From positions 1-64,000 of the forward strand of contig JANQFL010000024.1 in the NCBI GenBank assembly GCA_028277845.1: 64,000 bases of DNA, written 5' to 3'. The translations under genes and the position numbers were made by a program. The DNA is from Sneathiellales bacterium. GTDB lineage: Bacteria; Pseudomonadota; Alphaproteobacteria; JANQFL01. Shown here in pieces: positions 1 through 64,000 of the stretch (position 1 is the stretch's first letter; each line of letters starts with the position of its first letter). The notes beneath the pieces were generated by a model. It saw nothing but the letters and a program-made list of their open reading frames with translations. It was not told where the DNA came from and did no database searches.

Positions 1-81
1 CTCGGCCATACCCCGGGTATGGCCGTCGCCGCCAGCCTTGGCCTTGGCGCCAATACGCTCCGTCAGAATGTTTCCATCTAA
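1..81 (+). CDS. 3' end of a truncated unknown gene
   Basis: An open frame enters from the left edge in frame 1 and ends at a TAA at 79-81. It leaves 26 C-terminal residues ending TLRQNVSI. The codons are G+C-rich at third positions like the neighbouring genes, which suggests real coding. The fragment is too short to assign a family. It converges with the minus-strand gene that ends at 94. Confidence 0.35.
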   Translation, partial: LGHTPGMAVAASLGLGANTLRQNVSI

Positions 82-93
82 AGAGGAACTGCT

Positions 94-609
94 CTAAACG
101 AACGGGTCATGCGCCCATTGCAGCAGGGCCTGGCGTTGCCTTGGCCGGCAGGTCCAGTCGCCGGGATCGCAGTTGGCCTTGACCTGGGCGGCGTGGCGGC
201 GGAAGGCGCGCCAGCGTTTCATTTGGTGGGCGTCGACCTCCGGTAGCCGCCTCCCGAGATAGTAGCGGCAGTACCATTGAAACCAGCCGCGCGGATCGGG
301 ACCGATGATCCAGCCTTTATCGCGCCACACGCTGAGGGGTTGCCGGCTTTTGACGCCGAAATAGTTGAGCGATGGATCCGCATGTTCCGAGAGTTTTGCA
401 TGCTCGTACCATTCCCTGGGAAACTCATCCCGGCAGTCGTTGCAATACTTTCCCTCGAACACCCCCATCGCCAGCATTTCCCGTGGCGAAAAGTGGGGAG
501 TGAATTCCTGCGCCATATCCGTGCCCATCGGTGCGTCCAATCGGTACCGGTAGGCAGACTGCATTCGGTCGCTAACTCGGATGATCTGGCCCGGTTGATA
601 GGTGTTCAT
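94..609 (-). CDS. Conserved hypothetical protein, 171 aa
   Basis: The product is a soluble, strongly charged protein of 171 residues with no signal peptide or membrane segment. Visible features are a CxxC pair (C56, C59, in YCNDCRDEF), a tryptophan/tyrosine-rich stretch around residues 90-118 and an Arg/His-rich C-terminal region ending in LLQWAHDPFV. The CxxC pair could bind a metal, but only two cysteines are near each other. I do not recognise the family and assign no function. It stands alone between the edge fragment and the end of cobB, and its coding composition matches the neighbours. Confidence 0.6.
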   Translation of the reverse strand: MNTYQPGQIIRVSDRMQSAYRYRLDAPMGTDMAQEFTPHFSPREMLAMGVFEGKYCNDCRDEFPREWYEHAKLSEHADPSLNYFGVKSRQPLSVWRDKGWIIGPDPRGWFQWYCRYYLGRRLPEVDAHQMKRWRAFRRHAAQVKANCDPGDWTCRPRQRQALLQWAHDPFV

Positions 610-767
610 AGTTCGACAGATGATTGATTGGTTGCGGACACAAGATGATACGGTCGTTCTTTATGATTGGATCTCCCGCGATTACCGTCCGATTCAATTT
701 TCAAACCAAGGTTCTATATCAAACCGCTATACGCGACTGCGGCCAACGTTGAAGCATTTCGATAACA
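610..767. other. Intergenic stretch between hypothetical gene and cobB
   Basis: These 158 bases are A+T-richer than the flanks and must contain the promoter of the minus-strand 171-aa gene. A 60-codon open frame crosses it on the plus strand but has no coding signs. Nothing else is recognised. Confidence 0.3.
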
Positions 768-2087
768 TTAAGCCGGGATGTTGAGCCCGGCGATCAGATG
801 CATGAATGAACCGGCAACGCTGCCTCGCACCAAGCCGCAGGCACCCAGCGATTCGCCCAATGCATCCACGACATCGAACAAGGCGCCATCCGGGGATTCG
901 TTGGTTGTCGAGGAATAGTGGAATTCATGCCCACGGAAGACCGCGCCCGGCGGCCCGAGCGCGTATGGCAATTTAAGTGCCGCCGATCGATAACCGAGGT
1001 GCAGCTTACGCTGCGCGAACGACGTTTCGACCGGCAACAATCCGGCCATTTCGTGACTGTTTCCGTCGGCGTCGGTCAGGCCGTCACCCAAGACCATATA
1101 GCCGCCGCATTCCCCGTACACGACGGCGTTTTGCTCGGCAGCAGCGCGAAGCCCGTCCAAAAAACCGGCATTCGACGCAATCTGTCCGGCATGCAATTCC
1201 GGATATCCGCCGGGCAGAAACACGGCATCGGCAGTGGTGTCGGGGGACTCGTCGTTGAGCGGAGAAAACGGTAGGAGCTCCACGCCGGCCTCTTGCCAGG
1301 CGGTCAACACATGCGGATACGCAAAGGCGAATGCGGCGTCCTTGGCGACAGCGATGCGCTGGCCGAGGACAGGAAACGACAATCGTGCGTCCTCGGAGTC
1401 GTCGCTTTTACCGGCAAGCGCACGCAGTGCGGTCACATCCACGTGGGTGCCGACGAGGTCCGCGGCGGTGTCGAGAAAGTCTTCCAACGCGCTGTGTTCG
1501 CCGGCCTGCACCAGCCCGAGATGCCGGTCCGGCAGATCCAAACGGCCGTCCCGCGGCACCATGCCGACGATGGGAACAGGCAGGCCGTGCATGGCCCGCT
1601 CAAGTGCACGGACATGTCCGGCACCGCCCACCCGGTTGAAAATGACGCCGGCCAGGTCCAGGTCCGCGCGGTGGCTGTGAAATCCCTGCACGACGGCTGC
1701 GGCGCTGGCCGCCTGGCCGCGCACGTCGCAGACCAGAACGACCGGTATGTCCAGATCCACCGCCAAATCGGCCGTTGATCCACGTCCGTCGGGCGCGCCG
1801 TCGAACAGACCCATCACGCCTTCGCCGATCACCAGGTCGGCGTCCTGGCCGGTTTTCTCCAAAATGGCCTGCCGCATGGGCCGGTCCATCGCCCAGCCAT
1901 CAAGATTGAAGCAGGCCCGGCCCGTGGCGGCGGCATGGAAGGCGGGGTCGATGTAATCGGGACCGGTCTTGAACGACGACACGGCGACGCCGCAGTTCTT
2001 CAAGTGGCGCAACAGGGCCAGCGTCAGGACTGTCTTGCCGCTGCCCGACGACGGTGCGGCCAATATGAGGGATGGGACCGCCGGCAT
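768..2087 (-). CDS. cobB: Cobyrinic acid a,c-diamide synthase
   Basis: The enzyme amidates the a and c side chains of (hydrogeno)byrinate or cob(II)yrinate with glutamine and ATP. A P-loop (APSSGSGKT) sits near the N-terminus. The C-terminal class I glutamine amidotransferase domain carries the nucleophile context GECGGYMVLG and a late His segment (RGHEFHYSS). I chose the ATG at 2087, five bases after the cobA stop. A longer frame to 2135 would overlap cobA by 43 bases and add 16 residues that do not resemble the family. A GCCGGG/CCCGGC inverted repeat lies at the stop codon without a T run. It is probably co-transcribed with cobA. Confidence 0.9.
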   Translation of the reverse strand: MPAVPSLILAAPSSGSGKTVLTLALLRHLKNCGVAVSSFKTGPDYIDPAFHAAATGRACFNLDGWAMDRPMRQAILEKTGQDADLVIGEGVMGLFDGAPDGRGSTADLAVDLDIPVVLVCDVRGQAASAAAVVQGFHSHRADLDLAGVIFNRVGGAGHVRALERAMHGLPVPIVGMVPRDGRLDLPDRHLGLVQAGEHSALEDFLDTAADLVGTHVDVTALRALAGKSDDSEDARLSFPVLGQRIAVAKDAAFAFAYPHVLTAWQEAGVELLPFSPLNDESPDTTADAVFLPGGYPELHAGQIASNAGFLDGLRAAAEQNAVVYGECGGYMVLGDGLTDADGNSHEMAGLLPVETSFAQRKLHLGYRSAALKLPYALGPPGAVFRGHEFHYSSTTNESPDGALFDVVDALGESLGACGLVRGSVAGSFMHLIAGLNIPA

Positions 2088-2092
2088 GCCGT

Positions 2093-2932
2093 TCAGCCGG
2101 TCAGCGTCTGGTCTTTGTCGTTCAGCGGATTCCACACCAGGTCACGGCCGTTCAGGGCGCCGAGCCAATCCAAGCCGTCGCGCAGACGCACGACGTCTCC
2201 CACGATGATGATCGCCGGAGGCTTGAGGCCCGCCGCGGCGCAATCGTCGACACAACGCGCCAACGTCGTCTCCACAACGTGTTGCTCGGGCAGCGTCGCA
2301 TTCGCGACCAAAGCCACCGGCTCGGTCTCCGGCCGTCCGGCATCCAGGAGCTTCCCGGATATCTTGTCCAGATGCTTCAGCGCCATGTACATCACCAGCA
2401 CCGGGGACCCTTTGGAAACGGCATCCCAGTCGACGGTATCCGGGACCGTTCCGGCCGCATCGTGGCCGGTCAGGAAAGTGACCGCCGAATTGACGGTGCG
2501 ATGAGTGAGCGGAATACCGGCGTAGGCCAAACCGCCGACGCCGGCCGAAATTCCCGGAACGATGCGGAACGGCACGCCGGCCTCCACCAGTGAAAGCGCC
2601 TCCTCGCCGCCGCGGCCGAACACGAAGGGATCGCCGCCTTTCAAGCGCAGAACCCGCTTGCCGTCACGGGCCAACTGGACAAGACGGCGCGAAATATCCG
2701 GTTGCCGGGGAGAGGGTTTGCCGCCTCGTTTACCGGCATATTCCAGTTCAACCTGCGGGCCCGCCAGTGCCAGAATATGGTCGCCGACGAGGGCGTCGTA
2801 GACCACCACGTCCGCCTGGGAGAGGGCGTGGGCGGCATGCAGCGTCAACAGCCCGACGTCACCGGGACCGGCCCCCACAAGCCAGACCCAACCGGGCAGA
2901 AATTCGGGAAGATTCTGCGGTAAATTATCCAT
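2093..2932 (-). CDS. cobA: Uroporphyrinogen-III C-methyltransferase
   Basis: This S-adenosylmethionine-dependent enzyme makes precorrin-2 from uroporphyrinogen III, the entry step to corrinoids and siroheme. The 279-residue length fits the stand-alone SUMT type with no CysG oxidase/chelatase part. The tetrapyrrole methylase signatures are present: VGAGPGDVGLLTL near the N-terminus and GGDPFVFGRGGEEA mid-protein. It is divergently arranged with cbiD across a 68-base gap and is followed immediately by cobB. A siroheme role alone is less likely given the surrounding cob genes. Confidence 0.92.
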   Translation of the reverse strand: MDNLPQNLPEFLPGWVWLVGAGPGDVGLLTLHAAHALSQADVVVYDALVGDHILALAGPQVELEYAGKRGGKPSPRQPDISRRLVQLARDGKRVLRLKGGDPFVFGRGGEEALSLVEAGVPFRIVPGISAGVGGLAYAGIPLTHRTVNSAVTFLTGHDAAGTVPDTVDWDAVSKGSPVLVMYMALKHLDKISGKLLDAGRPETEPVALVANATLPEQHVVETTLARCVDDCAAAGLKPPAIIIVGDVVRLRDGLDWLGALNGRDLVWNPLNDKDQTLTG

Positions 2933-3000
2933 GAAGCCGTTTTACACCGTGCGGCCATCGCCGCCTAGTCACTCAATGTCTCGGGCACTATAAATTAGAT
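2933..3000. promoter_or_regulatory. Divergent intergenic region cobA / cbiD
   Basis: This 68-base gap must hold the start signals for both the minus-strand cobA-cobB pair and the plus-strand cbiD-cobK pair. It is locally A+T-rich next to cbiD (CTATAAATT at about 2988-2996). No Shine-Dalgarno sequence is visible before the cbiD ATG, so a very short or absent leader is possible. No B12 riboswitch motif is seen here. The promoter assignment is inference from layout. Confidence 0.3.
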
Positions 3001-4092
3001 ATGGACGAGCAAGACAATCGGCCTCTGCGACGGGGGTGGACAACGGGTGCCTGTGCCACGGCGGCGGCGAAATCCGCGTTCACCGCGCTGTTGACGGGGG
3101 AATTCCCTGATCCGGTGGAAATCACCCTGCCGCGCGGTCAGACCGTTGCCTTTGCCCTGTCCCGGCAATCCATGGACGGGGGCACCGCAACGGTCGGCGT
3201 AATCAAGGATGCCGGCGACGACCCCGACGTGACACATGGCGCGACCATTCTGGTCTCGGTTCAGTTGACGCCGGGGGATGGCGGTGTCGTCTTCCGGGCC
3301 GGCGAAGGGGTCGGGACCGTGACCCGCGACGGCCTGCCGGTTCCGGCGGGCGAGCCGGCGATCAATCCGGTGCCGCGGTCCATGATCAGGGGCGCCATCG
3401 AAGACGTGGCCAGATCGCACGGCACGACGGCGAACGTGGTCGTCACGGTGTCGATCCCCGGCGGCGAGAAACTGGCCGAGCGGACAATGAACGGCAGGCT
3501 CGGCATCGTCGGCGGCCTGTCCGTATTGGGGACTACAGGCATCGTCGTTCCTTATTCCTGTGCGGCGTGGATCGCCTCGATCCACCAGGGCATCGACGTC
3601 GCCCGCGCCGCCGGTCTCGGCCATATCGCCGCCGCGACCGGCTCGACCTCAGAAAAGGCGGTGAAGGCGCTGTATGACCTTCCCGACCATGCCTTGATCG
3701 ACATGGGCGATTTCGCCGGCGGTATGCTGAAGTATCTGCGCAAGCACCCGGTGGAGCGTCTCTCCTTGGCCGGCGGCTTCGCCAAGATCAGCAAACTTGC
3801 GCAGGGACACATGGATTTGCATTCGGGCCGCAGCCAGGTGGACCTGCCGTGGCTGGCACAACAGATGGATGCGCTCGACGCTCCACAGGCCGTCCGCGAC
3901 CGCTGTACCGGCGCCAATACGGCGATGGAGGTGCTGAACATAGCGCAAAACGCCGGCATTCCACTTGCCGATCATATTGCCGGCTTGGCGCGCGCGGTGG
4001 CGGAAGACATCGCCGGTGGCGGCATCGAGATGGAGGTCCTGATCTACGACCGGCAAGGCCGCCTCGCGGGCCGCAACGGACGAAGCACATGA
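3001..4092 (+). CDS. cbiD: Cobalt-precorrin-5B (C1)-methyltransferase
   Basis: CbiD methylates C1 in the cobalt-early (anaerobic) corrin pathway, a step done by CobF in the oxygen-dependent route. The 363-residue protein shows the family start RRGWTTGACATAAAKSA and the central LGTTGIVVPYSCAAW segment. It is the first gene of a two-gene plus-strand unit. Its TGA overlaps the cobK ATG as ATGA at 4089-4092. The presence of CbiD rather than CobF is one of the signs that this cluster is not a classical aerobic set. Confidence 0.92.
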   Translation: MDEQDNRPLRRGWTTGACATAAAKSAFTALLTGEFPDPVEITLPRGQTVAFALSRQSMDGGTATVGVIKDAGDDPDVTHGATILVSVQLTPGDGGVVFRAGEGVGTVTRDGLPVPAGEPAINPVPRSMIRGAIEDVARSHGTTANVVVTVSIPGGEKLAERTMNGRLGIVGGLSVLGTTGIVVPYSCAAWIASIHQGIDVARAAGLGHIAAATGSTSEKAVKALYDLPDHALIDMGDFAGGMLKYLRKHPVERLSLAGGFAKISKLAQGHMDLHSGRSQVDLPWLAQQMDALDAPQAVRDRCTGANTAMEVLNIAQNAGIPLADHIAGLARAVAEDIAGGGIEMEVLIYDRQGRLAGRNGRST

Positions 4093-4832
4093 AAAACATC
4101 CTGATACTGGGCGGCACGACGGAGGCCGCGCGGCTGTCCCATGTCCTGGCCGAACGGGATGGCCTGAACGTCGTGACGTCACTCGCCGGGCGCACCAACG
4201 CGCGGCAGTCGATCGCCGGCGCCGTCCGCACCGGTGGTTTCGGTGGCGTTGACGGGCTGGTGCGTCATCTTGAGGACGCAAGCATCGATGCCGTCATTGA
4301 CGCGACCCATCCCTTTGCCACCGAAATCACCGCCAATGCACATAGGGCTTGCCGATCGGTGCGGTTACCGTATGTGCGTTTGCAGCGCCCCGCCTGGAAA
4401 CCCGAAACCGAAGACCGCTGGTTCAGCGTCACGTCGTTCGCGGATGCCGCGCGCACGGTTCAAAAACTCGGAGAGCGGACGTTTCTGGCGACCGGCCACA
4501 GCGACCTGGACGCATTTCAAGTCTGTGAAGACGTTTGGTTCCTGGTTCGCCTGATCACCCCGCCGGAGCATGTCCCACTGAAGCATTACCAATTGATTTG
4601 TGAGCGCGGACCATTCGACGAGGCATCGGAAATCGCGCTTCTCAAGCATCACAAAATCGGCGCGGTGGTGAGCAAAAACAGCGGCGGTGGTGCGTCCTAC
4701 GGTAAAATCGCGGCGGCAAGGGCATTACAGTTGCCCGTTATCATGATCGAACGGCAGAAATCGGATATCTCGCCGGCCGTGAACTCCGTCGAGGCCTGCA
4801 TTGCGTGGGTGGAGAGTACTTTACCGAATTAG
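4089..4832 (+). CDS. cobK: Precorrin-6A / cobalt-precorrin-6A reductase
   Basis: This enzyme reduces a double bond of the macrocycle using NAD(P)H. The 247-residue protein starts with a Rossmann-like [17 protein letters not shown] and contains the family segment [11 protein letters not shown] around residues 70-80. A longer frame back to 3849 runs inside cbiD and is rejected, because the ATG at 4089 is coupled to the cbiD stop. The stop overlaps the end of the convergent cobM by four bases (4829-4832), so the two transcripts must overlap. Confidence 0.92.
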
Positions 4833-5602
4833 CTGCTTTCACGCTTTCCGCCATGGCGCAGGACGTGCACGTGGTTGGGGTCGTAGAGCGCGCTGTCGCG
4901 GAAATCATCCGGCGCCAGCACGTGGCCGACGATGACCAGGGCCGTGCGGGTGATCTTGGCGTCGCGGACCTGCTGGCGGATGGTCGACAGGGTGCCGCGA
5001 ATGACCTGCTCGTCCGGCCAGCTCGCCCGGTAGACCACGGCGACGGGGCAGTCTTCACCGTAGTGGGGGATGAGGTCGGCGCAAACCTGACGCAGGTTAC
5101 GGACCGACAGGTGTAGCGCCAGGGTGGCGCCGGACCGGCCAAGCGTTTCCAGGTCCTCGCCGTCGGGCATGGCCGACGACTTCATGGCGGTGCGGGTGAG
5201 AATGACCGTCTGGCTGACGTCGGGCAGGGTGAATTCGGTTTTCAGCGCCGCCGCCGCCGCCGCGAAGGCCGGCACGCCCGGCGTGATGTCGTAGTCGATG
5301 CCCAGCGCTTCCAGCCGGCGGATCTGTTCGCCGATGGCGCCGTAAAGCGACGGATCGCCGGAATGCACCCGTGCCACGTCGTGGCCGACCTCGTGGGCGG
5401 CGACGATTTCCGCAATGATTTCGTCCAGGTTGAGAATGGCCGTGTCGACGATCCGTGCGTCTTCCGGCGCCCACTCCACGACTTCGCCCGGCACCAGGGA
5501 GCCGGCGTACAGACAGACGGGGCAGGACGCGATCAGGTCGCGACCGCGGACGGTGATGAGGTCCGCGGCGCCCGGACCCGCGCCGATGAAATGCACCGTC
5601 AT
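4829..5602 (-). CDS. cobM: Precorrin-4 C11-methyltransferase
   Basis: CobM (CbiF in the cobalt-early route) adds the C11 methyl group. The tetrapyrrole methylase motifs [16 protein letters not shown] at the N-terminus and [13 protein letters not shown] further on are clear. I start it at ATG 5602, which overlaps the cobJ stop as ATGA. The longer frame to 5665 adds a sequence unlike the family. It is the last gene of the long minus-strand cob run. The substrate could be the cobalt-loaded or metal-free intermediate, which the sequence does not decide. Confidence 0.92.
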
Positions 5603-7422
5603 GCCGACAGATCCTGCATCACCGAATCCAACTTGCCCGCGTAACCCCGCGGCGTGTACATCCACTGCCGTCCGTCGGGCGTCGCGAACAGCCGTGTTTC
5701 GCTGGAGCCGACGAGAACCACCGTCAGCATATCGATGTCGGCGGGATCGAGTTCGGACAACGTTACGAAGCGAACCAGTTCGCCGTCCCGTCCGAGATTG
5801 CGCGCCAGGGCAACCGGCGTGTCCGCCGGGCGGTGTTCGAGCAGCACGTCGCGGGCATGGGCCAACTGCGTCGTTCTGCGGCGCGACACCGGATTGTAGA
5901 AGGCGATGACGAAATCCCCTTCCGCCGCCGCCTTGACCCGTTTTTGGATGGACGGCCAGGGCGTCAGCAGATCGGAGAGGGAGATGGTGCAGAAATCGTG
6001 GCCGAGCGGGGCGCCGGTGCGGGCCGCCGCCGCCTGCAAGGCCGACAGACCCGGTGCCACGGCCACATCGACCCGCTTCCAGGCGGGGGTATCGCCCTTG
6101 TCGAGCAGTTCGAACAGCAGCGTCGCCATGCCGTAAATGCCGGCATCGCCGGACGACACGAGCGCCACGCTGTTGCCGTCGGCGGCGATGTTCAGGGCGG
6201 CCCGGACCCGGTCTTCCTCCGCGCCGAGCGGGAAATCGTGCCGCTGCTTGCCGTCGATCGCCGACCCAAGCAGATCCAGGTAAAGACCATAGCCCACCAC
6301 GTGATCGGCGTGTCCGATGCAGGCGTCCGCCTGAGGCGTGCGCCAGGCGTCATCGCCCGGACCGATGCCGATGATGGCCACGCGGCCACGCGCCCGGCCA
6401 AATTGACCGGGATCCAGAAGATGTTCCGCTAGGGCGATGGCGCAGGTGGCGCGGGCGGATTTTTGCTTGGGCACGATCAGTTTGCCCGATGCGCCCACGG
6501 CGGCCAATGCCGCGCCTTCCGCCACGCCGTGGCAGCCGACCTCGCGGAAAACCTGTTCCGACGGCGTGTGCAGCCGCGGCGTTTCCGCTTCCAGCCTGTC
6601 GGCGCCGAACACCCGCACCGGAACACCGAGGGCATCGGCCACGGCGTGCACGGCCGGTTCGTCTTCCTTGAGATCGATGCTGACGATGGCCGCGACAGAC
6701 AGCGGCGACAGGCCGTACTCCGCGAGCGTCTCCATCACCAGGCCGATGACCTGTGCATCCGGCGTGTTCCGTTCGCAGCCAACGCCCACCGCCAGGTTTT
6801 GCGGGCGGTAGACCAGGGTGGTGGCATCGCTGCCCGGACCGGCAGCGTCGATACGGATCGTCAGGGCGCCGTCTTCGGCAACGGGCAGGTCCGATTGCGA
6901 AAGCCAATCAGTTGGGCTCTCGAGCCGCACGGACTGTCCGGCCAGCAATGCGGCCATGAAGGCCTTGGCGTGTTCCGGACCGTCGAGCACATAGCCGGGC
7001 GGCGGCTGGTCGAGCGCCACGCCGAACCGCAGATCGCCGGCCGTGGTAACGGCGGCGTCCACCTTCAGATGCTCGGCGATGGTCCGGGCCAGGTCGTTGG
7101 CGCCGTGGTGCCCGCCGAGCAGCGGAACGACTGCCGAACCGTCCTCGGCCACGGCCAGCACGGGCGGCTCGTAATGTTTGCCCGCCAGGGTCGGTGCCAG
7201 GGTGCGGATGAGAATGCCCGCGGCGCAGACGCCGACGATGCCCGTGCCTTCGGAAAAGAGTTCGGTCAGATGGCGGCCAGTGTCCCTGAACATCACATCG
7301 GCATCATCGACGCGGTCCTCCAATCCGTGGACACGGGCGTTCGGCAACCGACCGGCGATGGTGCGGCCGGTTTCGAGGGCCGAGGCGGTCAGAACGACGA
7401 CCGCGATTTCGGTTGCGTTCAT
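5599..7422 (-). CDS. cobJ: CbiG-CobJ fusion: lactone hydrolase plus precorrin-3B C17-methyltransferase
   Basis: The 607-residue product joins two enzymes. The N-terminal part (about 1-340) is CbiG-like, beginning [15 protein letters not shown]. CbiG opens the delta-lactone of cobalt-precorrin-5A and releases the C20 fragment as acetaldehyde. The C-terminal part (about 350-607) is a CobJ/CbiH tetrapyrrole methylase with [16 protein letters not shown] and [11 protein letters not shown], which drives ring contraction with C17 methylation. The start at 7422 overlaps the cobI stop as ATGA. The open frame extends to 7548, but the extension lies inside cobI. No CobG or CobZ is in the window, which agrees with CbiG chemistry. 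Confidence 0.9.
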
Positions 7423-8123
7423 TGCCAGGCCGCTCCGCGCTTGTGCACCAGAATGATGGAAAAATAGGGCACGTTGGTATCGTCCACATCCGACAGAGGC
7501 AGAACCTTTTGCTGGCTCATGGTGGCCCGTTCGACATAGCGGGCGCAATGGTCGAGCCCGAGATCGTTGAGCACGGCCCGGACCCGGGCGAAATGGCGGC
7601 CCACCTTGATGATCACGGCGGCGTCGGCGTCGGCCAGCCGGCGGCTGAGCGACGCGTCGTCCAGCGGCGCGGGAATCACCGTGAGGATGTCGTTGCGGGC
7701 GGCCAGGGGCGCGCCGAGAACGGCGGCGGCGGCGGTTAATGACGACACGCCGGGGATGACCTCGACCGGATATTGTTCCGCCATACGACCGAACAGGAAC
7801 ATGAACGAGCCGTAGAAAAACGGATCGCCCTCGCAGACGAAGGCCACGTCCCGGCCGGCCTGCAGGTGCGCGCCGATGTCGGCGACGGCCTTGTCGTAGA
7901 CGTCCTGGGCCGGAAAGCGGTCGACCACCATGGGAATGCGGATGACGACCTCTTCTTGCTGGCCCGATAGGTGCGGGTCGACGATGGCGCGGACCAGACT
8001 GTCGCCGTCGTCCGGCGCGGGATAGGCGAGCACCGGGACCGACTGCAAGACCTTGAGGGACTTGAGCGTGATGAGATCGGGATCGCCCGGTCCGGCGCCG
8101 ATGCCGTAAAGCGTGCCTGTCAT
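7419..8123 (-). CDS. cobI: Precorrin-2 C20-methyltransferase
   Basis: CobI (CbiL) methylates C20 of precorrin-2 or cobalt-factor II. The 234-residue protein shows YGIGAGPGDPDLITLKS at its start and CEGDPFFYGSFMFL mid-protein, both typical of this branch of the methylases. The start at 8123 overlaps the cobL stop as ATGA. The upstream frame to 8321 is inside cobL and is discarded. It acts directly after CobA. Confidence 0.93.
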   Translation of the reverse strand: MTGTLYGIGAGPGDPDLITLKSLKVLQSVPVLAYPAPDDGDSLVRAIVDPHLSGQQEEVVIRIPMVVDRFPAQDVYDKAVADIGAHLQAGRDVAFVCEGDPFFYGSFMFLFGRMAEQYPVEVIPGVSSLTAAAAVLGAPLAARNDILTVIPAPLDDASLSRRLADADAAVIIKVGRHFARVRAVLNDLGLDHCARYVERATMSQQKVLPLSDVDDTNVPYFSIILVHKRGAAWQ

Positions 8124-9319
8124 GACTTTCTGATACTCAACTGCGTAACGGTACGAAGGGGGGACCAGCCGTTGAAACGGCCGATCGGTTGGGCATGGGC
8201 AACGGAAAGGCGGGACAAATCGCCGCCATGCCGTGCATGCCAGTCCATCAGCGCCTGCTCGCCTTCCAGGGTGACGGCGTTGGCCACCATCCGCCCGCCG
8301 GCGCGCACCGCCTGCCAGCAAGCCGTCATCACCTCGGGAGAGGACGTGCCACCGCCGACGAAAACCGCATCGGGTTGCGGCAACCCCTCGAATGCAGCCG
8401 GGGCGTCACCATCGACGACGCCGAGCTGCGGGACGCCGAGATTGGCGGCGTTGTCGCGCATCATGGCGATGCGTCCGGCGTGCCGTTCGATGGCCGTGGC
8501 CGAACAGGAGGGGTGCGTGCGCAGCCATTCGATGGCGACCGATCCGCAACCGGCGCCGACATCCCACAAATGCTGGCCGGGAAGCGGTGACAGAGCGGCC
8601 AAGGTCGCCGCCCGGACCGCGCGCTTGGTCAGCTGGCCATCATGGGCGAAGGCGTCGTCGGGCAGGCCCGGTGCCCAGTGCGGTGCCGCATCTCCGGCGC
8701 ACAGGATGGCCAGGGTGTTGAAGTCGGCCGCCCGTCCGTGCGGCCAGGCCTCCGCCGAACCGGTGAGACGGTTTTCGTGGCCGCCGCCCATGCCCTCGAA
8801 TACCGTCAGGCGGCTGGCGCCGTACCCCTGTCCCGTCAGCAGCGCCGCAACGTCGGCGGGCGTACTGCCGTCGTTGCTGAGGGCGACGATACAGGCGCCG
8901 GGATACAGATAGCGGTTCAGGCCGGCGAGGGGGCGGCCGTGCAGGGTGACGGTGTGCACGGCATTGCGGTCCCAGCCCATGCGGCTGCAGGCCAGGCTGA
9001 AGGCGGACGGCGCGGGGATGACGGTCATTTCCTCCGCCGGAACGTGTTTCGCCAGGGTCACGCCGATGCCGTAGTTCATGGGATCGCCGGTGGCCAGGAC
9101 ACAGATGCGTTCTCCGCGCCGGGAGACGATCTCGTCGACCAGTTTGCCGAGCGGGTTCGGCCAGGACAGCCGTTCGCGGCCGTCATCGGGCACCATGGCC
9201 AGGTGACGTTCACCGCCGATCAGCACCGCCGCGCCATCGACCAGCGCGCGGGCGTCGGGTGACAGGCCGTCGAGACCCTGCTCGCTCAGACCGACGATGC
9301 TCAGCCAGCGCGCGCTCAC
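8120..9319 (-). CDS. cobL: Precorrin-6Y C5,15-methyltransferase (decarboxylating), CbiE-CbiT fusion
   Basis: The 399-residue protein is the usual two-domain CobL. The first half is a CbiE-type tetrapyrrole methylase (WLSIVGLSEQGLDGL, ATGDPMNYGIG). The second half is a CbiT-type methyltransferase with an SAM-binding glycine motif (LWDVGAGCGSVAIEW). It methylates C5 and C15 and removes the C12 acetate carboxyl. Start and stop both form ATGA overlaps with cobH and cobI, indicating tight translational coupling. Confidence 0.93.
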   Translation of the reverse strand: MSARWLSIVGLSEQGLDGLSPDARALVDGAAVLIGGERHLAMVPDDGRERLSWPNPLGKLVDEIVSRRGERICVLATGDPMNYGIGVTLAKHVPAEEMTVIPAPSAFSLACSRMGWDRNAVHTVTLHGRPLAGLNRYLYPGACIVALSNDGSTPADVAALLTGQGYGASRLTVFEGMGGGHENRLTGSAEAWPHGRAADFNTLAILCAGDAAPHWAPGLPDDAFAHDGQLTKRAVRAATLAALSPLPGQHLWDVGAGCGSVAIEWLRTHPSCSATAIERHAGRIAMMRDNAANLGVPQLGVVDGDAPAAFEGLPQPDAVFVGGGTSSPEVMTACWQAVRAGGRMVANAVTLEGEQALMDWHARHGGDLSRLSVAHAQPIGRFNGWSPLRTVTQLSIRKS

Positions 9320-9966
9320 CGCACCGATCCCGTGTCACCGTTGCCGCCGAGGGCATTGACGGCCGCCGCCGCCATGGCGCTGCCGCCGCGCCGGCCGCGC
9401 ACCGTCAGGTAAGGCACGCCAAAATCGCCGTTCACCAGGGCGTCCTTGGATTCCGCCGCTCCGACGAATCCGACGGGCAGGGCAAACAGGGCCGCCGGAC
9501 GGGCGCCTTCCTCGGCGATCATCTCGAGCAGCCGGAACAGGGCCGTCGGCGCGTTGCCGATGGCAATGACGGCGCCGTGCAGGCGCGGCCGCCACAGATC
9601 GACGGCCGCCGCCGATCGGGTGGTCTCCCGTTCCCGGGCCATGGCCCGCACGGCCGGGTCGTTCAGGGTGCAGATGACCGGGTTGTTCATCGGCAGCCGG
9701 TCACGGATGATGCCCTTGGCCACCATCTCGGCGTCCACCAGGACCGGCGCGCCGTTGTCCAGAGCGTGGCGGGCGTTCTCGGCCACGTCGGCCGTGTAGG
9801 ACAGGTCCTCGGTGACGTCGGTCATGCCGCAGGCATGGATCAGCCGCACGACGATTTCGGCGACATCCAGCGGCACGCCGCCGAGATCCGCCTCGGACCA
9901 GATGGTCGCGAAGGACTTGCGGTAGATCTCGGCGGGATCGCGCTCGTATTCCAAGGCCTGGGACAT
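9316..9966 (-). CDS. cobH: Precorrin-8X / cobalt-precorrin-8 methylmutase
   Basis: CobH (CbiC) moves a methyl group from C11 to C12 to give (cob)yrinic acid. The 216-residue length matches the family. The segment VVRLIHACGMTDVTEDL holds the catalytic histidine region, and PVGFVGAAESK is the second conserved stretch. It starts six bases after the cbiX stop and ends in an ATGA overlap with cobL. Confidence 0.93.
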   Translation of the reverse strand: MSQALEYERDPAEIYRKSFATIWSEADLGGVPLDVAEIVVRLIHACGMTDVTEDLSYTADVAENARHALDNGAPVLVDAEMVAKGIIRDRLPMNNPVICTLNDPAVRAMARERETTRSAAAVDLWRPRLHGAVIAIGNAPTALFRLLEMIAEEGARPAALFALPVGFVGAAESKDALVNGDFGVPYLTVRGRRGGSAMAAAAVNALGGNGDTGSVR

Positions 9967-9971
9967 GGACC

Positions 9972-11003
9972 TCAGTCGCTTTCCTTCATGGTCACCGGCC
10001 CCAAGGGATGGTCCGCGTGCGGGTAGGGGTGATGATGATGCCCGTGGTCATGCCCATGATCATGTCCGTGATCATGGTCGTGGTGGTGATCATGGCTGTG
10101 ATCATGGCTGTGGTCGTGGGCGTCACCGGTGCCGATCCCTTCCACATGGTGATGGTGGCTTTCCTGGCGCAGACCGACCTCGTCCTCGAAGCCGATGAAC
10201 TGCTCCCGGTATTTGCACAATTGGCAGTTCATGTTGTTGGTGCCGTCGAGAATTTCCTGCACCCGTTCGGCAAAGGCGTCGAGCACCTGGGGGTGGTCGT
10301 TGAGGTAGGGCACCTTGACGAATTCGATGTCGGGATGGCGCTCCGCGACCACGTCGGTGTAGTGGTAGATACGCTTGACCAGCACGCCGGTGAACAGGAA
10401 GTAGGGAAACACCAGCACGCGCTTGTAACCAAGACGCGCCACGTGTTCCAGACCCGGTTCGACCAGCGGGAAAGTGACGCCCGAATAGCAGGTCTCCGCC
10501 CAGGCGAAGCCCATGCCCTCCCACAACATGCGGGTGACCTTGGAGACATTGGAATTGGCATCGGGGTCGGATGCGCCGCGGCCGACAACGACCAATACGG
10601 TCTCCGTCAACGGCACGCTGTCGTCCAGCCCGGCCAGCGCACCCTCGATGCGGTCGCGGGCCGCTTTGAGCAGCTTCAGGTCGACACCCAGTTCCCGGGC
10701 GTAGTCAATGGTCAGGCCGTCGTGCTGTGCCTGATAGGCGTTGAGCACCGAGGGGATGTCGTTCTTGGCGTGGCCGGCGGCGAACAGCATGCCCGGCACG
10801 GCCAGGATGCGGCTGTGGCCCGATTCGCGCAGACGGTCGAGGCCGTCGCGGATGACCGGCGTGGCGAATTCGAGAAAGCCGGAGTCCACTTCGAACTGCG
10901 GCAGGCGTTCGGCGATGCCCTTGGCGACCGACTCGAATTCCTTGACGGCTTCCACGTCGCGGCTGCCGTGACCGCAGACCATAACGCCGGTTTTTCCACT
11001 CAT
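9972..11003 (-). CDS. cbiX: Sirohydrochlorin cobaltochelatase, CbiX long form with His-rich tail
   Basis: CbiX inserts Co2+ into sirohydrochlorin, the first committed step of the cobalt-early route. The 343-residue protein starts [16 protein letters not shown], with an active-site histidine context, and has the duplicated CbiX/SirB fold length. Residues 258-263 form M-N-C-Q-L-C, the MxCxxC signature of the long CbiX type that holds a redox iron-sulfur centre in characterised members. Residues about 283-332 are an exceptional His/Asp/Gly tail built of repeated HD, HG and HS pairs. The start at 11003 makes an ATGA overlap with cobQ. The longer frame to 11234 lies within cobQ. Confidence 0.92.
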
Positions 11004-12505
11004 GCTGTACTCCGTTTCCCCGCTTGCGGTCGTTGTGTTGTTGTCAGGCCGGCCAACGCCAGCAGGCCGTCGACGTCCAAATGGGTTTCCATATGGTCGG
11101 CCAGCGCGTCCAACGTGGTTTCCACCTGTTGCTCGTAGGCCAGGCCGCTGGATTGCCGGGATTTGAGGCGGTCGAGAAAGGCGTGGCGGAAATCGTCGGC
11201 GGCGAACAGGCCGTGGACATAGGTGCCGTGACATAAACCGTCGTCCGATGTGGCACCTTCCGGGCCGTCGCTCAAATGTACAAGCGGACGATCGCAGTCC
11301 GCGCCCGCCGTGCGGCCCACATGCATGCGGTAGCCCGTCACGGCGTCGCCGGTATCACGCCATTGGCCGCTGACCCGTGTGAGGGTCTTGTCGCCGGTCA
11401 GGACGGTGTCGACATCGAGATAACCCAACCCGTCGACTTCGGCCGGTGCGCCCTCGATTCCGTCCGGATCGCTCAGGCGCCGGCCGAGCATCTGGTAACC
11501 GCCGCAAATACCGAGAATGGCGCCCCCGCGCCGGTGATGGGCCCGCAGGTCCACATCCCAGCCCTGCCGGCGCACGAACGCCAGGTCGGCGAGGGTGGCT
11601 TTGCTGCCGGCCAGGATGACCAGGTCGGCGTCGCCGGGGATGGCCTGGCCCGGCTCGACCATGATGACACTGACGTCCGGTTCGGCGGCGAGGGGGTCGA
11701 GATCGTCGAAATTGGCGATGCGCGAGAAGACCGGCACGGCGATGCGGATTGCCCGGCCGGGATCGGACCCGGCGCCGAGTACCTGAACCGCGTCTTCCGC
11801 GGGGAGTTTTCCCGCGTCCGCAAAATAGGGCAGCACGCCGAACGATTGCATCCCCGTGCGTTCGCTGATGAGCGCAAGGCCATCATCAAACAGGCTGGCG
11901 TCGCCGCGAAACTTGTTGACGAGATAGCCGCCGATTTGGCGCCGGTCGAGATCGTCGAGCAGCTGCCACGTGCCGACAAGCTGGGCGATGACCCCGCCCC
12001 GGTCGATGTCGCCGACCAGCACCACCGGCACGTCGGCCGCGCGGGCAAATCCCATATTGGCGATATCGCCCTGGCGCAGATTGATCTCGGCCGGGCTGCC
12101 GGCGCCTTCGACCATGACCAGGTCGGCCTGCTGGCGCAGCCGCTGGAAACTGTCGAGCACCTTGGGCAGCAGCGTGGGTTTCAGCGATTGATATTCGCGC
12201 GCCTTGGCATTGCCGTGCATACGGCCGTGCACCACGACCTGGGAACCCATGTCGGTCTGCGGCTTGAGCAGCACCGGATTCATGTCGGTATGGGGTTCGA
12301 CCCCGCACGCCTGCGCCTGCAAGGCCTGGGCCCGGCCGATTTCGCCGCCGTCAACGGTCACCGCGGCGTTGTTGGACATATTCTGCGGCTTGAACGGCAG
12401 GACCCGGTGACCGCGGCGCCGGGCCGCGCGGCACAATCCGGCGGCCAGCAACGACTTGCCGACGTCGGATCCGGTTCCCTGCAGCATCAAGGCGGCAGAC
12501 GTCAA
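11000..12505 (-). CDS. cobQ: Adenosylcobyric acid synthase (glutamine-hydrolysing)
   Basis: CobQ amidates side chains b, d, e and g of adenosylcobyrinic acid a,c-diamide. The 501-residue protein starts with a P-loop ([15 protein letters not shown]) and has a C-terminal amidotransferase domain with [10 protein letters not shown] and a late [10 protein letters not shown] histidine segment. Both its ends form ATGA overlaps with cobO and cbiX. Confidence 0.94.
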
Positions 12506-13140
12506 AACTCGATACCTTTCTGGGCTTTTACGCCCGAACGGAAGGGATGTTTGATCTGCTTCATCTCGGTGACCAGATCGGCCAGTTCGATCAGTTCGTC
12601 CTTGGCGTTGCGGCCCGTGACGACGACATGCAGCATCTCGGGCTTGTTCTTCAGCACCTCCAGCACGTCGTCGAGAGGCAGGGTTTCATAGCGCAGGACG
12701 ATATTGAGTTCGTCCAGAATGACCATGTCGTAGGCGGGATCGTCACCGCGGCAGGCCTCGATCATTTCCTTCGACGCCTCCCATGCCCGCTCGGCGGCGG
12801 CGATATCGCGCTGCCGGTCCTGGGTTTCCCAGGTGAAACCTTCGCCCATGGTCTTGATGGTGCAATGATCGGGAAACTTTTCCAGTACGACCCGCTCGCC
12901 GGTTTCCCATTTGCCTTTGACGAACTGGATGACGCCGACTTTCATGCCGTTGCCCAGCGCCCGGGCGGCAAGGCCGAAGGCGGCGGTCGATTTGCCCTTG
13001 CCCTTGCCCGTATGCACCATCAGCAAGCCCTTTTCGATGGTCTTGGTGGCGATGATCTTGTCGCGGGCTTCCTTTTTCTTGCGCGCCTTGGCGTTGGCCC
13101 GGGAGAATTCATCCGTCGGTTCGGTCGCGCCGTCACTCAT
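12502..13140 (-). CDS. cobO: Cob(I)yrinic acid a,c-diamide adenosyltransferase
   Basis: CobO (BtuR/CobA type) transfers the 5'-deoxyadenosyl group of ATP to Co(I). The Lys-rich N-terminus precedes the modified P-loop [14 protein letters not shown]. The segment [13 protein letters not shown] is the Walker B-like region of the family. At 212 residues it is of normal length. ATG 13140 overlaps the cobN stop, and its own stop overlaps cobQ. Confidence 0.94.
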
Positions 13141-16100
13141 GACACTGCCTCCATGGTCGTCTTTTCGGATTCGTTTTCGTTTTCACAGGCCATTTGCACC
13201 AGGTGCGCGTGGGCCGAGTTGGAGCGCGGACGCCAGAGTCCGCGATTGAGGGCTTCCAGCAGGCGCTCGGCCATCTCCTGCAATGCCGCCGGGTTGTTTT
13301 CGGCCAGAAATTCCCGCACCCGGTCGTCTTCGAGATAGGCCTCGAATACCGCGTCGAAATGATGGTCGCCCACCGCGTGGGCGGTCGCCGCGAAGGCAAA
13401 CAAGTAGTCCACCGTCGCCGCCATCTCGAAGGCGCCCTTGTAACCGTGGCGCATAACGCCGTCGATCCATTTGGGATTGACCACCCGGGCGCGGACGATT
13501 CGTGCGATTTCCTCTTCCAGCCGCCGGACCTTGGGGCTTTCGGGCCGGGAATGATCGTTGTGATAGACCGGCGGCTGTGCGCCCTTCAGATGGCGAATGG
13601 CCGCCGTGACGCCGCCCTCGAACTGGTAATAGTCGTCGGAATCGAGCAGGTCGTGTTCGCGATTGTCCTGGTTATGCACGACGGCATCGATGGCGGTCAG
13701 GCGGCGTTCGAAAAGCCCGTGTTCCGCTTGTCCTTCGCTATGGGCGCCATAGGCGTACCCGCCCCAGGCGACATAGGCCCGGGCGAGATCGCCGTCGTCC
13801 TGCCAGCCGCGTTCGTCGATCAACGCCTGCAGTCCGGCACCGTACGCCCCCGGCTTCGAACCGAAGACGCGGTAGCCGGCCTTGGCGTCTGCGTCCTCTT
13901 CGGTCAAGCCTTGCGCCACCAATTGGGCGCGTTCTTCCCGCCGGCGGGCGGCGAGGGGGTTGGCGCGTGCGTCTTCGTCCAGGGCGCCAACGGCACGGGC
14001 CGCCGAATCGAACAACGCGATCTGGGCCGGGAAGGCATCGCGGAAGAAGCCCGAGATGCGCAGCGTGACGTCGATGCGCGGCCGGTCCAGGGTCTCCAAA
14101 GGGATGATTTCAAAACCCGTCACCCGCCGTGACGCGCTGTCCCAAGTCGGGCGCGCGCCCATCAAGGCCAGGGCCTGGGCGATGTCGTCGCCGCCGGTGC
14201 GCATGTTGGAGGTGCCCCAGGCGCTGATGACCATGGAACGCGGCCAGGCACCGTGTTCCTGCCGGTAGCGGGTGATAAGCAGGTCGGCCGACTTCCACCC
14301 CAGCGTCCAGGCGGCGGGGGTGGGCACCGTCCTGCTGTCGACCGAGTAGAAATTCCGGCCCGTGGGCAAGACATCGAGACGGCCGCGCGTCGGCGCGCCG
14401 GAGGCGCCCGGTTCGACGAAGCGGCCATTCAGACCTTTCAATAAGCCGTCCAGTTCACTGGCGCCGCTGGCGGTCACGCTAGGTCGGACGGTTTCGTTCA
14501 ATGCCTCGAGAACCTTGTGTGCGCGAACCCAGGCCGGGTCGGGCTCATGGCGGCCTGCGACAATGTCGTGTGCTAGAATTTCTATGCGTTCGACCGTATC
14601 GCCATTGGTGCGCCAGGAAGTAGTGTCAGCCAGCGCCGGGGGACGTGGGCCGTTCCAGGGATCGGCCATGGCGCAGTCGAGGGGGTCGAACCCGTTTTCG
14701 GCGAGACCCAAATCGGCGGCCAAGGCCCGGTGCAGGGATGCGTCGCCGGCCTGACCATCGCCGCGGGGTACGCGGACCAAAGCGACAAGAAGGTCGATCA
14801 ACTGCGTGCCTTTGGGGCTGTCGCCGAATATGTGCAGGCCGTCCCGGATCTGCAGTTCCTTGAGTTCGCAGAGATAGGCGTCCAGCTTGGTCAGGCTGCT
14901 TTCCTTGTCGTCCCGCTCGGAAATGCCGCAATCCTTGTCGAGGCCGAGCGTCTGCACCAGTTCCAGGATTTGCTCGCGCAGAATGGTCAGGCGGCGGGGG
15001 TCGACGCCGGCGGCCTCGAAATACTCGTCGACCAGCAGTTCAAGATCGGCCAGTGGACCGTATGTTTCCGCCCGGGTCAGCGGCGGCGTCAGATGATCGA
15101 CAATGACGGCGCCGGCGCGGCGCTTGGCCTGGGTCCCTTCGCCCGGATCATTGACGATGAAGGGATAGAGATGCGGTGTCGGACCGAAGACGGCCTCGGG
15201 GAAGCAGGCACTGCTCAGCGCGACAGCCTTGCCCGGCAGCCATTCCATGTTGCCGTGCTTGCCGACATGGACCACAGCGTGGGCGCGAAAGTGCAGACGC
15301 AGCCAGGCATAGAAGGCCAGATACCCATGCGGTGGCGGCAGGTCCGGGTCGTGGTAGCTGGTGACCGGGTCGATGTTGTAGCCACGCGCCGGTTGCAGGC
15401 CGATGACGGTGTTGCCGAGACGGAATACCGGCAAGGCGAAGTCGCCGCAATCGACCGATCCCGATCGGAAGTAGGGATCGTCATCCGGCGCGCCCCAGCG
15501 TTCGGACACGGCCGTGCGAACCTGGTCCGGCAGGCCGGCGAAGAACAGTTCGTATTCGGCGCGCGATAACGTTTCTTCGACAACGCGCCCGGCGATGCCG
15601 CTGTTCGTCGGGCCGGTCTGGATACGCGCGACCAAGGCGTTGCCGTCGGCCGGTACGGTCCCGGTGTCGTAACCCGCCGCCCGCATGGCTTTGAGAATGT
15701 TGATGGCGCCGGCCGGGGTATCGAGCCCGACGCCGTTGCCGAGCCGGCCGTCCTTGTTGGGATAATTGGCGAGGATCAAGGCAACGCGGCGGTCGCAAGG
15801 TTCGGTCTCGCGTAGGGTGATCCAGTTCCTGGTCATCTCCGCGACGAAGGCCACGCGGTCGGGTACGGCCTTGTAAGCGACGATGCTGGTCTGGGTGGCC
15901 TCGTCATAGCGCGCTTCGTCCTTGAACGACACCGCGCGCGACAGGATGCGGCCGTCGACCTCGGGCAGTGCCACGTTCATGGCGATGTCACGGGCCGACA
16001 GGCCATGGGTGGCATCACGCCAACTCTCTTCGTTGCCGCCCGAAAACACCACTTGGATAACCGGGCAATCGGCGCCGTCGAAGGGCGTCTCCTTGCGCGC

Positions 16101-16934
16101 CGTACCGGGAGACGAAATGGCAAAGCCTGTGGCGTTGAGGATGGCGCCGGGTGCTGTTTCGTCCAACAGACCCGACACCGTCTCCGCCACGACCGGGTCT
16201 TTCAGGCTGCTGACGTAGATGGGCAGCGGGTTGATGCCGCGGCTTCGCAGCGCGTCGATCAGCGCGTCAACCGGCGCCAGGTTGTTGGCCTGAAAGAGAG
16301 CGCGATAGAACACGATGGCCGAGACCGGCGCACCGTCCTGCCAGTCTTCCCGCACGGTATCCAGGTCGGGCAAGTCCGTGCCCGGCCAATACAATCCGGC
16401 GCGCAGCAGGGGTGCCGGCTCCGCCCAGACCTGATCCCGGCCGAGCAACGATCCGAAGTACCGCAGCAGATTGCGATAGTTGGCACCGCCGCCGTGCACG
16501 CAGTATTGCCAGAGCCGGTGGCAGTTTTCTTCGGACAGCGTGCTGAGTCCGGTCAGTTCGGCGTCCGGCTGATCGTCGCCCGGCACGACCGCCAGGGCGA
16601 TGCCGTGCCGCCGGCAACAATCCGTGACCTGCTCGATGCCATAGGTCCAATACCCGGTGCCGCCCAGCAACCGCACCATAACAAGTTTTGCGTGCCGGAC
16701 GATATCCTCGATGTACAGGTCCACCGACATGGGATGGCCCAACTGCATGAAATTGGCGAGACGCAGGGATGGAAGATCCGGATTGTCCTGGCGGAGTACT
16801 TCGTGCGCCTTCGCCAGGCTGGAAAGTTCCGTATCCGCGGCCGAAATCACCACCACGTCGGCCGGAGTCTGTCCCAGATCGACGGCTTCACTGCCGTCGT
16901 TCAGGGCTCCGGGTGTGGCGGCGAGCAGATGCAT
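13137..16934 (-). CDS. cobN: Aerobic-type cobaltochelatase large subunit
   Basis: CobN is the large subunit of the ATP-dependent cobaltochelatase that loads hydrogenobyrinic acid a,c-diamide. The 1265-residue length is typical. The metal-site region HVGKHGNMEWLPGKAV lies mid-protein. A Shine-Dalgarno-like GAGGG sits about eight bases before the ATG at 16934. The AAA+ partners CobS and CobT (or ChlI/ChlD-type substitutes) are not in this window, so activity depends on genes elsewhere. It follows cobW by nine bases, a common pairing. Confidence 0.93.
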   Translation of the reverse strand: MHLLAATPGALNDGSEAVDLGQTPADVVVISAADTELSSLAKAHEVLRQDNPDLPSLRLANFMQLGHPMSVDLYIEDIVRHAKLVMVRLLGGTGYWTYGIEQVTDCCRRHGIALAVVPGDDQPDAELTGLSTLSEENCHRLWQYCVHGGGANYRNLLRYFGSLLGRDQVWAEPAPLLRAGLYWPGTDLPDLDTVREDWQDGAPVSAIVFYRALFQANNLAPVDALIDALRSRGINPLPIYVSSLKDPVVAETVSGLLDETAPGAILNATGFAISSPGTARKETPFDGADCPVIQVVFSGGNEESWRDATHGLSARDIAMNVALPEVDGRILSRAVSFKDEARYDEATQTSIVAYKAVPDRVAFVAEMTRNWITLRETEPCDRRVALILANYPNKDGRLGNGVGLDTPAGAINILKAMRAAGYDTGTVPADGNALVARIQTGPTNSGIAGRVVEETLSRAEYELFFAGLPDQVRTAVSERWGAPDDDPYFRSGSVDCGDFALPVFRLGNTVIGLQPARGYNIDPVTSYHDPDLPPPHGYLAFYAWLRLHFRAHAVVHVGKHGNMEWLPGKAVALSSACFPEAVFGPTPHLYPFIVNDPGEGTQAKRRAGAVIVDHLTPPLTRAETYGPLADLELLVDEYFEAAGVDPRRLTILREQILELVQTLGLDKDCGISERDDKESSLTKLDAYLCELKELQIRDGLHIFGDSPKGTQLIDLLVALVRVPRGDGQAGDASLHRALAADLGLAENGFDPLDCAMADPWNGPRPPALADTTSWRTNGDTVERIEILAHDIVAGRHEPDPAWVRAHKVLEALNETVRPSVTASGASELDGLLKGLNGRFVEPGASGAPTRGRLDVLPTGRNFYSVDSRTVPTPAAWTLGWKSADLLITRYRQEHGAWPRSMVISAWGTSNMRTGGDDIAQALALMGARPTWDSASRRVTGFEIIPLETLDRPRIDVTLRISGFFRDAFPAQIALFDSAARAVGALDEDARANPLAARRREERAQLVAQGLTEEDADAKAGYRVFGSKPGAYGAGLQALIDERGWQDDGDLARAYVAWGGYAYGAHSEGQAEHGLFERRLTAIDAVVHNQDNREHDLLDSDDYYQFEGGVTAAIRHLKGAQPPVYHNDHSRPESPKVRRLEEEIARIVRARVVNPKWIDGVMRHGYKGAFEMAATVDYLFAFAATAHAVGDHHFDAVFEAYLEDDRVREFLAENNPAALQEMAERLLEALNRGLWRPRSNSAHAHLVQMACENENESEKTTMEAVS

Positions 16935-16943
16935 GGATTGCCC

Positions 16944-17972
16944 TCAGGCCTTTAGTGCACTGACGATTGCGGTTTGGTCCAGTCCGCGTTCGCCGATGAT
17001 CACCAGGCGGCTCGAACGGGATTCATCGCTCTCCCAGTCCCGGTCGTAATAGTGATTCACACGCGGTCCGACGCCCTGCACGACAAGGCGCATGTCCTTG
17101 CCGGCCACGTCGACGAACCCTTTGATGCGTAGAATGTCGTGCCGTTCGATGATCGGCACGAGACGCGACAGAAGGTCGTCGGGGGTAGTCACGGCGCCGA
17201 ACTCGACCGCGAAGCTTTCGAAATCGTCATGGTCGTGGTCGTCGGCGCTGTCGTGATGGGACGGACGCGCGTCCAGGTCGTCTTCGGCGGCGGCGTCCAA
17301 ACCGAGCAGGACACTGGAATCGACCTGGCCATGGGACGCCGACACGAGTTTGACGGCACGACGGACCTGATTGTGAATGTCGCCGGTGACGGCCGTGTGC
17401 TCGCCGTCCACAAGCAAATCGGATTTGTTGAGCACCACGAGATCGGCGCAGGCCAGTTGGTCTTCGTAGAGTTCTTCCAACGGACTGTCATGGTCGAGAT
17501 TGTCGTCGTCTTCCCTTTGCGCCTGAACGGCCTCCGGATCGGCGGCGAACTGGCCGTCCGCGACCGCGCGGCCATCGACCACGGCAACCACCCCATCGAC
17601 CGTGACCCGGGTGCGGACCTCCGGCCAGTTGAACGCCTTGACCAGCGGTTTGGGCAAAGCCAGTCCCGATGTCTCGATGATGATGTGGTCGGGTGGTGCG
17701 TCGCGGTCGAGCAGCGCCTGAATGGTGGGCAGGAAATCGTCCGCGACCGTGCAGCAGATGCAGCCGTTGGCCAGTTCGACGATATCGTCGTCGCTGCAGG
17801 TTTCATCACCGCAGCCCTGCAGCAATTGACCGTCGACGCCGATATCGCCGAACTCGTTGATGATCAATGCCAGGCGCCGGCCGTTGGCGTTTTCGATCAC
17901 ATTGCGGATCAGGCTGGTTTTGCCCGCACCGAGAAACCCGGTAACGACTGTGGCGGGGATCTTGGCCGTCAT
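16944..17972 (-). CDS. cobW: CobW-type metal-chaperone GTPase
   Basis: This G3E-family GTPase is thought to deliver cobalt to the chelatase. The 342-residue protein shows the Walker A motif TGFLGAGKTSLI, the metal-binding NGCICCTV motif and a NKSD guanine-specificity motif. Between the GTPase and C-terminal domains is a His/Asp-rich stretch (PSHHDSADDHDHDD), a plausible metal-holding linker. A GGAG sequence lies upstream of the ATG. Its place between the CbtAB transporter and cobN supports a cobalt-delivery role. Confidence 0.9.
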   Translation of the reverse strand: MTAKIPATVVTGFLGAGKTSLIRNVIENANGRRLALIINEFGDIGVDGQLLQGCGDETCSDDDIVELANGCICCTVADDFLPTIQALLDRDAPPDHIIIETSGLALPKPLVKAFNWPEVRTRVTVDGVVAVVDGRAVADGQFAADPEAVQAQREDDDNLDHDSPLEELYEDQLACADLVVLNKSDLLVDGEHTAVTGDIHNQVRRAVKLVSASHGQVDSSVLLGLDAAAEDDLDARPSHHDSADDHDHDDFESFAVEFGAVTTPDDLLSRLVPIIERHDILRIKGFVDVAGKDMRLVVQGVGPRVNHYYDRDWESDESRSSRLVIIGERGLDQTAIVSALKA

Positions 17973-18095
17973 ACGAATTTACTCCGAAAGCGAAGGGAAA
18001 ACTCTCGTGGCTTACCGACTCTTGAAGACGCCGAGCGGCGCTGACCGACCTGGCCAGCGCCGCTCCGAACGGCCTTAAAATCGCCGGCGTCGCCG

Positions 18096-18842
18096 CTAAG
18101 CGAATCGCCGATAGAAGGTTCCGCTGAGCCAGCCCAGGGCCACCCAGAACAATGCGGCCGTCACCAAGGACGCCGAAACAAAGTGCCCCGCCAATTCGGG
18201 CGGTGGATTGCCGCCAAACTCGGCGGGGTGCGGTGCACCGACGAGATGGGGCAGCGCAACGACAAGTATGCCGACGACCTTGAGCCAATTGGCGCGTGCG
18301 AAAACGGCCAGCCAGATACCGACCGCCGAAGCCGCGGCGGCGAACAGCCACCAGCCTTGGCGCGCGGACAATTCCGCGGCGAAGCTGCCGGGAACTTCAG
18401 GCGGCAGGCCGAGGGCAGGCAGCAGGGAAAAGGCGGCAAATCCGGCGATACCCCACAGCACGCCTTTTTTACCGTCCACGTCCTCGCCGCGCAGGGCGAA
18501 ACCGGCCACCAAAATCAAGGCGAAACCGATACCCGTCAGCACATTGGCCAGCGTCGTATAGAGTGTCCGTTCGATGCCGTCTTCGGGCCCCCAGGCAGCC
18601 TCGGCCCCATCGCCGTCACCATCACCGTGGGCGAACAGATGGTTGTGCGCCTCCGGCACCGCGTGGATCAGAGTGGGCGTGGGAACGTCTGTACTTCGGG
18701 CGTCCTGCTCATTCGGATCGCCATTCTCATAGCGTTCGGCTTCAAGAATGATCGGCGTGGTGGTGAATTCCTGGACCACGGACACCGTCAGACCGGAAAT
18801 CAGGCCCGCAGCAATGGCGGACAGAAATATCCTGCGAAACAT
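18096..18842 (-). CDS. cbtA: Cobalt transporter subunit CbtA
   Basis: CbtA is the larger membrane subunit of a putative cobalt importer found under B12-riboswitch control. The 248-residue protein has an N-terminal membrane segment (MFRRIFLSAIAAGLISGLTV), a His-containing periplasmic loop (HAVPEAHNHLFAHGDGDG), and several further hydrophobic segments through to the C-terminus. It follows cbtB by ten bases. A 123-base gap to cobW is filled only with non-coding sequence. Confidence 0.88.
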   Translation of the reverse strand: MFRRIFLSAIAAGLISGLTVSVVQEFTTTPIILEAERYENGDPNEQDARSTDVPTPTLIHAVPEAHNHLFAHGDGDGDGAEAAWGPEDGIERTLYTTLANVLTGIGFALILVAGFALRGEDVDGKKGVLWGIAGFAAFSLLPALGLPPEVPGSFAAELSARQGWWLFAAAASAVGIWLAVFARANWLKVVGILVVALPHLVGAPHPAEFGGNPPPELAGHFVSASLVTAALFWVALGWLSGTFYRRFA

Positions 18843-18852
18843 TCAATCGGTC

Positions 18853-19041
18853 CTAGTGGCAAGGGAACGCGAAGGCATGACGCGAATCGTGCGCGGCATT
18901 GTGCAGCGTCTCCGAACCGGCAAAACCGGCACCGAAAATCACAAAAACGCCGAGGAAAAGTGCGGCGATGGCCGGCACCAAGGCGGCGGAACGTTCTTGC
19001 ACCTGGGCGGATGACGTGTGTGTCTGAGAATCAGTCGACAT
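18853..19041 (-). CDS. cbtB: Cobalt transporter subunit CbtB
   Basis: The 62-residue protein has one membrane segment (about residues 20-40) and a C-terminal His-rich end, HNAAHDSRHAFAFPCH, which is the hallmark of CbtB. I use ATG 19041, preceded by AAAGGA with good spacing, instead of the longer frame to 19146. It is the first gene downstream of the cobalamin riboswitch. Confidence 0.88.
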   Translation of the reverse strand: MSTDSQTHTSSAQVQERSAALVPAIAALFLGVFVIFGAGFAGSETLHNAAHDSRHAFAFPCH

Positions 19042-19202
19042 AAAAGTTCCTTTAATAAACAAGCGGGAGGGCACGGTGCAGCGTGTACCGCGCACGGGAT
19101 CGATCATGCTGGCGATGATTGTGGTAACTGTTGGCCGGACGGCCATATGGGGTACGCTGCACGAAGATCCTCCGTCTCAAAACGGTGCGTACGACTACGA
19201 CG
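19042..19202 (-). other. Leader between riboswitch and cbtB
   Basis: This stretch separates the aptamer from the cbtB start and would contain the riboswitch expression platform. I see no gene here and no obvious hairpin plus T-run terminator. The cbtB ribosome-binding sequence AAAGGA lies at its downstream end. Together with the aptamer and the approximately 110 bases upstream of it, it accounts for the gene-free interval between cbtB and the tRNA. Confidence 0.4.
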
Positions 19203-19387
19203 CGACGGCAGGTCTCCTGGCTTACGGGTCGGTGTCTGTCGTCCTGCCTTCCCGATGCACGGCATCAGTGGCGCTTGGGGACGGTGACTCGCCGTTCACA
19301 GTTGCGGGGACAGCCACGGAATTTGCCTGAACGAACGGCCAGGCAGCACCGCGTTCCCTTTCAATCCCATACGGGAACCGTCGCAGC
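19203..19387 (-). ncRNA. Cobalamin riboswitch
   Basis: Read on the minus strand, this segment contains the ordered conserved blocks of the adenosylcobalamin aptamer. These are AAAGGGAA near 19353-19362, the B12-box region CCCCGCAACTGTGA, the CCACTG block, GGGAAGGC, and the closing AAGCCAGGAGACCTGCC at about 19207-19224. It lies about 160 bases upstream of cbtB. It is therefore expected to reduce expression of cbtBA, and probably the downstream cob run, when cobalamin is plentiful. Whether it acts on transcription or translation is not clear. Confidence 0.93.
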
Positions 19388-19496
19388 GACCGTACGCCGG
19401 GCAATGCGGGCTGTCAATCGGACTCGACACGGTGTCAAACCAGCCGGTTTCCGGCAGGGTCGATGCCGATCGACATAAGGTTCGGTTGAGGGGAAA

Positions 19497-19570
19497 TGGC
19501 TGGGGGACCTGGATTCGAACCAGGGCTGTCCGGGTCAGAGCCGGAAGTTCTACCGCTAAACTATCCCCCA
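19497..19570 (-). tRNA. tRNA-Gln (anticodon CUG)
   Basis: The minus strand folds as a standard cloverleaf. The acceptor is TGGGGGA/TCCCCCA, followed by discriminator G and an encoded CCA at 19497-19499. The anticodon stem TCCGG/CCGGA encloses the loop CTCTGAC, giving anticodon CTG. The T arm is CCTGGTTCGAATCCAGG. The identity is glutamine. It lies upstream of the cobalamin riboswitch on the same strand, so read-through into the riboswitch is possible. Confidence 0.96.
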
Positions 19571-19793
19571 GCAATGTGGCCTGCATACTGGGGCCATATG
19601 GGTGAAGATATAGTGAAACCCGGACCATATTGTCAACTTGGCAAAATGCGCTCAAATTCAAGGTTTTCGGAGACTTGATTGGACCCCGGCAGCGGCGCCA
19701 TCCCATTCCGGTTTCCGACATCGCGTCAATACTGTTACAGTGCCTGCAACGGAGCACAACGGGACGGTCGCCGACCGGCCACGGGAGTACATT

Positions 19794-20855
19794 GTGGACA
19801 GGGAGTCAGGGTTAGGGTCGCAGAAATCCAGCCAAGGCCATACTGCATATCGTTCGCGCCGCCGCGGCGACGTTCTTGGCGCCCTCGATCTGGGGACGAA
19901 CAACTGCCGGCTGTTGGTTGCCCGGACCGCGGGGCAGGGGTTTCGGGTCATCGACGCCTATTCCCGTATCGTCCGGCTGGGCGAGGGCGTGGGAACCAAC
20001 CGGCGCCTGTCCGACCAGGCGATGAACCGGACGATCGCCAGCCTTAAGATCTGCGCGGACAAAATGCGCCGCCGGCGGGTCAGCCGGGCCCGGTGCGTGG
20101 CCACGGAGGCATGCCGAAAAGCGAACAATTACGAAACGTTTCGCCGCCGGGTCGTCGACGAAACCGGTCTCCATTTGGACGTCATTACCACCGAGGAGGA
20201 AGCGGCACTCGCGCTTGAAGGCTGCGAGCCGCTGATCGATTCGTCCGCGGACCGGGCCATCGTGTTCGATATTGGCGGCGGCAGTACGGAAATCATGTGG
20301 GTGTCGGTCCGTTCCGGCGGCGGCACCGACTTGCTGAATTGGACCTCCATACCCTGGGGCGTCGTCAATCTGACCGAGCAGTTTCCCGAGAACGGAAGCT
20401 GTGCGGAGAGCTACGGCAAGATGGTCGGCCTGTTTCGCGACATGCTGGAACCCTTCGCGCAGGCATGCAGTACCGCCGACGACGTCGACATCTCCCGCGT
20501 TCAGATGCTCGGCACTTCGGGGACCGTGACGACCTTGGCGGGCGTACACCTGGGATTGTCCAGCTACGACCGCTCGAAGGTCGACGGTTTGTGGATTGCC
20601 TTCGACGACATCAACAGAGTGACCGCCGAGCTGACCGATATGACGTACATAGACCGGTCTCAGGTCGGGTGCATCGGCACCGACCGGGCGGATCTTGTCG
20701 TCGCGGGCTGTGCCATTTTGCAGGCCATTGCCGAGTTATGGCCTGTTTCCCGGTTGCGGGTCGCGGACCGGGGGATCCGGGAAGGGTTGCTGATGTCCAT
20801 GATCCGGCGTCCCGGCGCCTGCCGTTTTCCACCACGGCAGGCGAAACGGGCGTAA
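19794..20855 (+). CDS. Exopolyphosphatase / pppGpp phosphatase family protein
   Basis: This is a Ppx/GppA-family hydrolase of the ASKHA fold that acts on polyphosphate or pppGpp. The first phosphate-binding motif (GALDLGTNNCRLLV) is near residue 30, and the second (VFDIGGGSTEIMW) is around residue 145. I prefer the GTG at 19794, preceded by GGGAG, over the frame start at 19638, which would place a long unrelated leader in the protein. At about 353 residues it is the short form of the family. rlmE follows four bases later. Ppx versus GppA specificity cannot be told from sequence alone. Confidence 0.88.
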   Translation: MDRESGLGSQKSSQGHTAYRSRRRGDVLGALDLGTNNCRLLVARTAGQGFRVIDAYSRIVRLGEGVGTNRRLSDQAMNRTIASLKICADKMRRRRVSRARCVATEACRKANNYETFRRRVVDETGLHLDVITTEEEAALALEGCEPLIDSSADRAIVFDIGGGSTEIMWVSVRSGGGTDLLNWTSIPWGVVNLTEQFPENGSCAESYGKMVGLFRDMLEPFAQACSTADDVDISRVQMLGTSGTVTTLAGVHLGLSSYDRSKVDGLWIAFDDINRVTAELTDMTYIDRSQVGCIGTDRADLVVAGCAILQAIAELWPVSRLRVADRGIREGLLMSMIRRPGACRFPPRQAKRA

Positions 20856-20859
20856 CGCC

Positions 20860-21615
20860 ATGCCGTCGTCAGGGTCGCGCTCCGGCAATCGGTCGAAAGG
20901 TGCCGGCAGGAAACGCAAGTCGGGCGGTGCCGACGTGGGCAGCCGCGGACTGCATGTCCGCGTGAAAACGGCCAAGCGGCGCAGAACATCATCCACCCGT
21001 TGGTTGGAACGCCAACTCAATGATCCCTACGTCAAGGCGGCGCAGGAACACGGGTACCGTTCGCGTGCGGCATGGAAGCTGATCGAGCTGGATGACCGGT
21101 TCCGTTTGCTGAAAAAGGGCGGCAAGGTCGTGGAACTGGGCGCCGCGCCGGGTGGATGGACGCAGGTGGCCGTCGACAGGGTGGGGCAGGGCGGCGTCGT
21201 GGTCGCCGTGGACATTCAGGAGATGGAGCCGGTTCCCGGCGCGACGATTCTGCTCGGCGACCTGTACGAGTTGGAAACCGAAGAGCGCATCAAGGATGCC
21301 TTGGGAGGTAAAGCGGACGTGGTGCTGAGTGACATGGCCGCACCGGCAACAGGGCATAAGCGGACCGATCACCTGCGTGTCATAGCGTTGTGCGAGGCTG
21401 CCCTCGATCTGGCGGATGGCGTTCTCGCACCCGGCGGTGCGTTCGTCGCCAAGGTGTTGAAGGGCGGTACGGAACGGGAATTGCTCAATCACATGAAAAA
21501 ATCGTTTGAGCACGTGCATCATGCCAAACCGAAAGCCAGCCGGGCGGATTCGTCCGAAGAATACGTGGTCGCCACCGGCTATCGCCGGGCGTTCAACGAA
21601 GAAGAAAACCAGTGA
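20860..21615 (+). CDS. rlmE: 23S rRNA (uridine-2'-O)-methyltransferase RlmE
   Basis: RlmE (FtsJ/RrmJ) methylates U2552 of 23S rRNA. The SAM motif VELGAAPGGW is at residues 91-100. The catalytic K-D-K-E set can be placed at K73, D158 (VLSDMAAPATG), K198 and E233 or E234. A basic N-terminal tail of about 40 residues precedes the core. It is translationally close to the upstream phosphatase gene, an arrangement common in alphaproteobacteria. Confidence 0.94.
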   Translation: MPSSGSRSGNRSKGAGRKRKSGGADVGSRGLHVRVKTAKRRRTSSTRWLERQLNDPYVKAAQEHGYRSRAAWKLIELDDRFRLLKKGGKVVELGAAPGGWTQVAVDRVGQGGVVVAVDIQEMEPVPGATILLGDLYELETEERIKDALGGKADVVLSDMAAPATGHKRTDHLRVIALCEAALDLADGVLAPGGAFVAKVLKGGTERELLNHMKKSFEHVHHAKPKASRADSSEEYVVATGYRRAFNEEENQ

Positions 21616-21772
21616 CGTCTTTCTCAACTGGTTGGCGGTAAATCCACCATAAAACTGCCAAAAAGCCGTTTGATCACGTTTCTTCGTTAATTCCGACTTA
21701 GGAACTTACGACCCATACTGCGCATGTTCCGGGGTCACCCGACCTCATATTCCGGAATTGATCTCGGGGGAA

Positions 21773-22342
21773 ATGGACGGATCTCGATCGATGAGCGCTC
21801 CAGAACCATCAAACGAATCAAACGCTGGCCAAACCGCCGATGCTGCGGTCACCATGGCCGGTGGAGATGATGTGGACCTGGAAATGCGCGCCCGGCTGGC
21901 CGGTACCAACATCAACGAGCAGTCTTTCCTGGCGACCGATTATCTTAATCATTTCAACGAAGTGGTTATGCTTCTTGAGATGGTACCGGATATGCCGGAT
22001 TGCATCGAGGACGTGCAGGCCTGGATGCCCAAGTCCTATCAGCAGCACTTCATCGACAGCGGGTTTTCCGACAAGGATCTGGCCGTCGAAGCGTACGAAA
22101 AGGCGCCGAAAGCCTACCGCGAGCCGTTCGACAAGGAAGTCGATACCATGAACAATCTGGTCGATTTCTCGTGCCGCATCATGTCCAAGGCGATGGAAGA
22201 GAGCGATGCCGACCGTGTCGGCCGGGTCGCCCGCGAATCGTCCAAGACCCTGCAGAAGCACATCGACCGGGCCAGCGCCATCATTCACGGCCGTTCGCAG
22301 ATCATGGAACAGGCGGAAATCGACGGCCTGCTCGACGCCTGA
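21773..22342 (+). CDS. Uncharacterised acidic protein with CheY-binding-like C-terminus
   Basis: This soluble acidic protein of about 189 residues has no signal peptide. The first 40 residues are low-complexity (Ser/Ala/Asn-rich), followed by a mostly helical domain. The last 12 residues, MEQAEIDGLLDA, closely resemble the CheY-P-binding peptides at the N-terminus of FliM and the C-terminus of CheZ. This is a short-motif resemblance, not proof. The start is uncertain: ATGs at 21773 and 21791 are both possible, and a TTG at 21758 is weaker. I do not recognise the globular part. Confidence 0.65.
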   Translation: MDGSRSMSAPEPSNESNAGQTADAAVTMAGGDDVDLEMRARLAGTNINEQSFLATDYLNHFNEVVMLLEMVPDMPDCIEDVQAWMPKSYQQHFIDSGFSDKDLAVEAYEKAPKAYREPFDKEVDTMNNLVDFSCRIMSKAMEESDADRVGRVARESSKTLQKHIDRASAIIHGRSQIMEQAEIDGLLDA

Positions 22343-22454
22343 TCATTTCGCCGCTTGCTTTCCGGGGTTGGCGCTCAGATTTTCCTTGCTGTATATCGTT
22401 TTATGACTGAACAATCGTTCGGTATTTGAGTGGCCATGCAGGAGTGCCCCGATC

Positions 22455-23156
22455 ATGGGTGAATCGCCGTCCCCGGACTCTGGTTTTATCAATTCGGACC
22501 TGGAGCCGACCTGGTACATCAACAGCGACCACCCGGCGGTGAAAGCGTTCGCCGAACGGGTCGTGGGCGATGAAGCGGACCCGGTCCAGAAAGCCATCAA
22601 GCTGTTCTACGCGGTCCGCGACGAAGTGAAGTACGACCCCTATTCCATGCGGTTGGACCCCGAGTTTTTCCGCGCCAATCACTGCCTCGAGGCAGGCAAG
22701 GGCTACTGTGTTTACAAGGCGTCCCTGATGGCGGCGGCGAGCCGCGCCGTCGGCATTCCCGCCCGGGTCGGCCTGGCCGACGTGCGCAACCATCTGTGTA
22801 CCGAACGCCTGAAGGCCATGATGGGCGGGACGGATATCTTCTACGACCACGGCTATGCGGCGCTCTTCCTCAATGACCGCTGGGTCAAGGTAACGCCGGT
22901 GTTCAATATCGAACTGTGCGAGAAGTTCGGCGTGCTGCCGCAGGAATTCGACGGCGAAAACGACGCCCTGTTCCAGCCCTACGATGCCGAAGACCGTCAG
23001 CACATGGAATACATCGCCGATTACGGTACCTTCGACGACATGCCGTTCGACAAGGTGGCGCATGACATGGAGACCAAATACCCCATGATCGTCGGCGCCA
23101 AACCCGAGGATGTCGAAGGCGATTTCGCGGCCGAAGCGGAAGCCGAACACCAGTAG
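22455..23156 (+). CDS. Transglutaminase-like domain protein
   Basis: The 233-residue protein carries a transglutaminase-like cysteine protease fold. A Cys-His-Asn/Asp triad can be placed at C85 (GKGYCVYKAS), H132 (YDHGYAALF) and N151 or a nearby acidic residue. There is no signal peptide, so it probably acts in the cytoplasm. The C-terminal third is acidic. An AGGAG lies about ten bases before ATG 22455. The substrate is unknown. It sits about 100 bases upstream of guaB and could share a promoter with the preceding gene. Confidence 0.75.
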   Translation: MGESPSPDSGFINSDLEPTWYINSDHPAVKAFAERVVGDEADPVQKAIKLFYAVRDEVKYDPYSMRLDPEFFRANHCLEAGKGYCVYKASLMAAASRAVGIPARVGLADVRNHLCTERLKAMMGGTDIFYDHGYAALFLNDRWVKVTPVFNIELCEKFGVLPQEFDGENDALFQPYDAEDRQHMEYIADYGTFDDMPFDKVAHDMETKYPMIVGAKPEDVEGDFAAEAEAEHQ

Positions 23157-23208
23157 GCGGGCGGCTGCGCAGGTAGCCGATATTCCCTCGAATTGCCTCT
23201 ATCATTGA

Positions 23209-24720
<1,512 letters not shown>

Positions 24721-24780
24721 GCCCATCCGCCGGTTGCTTCGGCGCACATCGGTGCAATACATCGAAAGGTATCCGTCGCG

Positions 24781-26094
24781 ATGACACCCGGCGCACGGGT
24801 CCAGGCCGCCATAGACATTCTGGCCGCCGTCGAAGCGGAATGGCGCGGGCAGGGGCGTCCGGCCGACGGCGTCATCCGGCACTACTTCCGCAGCCGCCGC
24901 TATGCCGGATCGAAGGATCGGGCGGCGGTGACCGGGCATGTCTATGCCGTTCTTCGGCAACGCGCCATCCTGCTGTGGCGCATTCAACAGGCCGGAATCG
25001 AATTCGACGCCGACGATCGCCCCCGTTTGCTGATGCTTGCCATGCTGGCGAGCACTGCCGAAACGGACCTTTCTGACCTGTTCGACGGTGGTCCTCATGC
25101 GCCGGAACCGCCGTCGGACGCGGAACAGGCGTTGGTATCGGCAATGAAGCAGGCGATGCCGGACCAAGCGCCGGACTGGGTCAGAGCGGACGTGCCGGAA
25201 TGGCTGGAGGGGCCGCTTGAGGCCAGCTACGGACCCGACTGGGTCGACATCGTCCGGGCCTCCGACATTCGGCCGCCGCTGGATTTGCGGGTCAACGTTC
25301 TCAAGACCACGCGCGAAAAGGCGCGGGCGTCGTTGGCGAAACAGGATGTGGATTGCCGGCCGACACCCATGTCGCCGATCGGATTGCGGACCGACAGTCA
25401 CCCCCAACTGGCCGAACTGGACGCCTTCAAGTCCGGCCGGGTCGACGTACAGGACGAGGGCTCCCAACTGGCCAGCCTTTTGGTCGACGCCCAGCCGGGC
25501 ATGCAGGTCGTCGATCTGTGCGCCGGCGGCGGCGGCAAGACCCTGGCGATCGCGGCGGCCATGGGCGGCAAAGGTCAGGTCTTTGCCTGCGACATCGACG
25601 TCCGGCGGCTGAAAAACCTGGGACCGCGGCTGAAGAAGGCCGCGGCCCACAACGTGCAGGTCAGAACGATCGAGCGGACCCGCGACCCCTGGCTCGACTC
25701 ATTGGCCGGGCAGGCCCACCGGGTCCTGGTCGACGCGCCGTGCTCGGGATCGGGGACCTGGCGGCGTAACCCGGATCTGAAATGGCGTCTGACTCCGGAG
25801 CAGCTAGACGGCTACGCCGATACTCAGAGGCAGCTTCTGGACATGGCGGCCAAGCTCACCCGGCCGGGTGGGCGTATCGTCTATGTGACGTGTTCCGTAT
25901 TCAAGCAGGAGAACGAATCCGTCGTTCAACGGTTTCTGGATGGGCACGATGGCTTCCGGTCCGTCCCGGTCGGCGATGTCTGGGCGGCGTGTATCGGCGG
26001 TGACTGTCCGGCCGACGGCGATGTCCTGAGATTGAATGCCCGTGACCATGGAACCGACGGGTTTTTTGTCGCCATCCTTGAGCGTGCCGGTTGA
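24781..26094 (+). CDS. RsmB/NOP-family RNA (cytosine-5) methyltransferase
   Basis: The 437-residue protein has a poorly conserved N-terminal RNA-binding part and a Rossmann methyltransferase core. Core motifs are VVDLCAGGGGKTLAIA for SAM binding, the motif IV cysteine in VDAPCSGSGTWRRNP, and the motif VI catalytic cysteine in YVTCSVF. This family forms m5C in rRNA or tRNA. The exact target (C967 of 16S rRNA as in RsmB, or another site) is not determined. It lies between guaB and guaA. Confidence 0.88.
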   Translation: MTPGARVQAAIDILAAVEAEWRGQGRPADGVIRHYFRSRRYAGSKDRAAVTGHVYAVLRQRAILLWRIQQAGIEFDADDRPRLLMLAMLASTAETDLSDLFDGGPHAPEPPSDAEQALVSAMKQAMPDQAPDWVRADVPEWLEGPLEASYGPDWVDIVRASDIRPPLDLRVNVLKTTREKARASLAKQDVDCRPTPMSPIGLRTDSHPQLAELDAFKSGRVDVQDEGSQLASLLVDAQPGMQVVDLCAGGGGKTLAIAAAMGGKGQVFACDIDVRRLKNLGPRLKKAAAHNVQVRTIERTRDPWLDSLAGQAHRVLVDAPCSGSGTWRRNPDLKWRLTPEQLDGYADTQRQLLDMAAKLTRPGGRIVYVTCSVFKQENESVVQRFLDGHDGFRSVPVGDVWAACIGGDCPADGDVLRLNARDHGTDGFFVAILERAG

Positions 26095-26270
26095 AATCCG
26101 GCGGGTCGTCTCTCTTGAACCTTGAATGTCACGGTACACACACCGAAATGTGAACCCATCGAGGGAACGCCGGGGGTAATCTTGGCATCAACTGTCTGTC
26201 CGTTACGGCACGGTGTTTATCCGGCACCTGGCCGTGTAGCGGCGCGACAGGAAAGACAGCGGAGGCAGGA

Positions 26271-26753
26271 ATGCGTTTCAGTGCACTGATCACGGCATGT
26301 ATCGTTGGCGCGTTGTTCATCGTCGGCCCGATGGGCGAAGGCCGGGCCATGGGCGGCGGTTCGGACAACGCACAGACCAGCAAGGCCAATCCGGACTACA
26401 CCGCCGGCAAGGCGGCCATCGACCGCGAAAACTGGGCCGAGGCAATCAACCGCCTGAACAAGGCCGCCGCCGCCGACCCGCGCAACGCCGACATCCAGAA
26501 CTATCTCGGCTACGCCCACCGTAAGTCGGGGGATTACGAAAAAGCCTTCGTTCACTACAAGCAGGCGCTGAGCATCAACCCGAAACACCGGGGCGCACAC
26601 GAATATATCGGCGAGGCGTACCTGGAGACCGGCAAGTTGGCCAAGGCCCAGGAACATTTGGACGCCTTGGACAGCATCTGTACGTTCGGCTGCAAGGAAT
26701 ACTCCGAACTGCGCGACAGGATCGCGGCCTTCAAGGCCAAACAATCGAGCTGA
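26271..26753 (+). CDS. Secreted tetratricopeptide-repeat protein
   Basis: The 160-residue protein begins with a clear signal peptide (MRFSALITACIVGALFIVG, cleaved near GRAMG). Two to three TPR units follow, best seen in NYLGYAHRKSGDYEKAFVHY and HEYIGEAYLETGKLAKAQEH. It is likely periplasmic and mediates protein contacts. Two cysteines near the C-terminus (TFGCKEYS region and SICTFG) could form a disulfide. No specific function can be given. It is followed 78 bases later by guaA. Confidence 0.78.
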   Translation: MRFSALITACIVGALFIVGPMGEGRAMGGGSDNAQTSKANPDYTAGKAAIDRENWAEAINRLNKAAAADPRNADIQNYLGYAHRKSGDYEKAFVHYKQALSINPKHRGAHEYIGEAYLETGKLAKAQEHLDALDSICTFGCKEYSELRDRIAAFKAKQSS

Positions 26754-26831
26754 CCGTTTCGGCCGAACAGGCCGTCAAAAGCGGCATTTCGTCTCTGGAC
26801 TCGCCATGGCCCGGCGGATAGTTTGCCGGCC

Positions 26832-28379
26832 ATGGTGGAGCATATCCTGATTATCGATTTCGGGTCGCAAGTGACCCAACTCATCGCCCGGCGCGTTCGC
26901 GAGTCGGGCGTTTATTGTGAGGTGGTCCCCTTCAACAAGTCGGACGAGGTGCTCGAGAGCTTCGCGCCCAAGGGCATCATCCTCTCCGGCGGACCGGCCT
27001 CGGTCCTCGACACGGGCACGCCACGAGCACCCCAGAAGGTCTTCGAGATGGGTGTGCCGGTGCTGGCCATCTGCTACGGCGAACAGACCATGTGCGCCCA
27101 GTTGGGCGGCCAGGTCGAACCGGCCGACCACCGGGAATTCGGCCGCGCCTTCATCGATATCGTCGCCGACTGCGACCTGTTCGAGGGTCTTTGGCCCGTG
27201 GGCGCCCGCGAGCAGGTGTGGATGAGCCACGGCGACCGGGTCATCGCGATTCCCGACGGCTTCAAGGTGGTGGCCACCAGCGACAACGCCCCGTTCGCCG
27301 CCATCGCCGACGACGACCGCCGCTTTTACGGCGTGCAGTTCCACCCCGAAGTGGTGCATACGCCGCAAGGCACCGCGCTGCTGCACAACTTCACCCACAA
27401 GGTGGTCGGCTGCTCCGGCGACTGGACCATGTCGGCCTTCCGCGAGCGGGAAATCGCCAAGATCAAGGAACAGGTCGGTGACGGCAAGGTCATCTGCGCC
27501 CTGTCCGGCGGCGTGGATTCGTCGGTGGTAGCGGTGCTGCTGCACGAGGCGATCGGCGATCAGTTGATCTGCGTCTTCGTCGACACCGGAGTCATGCGGG
27601 CCGGCGAGGCCGAGGAAGTGGTCGGCATGTTCCGCGACCACTACAACATCCGGCTGATCCACCGCGACGCCGTCGATCTATTCATGGACAAGCTGGCCGG
27701 TGTCTCGGACCCCGAACGGAAACGCAAGATCATCGGCGGCACCTTCATCGACGTGTTCGAGGAGGAGGCCAAGGGTATCGGCGGCGCCGACTTCCTGGCC
27801 CAGGGCACGCTGTACCCGGACGTGATCGAATCGGTGTCCTTCGCCGGCGGGCCCAGCGTCACCATCAAGTCGCACCACAATGTGGGCGGCCTGCCCGAAC
27901 GCATGAACATGAAGCTGGTCGAGCCGCTCAGGGAACTGTTCAAGGACGAGGTCCGCGAACTGGGACGCGAATTGGGTCTGCCCGAGAAGTTCGTCGGCCG
28001 CCATCCGTTTCCCGGCCCCGGCCTGGCCATCCGCATCCCGGGCGAGGTCACGCGCGAAAAGGCGGATATCCTGCGCAAGGCCGACGCCATCTACCTGGAG
28101 GAAATCCGCAACGCCGGCCTCTACGACGCCATCTGGCAGGCCTTCGCCGTGCTGCTGCCGGTGCGCACCGTCGGCGTCATGGGCGACGAACGCTCCTACG
28201 AACACGTCTGCGGCCTGCGCGCCGTCAACTCCACCGACGGCATGACCGCCGATTACTACCCGTTCCCCCACGACTTCCTCGGCCGCGTCGCCACCCGCAT
28301 CATCAACGAGGTGCGCGGCATCAACCGGGTGGTCTACGACATCACGTCGAAACCGCCCGGGACGATAGAGTGGGAGTAG
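26832..28379 (+). CDS. guaA: GMP synthase (glutamine-hydrolysing)
   Basis: GuaA converts XMP to GMP. The 515-residue protein is complete. The amidotransferase nucleophile is C81 ([10 protein letters not shown]) with a matching HPE motif, the ATP-pyrophosphatase loop is LSGGVDSSV, and the dimerisation domain ends in the normal KPPGTIEWE. The last 174 coding bases are repeated at 31695-31868. An island begins two bases after the stop, so this 3' end was probably supplied by the element. ATG 26832 is used; a TTG at 26823 is less likely. The final Ile codon is ATA, which is rare in this G+C-rich context. Confidence 0.96.
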
Positions 28380-28380
28380 G
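28206..28380 (+). repeat. Left 175-bp direct repeat (guaA 3' end, in the intact gene)
   Basis: This segment matches 31695-31869 at a constant offset of 3489 bases, with five substitutions and no gaps. All five fall at synonymous third codon positions (GAC/GAT, GAG/GAA, CGC/CGT, TAC/TAT, ATA/ATC). The match stops two bases beyond... the stop codon at its right side and at GTCTG on its left side. It marks the left junction of the guaA island. Confidence 0.95.
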
Positions 28381-28477
28381 AATACTTGTTGATCTTATTC
28401 TAGCGCATCTGATGCAATCGAGGGTGACGAAGGGTTAGCAACATTGTAGTATAAGTTGAGTCGCTTTGGGGGAAAAC

Positions 28478-29707
28478 ATGGCAGTCCGATATATGGGCAG
28501 CAAGAAGGCTCTAGCGCCTGAGATTTCACACATTATCTCAGAGCAAAATCCAACGGCTACAATCCTCGACGTTTTTGCTGGTATGTGCGCTGTTGGCACT
28601 CAAGTGGCCGCTAAACACAGATTGCTTACCAACGATGTCCATGCTTATGCTGCCACCGTCGCTTCTGCGCTTTTCACTGGTGCAGCTATTGGGCCAACTT
28701 CGATAGTAGCAAGAGAAGAGCTTCTTAGAAACTTCAATAGAAACAAGAAAGCTCTTGAAGGTGCTGTTGAATATCGTCTCCGCCAAGAAGATAAGTTCTT
28801 TTGCACGGAACGAGATTTATCATCTTGGCAAAAAGGACTGGAGTTCTATAGAAACGAAATAGCGCGCCCACCGGCTCGAAAGCTAGTGGGGTTATCGAAA
28901 ATTGCTGAGTATAAACAAGATCCGCACCTGTTTCCCTTTTGCTTAATTACTACTTACTTTGCAGGCGCTTATTTTGGTGTAAGACAATCCATAGAACTAG
29001 ATTCATTAAGATATGCGATAGAACTTGCGCCGAAAAAGAACAAGAATCGATACCTAGCTGCACTTATCGATGCCGCAAGTCGTTGTGCTACTGCGCCGGG
29101 TCACTTCGCACAGTTTCTTGTTCCCCGTAATCGAAAAACCTTCGCGTACGTCAGTCGAATTCGCTCTCGTTCAGTATTGGAACTCTTTTTTGATGCGCTG
29201 GATAATTTTCCAGATCCGAAATGTGCATTTCGGAGGCAAAATAAAGTCTATAACAACGAAGCGACCGCACTGCTTCAAGAAAATGTAGACGAGTTATCCC
29301 AAGTAGAACTCGTTATATATGCCGACCCGCCTTACTCCCGAGCGCAATATAGTCGCTACTACCATTTGCTAGAGACGCTCGTCCTTTACGATTATCCATC
29401 TTGTGACAGTAAGGGTCGATATCGAGCCGACCGCTTTAGTACTGACTTTTCATTGAAGTCAAAGGTTGTTGATGCCATGACTTCGTTCGCCGCTGCAGCC
29501 TCAAATACTGGTGGGAAGCTTTACCTGAGTTATCCGCGCAATGGATTGCTGTCATCGGTAGGAAGTGATGTGCAAGACATCCTTCGCCTACATTTTAAGC
29601 ACGTGAATGTGGCCACCATGCGTCCCCTAAAACACTCGACAATGGGAGCGGCACCAGGAGAGGCATCTCATCGTGTATGGGAGGATGTGTTCTATGCCAG
29701 CAACTAA
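28478..29707 (+). CDS. DNA adenine methyltransferase, D12-like
   Basis: The 409-residue product resembles alpha-class N6-adenine DNA methyltransferases. The N-terminal RYMGSKKALAPEI is the D12-type start. Residues 31-40 (DVFAGMCAVG) form the SAM-binding motif I, with TND (51-53) after it. D283-P-P-Y-S in VIYADPPYSRAQY is the catalytic motif IV. The long spacer between them would hold target recognition. ATG 28478 follows GGGGGA at good spacing; a TTG at 28466 is less likely. Codon use is A+T-richer than in the flanking genes, indicating transfer. It overlaps the ParB-like gene by 14 bases. The sequence specificity is unknown. Confidence 0.85.
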   Translation: MAVRYMGSKKALAPEISHIISEQNPTATILDVFAGMCAVGTQVAAKHRLLTNDVHAYAATVASALFTGAAIGPTSIVAREELLRNFNRNKKALEGAVEYRLRQEDKFFCTERDLSSWQKGLEFYRNEIARPPARKLVGLSKIAEYKQDPHLFPFCLITTYFAGAYFGVRQSIELDSLRYAIELAPKKNKNRYLAALIDAASRCATAPGHFAQFLVPRNRKTFAYVSRIRSRSVLELFFDALDNFPDPKCAFRRQNKVYNNEATALLQENVDELSQVELVIYADPPYSRAQYSRYYHLLETLVLYDYPSCDSKGRYRADRFSTDFSLKSKVVDAMTSFAAAASNTGGKLYLSYPRNGLLSSVGSDVQDILRLHFKHVNVATMRPLKHSTMGAAPGEASHRVWEDVFYASN

Positions 29708-30668
29708 ACCAAGCAATACTGTTGGTGAGCTAAAGGAAATTTCCCTGAACCTAATTGAGCGGAATGAGGGCAACCCGCGGCTCACATTCGAAGAACGTGC
29801 GATCGAACGCTTGGCAAATTCAATCGAAGAAATAGGACTTCTTGTACCAATCACTGTCTACGTGGGGAGGAAGAACGCGAGAAAGCCCTATACTTTGTTA
29901 GATGGAGAGCGTCGGTTCAGAGCGGCGAGACAAATAAACAAACCAACCATTTCTGCGCTCGTTGTTCCACGCCCTAGTCCCAAAGAAAACGCAGTGCGAA
30001 TGTTTAACATTCATATGTTGCGGGAGGATTGGGAGGAAATTGAGACCGCATGGGCACTGGAACATATCATGGAGCAAGCTGGGATTACGAAAGATCGAGA
30101 ACTTCATGAACTAACTGGCTTATCGGTAGACCGCATTCGTAATATGAAGCGTGTACTTCAATATCCTCGTGCTCTTCAAGAGCGAGTTGGTCGCGGGGAG
30201 CTAAAATATCAAATGCTGGTCGAACTCGACAAAAATATTCTTTCTCGAGAACCTGGGAAAACGAGCAAAAAAGGGAAGAAAGCTGTTTTGGATATGAGCA
30301 CATCGCAATTACGCGATGTTTTCCTCCAAAAATATGAGACAGGCGTTGAGAGTGACATCGTAGATCTTCGGCGCGTGGCTACGCTGATAGATACGGCTCG
30401 TGGCGAAGGAAAAGTAGCCAAACGAGCTCAGAAAGCTCTTGTCAAACTAGTGACGAAGCCGCAAGTGACTATCGAGGAATCTTATGAGATTGGAGCTGCT
30501 TCCAGCGTAGAGTTATCAAAAATTCTTCGCGACCTTAACGGTTTGCCAGGAAGAGTTGATGATCTGCTTGGTACTGTCAAACATCGGGAGGAGCGTGATC
30601 AGGTCGCACATGCATTGCGCACTGTCATTCGCCGGCTTCAAAAATCATATGAGCGTGCAGGTAGGTGA
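29694..30668 (+). CDS. ParB/KorB-like DNA-binding protein
   Basis: The 324-residue protein has a canonical ParB N-terminal domain. It contains NPR at 27-29, LANSIEEIGLLVPITV at about 40-55, the CTP-binding motif GERRFRAA at 71-78, and a box II-like NIHMLREDWEEIETA at 105-119. A helix-turn-helix like that of ParB/KorB follows (about 133-160). The C-terminal half is basic and helical with no recognised domain. The start is ATG 29694 with GGGAGG upstream, inside the methyltransferase gene. No ParA partner is present, so plasmid-style partition is unlikely. A role in DNA loading for the neighbouring enzymes is inference. Confidence 0.85.
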   Translation: MPATKPSNTVGELKEISLNLIERNEGNPRLTFEERAIERLANSIEEIGLLVPITVYVGRKNARKPYTLLDGERRFRAARQINKPTISALVVPRPSPKENAVRMFNIHMLREDWEEIETAWALEHIMEQAGITKDRELHELTGLSVDRIRNMKRVLQYPRALQERVGRGELKYQMLVELDKNILSREPGKTSKKGKKAVLDMSTSQLRDVFLQKYETGVESDIVDLRRVATLIDTARGEGKVAKRAQKALVKLVTKPQVTIEESYEIGAASSVELSKILRDLNGLPGRVDDLLGTVKHREERDQVAHALRTVIRRLQKSYERAGR

Positions 30669-31573
30669 TTGGAGATGCGATTTCAGAGATGCAGATAGCA
30701 GTAGGGGACTATCTGGCATCTGCTTATGGAGGATCTGTTGAGCCTGATGGGGTGGTCGGCACAGCAGTACCTTGGAGACCTCATATATTTCAAACTGAGG
30801 AGAGAATCGGGTGGCATTTGTTTTCAGTTCCTCCGGATTCAGATTCGTGGAAGCGACGCATTCTTCGTGCTTGTTCAGTTGATAAGAAACTAAAAATTGG
30901 CGTTGCTACTACTGAACTTGCTTTAGATGATCCAGGATTTCTCCTAGATTGCCAGGAGATTGATGCTCAGATCATTCTGATGGAGCACCGCAAAGGTCGG
31001 TTCGTGATCGTGACATCGTTTGCGTCGGTGTCAGACTACATCTACGAGCAAAATATCAACCTAGACATAGAAGTCTCGACCAGACTGCTGGATGACGCAT
31101 TGGCGCGTGCGTTGAAGGCGAAAGCCAATATTGAAAAAGGAGTGTTGCTAGAAGTTGTCGTAGCGCTTTTTTTAAGCCAAGTGACTAATTTCGAAGTTGC
31201 CGACGTAGGTATTTCTAACCGAACGCAACAAATGGATGTGCTTGTTCACAATCGAAATGTCGGGGGAGTGCTTGGGGATGGATCAATTGTGTTGGCAGAA
31301 GCAAAAAATTGGCGCCGACAAAAAGTGGGCACCGATGAGTACGCTGTGTTTTTACGGAAACTAGCTAGTCGAAACGGCAAAGCAAAACTGGGCTTCCTTG
31401 TGACGACTGGTGAATTTACCTCGGGCGTCGCCCTTGAGGCGAGACGCGACAGCATGGCTGACATCATTATTGTTTGTATCGATGGAAAAGTATTACCCAC
31501 TATTTGGCAAGGCAAAAAATCCATCACACAAGTGATAGAGAGATTGGTTATCCAGGCTAGTGTCGGTTCATAG
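30665..31573 (+). CDS. Mrr-like PD-(D/E)xK restriction endonuclease
   Basis: The 302-residue protein has an N-terminal region of about 150 residues that I do not recognise and a C-terminal nuclease fold. Catalytic residues can be placed at E163 (helix KGVLLEVVVAL), D191 (QQMDVLVHN) and the E212-A-K214 pair (LAEAKNWRR). The following LGFLVTTGEFTSGVALEAR matches the Mrr-type pattern after the QxK/ExK motif. The start is GTG 30665, overlapping the ParB-like stop by three bases. ATG 30689 is an alternative. Tight coupling to a DNA methyltransferase suggests a restriction role, but Mrr-type enzymes can also cut modified DNA. Confidence 0.8.
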   Translation: MIGDAISEMQIAVGDYLASAYGGSVEPDGVVGTAVPWRPHIFQTEERIGWHLFSVPPDSDSWKRRILRACSVDKKLKIGVATTELALDDPGFLLDCQEIDAQIILMEHRKGRFVIVTSFASVSDYIYEQNINLDIEVSTRLLDDALARALKAKANIEKGVLLEVVVALFLSQVTNFEVADVGISNRTQQMDVLVHNRNVGGVLGDGSIVLAEAKNWRRQKVGTDEYAVFLRKLASRNGKAKLGFLVTTGEFTSGVALEARRDSMADIIIVCIDGKVLPTIWQGKKSITQVIERLVIQASVGS

Positions 31574-31694
31574 CTAAGTTCCAAACGTAACGAACAATGA
31601 TCTTCCATTTTTTGTTTCGTTTGAGTTTGCTAGATAAACGGCGATTGTGATTTCCAATCCATTGAACTCAATCTCAACGGACGCTGGTACAAAT
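31574..31694 (+). other. Right end of island, non-coding
   Basis: These 121 bases lie between the nuclease stop and the right guaA repeat. They are A+T-rich and include a T-rich run (CATTTTTTGTTTCGTTT near 31607-31621) that could help end transcription, but no strong hairpin is seen. No inverted repeat shared with the left island end (28381-28477) is apparent. Confidence 0.4.
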
Positions 31695-31868
31695 GTCTGC
31701 GGCCTGCGCGCCGTCAACTCCACCGATGGCATGACCGCCGATTACTACCCGTTCCCCCACGACTTCCTCGGCCGCGTCGCCACCCGCATCATCAACGAAG
31801 TGCGTGGCATCAACCGGGTGGTCTATGACATCACGTCGAAACCGCCCGGGACGATCGAGTGGGAGTAG
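31695..31868 (+). pseudogene. guaA: Orphan guaA C-terminal remnant
   Basis: The frame encodes the last 57 residues of GuaA, up to KPPGTIEWE and a TAG at 31866-31868, with no 5' part of the gene. It happens to be open back to an ATG at 31647 in island sequence, giving a chimeric 73-codon frame. There is no convincing ribosome-binding sequence, and a lone dimerisation-domain fragment is not expected to be functional. Confidence 0.9.
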
Positions 31869-31869
31869 G
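31695..31869 (+). repeat. Right 175-bp direct repeat (displaced guaA 3' end)
   Basis: This is the second copy of the guaA 3' end, identical in protein sequence to the left copy but with five synonymous differences. It directly adjoins the host gene for the DUF465 protein and so probably represents the ancestral chromosomal end of guaA, displaced by the island. Confidence 0.95.
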
Positions 31870-31895
31870 GACGAAGGGCGGTTGAGGCCGCTTGC

Positions 31896-32135
31896 TCAGT
31901 CCGCTTTCAGCATTTCGAAAATCTCGTCCTTGAGGGCGAGGCGTTTCTTTTTCAGGTCTTCGGTGTATTCGTCCGAGGCCGCTTCGACCTCGATTTCGAT
32001 GCGGTGAATTTCCCGGTTTACCGCATGGTATTCGTCCGCCAGTTCGCCGAAATGCTCGTCGGAAACCTTGAGGTTGTGGATCTGTTCCTTGAATTCGGGG
32101 AATTCTTCGGCCAGTTCGTGGGGAACGTGGGACAC
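31896..32135 (-). CDS. DUF465 (YdcH-like) small coiled protein
   Basis: The 79-residue protein is charged and helical. It carries the family pattern [20 protein letters not shown] and a C-terminal Lys-rich helix ([16 protein letters not shown]). I choose the GTG at 32135 (reading [10 protein letters not shown]), preceded by AGAGAGG, which gives the normal family length. The frame is open to an ATG at 32159. The function of the family is not established. It is divergent from parC. Confidence 0.82.
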
Positions 32136-32314
32136 TGCGGCACCTCTCTTCTTACGCAAAATCGAATGAATTCAAGCCCCTATGTAGGATTTTCCAAGTT
32201 GATTCCAATGCGGCATGGTGCCGCGTTGGAAGCCGGTTTTCAGCACTTTTCCGAGGACGAAGTCATAGTGATTTTTTTCGGGTGCCCTACCATATCTGGT
32301 GCTATAACGGCGCC

Positions 32315-34537
32315 ATGACTGATCAGACTCCCTTCGAAAATATCGCCCGGGTCGAGTTGGCCGAAGCGCTGGGCGAGCGGTACCTGAATTACGCCCTGTC
32401 CACCATCACATCGCGCTCCTTGCCTGACGTGCGCGACGGTCTCAAACCGGTGCATCGGCGGCTGCTGTTCGCCATGCAGCAGTTGAAACTGGACCCCAAA
32501 TCCGGCTTCAAGAAGTGTGCCCGGGTGGTCGGCGACGTTATCGGTAAGTATCACCCCCACGGCGACCAGGCGGTCTACGATGCCTTGGTCCGCCTGGCCC
32601 AGGATTTCGCCCAGCGTTATCCCCTGGTGGACGGCCAGGGCAATTTCGGCAACGTGGACGGCGACAACGCGGCGGCCATGCGGTACACCGAGGCGCGGCT
32701 GACCGAAATCGCCGAACTGATGCTGCAGGGCATCGAAGAGAACACCGTCGACTTCCGGCCCACTTATGACGGCGAGGAAGACGAACCGGCCTTGCTGCCG
32801 GCGGCGTTTCCCAACCTGCTGGCCAACGGCGCCAGTGGCATCGCCGTCGGCATGGCCACCAGTATCCCGCCGCACAACGCGGCGGAAATCTGCGACGCGC
32901 TGATCCATCTGTCCAAACGGCCCCAGGCCACCATCGGCAAGTTGGTCGAATACATGCCGGGCCCGGATTTCCCGACCGGCGGCATCATCGTCGAGCCTCA
33001 CGACAGCATTCTGGACGCCTACAAGACCGGCCGCGGCAGTTTCCGCCTGCGCGCCAAATGGACGACCGAGAAGTCGGGACGGGGCACCTATCATATCGTC
33101 GTCACCGAAATTCCCTACCAGGTGCAGAAGGGCAAGCTGATCGAGAAGATCGCCGAACTGATCTCGTCGAAGAAGCTGCCCCTGCTGGCCGACGTGCGCG
33201 ACGAATCCACGGACGACATACGCCTGGTCCTGGAACCGCGGAGCCGCACCGTCGAGGCCGACGTGCTGATGGAGCATATGTTCCGGCACACCGACCTGGA
33301 GGTCCGCATCGGCCTCAACATGAACGTGCTCGATGCCTCGGGCCGGCCGTCGGTGCTGGACCTGCGCCAGACCCTGCAGGCGTTCCTCGACCATCGCCAC
33401 GAGGTACTGGAACGGCGCACCCTGTTCCGCCTGGAAAAGATCGCCCACCGTCTGGAAATCCTCGAAGGCTATCTCGTCGCCTATCTCAACCTGGACGAAG
33501 TGATCCGCATCATCCGCGAGGAGGACCATCCGAAACAGGTGATGATGAAGACCTTCAGGATCACCGACAATCAGGCCGAGGCAATCCTCAACATGCGTCT
33601 GCGGGCGTTGCGCAAGCTCGAGGAAATCGCCATCCGCGACGAGCATAAGAAGCTCTCCGACGAGCAGAAGGACCTCAAGGGCCTGCTGCGCAGCGACGAG
33701 CGCCGCCGCAAGGCGGTGGAGGCCGAAATCAAGGAGGTCAAGAAGACCGTCGGCAAGGATACGGAACTGGGCCGTCGCCGCACCGACTTCGCCGAGGCCC
33801 CGGCGGCCCGCGAGGTACCGCTGGAAGCCCTGATCGAAAAAGAACCGATTACCATCATTTGCTCGGAGAAGGGCTGGATCCGGGCCGTGCGCGGCCATGT
33901 CGAGCCCAACGGCGAGAACCTTTACAAAAAGGGCGACCGCGGGCGGTTCTGGCTTTACGGCGAAACCACCGACAAGTTGATCATGTTCGCCACCAACGGC
34001 CGGTTCTATACCCTCGGCTGCGACAAGCTGCCCCGCGGGCGGGGACACGGCGAACCGGTCCGGCTGATGATCGACCTGGGCAACGACCAGGACATCGTTG
34101 CCTTGTTCGTGCATCAGGCCGAACGCCGGTTGCTGGTGGCGTCGACCGATGGGCGCGGTTTCGTCGTACCGGAAGATCAGGTCGTCGCACAAACCCGGTC
34201 AGGCAAGCAGGTGCTCAACGTTTCGGGGGATGTGGAGGCTCGCGTGTGTTCGCCGGTCGAGGGTGATTCGGTCGCGGTGATCGGTGAAAACCGGAAACTG
34301 CTGATCTTCGGTCTGGATGAACTGCCGACCATGAACCGCGGGCGCGGCGTGACACTGCAGCGCTACAAGGACGGCGGCCTGTCGGACGCCATCACCTTTA
34401 CCCGCGCCGAGGGACTGAACTGGCGTATCGGCGAGCGCATGCGCACCGAAACCGATCTGATGGCCTGGGAAGGCAAGCGGGCCAACGCCGGGCGTCTGCC
34501 GCCCAAGGGCTTCCCCAAAAGCAATCGTTTTTTCTGA
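32315..34537 (+). CDS. parC: DNA topoisomerase IV subunit A
   Basis: ParC is the DNA-cleaving subunit that decatenates daughter chromosomes together with ParE (not in the window). The catalytic tyrosine is Y124 in [10 protein letters not shown]. The breakage-reunion core begins [19 protein letters not shown]. The C-terminal half contains the degenerate beta-pinwheel repeats, shorter than in GyrA, and lacks an obvious GyrA box, which favours ParC. The 740-residue length fits. ATG 32315 is used in place of the frame start at 32282. Confidence 0.93.
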
Positions 34538-34602
34538 CGGTGGTTTGCCGGGCCACCGGGCCGGTTTAAAATGGCTTGATAGCTTGGGGAGGACCGGACG
34601 CC

Positions 34603-36216
34603 ATGCAGACAGTTTATGAGGCCTTTCTGGATGCGGCCCATGACGTGCCGGGCAACGCCTTTCTGGCGGCACCGTCCATGGACGGGCGGGCCTACCACCC
34701 GGAAGGGATCGAATTTACCTACGGCGAAGTGCGTGACGCGGTCGAGCATTTGCGCGGGCGCTATGCCGCCGCCGGGTACGGCCATGGCCATCGTGTCGCG
34801 CTTTTGCTCGAAAACCGGCCGGAACATTTCTTCCATCTTCTGGCCATGAACGCTCTCGGCGTCAGTTGCGTGCCGATCAACCCGGACTACACCCACGACG
34901 AAGTGCTTTACCAGATGGAGCACTCGGAAGCCGATCTGGCGGTGGTGCTTCGTACCCGTGTCGGCGATCTGGAGGCCGTTGCGGCGGACCGGGAGAAACC
35001 CTTGCCCGTGATCGCCTACGAGGACGGCCTCGAGAACGTTCCCGAGGCATCGACAGACCCGCCCAAGGCCGGTGAGCCAGGCCTGCACACCGAGGCCAGC
35101 CTGCTATACACCTCCGGCACCACCGGCCGGCCAAAGGGCTGCATCCTGACCAACGACTACTTCCTGACGTCTGGGCAATGGTATTTCGAAATGGGCGGGA
35201 TGCTGGAGATCCTCCCGCGCGAGGAACGCATCTTCAATCCACTGCCGTTGTTCCACATGAACTGCGGCGTCGTCAGCTTCATGTGCATGGTCTACGCCCG
35301 AGGCTGCCTGATCGTGCCCGACCGCTTTCATCCCAGCACCTGGTGGAAGGACGTGACGGAAACCCGGGCATCGATTGTCCATTACCTGGGCGTCGTGCCG
35401 CCGTTGCTGCTCAACCAGCCGCCCGGTGAGCAGGATACGGGGCACGTGGTGCGCCTCGGCATGGGGGCGGGGGTCGAGCCGGAACTGCACCCGGTGTTTG
35501 AAGAACGCTTCGGATTCCCGTTGATCGAGTTGTGGGGCATGACCGAAACCGGCCGCATCATCGGCGACAATTTCGAACCCCGGTCGATCCATACTCGGGC
35601 CTTCGGCCGGCCGCGCGACGAATTGATGGCCATGGCCGTGGATGACGATGACAATCCGGTACCGCCGGGCGAAGAAGGCGAACTTGTGGTGCGCTGCGCC
35701 GGCGATGACCCGCGCCGCGGTTTTTTCGCCGGTTACCTCAAGAACCCAGAGGCCACGGCCGAGGCCTGGCGCAACGACTGGTTCCACACCGGCGACGTGG
35801 TGACCCAGGACGAGACCGGCATGCTGACCTTCGTCGACCGCAAGAAGAACATCATCCGCCGGGCCGGCGAAAACATCGCCGCCGCCGAGATCGAGGCCGT
35901 GCTGCAGGCGCATGAAGCGGTGGCCCAGGTCGCGGTCCTGGCGGTACCCGATGAAGTGCGGGAGGAGGAGGTCATGGCCTGCGTCGTGCCGATGGCGGGC
36001 GCAACGGCAGATGAAGCCTTGGGGCGGGCCCTGTTCGACTGGTGCGATGGTAAGATGGCTTACTACAAACCTCCGGGATGGGTTCTGTTCATGGACGGCC
36101 TGCCGACCACCGGCACGCAGAAGGTTCAGAAGACCCAGATCTTCCCGCCGGGCGAAGACCCGAGAACACGCTCGGGAATCTTCGATTTTCGCGACCAAAA
36201 GAAGCGCAAACGCTGA
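34603..36216 (+). CDS. ATP-dependent acyl-CoA ligase (AMP-forming)
   Basis: The 537-residue protein is an ANL-superfamily enzyme that adenylates a carboxylic acid and transfers it to CoA. The ATP loop LYTSGTTGRPKG is at residues 169-179. WGMTETGRI, the hinge FVDRKKNIIRRAGENI and the C-terminal catalytic lysine region GTQKVQKTQ are all present. The pattern is closest to crotonobetaine/carnitine-CoA ligase-type members, but the substrate cannot be fixed. GGGGAGGA precedes ATG 34603. The TRAP transporter that follows may import its substrate, which is inference from adjacency. Confidence 0.85.
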   Translation: MQTVYEAFLDAAHDVPGNAFLAAPSMDGRAYHPEGIEFTYGEVRDAVEHLRGRYAAAGYGHGHRVALLLENRPEHFFHLLAMNALGVSCVPINPDYTHDEVLYQMEHSEADLAVVLRTRVGDLEAVAADREKPLPVIAYEDGLENVPEASTDPPKAGEPGLHTEASLLYTSGTTGRPKGCILTNDYFLTSGQWYFEMGGMLEILPREERIFNPLPLFHMNCGVVSFMCMVYARGCLIVPDRFHPSTWWKDVTETRASIVHYLGVVPPLLLNQPPGEQDTGHVVRLGMGAGVEPELHPVFEERFGFPLIELWGMTETGRIIGDNFEPRSIHTRAFGRPRDELMAMAVDDDDNPVPPGEEGELVVRCAGDDPRRGFFAGYLKNPEATAEAWRNDWFHTGDVVTQDETGMLTFVDRKKNIIRRAGENIAAAEIEAVLQAHEAVAQVAVLAVPDEVREEEVMACVVPMAGATADEALGRALFDWCDGKMAYYKPPGWVLFMDGLPTTGTQKVQKTQIFPPGEDPRTRSGIFDFRDQKKRKR

Positions 36217-36314
36217 ATTTTTAGGCAAGAAACCTCAGAAATAGGTCAAACTAAACGTTCCAATTACCGTCGCGTCATACTAATCTCAGCCTCATTCAAT
36301 CAACAGGGAGTTAC

Positions 36315-37415
36315 ATGATGAAACGTCGTGAGTTCATCAAAAAAGCCGGGGCAGCCGGCGTCGCGGGAGCAGCCGCAACCACCTTAGCCGCACCGGCGAT
36401 CGCGCAGAAGCGCATCGATATGGTCGTCGTGTCCACCTGGCCGCGGGATTTCCCGGGTCTGGGCACCAGCGCCCAGCGCATGGCGCAATCGATTCAGGAC
36501 GCGACCGACGGCCGGATCCAGGTGCAGTATTTCGCAGCGGGTGAACGGGTTGGCGCCTTCGATTCGTTCGACGAAGTCGCTTCCGGCAATGCCCAGGCCT
36601 ATCACGCCGCCGATTACTACTGGAAAGGCAAGCACCCCGGTTGGGCGTATTTTACCGCCGTTCCGTTCGGCTTGACCTACACCGAGCGCCAGGCGTGGAT
36701 TCACTATCTCGGCGGCCAGCAGCTGTGGGACGAATTGGCCGGCGAATACGGCCTGAAGTGTCTGCCGGCCGGCAGCACGGGCGTTCAGATGGGCGGTTGG
36801 TTCAACAAGGAAATCAATTCCGCCGACGACCTCAAGGGTCTGAAAATGCGTATTCCGGGCCTCGGCGGCGACGTCATGGCCAAACTGGGCGCATCGCCGG
36901 TATCCCTTCCGGGCGGCCAGATTTACGAAAATCTGGTGTCCGGCGCCATCGAAGCGACCGAATGGGTCGGCCCGTGGAACGATTACGCGATGAAGTTCTA
37001 CGAAGCCGCCAAGTTCTACTACTATCCGGGCTTCCATGAGCCGGGCGGATTCCTGTCGTTTGGCATGAACGCATCGTGGTGGGGCACGCTGTCGAAGACC
37101 GATCAGCAGATCATCACCGCCATCAGTGGTCAGGAAAACGACAAGGTGATGGCTGAGTTCAACGCCAACAACGGCGCCTTCCTCGCCAAGCTGATCAACG
37201 AGCATGGCGTGGTCGTCAAGGAATTCGGCGACGACGTCTATGACAGCTTCGGTAAGGGCTCCAACGAGGTGTTCGAAGAAGTGCAGGCGCACAGCGACCT
37301 GGCCGCGAAGATCCACGCGAGCTTCGAAAAAGCCCGTTCGGAAGTCGGTGCCTGGATGAACCTCGCGGACGGTGCCTATCTCCGGCAGCGTAACCGCGTG
37401 CTGGGACTGTCGTAA
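36315..37415 (+). CDS. TRAP transporter substrate-binding protein (DctP family)
   Basis: The 366-residue protein begins with a twin-arginine signal (MMKRREFIKKAG followed by an Ala-rich stretch to APAIAQK). The mature part shows the DctP-family pattern, including LKGLKMRIPGLGGDVMAKLG with its conserved arginine and the GAIEATEWVGPWNDY segment seen in 2-oxoacid-type binding proteins. It is periplasmic. AGGGAG lies before the start. The likely substrate is an organic acid, but this is a family-level guess. Confidence 0.87.
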   Translation: MMKRREFIKKAGAAGVAGAAATTLAAPAIAQKRIDMVVVSTWPRDFPGLGTSAQRMAQSIQDATDGRIQVQYFAAGERVGAFDSFDEVASGNAQAYHAADYYWKGKHPGWAYFTAVPFGLTYTERQAWIHYLGGQQLWDELAGEYGLKCLPAGSTGVQMGGWFNKEINSADDLKGLKMRIPGLGGDVMAKLGASPVSLPGGQIYENLVSGAIEATEWVGPWNDYAMKFYEAAKFYYYPGFHEPGGFLSFGMNASWWGTLSKTDQQIITAISGQENDKVMAEFNANNGAFLAKLINEHGVVVKEFGDDVYDSFGKGSNEVFEEVQAHSDLAAKIHASFEKARSEVGAWMNLADGAYLRQRNRVLGLS

Positions 37416-37437
37416 GACAGGCTGAACCGTAAGGGGA

Positions 37438-37455
37438 CGGGGCCTTCGGGCCCCG
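37438..37455 (+). terminator. UUCG-tetraloop hairpin between dctP and dctQ
   Basis: A 7-bp G+C stem (CGGGGCC / GGCCCCG) encloses the extra-stable loop TTCG in the 67-base gap between the binding-protein gene and the small permease gene. There is no adjoining long T run. It is more likely a partial terminator or mRNA-stabilising hairpin that keeps binding-protein expression above permease expression than a full stop. Confidence 0.6.
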
Positions 37456-37482
37456 GCCCTGTTTACGAAGGCTCTCTCAGGA

Positions 37483-38544
37483 ATGTCTGGAAGCGTGTCC
37501 CCGGAAACCTCCGGCCCGGTCGGCGTCGACTATTTTCCGACAACCGGGACGGAACTGGCGCGGACTTTCGCCTGGATCGTGACGGCGGCGACCTTCGTGT
37601 TCGCCCTGAACGCCTATCTGATCTTTGGTTTGAAATGGCCCGGCTTCGCCGCCTTGGCCGATCATCTGGAATGGTTCGGGCCGACAACTCTCAAAACGCC
37701 GCTAGACGACGATGCCGTCCTGCTCGGGTGGCTGCAGGCCGCGAGCTATGCGCTTTGCCTCGCCGTACCGGTTTTGTTTGTCGTGCGTACCAAAGGGCGA
37801 TCGTTGCGCCAGGACGCCATGGCGCTGTGCGGTTTGACCAATTACCTCGTACGTGCCGCGTTTTGGATGGTCGTATTGGTCGGCCTGGCCGACATGGTGA
37901 TTTCGTTCCTGCGCGTCGAGGGATTTCTCGAGGCCGTTGTCGGTACCGAACTCACCAAGGACCTCGGGCGGTCACAGTTCCGCGGTCCGGTCGTTCACGT
38001 GCCGTTGATCATCCTGTCGCTGATCATCGGCCTGCTGACCCGCTCCCTGAGTTTCGTCTGGCTGACCTTGCTGGTCGTGGTGGCGGAACTGCTGATCGTG
38101 GTGAGCCGTTTCATTTTCTCATACGAGCAGGCGTTCCAGGGTGATCTCGTGCGGTTCTGGTACGCGGCATTGTTTCTGTTCGCCAGTGCCTACACCCTGT
38201 TCGAAGACGGGCACGTGCGCGTCGATGTGCTTTATTCCGGATTTACCGACAAGGTCAGGGGCGCGGTCAATGCCATCGGTTCCGTGGTTCTCGGCATTTC
38301 GCTGTGCTGGGTGATCCTGATCATCGGGGTCGGCGGCAAGTCCAGTATCATCATCAATCCGCTGTTGAGCTTCGAGGTGTCGCAGTCGGGATTCGGCATG
38401 TACGTCAAATACCTGATGGCCGGATTCCTGGGCATTTTCGCGATTACCATGATGATTCAGTTCGCCAGCTATTTTCTTGAAGGTCTTGCCGATTATCGGG
38501 AAGACCCCGGCCACCGGAAGCCGGCCGGCGACTCCGGTCACTAA
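37483..38544 (+). CDS. TRAP transporter small permease, extended form (DctQ family)
   Basis: At 353 residues this is about twice the usual DctQ length. The N-terminal half adds three hydrophobic segments (about residues 25-50, 75-105 and 115-145). The C-terminal half holds the recognisable DctQ region around FEDGHVRVDVLYSGF and its four-helix pattern. It sits directly between dctP and dctM. The role of the extra N-terminal membrane block is unknown. Confidence 0.82.
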   Translation: MSGSVSPETSGPVGVDYFPTTGTELARTFAWIVTAATFVFALNAYLIFGLKWPGFAALADHLEWFGPTTLKTPLDDDAVLLGWLQAASYALCLAVPVLFVVRTKGRSLRQDAMALCGLTNYLVRAAFWMVVLVGLADMVISFLRVEGFLEAVVGTELTKDLGRSQFRGPVVHVPLIILSLIIGLLTRSLSFVWLTLLVVVAELLIVVSRFIFSYEQAFQGDLVRFWYAALFLFASAYTLFEDGHVRVDVLYSGFTDKVRGAVNAIGSVVLGISLCWVILIIGVGGKSSIIINPLLSFEVSQSGFGMYVKYLMAGFLGIFAITMMIQFASYFLEGLADYREDPGHRKPAGDSGH

Positions 38545-38567
38545 TCCCAAAAGCGCGATAACGTCCT

Positions 38568-41231
38568 ATGGAACTCGTATTCCTCGCCCTGCTTATCCTT
38601 CTCATGGCAGCCGCACTCGGGTCGGGTTTTCCTGTCGCCTTTGCGCTTCCCGGCTCGGCCATCGTCACCATCGGACTGGCGGCTCTGACAGGCTACGTTT
38701 TCGCCGGCGACGCGAGCGCCTATTTCGCCCAAGGCGGCCCGATGAACTGGCTCAGCGCCGGTGTGACCAATTTTCGGGGCGTCTATTGGGAGGTCGAGCG
38801 CGACACGCTCATAGCGATTCCGCTGTTCGTGTTCATGGGGATCATGCTTCAGCGTTCGAAGATCGCCGAGGATCTGCTGGTCTCCATGGCCCAGTTGTTC
38901 GGGCCGGTGCGCGGCGGCTTGGGCATCTCCGTGGTGTTCGTCGGTGCCTTGCTGGCGGCGACCACCGGCATCGTCGGCGCCACGGTCGTGGCCATGGGAC
39001 TGATCTCGCTGCCGGCTATGCTCCGCAACAATTACTCCCATACGCTGGCGACCGGCACGATCGCCGCCTCGGGCACGCTCGGTCAGATTATTCCGCCGTC
39101 CATCGTGCTGATCATTCTGGCCGATCAGTTGGCCAGTGCCGTCGACCAGGCGGGTGCCGTCCGCAAGGCGCTTTACAAGGAAACCACCGGCAATTTCTCG
39201 CTGCCGAGCGAATTCGGGGTCGTGTCCACCAGCGCCGGCGACATGTTCATGGGCGCTTTGGTCCCCGGACTGGTCCTGGTCGGACTGTATATGGTCTACA
39301 TCCTTGTCGTGTCGTTCATTCGGCCCAAAATCGCACCGTCCGTGCCGTTCGAGGGAAAGTACGACCGCAAGTTCATCGGCCGCGTTGTTCTGTCCCTGTT
39401 TCCGCCGCTGACCCTGATTTTTGTCGTTCTCGGTTCGATCATTTCCGGCATCGCGACGGTGAACCAGGCCGGTGCCATCGGGGCCGCGGGCGCCATGATC
39501 ATGGCGGGCTACAGACTGTATGAAGGCAAAAAGGGCGCGTTTAGGCCGGCGATCCTGTCCGTCCTCTCGCTGGTCGCCATCATCTTCCTGCTGAATATCT
39601 ACGACATCAACATCAAGAACATCAAAACGGGCGATGACGTTTTGGCCATCGTTCTTGCCAGCCTGGCGGTTACGGCGTTTCTCATTGCCCTGCTTTGGAG
39701 CGGCTGGCGGACCTTGAAAATCGACGATACGTTGCGCGGCGTCATGATCGAGACCGCCAAGACGACGTCCCTGGTGTTCATCATTCTTCTTGGTGCCGCC
39801 ATGCTGACGGCGGCGTTCCGGGCGTTCGGCGGCGAAGAGCTGGTCAAGGAATTCCTGACCGGCATGCCCGGCGGCTTCTGGGCCCAATTCGCCATCGTCA
39901 TGGCGGTGATCTTCGTCCTCGGCTTCTTCCTGGATTTCATCGAAATCGCCGTGGTCGTGGTGCCCATCGTCGCACCGATCCTGCTGATGGATCCGTCGGC
40001 CAACGTGACCGCCGTCTGGCTCGGCGTGATGATCGGCTTGAACATCCAGACATCGTTCCTGACGCCGCCCTTCGGTTTCGCCCTTTTTTACCTGCGCGGT
40101 GTCGCACCGGCGATCGTCAAGACGATATCCATGTACAAGGGTGTCGTTCCGTTCATCAGCCTGCAATTGGTGGCCTTGGTCATTGTCGCCATATTCCCCG
40201 CGCTGGTGAACTACGTCCCCAATCGGGTTTCGTTGCTGTCCGAAACCGCGCCGCCACCGAAGAATCCCCGTTTGCAATTGTGCATCGAGGATTATCTCTC
40301 GCGCGAATATGCGGAAACGGGCGACCGCATACGATCATTGGTCGACGACGCGAAAGCCTGGGATATCTCGTATATGCCCGCCAAGGTCCGTAAATCGCTC
40401 GAACAGAGCTTCGTACATGCCGGCAATACGTTCGCGAAGCTGGACGAGGCCTTGGCGGCGACGAAGGCTCTCGAGGACGGTAAGAAGGAATACATGCCAC
40501 TTCACACGGCCGTCCGCGCGTCGCAATCGGAGGCGCGCCGCTTGAAGGCGGAAATCAAAGAGCTTGAAACGAATCTGAATCGCATGAAACGGCAAAACGC
40601 GGATGCGAATGGAGAAATCGAACGGTTGGGCAGTCATGTCACTGAGTTGAAAGGCAAAGTGGCGGCGCTCGAGGCATCCGTGCCGTCAAACTGGAAAGCC
40701 GACCACGCGGCGTTCAAGAAGTTGTTGCTAGCGGAGAAGAAAGCCCGAACGGCGTACCGTAGAACGTCGGATCAATCCTACGATCCCGTCGCGTCGGTCC
40801 TGGATACGCTCCTGGCGGCCGACGATCTTGCGGCGCTCGGTGGCAGCGTGCAGGACCTGCGCGGCACGCTCGTGTCTCGATCCCCCAAGGAGGCAGGGGA
40901 GATCATCAAGGGCGTGGAGCGTGAACTGAGCCCCGTCTTCAGCAGCAGCGATATCAGATCGGCCTTGTCGAAGGTCAGACGGGAACTGCGCCGCAAGAGG
41001 CCGAATATGCAGAAGGCCGGCGACCTGATGACCAAGGCAATCGACTTGTACGAGAGCGAAGTGACCTGGCGGACAAGGGCGAAACGGGAACTGCTGGAGA
41101 ATATGCAGACCTATGAGAAGGCCATTCGGCACAATCTGGGGCTTAGGGCTCAAAGACGGTTGCCAAGAGATATTGCGCTGGATGTTGCGGCGTGCAACGC
41201 AGGCCACCGGGACATTTCACACTACTTCTAG
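38568..41231 (+). CDS. TRAP transporter large permease with C-terminal coiled-coil extension (DctM family)
   Basis: Residues 1 to about 550 form a DctM permease, with FPVAFALPGSAIV, ATTGIVGATVVAMGLISLP, GTLGQIIPPSIVL and TPPFGFALFYLRG marking the conserved loops. A further 330 residues follow. They are charged, without membrane segments, and contain a heptad-like coiled coil around residues 650-720 (ARRLKAEIKELETNL, EIERLGSHVTELKGK), then more helices to the C-terminus HRDISHYF. Ordinary DctM proteins stop near 430 residues, or near 600 in fused or extended types. The frame is continuous with no sign of a frameshift. Confidence 0.85.
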   Translation: MELVFLALLILLMAAALGSGFPVAFALPGSAIVTIGLAALTGYVFAGDASAYFAQGGPMNWLSAGVTNFRGVYWEVERDTLIAIPLFVFMGIMLQRSKIAEDLLVSMAQLFGPVRGGLGISVVFVGALLAATTGIVGATVVAMGLISLPAMLRNNYSHTLATGTIAASGTLGQIIPPSIVLIILADQLASAVDQAGAVRKALYKETTGNFSLPSEFGVVSTSAGDMFMGALVPGLVLVGLYMVYILVVSFIRPKIAPSVPFEGKYDRKFIGRVVLSLFPPLTLIFVVLGSIISGIATVNQAGAIGAAGAMIMAGYRLYEGKKGAFRPAILSVLSLVAIIFLLNIYDINIKNIKTGDDVLAIVLASLAVTAFLIALLWSGWRTLKIDDTLRGVMIETAKTTSLVFIILLGAAMLTAAFRAFGGEELVKEFLTGMPGGFWAQFAIVMAVIFVLGFFLDFIEIAVVVVPIVAPILLMDPSANVTAVWLGVMIGLNIQTSFLTPPFGFALFYLRGVAPAIVKTISMYKGVVPFISLQLVALVIVAIFPALVNYVPNRVSLLSETAPPPKNPRLQLCIEDYLSREYAETGDRIRSLVDDAKAWDISYMPAKVRKSLEQSFVHAGNTFAKLDEALAATKALEDGKKEYMPLHTAVRASQSEARRLKAEIKELETNLNRMKRQNADANGEIERLGSHVTELKGKVAALEASVPSNWKADHAAFKKLLLAEKKARTAYRRTSDQSYDPVASVLDTLLAADDLAALGGSVQDLRGTLVSRSPKEAGEIIKGVERELSPVFSSSDIRSALSKVRRELRRKRPNMQKAGDLMTKAIDLYESEVTWRTRAKRELLENMQTYEKAIRHNLGLRAQRRLPRDIALDVAACNAGHRDISHYF

Positions 41232-41258
41232 GCGACGTAGCCTAAAGACAGACACAGG

Positions 41259-41278
41259 TTGCGGCCCACCGGCCGCAA
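41259..41278. terminator. Bidirectional hairpin between dctM and bpt
   Basis: A perfect 8-bp stem TTGCGGCC / GGCCGCAA with loop CACC lies in the 53-base gap between two convergent genes. Short A and T bases flank it on both sides. It is a plausible shared terminator, though the T run is weak. Confidence 0.6.
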
Positions 41279-41284
41279 AGACTG

Positions 41285-42124
41285 CTACGGTTGCACTGCC
41301 GCGTTCGTCTCAATAGCGAAAACGCTGTCCAGATTGTCCTGTTGCACGTGCCGCGGGCTTCCGTCGGGCGATATCGTTTCGCCAAACGGTCTCCAGCCAC
41401 GTGACGTGAGGACCTCAAGCGGCTGGAAGTTCGCTTTGTAGGCCATCTTCTGGCTTTCGGAGATCCAATAGCCGAGATAGACGTAGTCGAGACCGCGTTT
41501 GATCGCCCGGTCCACATGCCACAAAATCATGTACTGGCCCAGGCTGCGCTGGTACAGGTCGGGATCGAAGAAGCTGTATACGAGCGACAGGCCGTCACGC
41601 ATTTTGTCGGTCAGGCACACGGCCGCCAGTCTTCCGTCGGCCTCACGGAATTCCACAAGGTGGGTTTTGACGGGGCTGTCCTCGACCATCGCCCGATAGT
41701 CGGAATAGTCCATGTCCGCCATACCGCCGTCGGCATGGCGTTCCGCGAGATAGCGGTGAAACAGATGAAAATGTTCCGGCCGGGCCTGTCCGCCGATCTC
41801 GAGCGCGGTCAGGTCGCCGTTGCGGGCCAGGGTGCGTTTCTGTGTCCGGTTGGGGGAAAACATCCGTGCGGGGATCCGCACGGCCTTGCAGGCACTGCAG
41901 CCGTCACAGGCCGGCCGGTAGGCCAGGTCCTGGCTTCGGCGGAAACCCGCTTGCGAAAGAGCTTCGTGGAGTTGATCAGGATCCTCGCCGGCCAGCAAAG
42001 TCACGACCTTGCGTTCCATCCTGCCCTCGATGTACGGACACGGCGTCGGCGGGGTCGCGAAAAAATGGCGTAGAGGAATCTGTACGCGTTGGTTCAACTC
42101 TAGCGGCCTCCCGGGCCAATGCAT
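41285..42124 (-). CDS. bpt: Aspartate/glutamate leucyltransferase (N-end rule)
   Basis: Bpt attaches leucine from Leu-tRNA to proteins with N-terminal Asp or Glu, marking them for ClpS-ClpAP. The 279-residue protein has the family blocks TPPTPCPYIEGRMERKV, the cysteine cluster RPACDGCSACKAVRIP and YVYLGYWISESQKMAYK. Arginyl-transferase (Ate1) homologues share this fold. The bacterial length and motifs favour the Bpt type. The exact start is uncertain, since the first 15 residues are poorly conserved. Confidence 0.88.
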   Translation of the reverse strand: MHWPGRPLELNQRVQIPLRHFFATPPTPCPYIEGRMERKVVTLLAGEDPDQLHEALSQAGFRRSQDLAYRPACDGCSACKAVRIPARMFSPNRTQKRTLARNGDLTALEIGGQARPEHFHLFHRYLAERHADGGMADMDYSDYRAMVEDSPVKTHLVEFREADGRLAAVCLTDKMRDGLSLVYSFFDPDLYQRSLGQYMILWHVDRAIKRGLDYVYLGYWISESQKMAYKANFQPLEVLTSRGWRPFGETISPDGSPRHVQQDNLDSVFAIETNAAVQP

Positions 42125-42204
42125 GCTCTATCGGCAGTCCTTGCCGACAAGATTAGCGCATGGTTCGTCATAAGCGAAGAGCGAAGGCTGCCAAGTTGCG
42201 GTGT

Positions 42205-44037
42205 TTACCATAATCCGTAGTACCACACTGCAAATAGCGAGTATGTCAGCCAAATCAAGAGGATCATCGGTGTCCCGGCGCGCAGAAAATCGCTGAATCT
42301 ATAATGTCCCGGGCCCATTACCAGCAGGTTGGTTTGGTATCCCATGGGTGTCGCGAACGAGCAGTTGGCGGCGAAAATCGTGGCGAAAACGAACACATTC
42401 GGGTCGATCTGGAGTTCGCGGGCGATATTGACGGCGATGGGGGTGAACAGCACGGCGGTCGCGTTGTTGCTCAAGACATTGGTCATCACGGCGACGAGCA
42501 GGAAATAGGCCGACAAGATGATGGCGGGTGGCGCCCCCGACAGGGCGTCGACCAAGCCATGGGCCAGCGTCGCCGCGCCGCCGGTGGCATGCAGCGCCGA
42601 GGCCAGGGCGAGGGCCGCCCAGACCAGCAGGAGAACCCGCCGGTCGATGGCACGGCTGGCCTGGTGAATATTGAGGCAACCGCTGACGATCATGGCGGTT
42701 GCCCCGGCGACGGCGGCCACGACAATGGGCACCAGACCGGTTGCGGCGGCGATGACGACGCCAAGAAATATGATCGTCGCACGCTTGGCGTAGCGTTTGG
42801 CCGGCAGCTCACGTGCCGACCACTCCATCAACAGAACATCCGGGTTGTTGCGCAGGCCCAGTATGTCGGCGCGCCGTCCCAGCATGAGCAGAACGTCTCC
42901 CGCCTCCAGACGGATTTCCGTCATCCGCGCGCGGATCATGTGGGAACGCCGTTGGATTCCCATGACGACGCAGTTGGTCCGGTGGTGGAACACGATTTGC
43001 TTGAGGTTGCGGCCGATAATCCGGGATGCCGGTGCAATCACGACCTCGGCCAGAACCTGATCGCCGGCATGCTGATCGGTGACCGCGCCGGTGGAGACTT
43101 CGCGAAAATCGTTGGGGTGATCGTTGATGGCATCGGCCAGGGCCTTGCGGGTTGCGGACAATACGATGACGTCGTCGGCCCGGAGCACAACGTCATCCAA
43201 GGGGGGAAGATACGCCTGCTCGCCGCGTTGAATCATCCGCACGGTGGCATCCGGCAGGCTGGGAATCATACCCGCAACCGTGTGTTCGCCGATCAAGGCC
43301 GATTGCGCCGTGACGGTCAGTTGTGCCACGAAATGCTTGCCGCCCGGCTCGATCAACTCGCCCGCCAGGGTGGCCCGGTCCGGCAGCAACCGCGGCGCGA
43401 TGATCAAGGCGTAGAGCAATCCGACGGCGGCGAGAACGACTCCCGGCACAGTGAAGTCGAAAAACGACAAGGGCGGCAGATCGACACCCGTGAGGGCGCT
43501 GGACACGAGCAGGTTGGTGCTCGATCCGATCAACGTCGTCATGCCGCCGACGATGGCGGCGAAGCTCAAGGGCATCATCAAAGACGAGGTGGACCGTCCA
43601 AGACGATCGGCCAGCGCGCCGAAAATGGGTATGAAGATCAACACCACGGGCGTGTTGTTGAGGAAACCGCTGACGGCCGCGACGACAAACAAGGCGACGG
43701 ACAGCGTCAGAAAGGGATGGTGCCGGCGCAAGACCGCCAGGCGCCGGACAAGGCCTTCAAGCGCACCGGTCCGAACCACCGCCTGGCCGACGACCAGCAA
43801 CGCCAGCAAGGCAATGAGGGCGGTGTCGGCTATGCCGCCCAGCAGTTTTCCGGGCGGAAGAAGGTTGCCGCCCGATTCATCGGTCAGTGGCGCCAACTGG
43901 AAAAACAACAGGAGGATCGTCAGAACGGCAACGGACGTCACTTCGAGTGGCGTCCGTTCCGAGGCATAGGCAATGATGGTGGCGACGATGATCATCATCA
44001 CCACCCACATATGAGCATCACTCAGGAGTGCCGTCAC
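42205..44037 (-). CDS. SLC13-family transporter with two RCK_C domains
   Basis: This is a membrane protein of about 610 residues with two hydrophobic halves and two cytosolic TrkA-C (RCK_C) domains between them. The first RCK_C is near LTVTAQSALIGEHTVAG, and the second near VVIAPASRIIGRNLKQI. The membrane halves carry NNTPVVLIFIPI and the duplicated counterpart SNNATAVLFTPIA, the Asn-containing hairpins of DASS carriers. Members transport sulfate, dicarboxylates or other anions; the substrate is unknown. I prefer GTG 44037. The frame is open to a TTG at 44118 without supporting signals. It follows the RDD gene on the same strand. Confidence 0.82.
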   Translation of the reverse strand: MTALLSDAHMWVVMMIIVATIIAYASERTPLEVTSVAVLTILLLFFQLAPLTDESGGNLLPPGKLLGGIADTALIALLALLVVGQAVVRTGALEGLVRRLAVLRRHHPFLTLSVALFVVAAVSGFLNNTPVVLIFIPIFGALADRLGRSTSSLMMPLSFAAIVGGMTTLIGSSTNLLVSSALTGVDLPPLSFFDFTVPGVVLAAVGLLYALIIAPRLLPDRATLAGELIEPGGKHFVAQLTVTAQSALIGEHTVAGMIPSLPDATVRMIQRGEQAYLPPLDDVVLRADDVIVLSATRKALADAINDHPNDFREVSTGAVTDQHAGDQVLAEVVIAPASRIIGRNLKQIVFHHRTNCVVMGIQRRSHMIRARMTEIRLEAGDVLLMLGRRADILGLRNNPDVLLMEWSARELPAKRYAKRATIIFLGVVIAAATGLVPIVVAAVAGATAMIVSGCLNIHQASRAIDRRVLLLVWAALALASALHATGGAATLAHGLVDALSGAPPAIILSAYFLLVAVMTNVLSNNATAVLFTPIAVNIARELQIDPNVFVFATIFAANCSFATPMGYQTNLLVMGPGHYRFSDFLRAGTPMILLIWLTYSLFAVWYYGLW

Positions 44038-44130
44038 GAACGCGCCCTGTTCCTCGTCTGGTCCGAAAACAGGGTTTAGTCTATCCGCCGTGCGTTTTGA
44101 AGCACATGGCGAATTCAATGGGCAGTGGAA

Positions 44131-44673
44131 TTAGCGGCGGTGGGCTGGCGGGCCGGCGAGGGGGTCGCTGCGAACGATAACGGTTCCGCACAGGTAATCG
44201 TGCAGACAACGCCGGCGGTCATTGAACAGCGCGAACGCAAGAATGATGAAAGACGTCGTCGGAACCGTGACATAGAACAGCACGGTCTGTAGAGCCGCCT
44301 GTGCCAGGCTGGGACGATGACCGTTCCAGGCGCGCACTTCGACCCCGAACAGACGCATGCCCGGTGTCGCCGACCAGGGGCTGGCGATGAAAAGCGTGTG
44401 ATAGATGATGGCCGACAGGGACCACAACAGGACAAGAAGGGGCGTGAGCAAGCCCAGCGTCAGGACTCCCAGGATCTTCATACCGAAAAATATCATCGGC
44501 GATGCTATGGCAAGAAGGACCACGTCGAAGATGTAGGCGCCGATGCGCCGCGATGACACGCCATAGAAGTGTCCGGCCGAAAACGGATCTGATTCGGTGG
44601 AGGCCGACTCGCCGCCTTGATATCGCCGCTCGGTCTGGGCCAAGCCTACGAGTTGGAAGTTCGGTTTGCTCAT
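44131..44673 (-). CDS. RDD-family membrane protein
   Basis: The 180-residue protein has three or so membrane segments and the RDD signature, with an Arg in SSRRIGAYIFDVVLLA near the first helix and WSATPGMRLFGVEVR after the second. The C-terminus DRRRCLHDYLCGTVI is typical of the family. The function is unknown, though some RDD proteins affect ion transport. It precedes the SLC13 transporter gene and follows motB on the same strand. Confidence 0.82.
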   Translation of the reverse strand: MSKPNFQLVGLAQTERRYQGGESASTESDPFSAGHFYGVSSRRIGAYIFDVVLLAIASPMIFFGMKILGVLTLGLLTPLLVLLWSLSAIIYHTLFIASPWSATPGMRLFGVEVRAWNGHRPSLAQAALQTVLFYVTVPTTSFIILAFALFNDRRRCLHDYLCGTVIVRSDPLAGPPAHRR

Positions 44674-44750
44674 TTTTACCCCTATTTCTCAGGAGATAGG
44701 AGCGGAAACCCTAAATCGCAAGTCCGGAACTTCCCGTATCCATGGCGGAA

Positions 44751-45728
44751 TTACTGTTGAGCGGGCGGGAGCGGACCGACGGGCTGCGTCTCCAAGGTGG
44801 CCGGTGGAGGCGCGTTGTTCTCGGTTTTGGCTTGCCGTCCGGCCTCGCGCAGCAGGACGATGCTGATGCGCCGGTTGGTGGCGCTAAAGGGGTCGTCCGG
44901 CAACAACGGGTCGTTGTCGGCGCGGCCGATGACGCTTTCGATCCGCTTGGAATCCAACCCGGCGTCCAACAGAACGCGACGGCTGGCGTTGGCCCGGTCG
45001 GTGGACAATTCCCAGTTTGTGTAGCCAAGCCCGTTACGGAAGGGCGTGGCGTCGGTGTGACCGCTCACCGCGATCTTGTTGGGCAGCTTGCCGACAACCA
45101 GCGCGATGCGCTCGATCAGCGCCCGGGTGAATTCGTGCATATGGGCGCTGCCGCTCGGGAACATGCTTTCCTGCTCGCGGTCGACGAGCTGGATGCGCAG
45201 GCCCTCGGGAGTCATGTCGACCATCAGATGCTTGCCGAGGTCAGCCAACGCGGGCACTTCCTCAATGGCCCGTTTCAGAGCCTCTTGTGCCTCCTCGAAG
45301 GCCTTTTCTTCCTGCTCGGCCATGGCCTGGGCCATTTTCTCCTGTTCGGTATCGCCGGAATTCTGTTCTTCTTCTTCGTACTCGTTATGCACATCCTCGT
45401 CGGTCGGATTGCTTGGCGGTGTCAACGAGATGGCGACACTGGGGGTCCCGTTTTCCGAAATCCGGGATCCTTCCGCGACCAGGGTCTTGCCACCGAGGAT
45501 ACCGCCCGAGCCGCTGGTCGAACGGCTGGCGCTGGCCGGCGCGAAATAGTCAGCGATACCCTGTTTCTGTTCGTCGGTGGTGACGTTGAGCAGCCACAGC
45601 AGCATGAAGAAGGCCATCATGGCGGTCACGAAGTCGGCATAGGCGACCTTCCAGGCACCGCCGTGATGGCCGTGTCCGCCCTTCTTGACCTTCTTAATGA
45701 TGATCGGTTGGTTGTCGCCTGAAGCCAT
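44751..45728 (-). CDS. motB: Flagellar stator protein MotB
   Basis: MotB anchors the stator to peptidoglycan and forms the proton channel with MotA. The single N-terminal membrane helix (KVAYADFVTAMMAFFMLLWL) contains the channel aspartate at residue 32, the same number as in E. coli. The C-terminal OmpA-like domain has SGHTDATPFRN and NWELSTDRANASRRVL. An acidic Glu-rich linker lies between. The Asp and overall pattern indicate a proton-driven motor. It starts nine bases after motA. Confidence 0.92.
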   Translation of the reverse strand: MASGDNQPIIIKKVKKGGHGHHGGAWKVAYADFVTAMMAFFMLLWLLNVTTDEQKQGIADYFAPASASRSTSGSGGILGGKTLVAEGSRISENGTPSVAISLTPPSNPTDEDVHNEYEEEEQNSGDTEQEKMAQAMAEQEEKAFEEAQEALKRAIEEVPALADLGKHLMVDMTPEGLRIQLVDREQESMFPSGSAHMHEFTRALIERIALVVGKLPNKIAVSGHTDATPFRNGLGYTNWELSTDRANASRRVLLDAGLDSKRIESVIGRADNDPLLPDDPFSATNRRISIVLLREAGRQAKTENNAPPPATLETQPVGPLPPAQQ

Positions 45729-45737
45729 ACTGACGCT

Positions 45738-46598
45738 TTATGCGGTGGAGGGAACGTTCTCCATCGCCTCCTCAACTTCCGCGAACGACGGGCGTTCGTG
45801 GCTATACAGCGTCTTGCGGGCGAATTCGACACAGACTTGGGGGGCGTATCCGTTCAGGTACGCCAGCAGACCCTGCTTCATGCATTCGTAGTATTTTCCG
45901 TCGGCGTCGGCGTAGGCCTCCAGACTCTTGCCCATCGGGCTGACGACGCCGTAGGCAAGCAAAATGCCGAGGAACGTACCCACCAGGGCGCCGCCGATTA
46001 GGGTACCCAGCACTTCAGGTGGCTCGGTGATGCTGCCCATGGTGATGATCACGCCAAGCACGGCGGCGACGATACCGAAAGCCGGCAAGCCGTCACCCAC
46101 GGTGGTGATCGCGGCCGCCACACCGTGGTTTTCGGCGTGATGGGTTTCCAGTTCCTCGTCCATCAGCGCTTCCAGCTCATGGGGATTTTCCGAACCCATG
46201 GTGATCAGCCGAAGGTAGTCGCACATGAATTCGACGGCATGATGATTGCCGGCAAACTTGGGGAACTCTTGAAACAGGTCGCTGTCTTCCGGGTTTTCGA
46301 TATGGGTTTCCAAGGCCAGAGCGCCCTTGGTTTTCGCTAACTTGAACACGGCAAACTGCAGCGTCAGCAGCTCAAGGTAGACTTCCTTGTTGTAGGGAGT
46401 CCCTTTCATCAGGCGGCCCATATGCTTGGCGCAGCCGATCAGAACATGCTTGGGATTCGAAATGACGAAGGCCCCAAAAGCGGCGCCGCAGATGATCACC
46501 ACTTCCAGCGGCTGAACCAGCACGCCAAATTCGCCGTGCGGCAGATAGCCGCCCAGAACGGAGCCAAATACGATTACAAGACCAATCAGAAAAAACAT
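45738..46598 (-). CDS. motA: Flagellar stator protein MotA
   Basis: The 286-residue protein shows the four-helix MotA pattern. It has the start MFFLIGLVIVFGSVLGG, a large cytoplasmic loop, and the conserved prolines in GDGLPAFGIVAAVLG and VVSPMGKSLEA. ATG 46598, with AGG about seven bases upstream, fits better than the frame start at 46631. It forms an operon with motB. No other flagellar genes are in the window, so the rest of the motor is encoded elsewhere. Confidence 0.92.
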   Translation of the reverse strand: MFFLIGLVIVFGSVLGGYLPHGEFGVLVQPLEVVIICGAAFGAFVISNPKHVLIGCAKHMGRLMKGTPYNKEVYLELLTLQFAVFKLAKTKGALALETHIENPEDSDLFQEFPKFAGNHHAVEFMCDYLRLITMGSENPHELEALMDEELETHHAENHGVAAAITTVGDGLPAFGIVAAVLGVIITMGSITEPPEVLGTLIGGALVGTFLGILLAYGVVSPMGKSLEAYADADGKYYECMKQGLLAYLNGYAPQVCVEFARKTLYSHERPSFAEVEEAMENVPSTA

Positions 46599-46856
46599 GG
46601 ATTTGCCTGGGTTTCCCTGCTTCCAGTGCACCCGGACTCAGTTGGGCGCACGCGAATGATCCTGGCTTGATTAGGTTAATTTTGAGTTTAGGGTAAATCC
46701 GCAATACCGGACGTTGTGCAGGCTAAAACCCGAACGTTATTAATGGCTTGGCAATTTACGGAGGGTTTGGGCGACGCCAGTGTCTTGCCATGGGATGGCT
46801 GCCTGTGGTGTATGTACGCACTCACTCGTCTGATACAGTTCTTCGAAAGTTTCCGT

Positions 46857-47339
46857 ATGTCCTTCGATGCCAGTGCGTTTCGGCAAGCCTTGGGGTGTTT
46901 TGCAACCGGTATTACCGTTGTCACGACCAAATCCGCTACCGGTGGTTATGTCGGTGTCACGGTGAATTCCTTCAATTCGGTCTCGCTCGAACCTCCTCTG
47001 GTCTTGTTCAGCCTGGACAGGACCGGTGGCGCGCTCCGAACGTTCGAGGCGTCCGAACATTTTGTCGTCAATGTCCTGAGTGGGGAACAGCAGGCGCTGA
47101 GCAACCGGTTTGCGTCCAAGGAAAACGGCAGTTGGGATGACTTGGCATATACGGTGTGGGACGCCGGTTGCCCCGTATTGGAAGGCGGGCTCGCGGCATT
47201 CGAGTGCGCCATGGAGACGACATACGATGGCGGCGATCACGTCATCATCCTTGGCCGGGTGCTCCGGATCGAAAGCGGCGATGCCGGATCACCGTTACTG
47301 TACTTCCGCGGAAAGTACGCCGGCTTGAAAGACAGCTGA
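46857..47339 (+). CDS. Flavin reductase-domain protein
   Basis: The 160-residue protein has the FMN-binding split-barrel fold of flavin reductases (FRALGCFATGITVVTT, GVTVNSFNSVSLEPPLVLFS, and GDHVIILGRVL near the end). Such proteins reduce FMN or FAD with NAD(P)H, often for a partner monooxygenase. ATG 46857 is chosen by homology, because the upstream frame to 46716 does not look like part of the domain. No partner oxygenase is adjacent. The 258-base gap upstream to motA holds the divergent promoters and nothing else I can identify. It converges with the threonine dehydratase gene. Confidence 0.83.
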   Translation: MSFDASAFRQALGCFATGITVVTTKSATGGYVGVTVNSFNSVSLEPPLVLFSLDRTGGALRTFEASEHFVVNVLSGEQQALSNRFASKENGSWDDLAYTVWDAGCPVLEGGLAAFECAMETTYDGGDHVIILGRVLRIESGDAGSPLLYFRGKYAGLKDS

Positions 47340-47348
47340 CGGCCCAGC

Positions 47349-48560
47349 TCAAGTCATACTAATCAATTCGACCGACAAACCAGCGTCGTTCAAAGCTTGC
47401 TTTATCGTGTCGGCGTGCGCGCGGTCACGGGTTTCGATCAACACATCGAGTTCCGCACCTTTTGCCGGTACATCCAGCAACATGCGCTGATGGCGTACTT
47501 CGATAATGTTGCCGCCCTGATTGCCAATCAGGCTGGTGACCAAAGCAAGTTGTCCGGGAACGTCTGAAATGTTCATGCGGAAACGGACAATCCGGCCGTC
47601 GCGAACCAATCCGCGCATGATGACGGACGCCAGGAGGCGGGAATCGATGTTGCCGCCGGTGAGCACAAGCCCCACTCGCTTGCCCTGAAATCGTTCAGGA
47701 TAGGTCAGCAAGGTCGCCAGTCCGGCCGCACCAGCACCCTCGGCAACAGTTTTTTCGATCTCCAGGTACATGACGATAGCCTGTTCCAGGCTATCTTCCG
47801 TCACGGTCACGACGTCGTCGACCAACTGTTGCACGATGTCCAATGTCAACGCGCCGGGCCGTTTGACGGCGATGCCTTCGGCGATGGTCTGACCGCCCTT
47901 GAAATCGGTCCGCCCGGACAGCGCGTTGTACATGCACGGATACAGTTCGGCTTCGACCCCGATGAGGGTGATATCCGGTTTGATGGCCTTGGCAGCCACG
48001 GCACAACCTGCGATTAATCCACCGCCACCGACCGGCACGATCAGCGTTTCCAACCCGGGGTCGGCTTCCAACATCTCCAAGGCCACCGTGCCTTGACCCG
48101 CGATGATGTGCGCATCGTCATAAGGATGAACGAAGGTGAGGTCTTCTTTGTCTGCAATCTCATGGGCGCGGGCGTCGGCTTCCAATAGGGTCTCGCCGTC
48201 CAGAATGACGTTGGCGCCCAGATTGCGTGTATGCATCACTTTGACGTTGGGCGTGTGCTTCGGCATGACGATGGTTGCCGGGATGCCGAGCCGCTGAGCG
48301 TGATAGGCGACGCCCTGCGCGTGGTTGCCGGCCGACATGGCAATGACGCCACGAGCGCGCTCTTCATCCGTCAGGCTCAACAGCTTGATCAAAGCGCCCC
48401 GGTCTTTGAACGCACCTGTAAATTGAAGGTTTTCGAATTTGACGACCACTTCCGCGCCCGTGATCAGCGACAAGGTCTTTGAATATGCGCACGGGGTTTC
48501 GACGACGGCGCCCTTCAAGGCCTGCGCCGCAGACCGGATATCGTTGATGGTCACGGACAT
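47349..48560 (-). CDS. Threonine ammonia-lyase with ACT domain
   Basis: This PLP enzyme deaminates threonine (or serine) to 2-oxobutyrate. The Schiff-base lysine is K52 in TGAFKDRGALIK. The PLP-phosphate loop is VPVGGGGLIAG. Residues about 325-403 form an ACT domain (MNISDVPGQLALVTSLI), indicating allosteric control. The single ACT domain and 403-residue length match the short biosynthetic/catabolic type and not the long E. coli IlvA. It lies downstream of the penicillin acylase gene on the same strand. Confidence 0.88.
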   Translation of the reverse strand: MSVTINDIRSAAQALKGAVVETPCAYSKTLSLITGAEVVVKFENLQFTGAFKDRGALIKLLSLTDEERARGVIAMSAGNHAQGVAYHAQRLGIPATIVMPKHTPNVKVMHTRNLGANVILDGETLLEADARAHEIADKEDLTFVHPYDDAHIIAGQGTVALEMLEADPGLETLIVPVGGGGLIAGCAVAAKAIKPDITLIGVEAELYPCMYNALSGRTDFKGGQTIAEGIAVKRPGALTLDIVQQLVDDVVTVTEDSLEQAIVMYLEIEKTVAEGAGAAGLATLLTYPERFQGKRVGLVLTGGNIDSRLLASVIMRGLVRDGRIVRFRMNISDVPGQLALVTSLIGNQGGNIIEVRHQRMLLDVPAKGAELDVLIETRDRAHADTIKQALNDAGLSVELISMT

Positions 48561-48578
48561 GGTCGGTGCTCAGAAACT

Positions 48579-50972
48579 CTAATTAGCCGGGTTCAGCGTC
48601 AATGTCCCGATGGCGCCGGCCTTGTAGTCGGCTTCATTGGTGGTCATCGGGATATATTCGATGTTGCTCCAGGCATCGGCGAACGTGTCGTAGTAAGGCG
48701 ACAGGCGATTGCCCGATTGCCCAGTCGAATGAATGAACACCGATCTGTTCAAATCCGCCAAATCGTATATTGCCCTTAAGCTGGGTGCGTGAACGTTGGC
48801 ATAGGGCGTGTCCTTGTTGGAAATCGCGTGCCGGCCGACATTGACGGTAAACGTACCGCCGCTTGACGGCACTTTGATATCAAAGAGGTCACCCAACAAG
48901 GGCTGCCCCGTGAACGGCTTGTGGTCGCTATGCGCGAAATGCGCTTCCCCCCACCGCCATTTATCCATGTCCTCACCATAACGCTCGATCAAGTCCGCCA
49001 GTGCCGCTTCGAGGGACTTGGTCAGCTGATCGCCGCACGTCTCACGTCCACTGGTGGCGATATCGTCGCACCAACGGGACTGGCCGTTCACATCGCGCAA
49101 AACATTCTCCATGAACAGGGGACGCATGCCCCAATAGGCCGGGAACAATTCGGCGAGTTCATCGGCATAGACCGATTTCGTCAGTTCCCTGAACCAAGCC
49201 GCGAAAATCAGAGGTTCCGGACTGCCGGCATCCATGGTCCGGTTCCAGTCGCGCAATCTGGCGACCGCTTGCTCGGATTTCTGATCCGCCGGCGATACGT
49301 TCAGTAGAAGCGGGAGTAAATCATCCGCCATTTCCGACCGTACGTCGGCGTGCATGCGCTTGAAGCTGTCGACCGAGTGGGCGGCACGGTCGTTCATCAG
49401 TTCGGCAATACGCCTGGCGCGATAGGGCGCCGCCCAATCGAACGTGATGTGATGGGGATAGTTGTTGTCGACGATCTTGTGGTTGGCCGTGAGTATGACG
49501 CCGTTTTCGGGATTGAACGTTTGCGGCAGTTCCTCGAACGGAATGTAGCCGGTCCAGTCGTATTTGGCGTCCCAGCCCGGGACCGGCACCATGCCTTTCG
49601 CTTCGTTGTCGGCCCGGCGAATTGGAACCAGCCCCGGCGCGTAGTACCCGATGTTGCCCTCCACATCGGCATAAACCATGTTTTGCTGCGGTGAATGAAA
49701 ATACTGAATGGCGGAGACAAAATCCTGCCAATTGCCGGCGCCGTTGATCTTCGAAAGGGCGTTTGCGGACATGTCGTCCTTGAGCAGTGCTGTCCAGGCA
49801 AAGGCCAGAACATAGCCGTCGTCCATGGCTTCTCCGGACGCCTGATGGGCATCGGATATGACAGGACCGTGCCGGGTCGAACGAACCCGTAAGTTTATGG
49901 GATCACTGCCTTTTACCAGGATGGTTTCTTCACGGATCTCGAAGGGAAACGATCCGTTCGGAGCAATATAGTTGTCGGGATTGTCGGGATCGACCTTCTC
50001 TATGTAGAGATCCTGGCTATCCGGTTTGGTGTTGGTGAAGCCCCAGGCAATACGATCGGTGCGGCCGAGAATAATGCCCGGTACGCCGGGCAAGGAGGCG
50101 CCGATGACGTTGCCGGCCTTGCTCGACAAGTGTGCGAAATACCAGATCGCCGGAGCGGCCAGGCCCAGATGAGGGTCATTGCCCAGAAGCGGCTTGCCGG
50201 TCGCGGCCTGATCCCCGTGAACCACCCAGTTATTGGAACCCGTACCCTCCGGCAATGGTTCGGGGGAACCGGCCCACAGGCGCTCTACATCGAGCTTTTT
50301 GTAAATGCCGGCAAAGTCCGGCAATTGTTTTGGCTTGTCGCCGGGGTAGGGCGGATACAACTCGGCGATCTGTCGGTTGTTCAATCTCTTGCTCATCCGG
50401 AGCCTAAGGAGCTCGTCACGCCAGTTTCCGCTGAGATCCCAGGCCATCATTTTGATCCAGACAAGGCTATCCGCGGGCTTCCAGGGCTCCGGCGTCACGC
50501 CTAGGATAACGAATTCGGGCGGCAGCGGACCGTTTCGAGTGTCCAGGTACGCGTTCACGCCGGCGGCGTAGGCGTCGAACAATGCCTTGGTGTCCGGCAG
50601 CAGGTGGTCATAAGCGGTTTCGGCCGCCTTGTAGACACCGAGCGTGCGAAGAAATCGGTCCGTATTGACAGCTTTTTCCCCAAACATTTCAGACAAACGG
50701 CCGGCACCGATACGGCGGTTCATTTCCATTTGCCAAAGGCGGTCCTGGGCATGGGCAAATCCCAGGCCGAACGCGGTTTGCGCCGGGGTTTCGGCGACAA
50801 TGTGGGGAATGGCGTTGCGGTCCCGTATGATTTGGACCGGTTGCTCCAATCCGTTAACGGCAATCGAGCCGTCGATCTTGGGCAATGAGCCGCGCATCCA
50901 AACGTAACCGCCCCCGACAACCAGTCCGAGGACCACTATGAGTGCCACGACGATCCGCACTATCCACTTCAT
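48579..50972 (-). CDS. Penicillin acylase family Ntn hydrolase
   Basis: The 797-residue precursor has an N-terminal membrane or signal segment (MKWIVRIVVALIVVLGLVVG), an alpha region with GLGFAHAQDRLWQMEMNRR, and the self-processing site G245/S246 in PEGTGSNNWVVHG. The serine is the predicted N-terminal nucleophile of the beta chain. Later conserved stretches include GNDPHLGL and the asparagine-containing VILTANHKIVDNN. Members cleave penicillins, cephalosporins, acyl-homoserine lactones or other amides, and the sequence does not decide. It is probably periplasmic. Confidence 0.87.
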   Translation of the reverse strand: MKWIVRIVVALIVVLGLVVGGGYVWMRGSLPKIDGSIAVNGLEQPVQIIRDRNAIPHIVAETPAQTAFGLGFAHAQDRLWQMEMNRRIGAGRLSEMFGEKAVNTDRFLRTLGVYKAAETAYDHLLPDTKALFDAYAAGVNAYLDTRNGPLPPEFVILGVTPEPWKPADSLVWIKMMAWDLSGNWRDELLRLRMSKRLNNRQIAELYPPYPGDKPKQLPDFAGIYKKLDVERLWAGSPEPLPEGTGSNNWVVHGDQAATGKPLLGNDPHLGLAAPAIWYFAHLSSKAGNVIGASLPGVPGIILGRTDRIAWGFTNTKPDSQDLYIEKVDPDNPDNYIAPNGSFPFEIREETILVKGSDPINLRVRSTRHGPVISDAHQASGEAMDDGYVLAFAWTALLKDDMSANALSKINGAGNWQDFVSAIQYFHSPQQNMVYADVEGNIGYYAPGLVPIRRADNEAKGMVPVPGWDAKYDWTGYIPFEELPQTFNPENGVILTANHKIVDNNYPHHITFDWAAPYRARRIAELMNDRAAHSVDSFKRMHADVRSEMADDLLPLLLNVSPADQKSEQAVARLRDWNRTMDAGSPEPLIFAAWFRELTKSVYADELAELFPAYWGMRPLFMENVLRDVNGQSRWCDDIATSGRETCGDQLTKSLEAALADLIERYGEDMDKWRWGEAHFAHSDHKPFTGQPLLGDLFDIKVPSSGGTFTVNVGRHAISNKDTPYANVHAPSLRAIYDLADLNRSVFIHSTGQSGNRLSPYYDTFADAWSNIEYIPMTTNEADYKAGAIGTLTLNPAN

Positions 50973-51135
50973 GACAAATTGCCTGCCTGTAGTCCTGTTT
51001 TTTGCAATAGCGCTGGAAAACTGCGCCGATTACCACCATCAGGGGTTTTAGCGCGGGGGTGTGCGGTGTACAAGAGCAGACGCTTTCCGGGCGGTCTTCG
51101 CCATAATAAATACCATTTACAGTCGGGAGTTTCAG

Positions 51136-52017
51136 ATGGGCGCACAAGTCGCATTTATCGGACTGGGAAACATGGGCTATCCCATGGCCGGCCACCTACA
51201 GAACAACGGTCACAGCGTGACGGTGTACAACCGGACCACCGCCAAAGCCGAGGCCTGGGCGGCGGAATATGGCGGGGATTTCAAACCGACTCCGGCGGAA
51301 GCCGCGCAAGGGGCCGAAATCGTTTTCACCTGTGTCGGCAATGACGACGATCTGCGCAGTGTGGTTTTGGGCGATGCCGGCATTCTGGCAGGACTGGACG
51401 GCGGTGCCTTGATCGTGGACCACACGACGGCCTCGGCCGAGGTGGCGCGGGAGCTTTCGGCTCAGGCAAGTGAAAAAGGCGTTGGCTTCATTGACGCACC
51501 GGTTTCCGGCGGAGAGGAAGGCGCCAAAAAGGGCGTTCTCACGGTCATGTGCGGTGGCAGTGACGCCGATTTTGCCCGCGCCGAACCTGTTATTGCTTCG
51601 TTTGCGCGGTCGTGTCAGTGCCTCGGCCCGGTGGGGGCAGGACAATTGACGAAGATGGTCAACCAAATCTGTATCGCCGGCGTGGTTCAGGGACTGGCCG
51701 AGGGCATCAATTTCGCCCAACGATCCGGTCTGGACGCCCGCAAGGTGATTGAGGTGATCTCCAAAGGGGCGGCGCAGTCCTGGCAGATGGAGAACCGTTT
51801 TGAGACCATGATCGATGGCGCGTTTGAATTCGGCTTCGCGGTCGACTGGATGCGCAAGGACCTTGGGATTTGTCTGGACGAGGGGCGCCGGAACGGGGCA
51901 AGCCTGCCGTTGACCGCATTGGTCGATCAATATTATGGCGATTTGCAGAACCTGGGCGCCAACCGGTACGACACCTCGAGCCTGATCTATCGGCTAAGAG
52001 CACTGGACGGCAAGTAA
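51136..52017 (+). CDS. Beta-hydroxyacid dehydrogenase (3-hydroxyisobutyrate dehydrogenase family)
   Basis: The 293-residue NAD(P)-dependent enzyme starts with FIGLGNMGYPMAGHL and has the substrate motif FIDAPVSGGEEGAKKG and the catalytic lysine region GAGQLTKMVNQICI. GGGAG lies just upstream of ATG 51136; the frame is open to 51061. Possible substrates include 3-hydroxyisobutyrate, tartronate semialdehyde and glyoxylate-type acids. The gene stands alone. Confidence 0.88.
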   Translation: MGAQVAFIGLGNMGYPMAGHLQNNGHSVTVYNRTTAKAEAWAAEYGGDFKPTPAEAAQGAEIVFTCVGNDDDLRSVVLGDAGILAGLDGGALIVDHTTASAEVARELSAQASEKGVGFIDAPVSGGEEGAKKGVLTVMCGGSDADFARAEPVIASFARSCQCLGPVGAGQLTKMVNQICIAGVVQGLAEGINFAQRSGLDARKVIEVISKGAAQSWQMENRFETMIDGAFEFGFAVDWMRKDLGICLDEGRRNGASLPLTALVDQYYGDLQNLGANRYDTSSLIYRLRALDGK

Positions 52018-52088
52018 CAGGTATCGTATAGGCGGTGTGTCCCGGACACTAAACGACGGGGCCGTGATTATCCGCTACATGGATTGCT

Positions 52089-52838
52089 GTGGCATCTGAG
52101 GGGCAGAAATCTTCCGGACTGGGCTTGCTTCGGCTGTTCGTCGGGTCGCTGCGGGACTTGTCCCCCATCGTCATCGTCGTCGCGTTTTTTCAGCTGGCCG
52201 TGCTGCAGCAACCGTTGCCCAATCTCGAAAGTACTTTGGTCGGCGCATTTCTCGTCGTCCTCGGCCTGACACTGTTCATCCAAGGATTGGAAATGGGGCT
52301 GTTCCCCCTGGGGGAGGCCATGGCTGATGCCTTCGCCCGCAAAGGCAGCCTCTTGGCCTTGCTGGCGTTCGGTTTCTGCCTCGGATTCGGCACAACGGTC
52401 GCCGAGCCGGCGCTCATCGCCGTCGCCAAGGAAGCGTCCGTCGTCGCGGCCGAGGCCCGCGTCATTGACGACACCGACGACGCGCGCGCGTCCTACGCCC
52501 TCGGATTGCGATTGACGGTCGCCGTCGCCGTCGGTGTGGCACTCATTGTCGGCGTGTACCGCATCATCAAGGGCTGGCCCATCCACTATCTGATTATCGG
52601 CGGATATGTTCTGGTCGTCGTCATCACATTCTTCGCGCCGCCCGAGATCATCGGCATCGCCTATGATTCCGGCGGCGTGACGACGTCGACGGTGACGGTG
52701 CCCCTTGTGGCGGCGCTGGGCGTCGGTCTTGCCAGCGCCATCCGGGGGCGGAACCCCATGATTGACGGCTTCGGCCTGATCGCGTTCGCCAGCTTGACCC
52801 CGATGATCTTCGTCATGATCTACGGCATGGTGGTGTGA
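52089..52838 (+). CDS. DUF1538 membrane protein, subunit A
   Basis: The 249-residue protein has about seven hydrophobic segments. Conserved motifs are [38 protein letters not shown] and [21 protein letters not shown]. The Gly/Ser/Thr-rich breaks within helices look like those of ion or solute carriers. It starts at GTG 52089. It is paralogous to the next gene, and the pair is followed by PII-like and CBS regulators. The family has no established function, and a two-subunit transporter is my inference. Confidence 0.8.
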
Positions 52839-52842
52839 CGCC

Positions 52843-53619
52843 ATGGACTTGATCCTGCATATCGTCAACGGCTTCGCCTCGACCGTTTTGGATGTTGCGC
52901 CGATCGTGGCCATATTGCTGGCGTTTCAGTTCGTCGTTATTCGCCGGGCGCCGCCCAATCCGCACCGCATTGTCATCGGATTCGTCTATGTGGTCGTCGG
53001 CCTGACACTGTTCCTGGTCGGGCTCGAGGAGGCCTTGTTCCCCATTGGCGAGGCCATGGCGCTGCAATTGACCCACCCGGCGTTTATCGGCACCGACGCG
53101 ACCGGGAACTGGACCTTGTATTACTGGGTCTACATCTTTGCGTTTGCAGTCGGGTTTTCGGCCACCGTCGCGGAACCGGCATTGATCGCCGTATCCCTGA
53201 AAGCACAACAGATTTCGGGTGGCAGCCTCAGCGCGGTTGGGTTGCGCCTCGCCGTCGCCGTGGGGGTTGCCGTTGGGGTGTCCGTCGGCACGTTCCGCAT
53301 CGTGACCGGCACGCCGATTCATTATTACATCATGGCCGGATACTTGATCGTCATCATTCAAACCATGCGGGCGCCGCGGATGATCATTCCGCTGGCCTAT
53401 GATTCAGGTGGTGTGACGACGTCGACGGTGACCGTGCCGGTCGTTGCGGCATTGGGACTTGGGTTGGCGTCGACCATCCCGGGGCGCAGCCCGTTGATTG
53501 ACGGGTTTGGTCTCATAGCGTTTGCGAGCCTGTTTCCTATGATGTCGGTGATGGGATATGCCCAGGTGGCCGATTTCCTCAATCGCCGGTCTCAACTCAA
53601 AGATGCCAAGCTGGAGTGA
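52843..53619 (+). CDS. DUF1538 membrane protein, subunit B
   Basis: The 258-residue product repeats the architecture of the preceding protein, with matching motifs [18 protein letters not shown] and [19 protein letters not shown] and a final [14 protein letters not shown]. It carries an extra aromatic loop (DATGNWTLYYWVYIFAF) after the second helix. It starts four bases after its partner's stop and ends nine bases before the PII-like ATG. The two proteins probably form a heteromeric membrane complex. Confidence 0.8.
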   Translation: MDLILHIVNGFASTVLDVAPIVAILLAFQFVVIRRAPPNPHRIVIGFVYVVVGLTLFLVGLEEALFPIGEAMALQLTHPAFIGTDATGNWTLYYWVYIFAFAVGFSATVAEPALIAVSLKAQQISGGSLSAVGLRLAVAVGVAVGVSVGTFRIVTGTPIHYYIMAGYLIVIIQTMRAPRMIIPLAYDSGGVTTSTVTVPVVAALGLGLASTIPGRSPLIDGFGLIAFASLFPMMSVMGYAQVADFLNRRSQLKDAKLE

Positions 53620-53628
53620 GTGAGAACC

Positions 53629-53979
53629 ATGAACTTGAAACTGATCATGGCGTTGGTAAGCGACGAAAAAACGGAGGCGGTCCTTGAAGCCGCCCGAGAG
53701 GCCGGCGCGACCGGAGCCACGACGATCACCAGCGTGCGGGGGGAAGGACTCCGCCGGGAAAAAACCTTCCTGGGACTGGATCTTTCCGCGCAGCGGGATG
53801 TCTTGCTGTTTCTTGTGGCTTCGGAAAAAGCCAGGGAAATTCTGGAAACCATCGCGCAAGCCGGCCAGTTCGATTCGGAACCCGGCGCCGGCATCGCGTT
53901 TCAGATCGGTATTGAAGACACCGTCGGGCTGGGCACGCAGCTGAAGACCATCCTGCACGAAATCGAGGACGAGATATGA
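53629..53979 (+). CDS. PII-like signalling protein
   Basis: The 116-residue protein has a PII ferredoxin-like fold pattern, with MNLKLIMALVSDEKTEAVL at the start and GATTITSVRGEGLRREKTF leading into a T-loop-like stretch. It lacks the T-loop tyrosine that is uridylylated in GlnB/GlnK. It may therefore sense a nucleotide or small ligand without covalent modification. ATG 53629 is used in place of the frame start at 53620. Its stop overlaps the CBS gene start as ATGA. By position it probably regulates the DUF1538 pair, as GlnK regulates AmtB. Confidence 0.82.
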   Translation: MNLKLIMALVSDEKTEAVLEAAREAGATGATTITSVRGEGLRREKTFLGLDLSAQRDVLLFLVASEKAREILETIAQAGQFDSEPGAGIAFQIGIEDTVGLGTQLKTILHEIEDEI

Positions 53980-54377
53980 GCCAGCACACCTACATCAAGG
54001 TCGCGGAGGTCATGACCCCATCGGTCCATACCATCGAGCGGACGGCGACCGTGGCCGAGGCCATCGTTTCCATGCGCCAGCATGGCGTCAGCTCCCTTGC
54101 GGTTCAGAGGCGGGATGTCCATGACGAGTTTGGCCTATTGTCTGTGAGCGACATCGCACGCGAGGTTATCGCCCGGGATCGTGCGGCGGATCGTGTGAAC
54201 GTGTATGAAATCATGTCCAAGCCGGTCTTGACCGTCCACGAGGACATGGACATCAAGTATGCCGTGCGGCTGCTGGTTAAATTCGGCGTGTCCCGAGCGG
54301 TTGTCGTCGGACCCGATCGCGCCCCGGTCGGCATTGTGACCTTGCGGGACATGGTCTTGCGTCACGCGGCGGCTTGA
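53976..54377 (+). CDS. CBS-domain-pair protein
   Basis: The 133-residue protein consists of two CBS motifs (VAEVMTPSVHTIERTATVAE and YEIMSKPVLTVHEDMDIKY) and little else. Such Bateman modules bind adenosine nucleotides. It is the last gene of the four-gene operon and is coupled to the PII-like gene by an ATGA overlap. The likely job is to add energy-state sensing to the transporter, which is inference. It ends 20 bases before the convergent PaaK-like gene. Confidence 0.87.
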   Translation: MSQHTYIKVAEVMTPSVHTIERTATVAEAIVSMRQHGVSSLAVQRRDVHDEFGLLSVSDIAREVIARDRAADRVNVYEIMSKPVLTVHEDMDIKYAVRLLVKFGVSRAVVVGPDRAPVGIVTLRDMVLRHAAA

Positions 54378-54397
54378 CGGCGGCGTATCTCGGACGG

Positions 54398-55756
54398 TCA
54401 GGCCAACTTGGTCATGAAGTCTTCGTATTTCCCGCTGGCGCCTCTCGGGATGGCATCCACGTATTTAATCTCGATGGCCAGTTCGATCCCCAGGCTTTGC
54501 CGGACGTGATCTCTGATCTTCCGTTCGTGATCTTCGGTGACGTCACCGGCAGGGACGAGGTTGAGTTCCAGGTCGTGTTGAGTGAGTTGAATCATCTGCG
54601 CCTGCGTCACCGGCGCGATTTCCCGCAGTTTAGACAAGCCGACATGCGGCCAGACCCGGGATCCGTCGGGTAATACGAGCAAATTTCTTGTTCTTCCCAG
54701 TATTCTCCTCAGAACAGGAAGTCCCCGTCCGCAGGGGCAAGGATCGCCGACCTCGGCATAGTCGCCGATTTCATAGCGGATCAACGGATTGACGAAGTTG
54801 CTCAGCGTCGTCACAACGACACGTCCGATCTCGCCGGGACCGCATAATGTGCCGTCGTCCTTCAAGACCTCGACGATGAGAGATTCGGATTGGGCGTGAT
54901 AGTTCTCGGTTTCCGGGCATTGAACGGCAATCAAACCGGTTTCCTGGGCAGAGTAGCTGTCCGTCAGCGGAACGCCCCACTGTGATCGGCACAGGTCCCG
55001 CAAATCCGGGTCCAGCATTTCGCTGATGGTAATGACCTCCCGCAGTCCCTCGGGCGTACTGCCCAAGGACCGCGCATGTTCGATCAGGGCACGCAGGTTG
55101 GACGGGTGGGTGAGAAGATGATGGGGCTGGATTTTCTGCAGCCAGGCATATTGCACGTCGACTGGCTGCGTGATGCCGAAGGTGTAGGCGTCGCCTGACG
55201 GGTAGGCATAGGCCCAGGGCCCAGGCTTGTTCTCGCCGGTTTTTTCCTTCTGATGATCCCAGACCAGGCGGATGTTTGCCACGCGTGCCCTGTTGTCGCG
55301 TTTGTGCCAGAGGTGGAAGCGCATGTTGAGAGCGGAGCCCAGCAACCACGTGACGTAACTGGTTTTGACGGTCACCGGCCGCCCGGTCGATCCTGACGTG
55401 GTCACGCTACGAACCGGGTCATGGCCGTTTAATGGGCGCGGGCACTGCAATGTCTCTCCGGCTTCCTGAACCTGCGTACGGGTCAAGAGCGGCATCTCCT
55501 CGAGCGTTGTGTCGGCCGCAGTTCGGGAATCGGGGAACCGGTCACGATAGAACGGAACTTCGGTCTTCGCGTGTTTCAACAGTGCGGCGAACTGTAATTG
55601 CTGGCGCGCCGCGATTTGCTCGGAAGACAGCCATTGGCTGCTCATCAGTTGTTTGAGCAGCGCCAGCAAGGAGCTGTTGGCATCCGACGGCAATGCCGGC
55701 CAGCGCATCCCGGTGATCGAGGACAGGGGAGTTGTAACAGGAGGTCGGTCAGGCAT
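54398..55756 (-). CDS. PaaK/CapK-like adenylate-forming enzyme
   Basis: The 452-residue protein belongs to the phenylacetate-CoA ligase-like branch of the ANL superfamily. The ATP loop is SVTTSGSTGRPVTVKT, followed by TDSYSAQETGLIAVQCPE and a C-terminal subdomain (RTRNLLVLPDGSRVWPHVG). CapK-like proteins of this kind often act in polysaccharide or secondary-metabolite acyl activation rather than phenylacetate catabolism. No paa genes are nearby, so the substrate is open. The upstream 120 bases run to the DUF1127 terminator. Confidence 0.8.
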   Translation of the reverse strand: MPDRPPVTTPLSSITGMRWPALPSDANSSLLALLKQLMSSQWLSSEQIAARQQLQFAALLKHAKTEVPFYRDRFPDSRTAADTTLEEMPLLTRTQVQEAGETLQCPRPLNGHDPVRSVTTSGSTGRPVTVKTSYVTWLLGSALNMRFHLWHKRDNRARVANIRLVWDHQKEKTGENKPGPWAYAYPSGDAYTFGITQPVDVQYAWLQKIQPHHLLTHPSNLRALIEHARSLGSTPEGLREVITISEMLDPDLRDLCRSQWGVPLTDSYSAQETGLIAVQCPETENYHAQSESLIVEVLKDDGTLCGPGEIGRVVVTTLSNFVNPLIRYEIGDYAEVGDPCPCGRGLPVLRRILGRTRNLLVLPDGSRVWPHVGLSKLREIAPVTQAQMIQLTQHDLELNLVPAGDVTEDHERKIRDHVRQSLGIELAIEIKYVDAIPRGASGKYEDFMTKLA

Positions 55757-55867
55757 CCGTGGGCCGATTCAGGGATGAATATATTCCGTCGTCCGCACCC
55801 TAACATCGGGCGGTAAACGGAACCATAAACCGAGGCCGGGGGCGAGATGCCCGTTCGCGTGGATTAG

Positions 55868-55908
55868 GCCGGAAAAGCAAAAACCCCGGCCGCATGCGGC
55901 CGGGGTTT
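55868..55908 (-). terminator. Rho-independent terminator of the DUF1127 gene
   Basis: A perfect palindrome, AAACCCCGGCCGCA / TGCGGCCGGGGTTT at 55881-55908, is followed on the minus strand by TTTTTGCTTTTCC. This is a strong intrinsic terminator 26 bases after the DUF1127 stop codon. It separates that gene from the PaaK-like gene downstream. Confidence 0.92.
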
Positions 55909-55933
55909 GAGACTCGAAATCAGGTACGCGTAC

Positions 55934-56179
55934 TTACGGGCGATAGCCCGGAATGTGTGTCAGAAACAGCGGTGCCAGGCTCATACTGCGCTGGTAGATC
56001 CGCCGGGCCGGAGCCGCTTTGGCACGTTGCACGGCGATCCCGCGAGCGACGTTGTCGATATGATCGCGCGACAGACCGATGTCGAAAAGCTGTTCATCGC
56101 TCAGCGAGTTAAGCTCGCGCCGAGTGCGGCTAACTTCGAGAGAGCGTTGCAGACCTTGGAAAAGATCAAACATGGACAT
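55934..56179 (-). CDS. DUF1127 (YjiS-like) small protein
   Basis: The 81-residue protein carries the YjiS-like core RTRRELNSLSDEQLFDIGLS followed by RDHID, and has a longer tail than usual. GGGAG precedes ATG 56179; the upstream open frame to 56410 is rejected. Some alphaproteobacterial DUF1127 proteins bind RNA or affect phosphate and carbon metabolism. Its role here is unknown. With its own terminator it forms a single-gene unit. Confidence 0.88.
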   Translation of the reverse strand: MSMFDLFQGLQRSLEVSRTRRELNSLSDEQLFDIGLSRDHIDNVARGIAVQRAKAAPARRIYQRSMSLAPLFLTHIPGYRP

Positions 56180-56456
56180 GGTGGTTGCTCCCACAAAACT
56201 GGCCCGGACTACCGGTGCCTTCCGAGGCGTGAGATAATCCTGAACGTGACCCTCCACCAGCGTTGAAGCCACAATTCTGCTATGCAGGAATTGCATCCCG
56301 AAACGCCCGGAATTCTTAGGGTTTGTTAACCAATTCTGCGCGGGGATGAGGCCGGATTCACACCATTGTGAGAAAGTGTTGTCTGGTAATTCCGGCCTTC
56401 GTTCCGACATGATTCATTATGGAATAGGGGTGCGCGTCCGTAAAAGGGGCGAAGCA

Positions 56457-57116
56457 ATGCGCTTGGGTATCTCGAAACGGCTGCCGATCCGGTCCCTCGC
56501 TGCGGCGACCGGTGGGGTGGCGCTGGCGGTGGTCGTTGCGGCCGGCGCGCAGGAAGGCAAGAAACTCAATCCGCTCAATCCGGATTCGGAAGGGCATTTC
56601 ACCATCCCCAACCCCGCCAATCTGCAGCCGGCGGAGACCGAGCAGGTCTACCGCCGTATTCTGCCCACCATGAAAAAGGCCATGGACATGTCCGACAACA
56701 GGGACGCCAAGGCCTATACCAAATGGCGGCGGTTCAATTCGGCGCCCTATCGTTCGGCGCAACACGGTCAGAGATACGTGAACAATTACGGCAACCGGAC
56801 GGGCGAAGCGTACGGCGGTTTCGAGAATGCCGGCGTGATGCCGGTCGGCACCGTCCTGGCCAAAGACGCCTTTTCGGTGGACAAGCAGGGCCGGGTCCGC
56901 CCCGGGCCCTTGTTTATCATGGAAAAGATGGACAAGGGCTTCAATGCGCCAAGCGGGAACTGGCGGTACGTCATGATCCTGCCCGATGGTAGCCTGTTAG
57001 GGGAAACCAACGGCGAAAACTCCGAAAACGTGGCGTTCTGCGTGCCGTGCCATGCCGCGGAGGCCGACAGGGATCATCTGTTCTTCCTGCCGAAGGAATT
57101 CAGGGCGGCCCGTTAG
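56457..57116 (+). CDS. Cytochrome P460-family protein
   Basis: The 219-residue secreted protein has an N-terminal signal segment (about residues 10-31) and a single haem-attachment motif C195-V-P-C198-H199 near the C-terminus, the P460 arrangement. The region SAQHGQRYVNNYGN and the WRYVMILPDG segment match the family beta-sheet. Characterised members oxidise hydroxylamine through a lysine-haem cross-link. Whether the cross-linking lysine is present cannot be decided by eye. AAGGGG precedes ATG 56457. No ammonia-oxidation genes are nearby. Confidence 0.83.
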   Translation: MRLGISKRLPIRSLAAATGGVALAVVVAAGAQEGKKLNPLNPDSEGHFTIPNPANLQPAETEQVYRRILPTMKKAMDMSDNRDAKAYTKWRRFNSAPYRSAQHGQRYVNNYGNRTGEAYGGFENAGVMPVGTVLAKDAFSVDKQGRVRPGPLFIMEKMDKGFNAPSGNWRYVMILPDGSLLGETNGENSENVAFCVPCHAAEADRDHLFFLPKEFRAAR

Positions 57117-57123
57117 GGCCGGA

Positions 57124-58128
57124 TCAGGAGCCACCGACGGCCTTGGCGAACACCTGGCCGTCGACATTGCCACCCGAAACGATCACGACGACCGTTTTCT
57201 CCCGGACATCATATTTGCCGGCCAGCACGGCCGCCAAGGCCACCGCCCCGCCGGGTTCGATGACGATTTTCAACCGTTGGAACGCGACGGCCATGGCGTT
57301 GGCCACCTCCGTGTCGCTTACGGCGAAACCGCCGGCCAGGGTGGTCCGGTTGACCGAAAACGTCAGTTCGCCGGGCATGGGCGACAGCAAGGCGTCGCAA
57401 AACGACCGGACGCCGGGGGCGTTGGCCGTTCTTTCATCCGCGTCCAGGGATCTGGCCGTATCGTCGAAGCCTTCCGGTTCGACGGAATAGATCGGCAGGT
57501 CCGGGTGGCTGTGGGTTATGGCCAGGGACGTTCCGGCGATCAATCCGCCACCGCCGCAGGGACTGAGAACGGCGTCCGGTGTCGTCTGTTGTTCCGCCAG
57601 TTGCGCGACGATTTCCAGACCGACGGTCCCTTGGCCGGAAATGATGTACGGATCGTCGTAAGGCGGTACCAGCGTCAGTCCGCGTTCTTCCGCGAGTTGC
57701 CGACCCATCTCCTCGCGGCTTTCATGGTCGCGGTCGTAGAGCACCACTTCGGCTCCATAGGCGCGGGTGTTGTTGACCTTAATCTCGGGCGCGTCGCGGG
57801 GCATGATGATCGTCGCGGGCGTGCCGCATAACTGCGCGGCGTAGGCGACGCCTTGCGCATGGTTGCCCGATGAAAAGGCGATAATGCCTTTGCGCCGCTG
57901 GTCGCCGTCGAGCCGGTGAATCCGGTTGTAGGCCCCGCGGAACTTGAACGATCCGGTTTTCTGCAGGACTTCCGGTTTGACCAGGATGCGTCCGCCGACT
58001 TCCGCATTGAGAAGCGGGGACTCCAGCAACGGCGTGCGGCAGACCATGCCGGCAAGCTTGTCGGCGGCGTCGCAAACGGAATCGTAAGTGGGGATGGTTA
58101 GCTGGTCAGAGACGGTCGAGAAATTCAT
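57124..58128 (-). CDS. Threonine/serine dehydratase family PLP enzyme
   Basis: The 334-residue protein has the Schiff-base lysine K62 in KTGSFKFRGAYNR, the phosphate loop LSPCGGGGLIAG and no ACT domain, unlike the other dehydratase gene in this window. It could be a catabolic threonine dehydratase, serine racemase or a related dehydratase. The start overlaps the end of the alpha/beta hydrolase gene by 23 bases, so the two are coupled. It is convergent with the P460 gene, with seven bases between stops. Confidence 0.83.
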   Translation of the reverse strand: MNFSTVSDQLTIPTYDSVCDAADKLAGMVCRTPLLESPLLNAEVGGRILVKPEVLQKTGSFKFRGAYNRIHRLDGDQRRKGIIAFSSGNHAQGVAYAAQLCGTPATIIMPRDAPEIKVNNTRAYGAEVVLYDRDHESREEMGRQLAEERGLTLVPPYDDPYIISGQGTVGLEIVAQLAEQQTTPDAVLSPCGGGGLIAGTSLAITHSHPDLPIYSVEPEGFDDTARSLDADERTANAPGVRSFCDALLSPMPGELTFSVNRTTLAGGFAVSDTEVANAMAVAFQRLKIVIEPGGAVALAAVLAGKYDVREKTVVVIVSGGNVDGQVFAKAVGGS

Positions 58129-58972
58129 CGATGGCTTTCAGGCTTTGGGGTTCGTCAAGCATGGGCGCATGCCCGATGTTGGGCAGCGTTAGTTGTAGCA
58201 AATCAGGCTTGACGTCCGCCATACGCTTGAAAGTCTCCTCGCTCAGAACATCGGACAGCGCACCCCGAACGGCCAATACGGGAATGTTGCGCAAGCTGGC
58301 GAAGATCGGCCATAAGTCCGGCAGGTTGCCGGATTGTTCCTGCAAGGCGCGTCCCAGCGCCAGGTCGTAGTCGAGGCGCAATCGGCCTTCGCCGTCATCC
58401 ACATACATGCGTCTGGCCGAATCCATCCAGTCGTCGTCCGTGGCATCGGGGAAGGCTGAATGAAACAACGCCCTGGTGGCCTCGGCGGCGGTCTGCCAGT
58501 TGTCGTACCGCGCGTCCTTGCCGATATAGGACGCGATCCGCCCGGCGCCGTCTTCGGAAATTTCCGGCCCGACGTCGTTGAGCACGACGCCAGCCAAGGC
58601 CGTCGGTTGTACCGCGCCCAATCCCATGGCCAGCAGGCCGCCGAACGACGTGCCGACGACGACCACCCGGTGCAGATTGGCCGACGACAATAAATGCATC
58701 AAATCGGACAGATGAACCTCGGGGCGGTAATTGCGGTAATCCGTGTCCCAGTCGGACCGTCCGCGGCCGCGATAGTCAGGGCAGAGCACCAGCCGGTTCG
58801 CCGACAAGTGCAGGGCAAGCTCGTGAAAATCTTTGGAATTGCGGGCCACGCCGGCCAGGCAGATTACCGGAACCTCCGGCAGGTCACGGGTGCCGTATTC
58901 CCGGTAATACAATGTAAGGCCGTCCTGAGCGGCGTAATGTTTCTCGCGATAGGCGATGGAAGCGATGTTCAC
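58106..58972 (-). CDS. Alpha/beta hydrolase
   Basis: The 288-residue protein is an alpha/beta-hydrolase-fold enzyme with the nucleophile elbow VVGTSFGGLLAM, an oxyanion region near VICLAGVARNSKDF and a C-terminal catalytic histidine in LPNIGHAPMLDEP. There is no signal peptide, so it acts in the cytoplasm. The substrate is unknown. Coupling to the PLP dehydratase suggests a shared pathway, which is inference. Confidence 0.85.
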   Translation of the reverse strand: MNIASIAYREKHYAAQDGLTLYYREYGTRDLPEVPVICLAGVARNSKDFHELALHLSANRLVLCPDYRGRGRSDWDTDYRNYRPEVHLSDLMHLLSSANLHRVVVVGTSFGGLLAMGLGAVQPTALAGVVLNDVGPEISEDGAGRIASYIGKDARYDNWQTAAEATRALFHSAFPDATDDDWMDSARRMYVDDGEGRLRLDYDLALGRALQEQSGNLPDLWPIFASLRNIPVLAVRGALSDVLSEETFKRMADVKPDLLQLTLPNIGHAPMLDEPQSLKAIDEFLDRL

Positions 58973-59118
58973 GGAAGGCTCCAGGGACGCGGAATAAGCG
59001 GGAACGATCCCGATTCTGGCGGATGACCGTTGAGAATGTGTTTAACGGTGCCGGGAGATTCGATCAACCGCGGCCTGATTCCTGGGATTGACGGGCATTT
59101 CCGTCTCGGGCAGTGCCG

Positions 59119-61242
59119 TCAGCAGTCGCAACCCGATTGGGCGGTCGACGGCGTTGCGGCGACACGCAGCAGGTCGCGGTTGAGCTGCAAGGCGTAGGAT
59201 TGCTTGGACAGCTTCGACCGGTAAACCTGCAGCCCTTCCATGACCCGCTGCACATAGTTGCGGGTTTCCGAGAACGGGATCAGTTCGATCCAGTCGACGG
59301 CGTCGATTTCGCCGCTGCGCGGATCGCCCCACTGGCGGACCCAGCGGCGTACCCGTGTTTCGCCGGCGTTGTACGCGGCCAGCGCCAGGAAATAGGAACC
59401 ATCGTACTTGTTGACCAGCGTCTGCAGGTAGTGGCTGCCCAATTTGGCGTTGTAGCGGGGGTCGCTGATCAACAGGCTGCGGGTGTAGCGGACGCGCAGT
59501 GTCTTGGCCACGCGTTTGGCCGTCGCCGGCATGAGCTGCATCAGGCCGCGGGCGCCGGCGGAACTGACGGCACGGTGGTCGAATTCGCTCTCCTGCCGGG
59601 ACACGGCGTGCACGAGGGAGTTCTCCGGACCGGACTGGGACAGGAGAACCGGCAATTCGGGATAGCTGTACGAGGGCAATGGCACGCCGGCCCGAGCGGA
59701 CCGCTTGGCGACCGCGACCGACAGATCGGGACGGCCGACATACGCAGCCAGGGCCGCGACAAGGGTATGTTCACCCGGCGTCCTGGCCTGCGCGTTCAGG
59801 GTTAGGGCGATGTGACGGGTTTCCCGCTTGGCTCCGATGTCCGCCAGATGCCGAAGGACCGAGACCAGTTCGAGGTTCACGAAACGCTGGAAGTCCACGT
59901 CGGTTGGTGTGGGGTCCACCGGCAGTTCCAAGCTGCCGCTGGCGTCGAGCCGCAGCGTGGCCAACTGGCCGTAATAGGTGGTCGGGTGCAGTTGCGCCTT
60001 TTTGTACCATTTGCGGGCCAATTTCGGCCGGCCCAGGACATCCGCCGCCCGGCCGCACCAATAGGCGCCCCGGGCCCGGCTGACCGGATAGCGGACATTG
60101 TCATAAAGCCGTGTGAAGTGTTTCAGGGCGATGTCTGCATCGCTCAGAAAGGTCAGGGCGATCCAGCCCGCCAGCCATTCGGCTTCCGCGAACTTGGCGC
60201 CGCTGTTCATGCGGTGATCGCTGACGATCTTGTAGGCGTCGGTGATGTGTCCCGCCGAAAGCGCCTTGCGGCCGAGAACGGAGCGTTCGACCCACCATTT
60301 GTCGGGCCGGCCCAAATCGGCGGGCGGATTGAGCAAATACTGCCGGGCTCTTTCGTCCAGGCCCTTGCGGCGGCGCCACCGGGTCCGTTCATACAGCAGG
60401 CCCGCATTTGACTGCAGTGTCGCGGGCACCCGCGCAATGGCGCTGTCCACGTTACCGGCCCGGACCATCAACGCCATGCGGGCCTCGGCCAGACGGCGAT
60501 GGTCCGCCGGTACGCGCCTAAGCATGCGCCGGGACGCACCGCGTTTGCGTTCCCAAATGAGCCGGTCCAACCGCGCCAAATGATCTTCCTGGCGAAGAAG
60601 TTTGCGATGACGTTTGAGGACGGCATATTCGCGGGAACGGGTGAAATTGCCCTTGATCCAGGCCTGGCGTAGTTGCGCCGTGCCTTCAGCGGTTTTTCCG
60701 TCAGCCAGAAGAATCTCGGCGTACCGAACCATGCCCCAGCCGGTCTGCGGCGGATGGCGGGCAAACCAGGCTTCAACCTCGGCATCTGGCGTGCTTGGCT
60801 TCAAGCGGTCCTCGGCCTGGCGGATCAATTTCCGGATACCGGGCCAGTCGGCATTGCTTGTCACGAAGGTCGTGATGTCGCCGAACGTCGCGGATGTCCC
60901 TGGCGCGCGCATCCACATCCACCGGATGACCTTGGCGGGTAGGGGGTTCGAGGCCTTGGCCGCGAGGCGTTTGGCTTCACTCCAACGATTGCGTTTGGCG
61001 GCGTCGAATGCCCGGCGGTACAGGTTTCGGTCGTTTACGGTCAATGGAGACGAGCGTTCCAAATCTTCCGACAAGCGTTGAACGACCGGGTCATTCAGTT
61101 TGGGGCTGACGAGCCCCAGCATCACGGACGCTGAATGTGTTGCAAATTCCGGTTTGGGTTGTGGCAGGGGCACGCCGGCCGAGGCAGCGGTCGACACGGC
61201 GGACAATATCGTGGCGACAATTGCAATTCTAAACGGATACAC
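59119..61242 (-). CDS. Soluble lytic murein transglycosylase
   Basis: The 707-residue secreted enzyme cleaves peptidoglycan to 1,6-anhydromuropeptides. A signal peptide (MYPFRIAIVATILSAVSTAASA) is followed by a long alpha-superhelical region and a C-terminal SLT domain. The catalytic glutamate is E551 in SRQESEFDH. GLMQLMPATAK and LAAYNAGETRVRRW are the supporting motifs. The overall layout matches Slt70. It stands alone, with a 146-base gap to the hydrolase and a divergent dapA. I see no gene in either gap. Confidence 0.92.
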   Translation of the reverse strand: MYPFRIAIVATILSAVSTAASAGVPLPQPKPEFATHSASVMLGLVSPKLNDPVVQRLSEDLERSSPLTVNDRNLYRRAFDAAKRNRWSEAKRLAAKASNPLPAKVIRWMWMRAPGTSATFGDITTFVTSNADWPGIRKLIRQAEDRLKPSTPDAEVEAWFARHPPQTGWGMVRYAEILLADGKTAEGTAQLRQAWIKGNFTRSREYAVLKRHRKLLRQEDHLARLDRLIWERKRGASRRMLRRVPADHRRLAEARMALMVRAGNVDSAIARVPATLQSNAGLLYERTRWRRRKGLDERARQYLLNPPADLGRPDKWWVERSVLGRKALSAGHITDAYKIVSDHRMNSGAKFAEAEWLAGWIALTFLSDADIALKHFTRLYDNVRYPVSRARGAYWCGRAADVLGRPKLARKWYKKAQLHPTTYYGQLATLRLDASGSLELPVDPTPTDVDFQRFVNLELVSVLRHLADIGAKRETRHIALTLNAQARTPGEHTLVAALAAYVGRPDLSVAVAKRSARAGVPLPSYSYPELPVLLSQSGPENSLVHAVSRQESEFDHRAVSSAGARGLMQLMPATAKRVAKTLRVRYTRSLLISDPRYNAKLGSHYLQTLVNKYDGSYFLALAAYNAGETRVRRWVRQWGDPRSGEIDAVDWIELIPFSETRNYVQRVMEGLQVYRSKLSKQSYALQLNRDLLRVAATPSTAQSGCDC

Positions 61243-61411
61243 GTTCAGCTACCTCTACGGTGGGCACTCTGGTTGGTTCACGTCCGATACCAGCGGCGTT
61301 TACCATATTACCGCCGGACCGGCGAGTTGAACAGTCGCGGAACGCTTGCCGACCGCCCAAACCGCGAGTATTTTGCGAAAAACAGATTAGGTATTGGTTA
61401 AGAGGGATATC

Positions 61412-62287
61412 ATGTTCAAAGGATCGTTCGTCGCTCTCATTACGCCTTTTCGCGACGGACGCGTCGACGAAGAGGCGTTTCGCAACTTGGTCGAGTGGCA
61501 GATTTCCGAAGGAACCCATGGCCTGGTGCCGTGCGGCACCACAGGAGAATCGCCGACACTGAGTCACGAGGAGCACCACCGGGTTACCGAAATGTGTATC
61601 GAGGTCGCCGCCGGCCGGGTACCGGTTATTGCCGGGGCGGGCTCCAATTCGACCGGCGAGGCGATTTCCCTGGCCACGCATGCCGAAAAGGCCGGTGCCA
61701 ACGGCTTGCTGGTCGTGACTCCTTACTACAACAAGCCGACTCAGGACGGCCTGTATCGGCATTTCAAGGCCATCAACGACGCGGTCGGCATCCCGATCAT
61801 AATCTACAACATCCCGCCGCGTTCGGTGATCGACATGTCGGTCGACACCATGGCCAGGCTGTTCGAACTGCCGAATATCGCGGGCGTCAAGGACGCGACC
61901 GGCGATATTACCCGGGTGTCAAAACAGCGCCTGGCGATGGGCCCCGACTTCATCCAGCTGTCCGGCGAGGATGCGACCGCGCTGGCTCTGAATGCGCATG
62001 GCGGGCATGGCTGCATATCCGTAACCGCCAATGTGGCGCCGCGTCTGTGTTCCGAATTTCAGACGTCCAGCCTCGAGGGCGATTACGCCAAGGCATTGAC
62101 GTATCAGGACCGGCTCATGCCCCTGCACGACGCTTTGTTCGTGGAAGCCAGCCCGGGGCCGGTCAAGCATGCGGCCCAAATGCTGGGATTGTGTTCCGAT
62201 GAACTCCGTCTTCCCATGGCGCCGGTGGCCGATTCGACACGAGATACCGTCAACGCCGCCTTGCGTTCGGCCGGACTGCTGAACTGA
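61412..62287 (+). CDS. dapA: 4-hydroxy-tetrahydrodipicolinate synthase
   Basis: DapA condenses pyruvate with aspartate semialdehyde in lysine and diaminopimelate synthesis. The 291-residue barrel has the conserved [14 protein letters not shown] loop, the tyrosine in [10 protein letters not shown] and the Schiff-base lysine in [16 protein letters not shown] precedes ATG 61412; the open frame from 61394 adds six residues. smpB follows 51 bases later, a common bacterial order. Confidence 0.94.
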
Positions 62288-62338
62288 CCGCGTGTCCCAG
62301 GCAATCTCTGACGCGCAGATATAACGATCGTTACCATC

Positions 62339-62791
62339 ATGGCCCGGAACGTCGCAGAGAACCGCAAGGCCCGTCACGACTACTACATCGACGAAACCAT
62401 GGAAGCGGGTTTGATGCTTGTCGGCACGGAGGTGAAGTCGCTGCGGGAAGGACGCGCCAATATCGCTGAATCGCACGCTTCGTTCGATGACGGGGAGCTT
62501 TATCTGCGCAACGCCCATATCGGCGAATACCATGGCGGCAACCGGTTCAATCACGAACCGCGGCGGCCGCGAAAACTGCTCATGCACAAACGTGAGATCG
62601 AACGTCTGCGCGGCGCGGTGCAGCGCAAGGGCGTGACCATTGTGCCTTTGGCGATCTATTTCAACGACCGGGGCAAGGCCAAACTGAAGATCGGTTTGGC
62701 CCGGGGCAAGAAACAGCACGACAAGCGGGCAACCGAAAAAGAACGTGATTGGAAGCGCGAGAAGGCCCGGTTGATCCGCGAAAAAGGCTGA
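62339..62791 (+). CDS. smpB: SsrA-binding protein SmpB
   Basis: SmpB delivers tmRNA to stalled ribosomes. The 150-residue protein is full length, with the core segments [17 protein letters not shown] and LRNAHIGEY and the basic C-terminal tail ([19 protein letters not shown]) that enters the mRNA channel. The tmRNA gene itself is not seen in this window. Confidence 0.96.
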
Positions 62792-62880
62792 ATTCTGCAC
62801 ATTTTAGGCTTAGTTGCACAAGTTGTGATGCCCGTCACAGTGTGCGGATCCAATGTCGGATATATCCAATCCCACTCGAA

Positions 62881-63366
62881 ATGGGATCGGACAACAAAAT
62901 GGCTTATCGTGCAGCGTCTCGGACGCAACCGGATCGGGAGATCCGGGTTTCTCGTGAAGATACCGTCGTCGGTTTTGCGGCGGGTCCGTTTCTCGAACGA
63001 ATGTTGCAAGCCCATGCGGTCTGGTGGGAAAGCGGTGGTGTCGAGGGACGGCGCGCCGTGTTCATTGGCGTGGACCTCAGGGGCGCCTCCTTCGCCGGTG
63101 CGGATCTCAGTGGCGCGGTTTTCAGGGATTGTGACCTGACGGACGCGGATTTGCGCTGCACGCTGCTGTGCCACGCCGACTTCCGCCGCTCCAATCTGAC
63201 CGGGGCCAACGCCCGCGGCGCCGTGGGCGAAAACACGGACTTTCGTGATGCCGATTTGCGTGGCGCCTGTTTCGAGTGTGCCGATCTTGGCGATTCCGAT
63301 CTCAATGGCGCGACGTTGCTCGGCGTGTCTTTCCGTCACGCCGATCTCAAAATGGTCCGTTTTTAG
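62881..63366 (+). CDS. Pentapeptide-repeat protein
   Basis: The 161-residue protein has an N-terminal segment of about 60 residues, then eight or more A(D/N)LxG-type pentapeptide units from VDLRGASFAGADLSGAVF to ATLLGVSFRHADLKM. They form a right-handed quadrilateral helix. Cysteines occur at several repeat positions. The function is unknown. Some such proteins mimic DNA and affect gyrase, but that requires a long, regular fold and is not shown here. ATG 62881 or ATG 62899 may be the start. It ends 12 bases from the convergent glycosylase gene. Confidence 0.8.
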   Translation: MGSDNKMAYRAASRTQPDREIRVSREDTVVGFAAGPFLERMLQAHAVWWESGGVEGRRAVFIGVDLRGASFAGADLSGAVFRDCDLTDADLRCTLLCHADFRRSNLTGANARGAVGENTDFRDADLRGACFECADLGDSDLNGATLLGVSFRHADLKMVRF

Positions 63367-63378
63367 CCGAAAACTTGG

Positions 63379-64000
63379 TTAGACACTCAGTTCGGCGGCA
63401 ATGGCTCCAACAACATCGCGAAACATATCGGCGGTCAGTCTCCCTGTGTTCACGTTGTATCGGGAGCAATGATAGCTGTCGAACAGGGTGATTTGGCTGG
63501 TCAAATCGTGCCGCGCGGCATGGCCGAACGGATGAAGCTTCTGACGTATTCCGAAACCGGCAATAACCGCCTGGTGGGCGATGCTGCCCAGGGCCATGAT
63601 GGCCTTGATCCTGGACATGTTTTGGATTTCGTCGACCAGAAAGGCCCGGCAGGCCTTGATTTCCGCGCCCACGGGCTTGTTTTCCGGCGGGACACATCGA
63701 ACCGCATTGGTGATTCGGCAGTTTCGCAGGGTCAGGCCGTCATTTGGATCGGCGCCGAAATGCCCTGAGGCAAATCCGAATTCGAGAAGTGTCGGATACA
63801 GCAGATCGCCCGCGTAGTCACCGGTAAACGGGCGCCCTGTCCGGTTGGCGCCACGCAAGCCGGGCGCCAGGCCGACGATCAGGAGCTCGGCCGCGTTTCC
63901 CCCGAACGACTCGACCGGTGCGTTGTGGAAATCGGGGAATTTGGATCGATTGTCATTGCGAAACGCGACCAGTCGGGGACACAGGTCGCAATCCGGTGCG
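63379..64000 (-). CDS. Uracil-DNA glycosylase, family 4/5 type (5' end beyond the window)
   Basis: The reading frame runs open to the right edge. It begins within APDCDLCPRLVAFRND, whose two cysteines are part of a 4Fe-4S ligand set, completed by further cysteines such as the one in NAVRCVPPENKP. The active-site loop is LIVGLAPGLRGANRTG, and the C-terminal leucine-loop equivalent is SYHCSRYNVNTGR, a variant of the usual HPS. These features favour the family 5 (UdgB-like) branch of uracil-DNA glycosylases in base excision repair. A start at 63858 would cut off the active site, so that internal start is rejected. Confidence 0.85.
   Translation of the reverse strand, partial: APDCDLCPRLVAFRNDNRSKFPDFHNAPVESFGGNAAELLIVGLAPGLRGANRTGRPFTGDYAGDLLYPTLLEFGFASGHFGADPNDGLTLRNCRITNAVRCVPPENKPVGAEIKACRAFLVDEIQNMSRIKAIMALGSIAHQAVIAGFGIRQKLHPFGHAARHDLTSQITLFDSYHCSRYNVNTGRLTADMFRDVVGAIAAELSV

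Follow-up and report, generated by a model that had tools for sequence, protein, structure and literature searches.

The window, a 64,000-nt stretch of a contig from a Sneathiellales bacterium, carries three overlapping genes on the same strand, which code for a D12-class DNA N6-adenine methyltransferase, an orphan ParB-family protein and an Mrr-like nuclease (Table 1). The three ORFs were found between 28478 and 31573, as proposed in the initial annotation, and the motifs it cited for each of the proteins are present in the sequence. The methyltransferase and ParB genes overlap by 14 nt (23 nt if the in-frame ATG at 29685 is used as the start), and the ParB and nuclease genes by 4 nt. No sigma-70-like promoter was found ahead of the operon. 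A palindrome upstream of it, GCATCTGATGC, was considered as an operator and rejected: it has a single match in the window, and 20 of 100 shuffled sequences had at least one, so that it is indistinguishable from chance.

Table 1 Features of the three-gene locus and of the adjoining guaA gene (positions in the window).
Feature	Position	Strand	Basis or remark
guaA (GMP synthase), intact; 3′ end is the insertion site	26823..28379	+	ORF, protein match
guaA 3′ end, repeat copy 1, 175 nt	28206..28380	+	direct repeat, 97%
GAGTGGGA core copy 1	28368..28375	+	read in sequence; core published for GIsul2 integrase (PMC9376610)
Inserted element, core to core, 3489 bp, ~46% GC	28376..31864	+	cargo is the three genes only
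Palindrome GCATCTGATGC, possible operator	28405..28415	+	upstream of operon; within chance
D12-class DNA N6-adenine methyltransferase	28478..29707	+	409 aa; PF02086; alignments
Orphan ParB-family protein	29694..30668	+	ParB_N and HTH_ParB; alternative start 29685
Mrr_cat-like PD-(D/E)xK nuclease	30665..31573	+	302 aa; GTG start
guaA 3′ end, repeat copy 2, far boundary of element	31695..31869	+	direct repeat
GAGTGGGA core copy 2	31857..31864	+	read in sequence

The methyltransferase matches the Pfam family MethyltransfD12 (PF02086) with 55.9 bits and contains the motifs YMGSK, DVFAGMCAVG and ADPPYS. Its best PADLOC matches are type II methyltransferases; a partial match to PDLC04018 (PD-Lambda-5_B, 25.3 bits) is exceeded by other MTase_II models. 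No sequence relatives of either the methyltransferase or the nuclease were found in the PDB.

ParB proteins are CTP-gated sliding clamps in chromosome segregation. The ParB protein of the window has a ParB_N domain (57.1 bits) and an HTH_ParB domain (23.8 bits) according to Pfam, scores above the NCBIfam cut-off for TIGR00180 (ParB/RepB/Spo0J), and carries the motifs NPR, DGERRF and FNIHMLR. In an alignment of the 13 members of its subfamily described below to Caulobacter ParB, NPR (Box I) and DG[EQ]RR[FW] (Box II) are kept in all 13, and the ENxxR of Box III is replaced by F[NQA]IHxxR in all of them. A survey of orphan ParB folds (PMC12704722, PNAS 2025) has reported that these often diverge in Box III and that their nucleotide can be CTP, ATP or GTP, with the sequence being no predictor of which. 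The altered Box III therefore leaves membership of the fold possible, and the presence of Boxes I and II, ParB_N and the HTH suggests that the protein belongs to the ParB-CTPase fold. Clamp-type CTP hydrolysis is not to be assumed, since ENxxR is replaced. The other orphan proteins of this fold, as well as Noc, KorB and BisD, likewise combine an N-terminal ParB fold with an HTH and lack a ParA motif; the changed Box III sets the present protein apart from them. The absence of a ParA, put forward initially as an argument against partition, holds: no ParA gene adjoins the window ParB, and the ParA-binding motif is missing from 13/13 members. No match to the canonical parS 16-mer was found in the window with up to 3 mismatches, and the host genome has a separate, stronger ParB on another contig (C65).

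The third protein matches Pfam Mrr_cat with 21.3 bits, narrowly above the cut-off (21). Among the catalytic residues listed in the initial annotation, E163, D191 and K214 are shared by all four aligned Mrr-type homologues (including the one from the window), while E212 is kept in only three and is a T in the actinomycete homologue (L020), which may be inactive given that it lacks the glutamate of the ExK motif. An AlphaFold2 model built from these four sequences only (pLDDT 84.7) has an N-terminal alpha/beta domain (residues ~1–130) and a C-terminal core (~135–275), the latter with the elements H135–151, H155–171, E176–183, E190–196, E208–214, H223–234 and E241–247. The modelled core would correspond to an alpha-beta-beta-beta-alpha-beta arrangement with the catalytic residues placed as in PD-(D/E)xK enzymes. 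A Foldseek search of the PDB with the model gave no significant whole-chain match. Parts of the model matched RPB5 (probability up to 0.99) and, more weakly, Card1 and the nickase Nt.BspD6I; these matches are compatible with a nuclease-type fold and prove nothing. The family of the catalytic domain is common to Mrr and type IV restriction; type IV systems are without a cognate methyltransferase, whereas here the methyltransferase is an invariant partner.

Integration site

A duplicated guaA end, absent from the initial annotation, bounds the three-gene module as an inserted element. The GC content of guaA is 67%; it drops from ~65% to 41–50% between the repeat copies and goes up again past copy 2. 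The copies are 97% identical, with 5 differences (28238, 28310, 28316, 28337 and 28367), all of which are at third codon positions and leave the encoded protein end unchanged. This indicates that both copies probably diverged within working guaA genes, and the extra copy of the guaA end probably came from another lineage. In the genome collection, the family and order of the host are represented by the host genome alone. The guaA islands GIsul2 (PMC9376610) and the Mesorhizobium ICEs (PMC8627217) are likewise inserted at the guaA 3′ end and have the GAGTGGGA core in both copies. Unlike these, the present element measures 3.5 kb and carries no integrase, relaxase or transfer gene, and its 175-nt repeat is far longer than theirs. 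No recombinase was found within the element, and neither an Rfam family nor a tRNA where it is inserted. The host genome, which is 98% complete, contains two matches to Phage_integrase, one being XerD (over the NCBIfam cut-off) and the other XerC-like (XerC is its best model, with a score below the cut-off). As these are the only two, the genome has no resident guaA integrase of that family.

A survey with a 57-aa guaA-end query was conducted on 385 genomes of the class (Alphaproteobacteria) and complemented by targeted looks. The query had a match in 288 genomes, and more than one in about 17. In the targeted looks, about 15 genomes had truncated guaA ends lying 0.7–5.9 kb downstream of the gene, in two cases as tandem copies; some of these short and weakly matching fragments may be chance matches or decayed copies. 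Tiny islets thus recur at the guaA 3′ ends of the class, several of them with toxin-antitoxin (VapBC-type) or defence genes. Their cargo includes a MazE-like protein with a PIN protein (L136, which also has an AbiJ_NTD4-like protein below the cut-off), PIN proteins (L141 and L146), an HTH_3 protein (L145), and a Type ISP restriction-modification system together with AbiJ_NTD3/Abi_C (L150). They also hold ordinary genes (FkbM, MauJ and others). By inspection, no recombinase was seen among the ORFs of these islets. That the guaA end is a recurrent landing place makes a defence role of the window cargo more likely, without proving it. The islets also suggest a simple route by which small defence or toxin-antitoxin genes could spread without a recombinase of their own.

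Distribution and evolution of the module

Relatives were collected by scanning 84,980 species genomes with an alignment of the methyltransferase. The scan returned 442 relatives, and for the best 80 of these the neighbouring ORFs were compared with the ParB and nuclease of the window. As the scan pattern was one short peptide, the counts given here are lower bounds. The initial proposal that the three genes form a unit was put to the question of whether their homologues are rarely neighbours elsewhere, and it stands. For 12 of the 20 closest methyltransferases, a ParB of the same subfamily is encoded either by the neighbouring gene or by the next but one, these 12 further genomes belonging to at least 3 phyla. 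Since the unit recurs in other phyla, the association goes beyond chance. Beside the methyltransferases ranked 21–80 no such ParB was found, save for a weak, distant match of 28 bits (L061). Three further methyltransferases (L021, L023 and L030) stand with a calcineurin-like phosphoesterase and two other genes, without a ParB.

The third gene is exchanged between the units. Besides the window, an Mrr-like gene is found in L017 (Burkholderiaceae), L018 (Sphingomonas) and L020 (Actinomycetota), the products being 26–43% identical to the window nuclease. In four units (L022, L024, L034 and L035) it is replaced by a HEPN-like protein of 281–283 aa, a candidate RNase, in which RNxxSH is invariant and the C-terminal half is helical (model pLDDT 64.8). 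This protein has no Pfam match, and its model gives weak Foldseek matches to the HEPN proteins 2q00, 1ylm and 6m6w (E 0.4–1.6). In another four (L025, L026, L027 and L036) the third gene codes for a PRTase-CE protein (119–147 bits, cut-off 27), and three of these units have the gene order ParB-PRTase-methyltransferase. The third gene of L019 was assigned to none of the three types. A common N-terminal origin of the Mrr-type and HEPN-type proteins, both of which contain W-x-P, was considered and found no support (hhalign probability 4.7%).

The type of third gene tracks the branches of the ParB tree, and the methyltransferase and ParB trees mostly group the effector types alike. The distances of the two proteins correlate with r = 0.64, a value reached in none of 5000 label permutations, and the methyltransferase and ParB have diverged together. 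L019 and L025 are placed differently in the two trees, which indicates some exchange. All the cassettes are about 3 kb long, and most are low-GC islets in high-GC surroundings (much less so in L020 and L019). Around the cassettes of the relatives, flanking repeats did not exceed the length expected by chance, so the guaA duplication is specific to the present copy and not a trait of the family. The module does not lie in a defence island in the usual sense: it forms an isolated islet at guaA, and at most homologous loci it also stands alone, away from known defence genes.

These comparisons bear on a rival explanation, a conventional type II restriction-modification pair whose ParB is merely a transcriptional regulator similar to a C protein. 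The operon does contain both a methyltransferase and an endonuclease with catalytic residues, its tight overlaps fit a co-regulated restriction-modification operon, and the plasmid relatives of the methyltransferase adjoin restriction enzymes of the BglII/BstYI type as well as small HTH regulators. KorB-type ParB proteins are moreover known to regulate transcription (PMC12704722), and the ParB could be just the regulator of its operon. The same core is however also found with HEPN-like and PRTase-CE proteins, which are unable to act as site-matched endonucleases, and the ParB diverges alongside the methyltransferase and is retained in all 13 units irrespective of the third gene. The nuclease also has an extra conserved N-terminal domain. 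The methyltransferase belongs to the wider D12 branch of the BglII/BstYI-type systems (25–29% identity), but their neighbourhoods have no ParB and their endonuclease is of a different family. We consider such a pair an unlikely explanation, to be kept in mind. The initial annotation spoke of a defence or restriction-modification module: the defence part is favoured by the location in an islet, the fold modelled for the nuclease and the alternative third genes of defence type, while the logic of a plain methyltransferase and restriction enzyme is not supported as stated, the nuclease being one of at least three interchangeable third genes and the constant core not being tied to Mrr.

A plasmid-partition or replication remnant lying by chance beside a restriction-modification pair was also considered. 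It would account for the ParB_N and HTH_ParB architecture with its TIGR00180 match, and the best single ParB matches in plasmids are partition proteins adjoining ParA. Against it stand the missing ParA, ParA motif and canonical parS, the separate ParB of the host, the lack of plasmid genes in the islets of the relatives, and the pairing with the methyltransferase, which is fixed over phyla. This explanation is largely refuted and is, in our judgement, highly improbable. The plasmid and phage collections yielded just distant methyltransferases and ordinary ParB proteins. The three-gene unit was absent from the 8 plasmid neighbourhoods examined, and relatives of the nuclease were limited to one partial match (29%). 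In viral_contigs, neither the single-protein scans, run for the methyltransferase and for the nuclease, nor the scan with the nuclease alignment gave a match. From these searches, the element looks neither plasmid- nor phage-borne.

Relation to described systems

Among the closest known systems is PD-lambda-5, from an E. coli prophage, which was tested, found to have broad anti-phage activity and described as a compacted RM+Abi system (PMC9519451). It likewise comprises a D12-family methyltransferase, a ParB-fold protein and a HEPN-like part, arranged in two co-directional genes. As PD-lambda-5 was tested against phages, it supports a defence role of the present module by analogy. In one of its relatives (L099), a D12 methyltransferase adjoins a ParB-like protein whose C-terminal part is helical, and in another (L097) the C-terminal part has a weak match to Csm6-HEPN. 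Unlike in the present module, the ParB-like part of L099 is fused to its C-terminal domain and is below the Pfam cut-off for ParB_N, the methyltransferase is short and Dam-like (273 aa), and a separate nuclease is missing. The ParB of the window has no full-length match to PD-Lambda-5_A, only 16.1 bits to PDLC03999 over 52 residues. In addition, one table row of a 2013 HEPN survey (PMC3710099) lists operons of the HEPN MAE_28990 family with genes for a ParB nuclease and a DNA methylase. By this description they also share the ParB, the DNA methylase and an exchangeable toxin-type effector. Their effector is a HEPN protein, and neither an Mrr nor a PRTase-CE version is described there. The main text of the ParB survey (PMC12704722) names methyltransferase and HNH fusions, with Mrr and HEPN being absent.

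A further explanation is an abortive-infection or guard system, in which the methyltransferase/ParB pair would restrain a toxic effector, or sense the inhibition of methylation or an interference with DNA-protein binding, and the release of the effector would kill or stall the infected cell, in place of a cut confined to foreign DNA. HEPN and PRTase-CE proteins are suicidal-effector types in the conflict-system literature, PD-lambda-5 itself has been termed RM+Abi (PMC9519451), and comparable guaA slots hold toxin-antitoxin and Abi genes. The effector predicted in the window, being a DNase, fits direct restriction as well. On balance we regard this as a rather improbable account that still deserves attention.

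In view of these systems, the cassette is a variation on a thinly documented kind of ParB, methylase and effector combination and not wholly new. In the open-licence literature, absence from which is weak evidence, no description was found of the Mrr and PRTase-CE versions, the exchange of effectors on one core or the recombinase-less guaA islet. That a nucleotide-gated ParB-clamp sensor of self and non-self and a dedicated adenine methyltransferase licensing an Mrr DNase, a HEPN RNase or a PRTase-CE protein, and spreading in recombinase-less cassettes (in the host genome by means of a duplicated guaA end), represent an undescribed immune class is a tentative suggestion, about which we are more doubtful than confident.

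Proposed model for the module

We propose that the three genes form a compact modular immune cassette, in which a methyltransferase/ParB core distinguishing self from non-self is combined with an exchangeable effector; we hold the chances for and against this proposal to be about even. The exchange of effectors is typical of defence systems (PMC10853773, PMC12839542). As the same core occurs with differing effectors, the decision between self and non-self would have to lie in the core. Within the core, the ParB would be the natural reader, because it alone combines a domain for sequence-specific DNA binding with a nucleotide switch. According to this proposal, the methyltransferase, as suggested by its family, would mark adenines at a target site in the DNA of the host, while the ParB protein, with its HTH and nucleotide-binding fold, would serve as sensor or licence. 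It would load onto DNA that lacks the mark or comes from an invader, perhaps at the methyltransferase site or at one linked to it, and the nucleotide-gated closure of the clamp would then recruit or activate the third protein. In the window this effector would be the Mrr-like protein, a putative DNase judging from its predicted PD-(D/E)xK fold and catalytic residues. The cassette itself may have been moved by a trans-acting integrase or through homologous recombination between guaA ends.

If this is true, the loading and sliding of ParB clamps would have been recruited for immunity, outside the type I–IV restriction scheme, and the 13 units found across phyla would offer one core that can be assayed with three effectors.

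Islets at the guaA 3' end

In this class a second, truncated guaA end often lies 0.7-5.9 kb downstream of the guaA 3' end: it occurs in about 15 of the 288 genomes with a guaA-end match (loci L136 and L139-L151 included), with tandem truncated ends at two sites, and the window holds its own example of the duplication. Tiny islets are enclosed between guaA and the truncated end, several of them carrying toxin-antitoxin, Abi or R-M genes, and no obvious recombinase was seen in those of the window, L136 and L139-L151. Elsewhere in the window, two adjacent direct repeats of 71 and 199 nt (70-73% identity, spacing 736) point to tandem duplication of a gene or domain, apparently that of a membrane protein.

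Coordinates of the features discussed
Feature	Locus	Position
Duplicated guaA end	window	28206-28380; 31695-31869
Direct repeats	window	52254-53569
Third gene, Conexibacter unit	L019	7163-8011
Methyltransferase-phosphoesterase unit	L021, L023, L030	about 4986-10328
Clostridia methyltransferase frames	L028, L031, L032, L037, L040, L049 and similar	about 4950-7860

Other contexts of the methyltransferase

The third gene of the Conexibacter unit gave no family match; its product contains RIRVAH and is possibly another HEPN-like effector. In Mesorhizobium, Hephaestia and Sphingomonas, close relatives of the methyltransferase have no ParB beside them and belong to another gene unit, possibly a related defence system. 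There the methyltransferase is accompanied by a calcineurin-like phosphoesterase, which carries a wHTH-Calcineurin_assc domain, and by two more genes, one of them coding for a putative ATPase. The Clostridia methyltransferase lies within a very long open frame of about 970 aa and is probably fused to a further domain.

On plasmids (loci L010 and L008), DGQHR-domain genes are found near D12 methyltransferases of the wider family. These genes are DndB-like, another ParB-fold branch according to published classification. Given such neighbours, ParB-fold proteins may have become paired with D12 methyltransferases of this family on more than one occasion.
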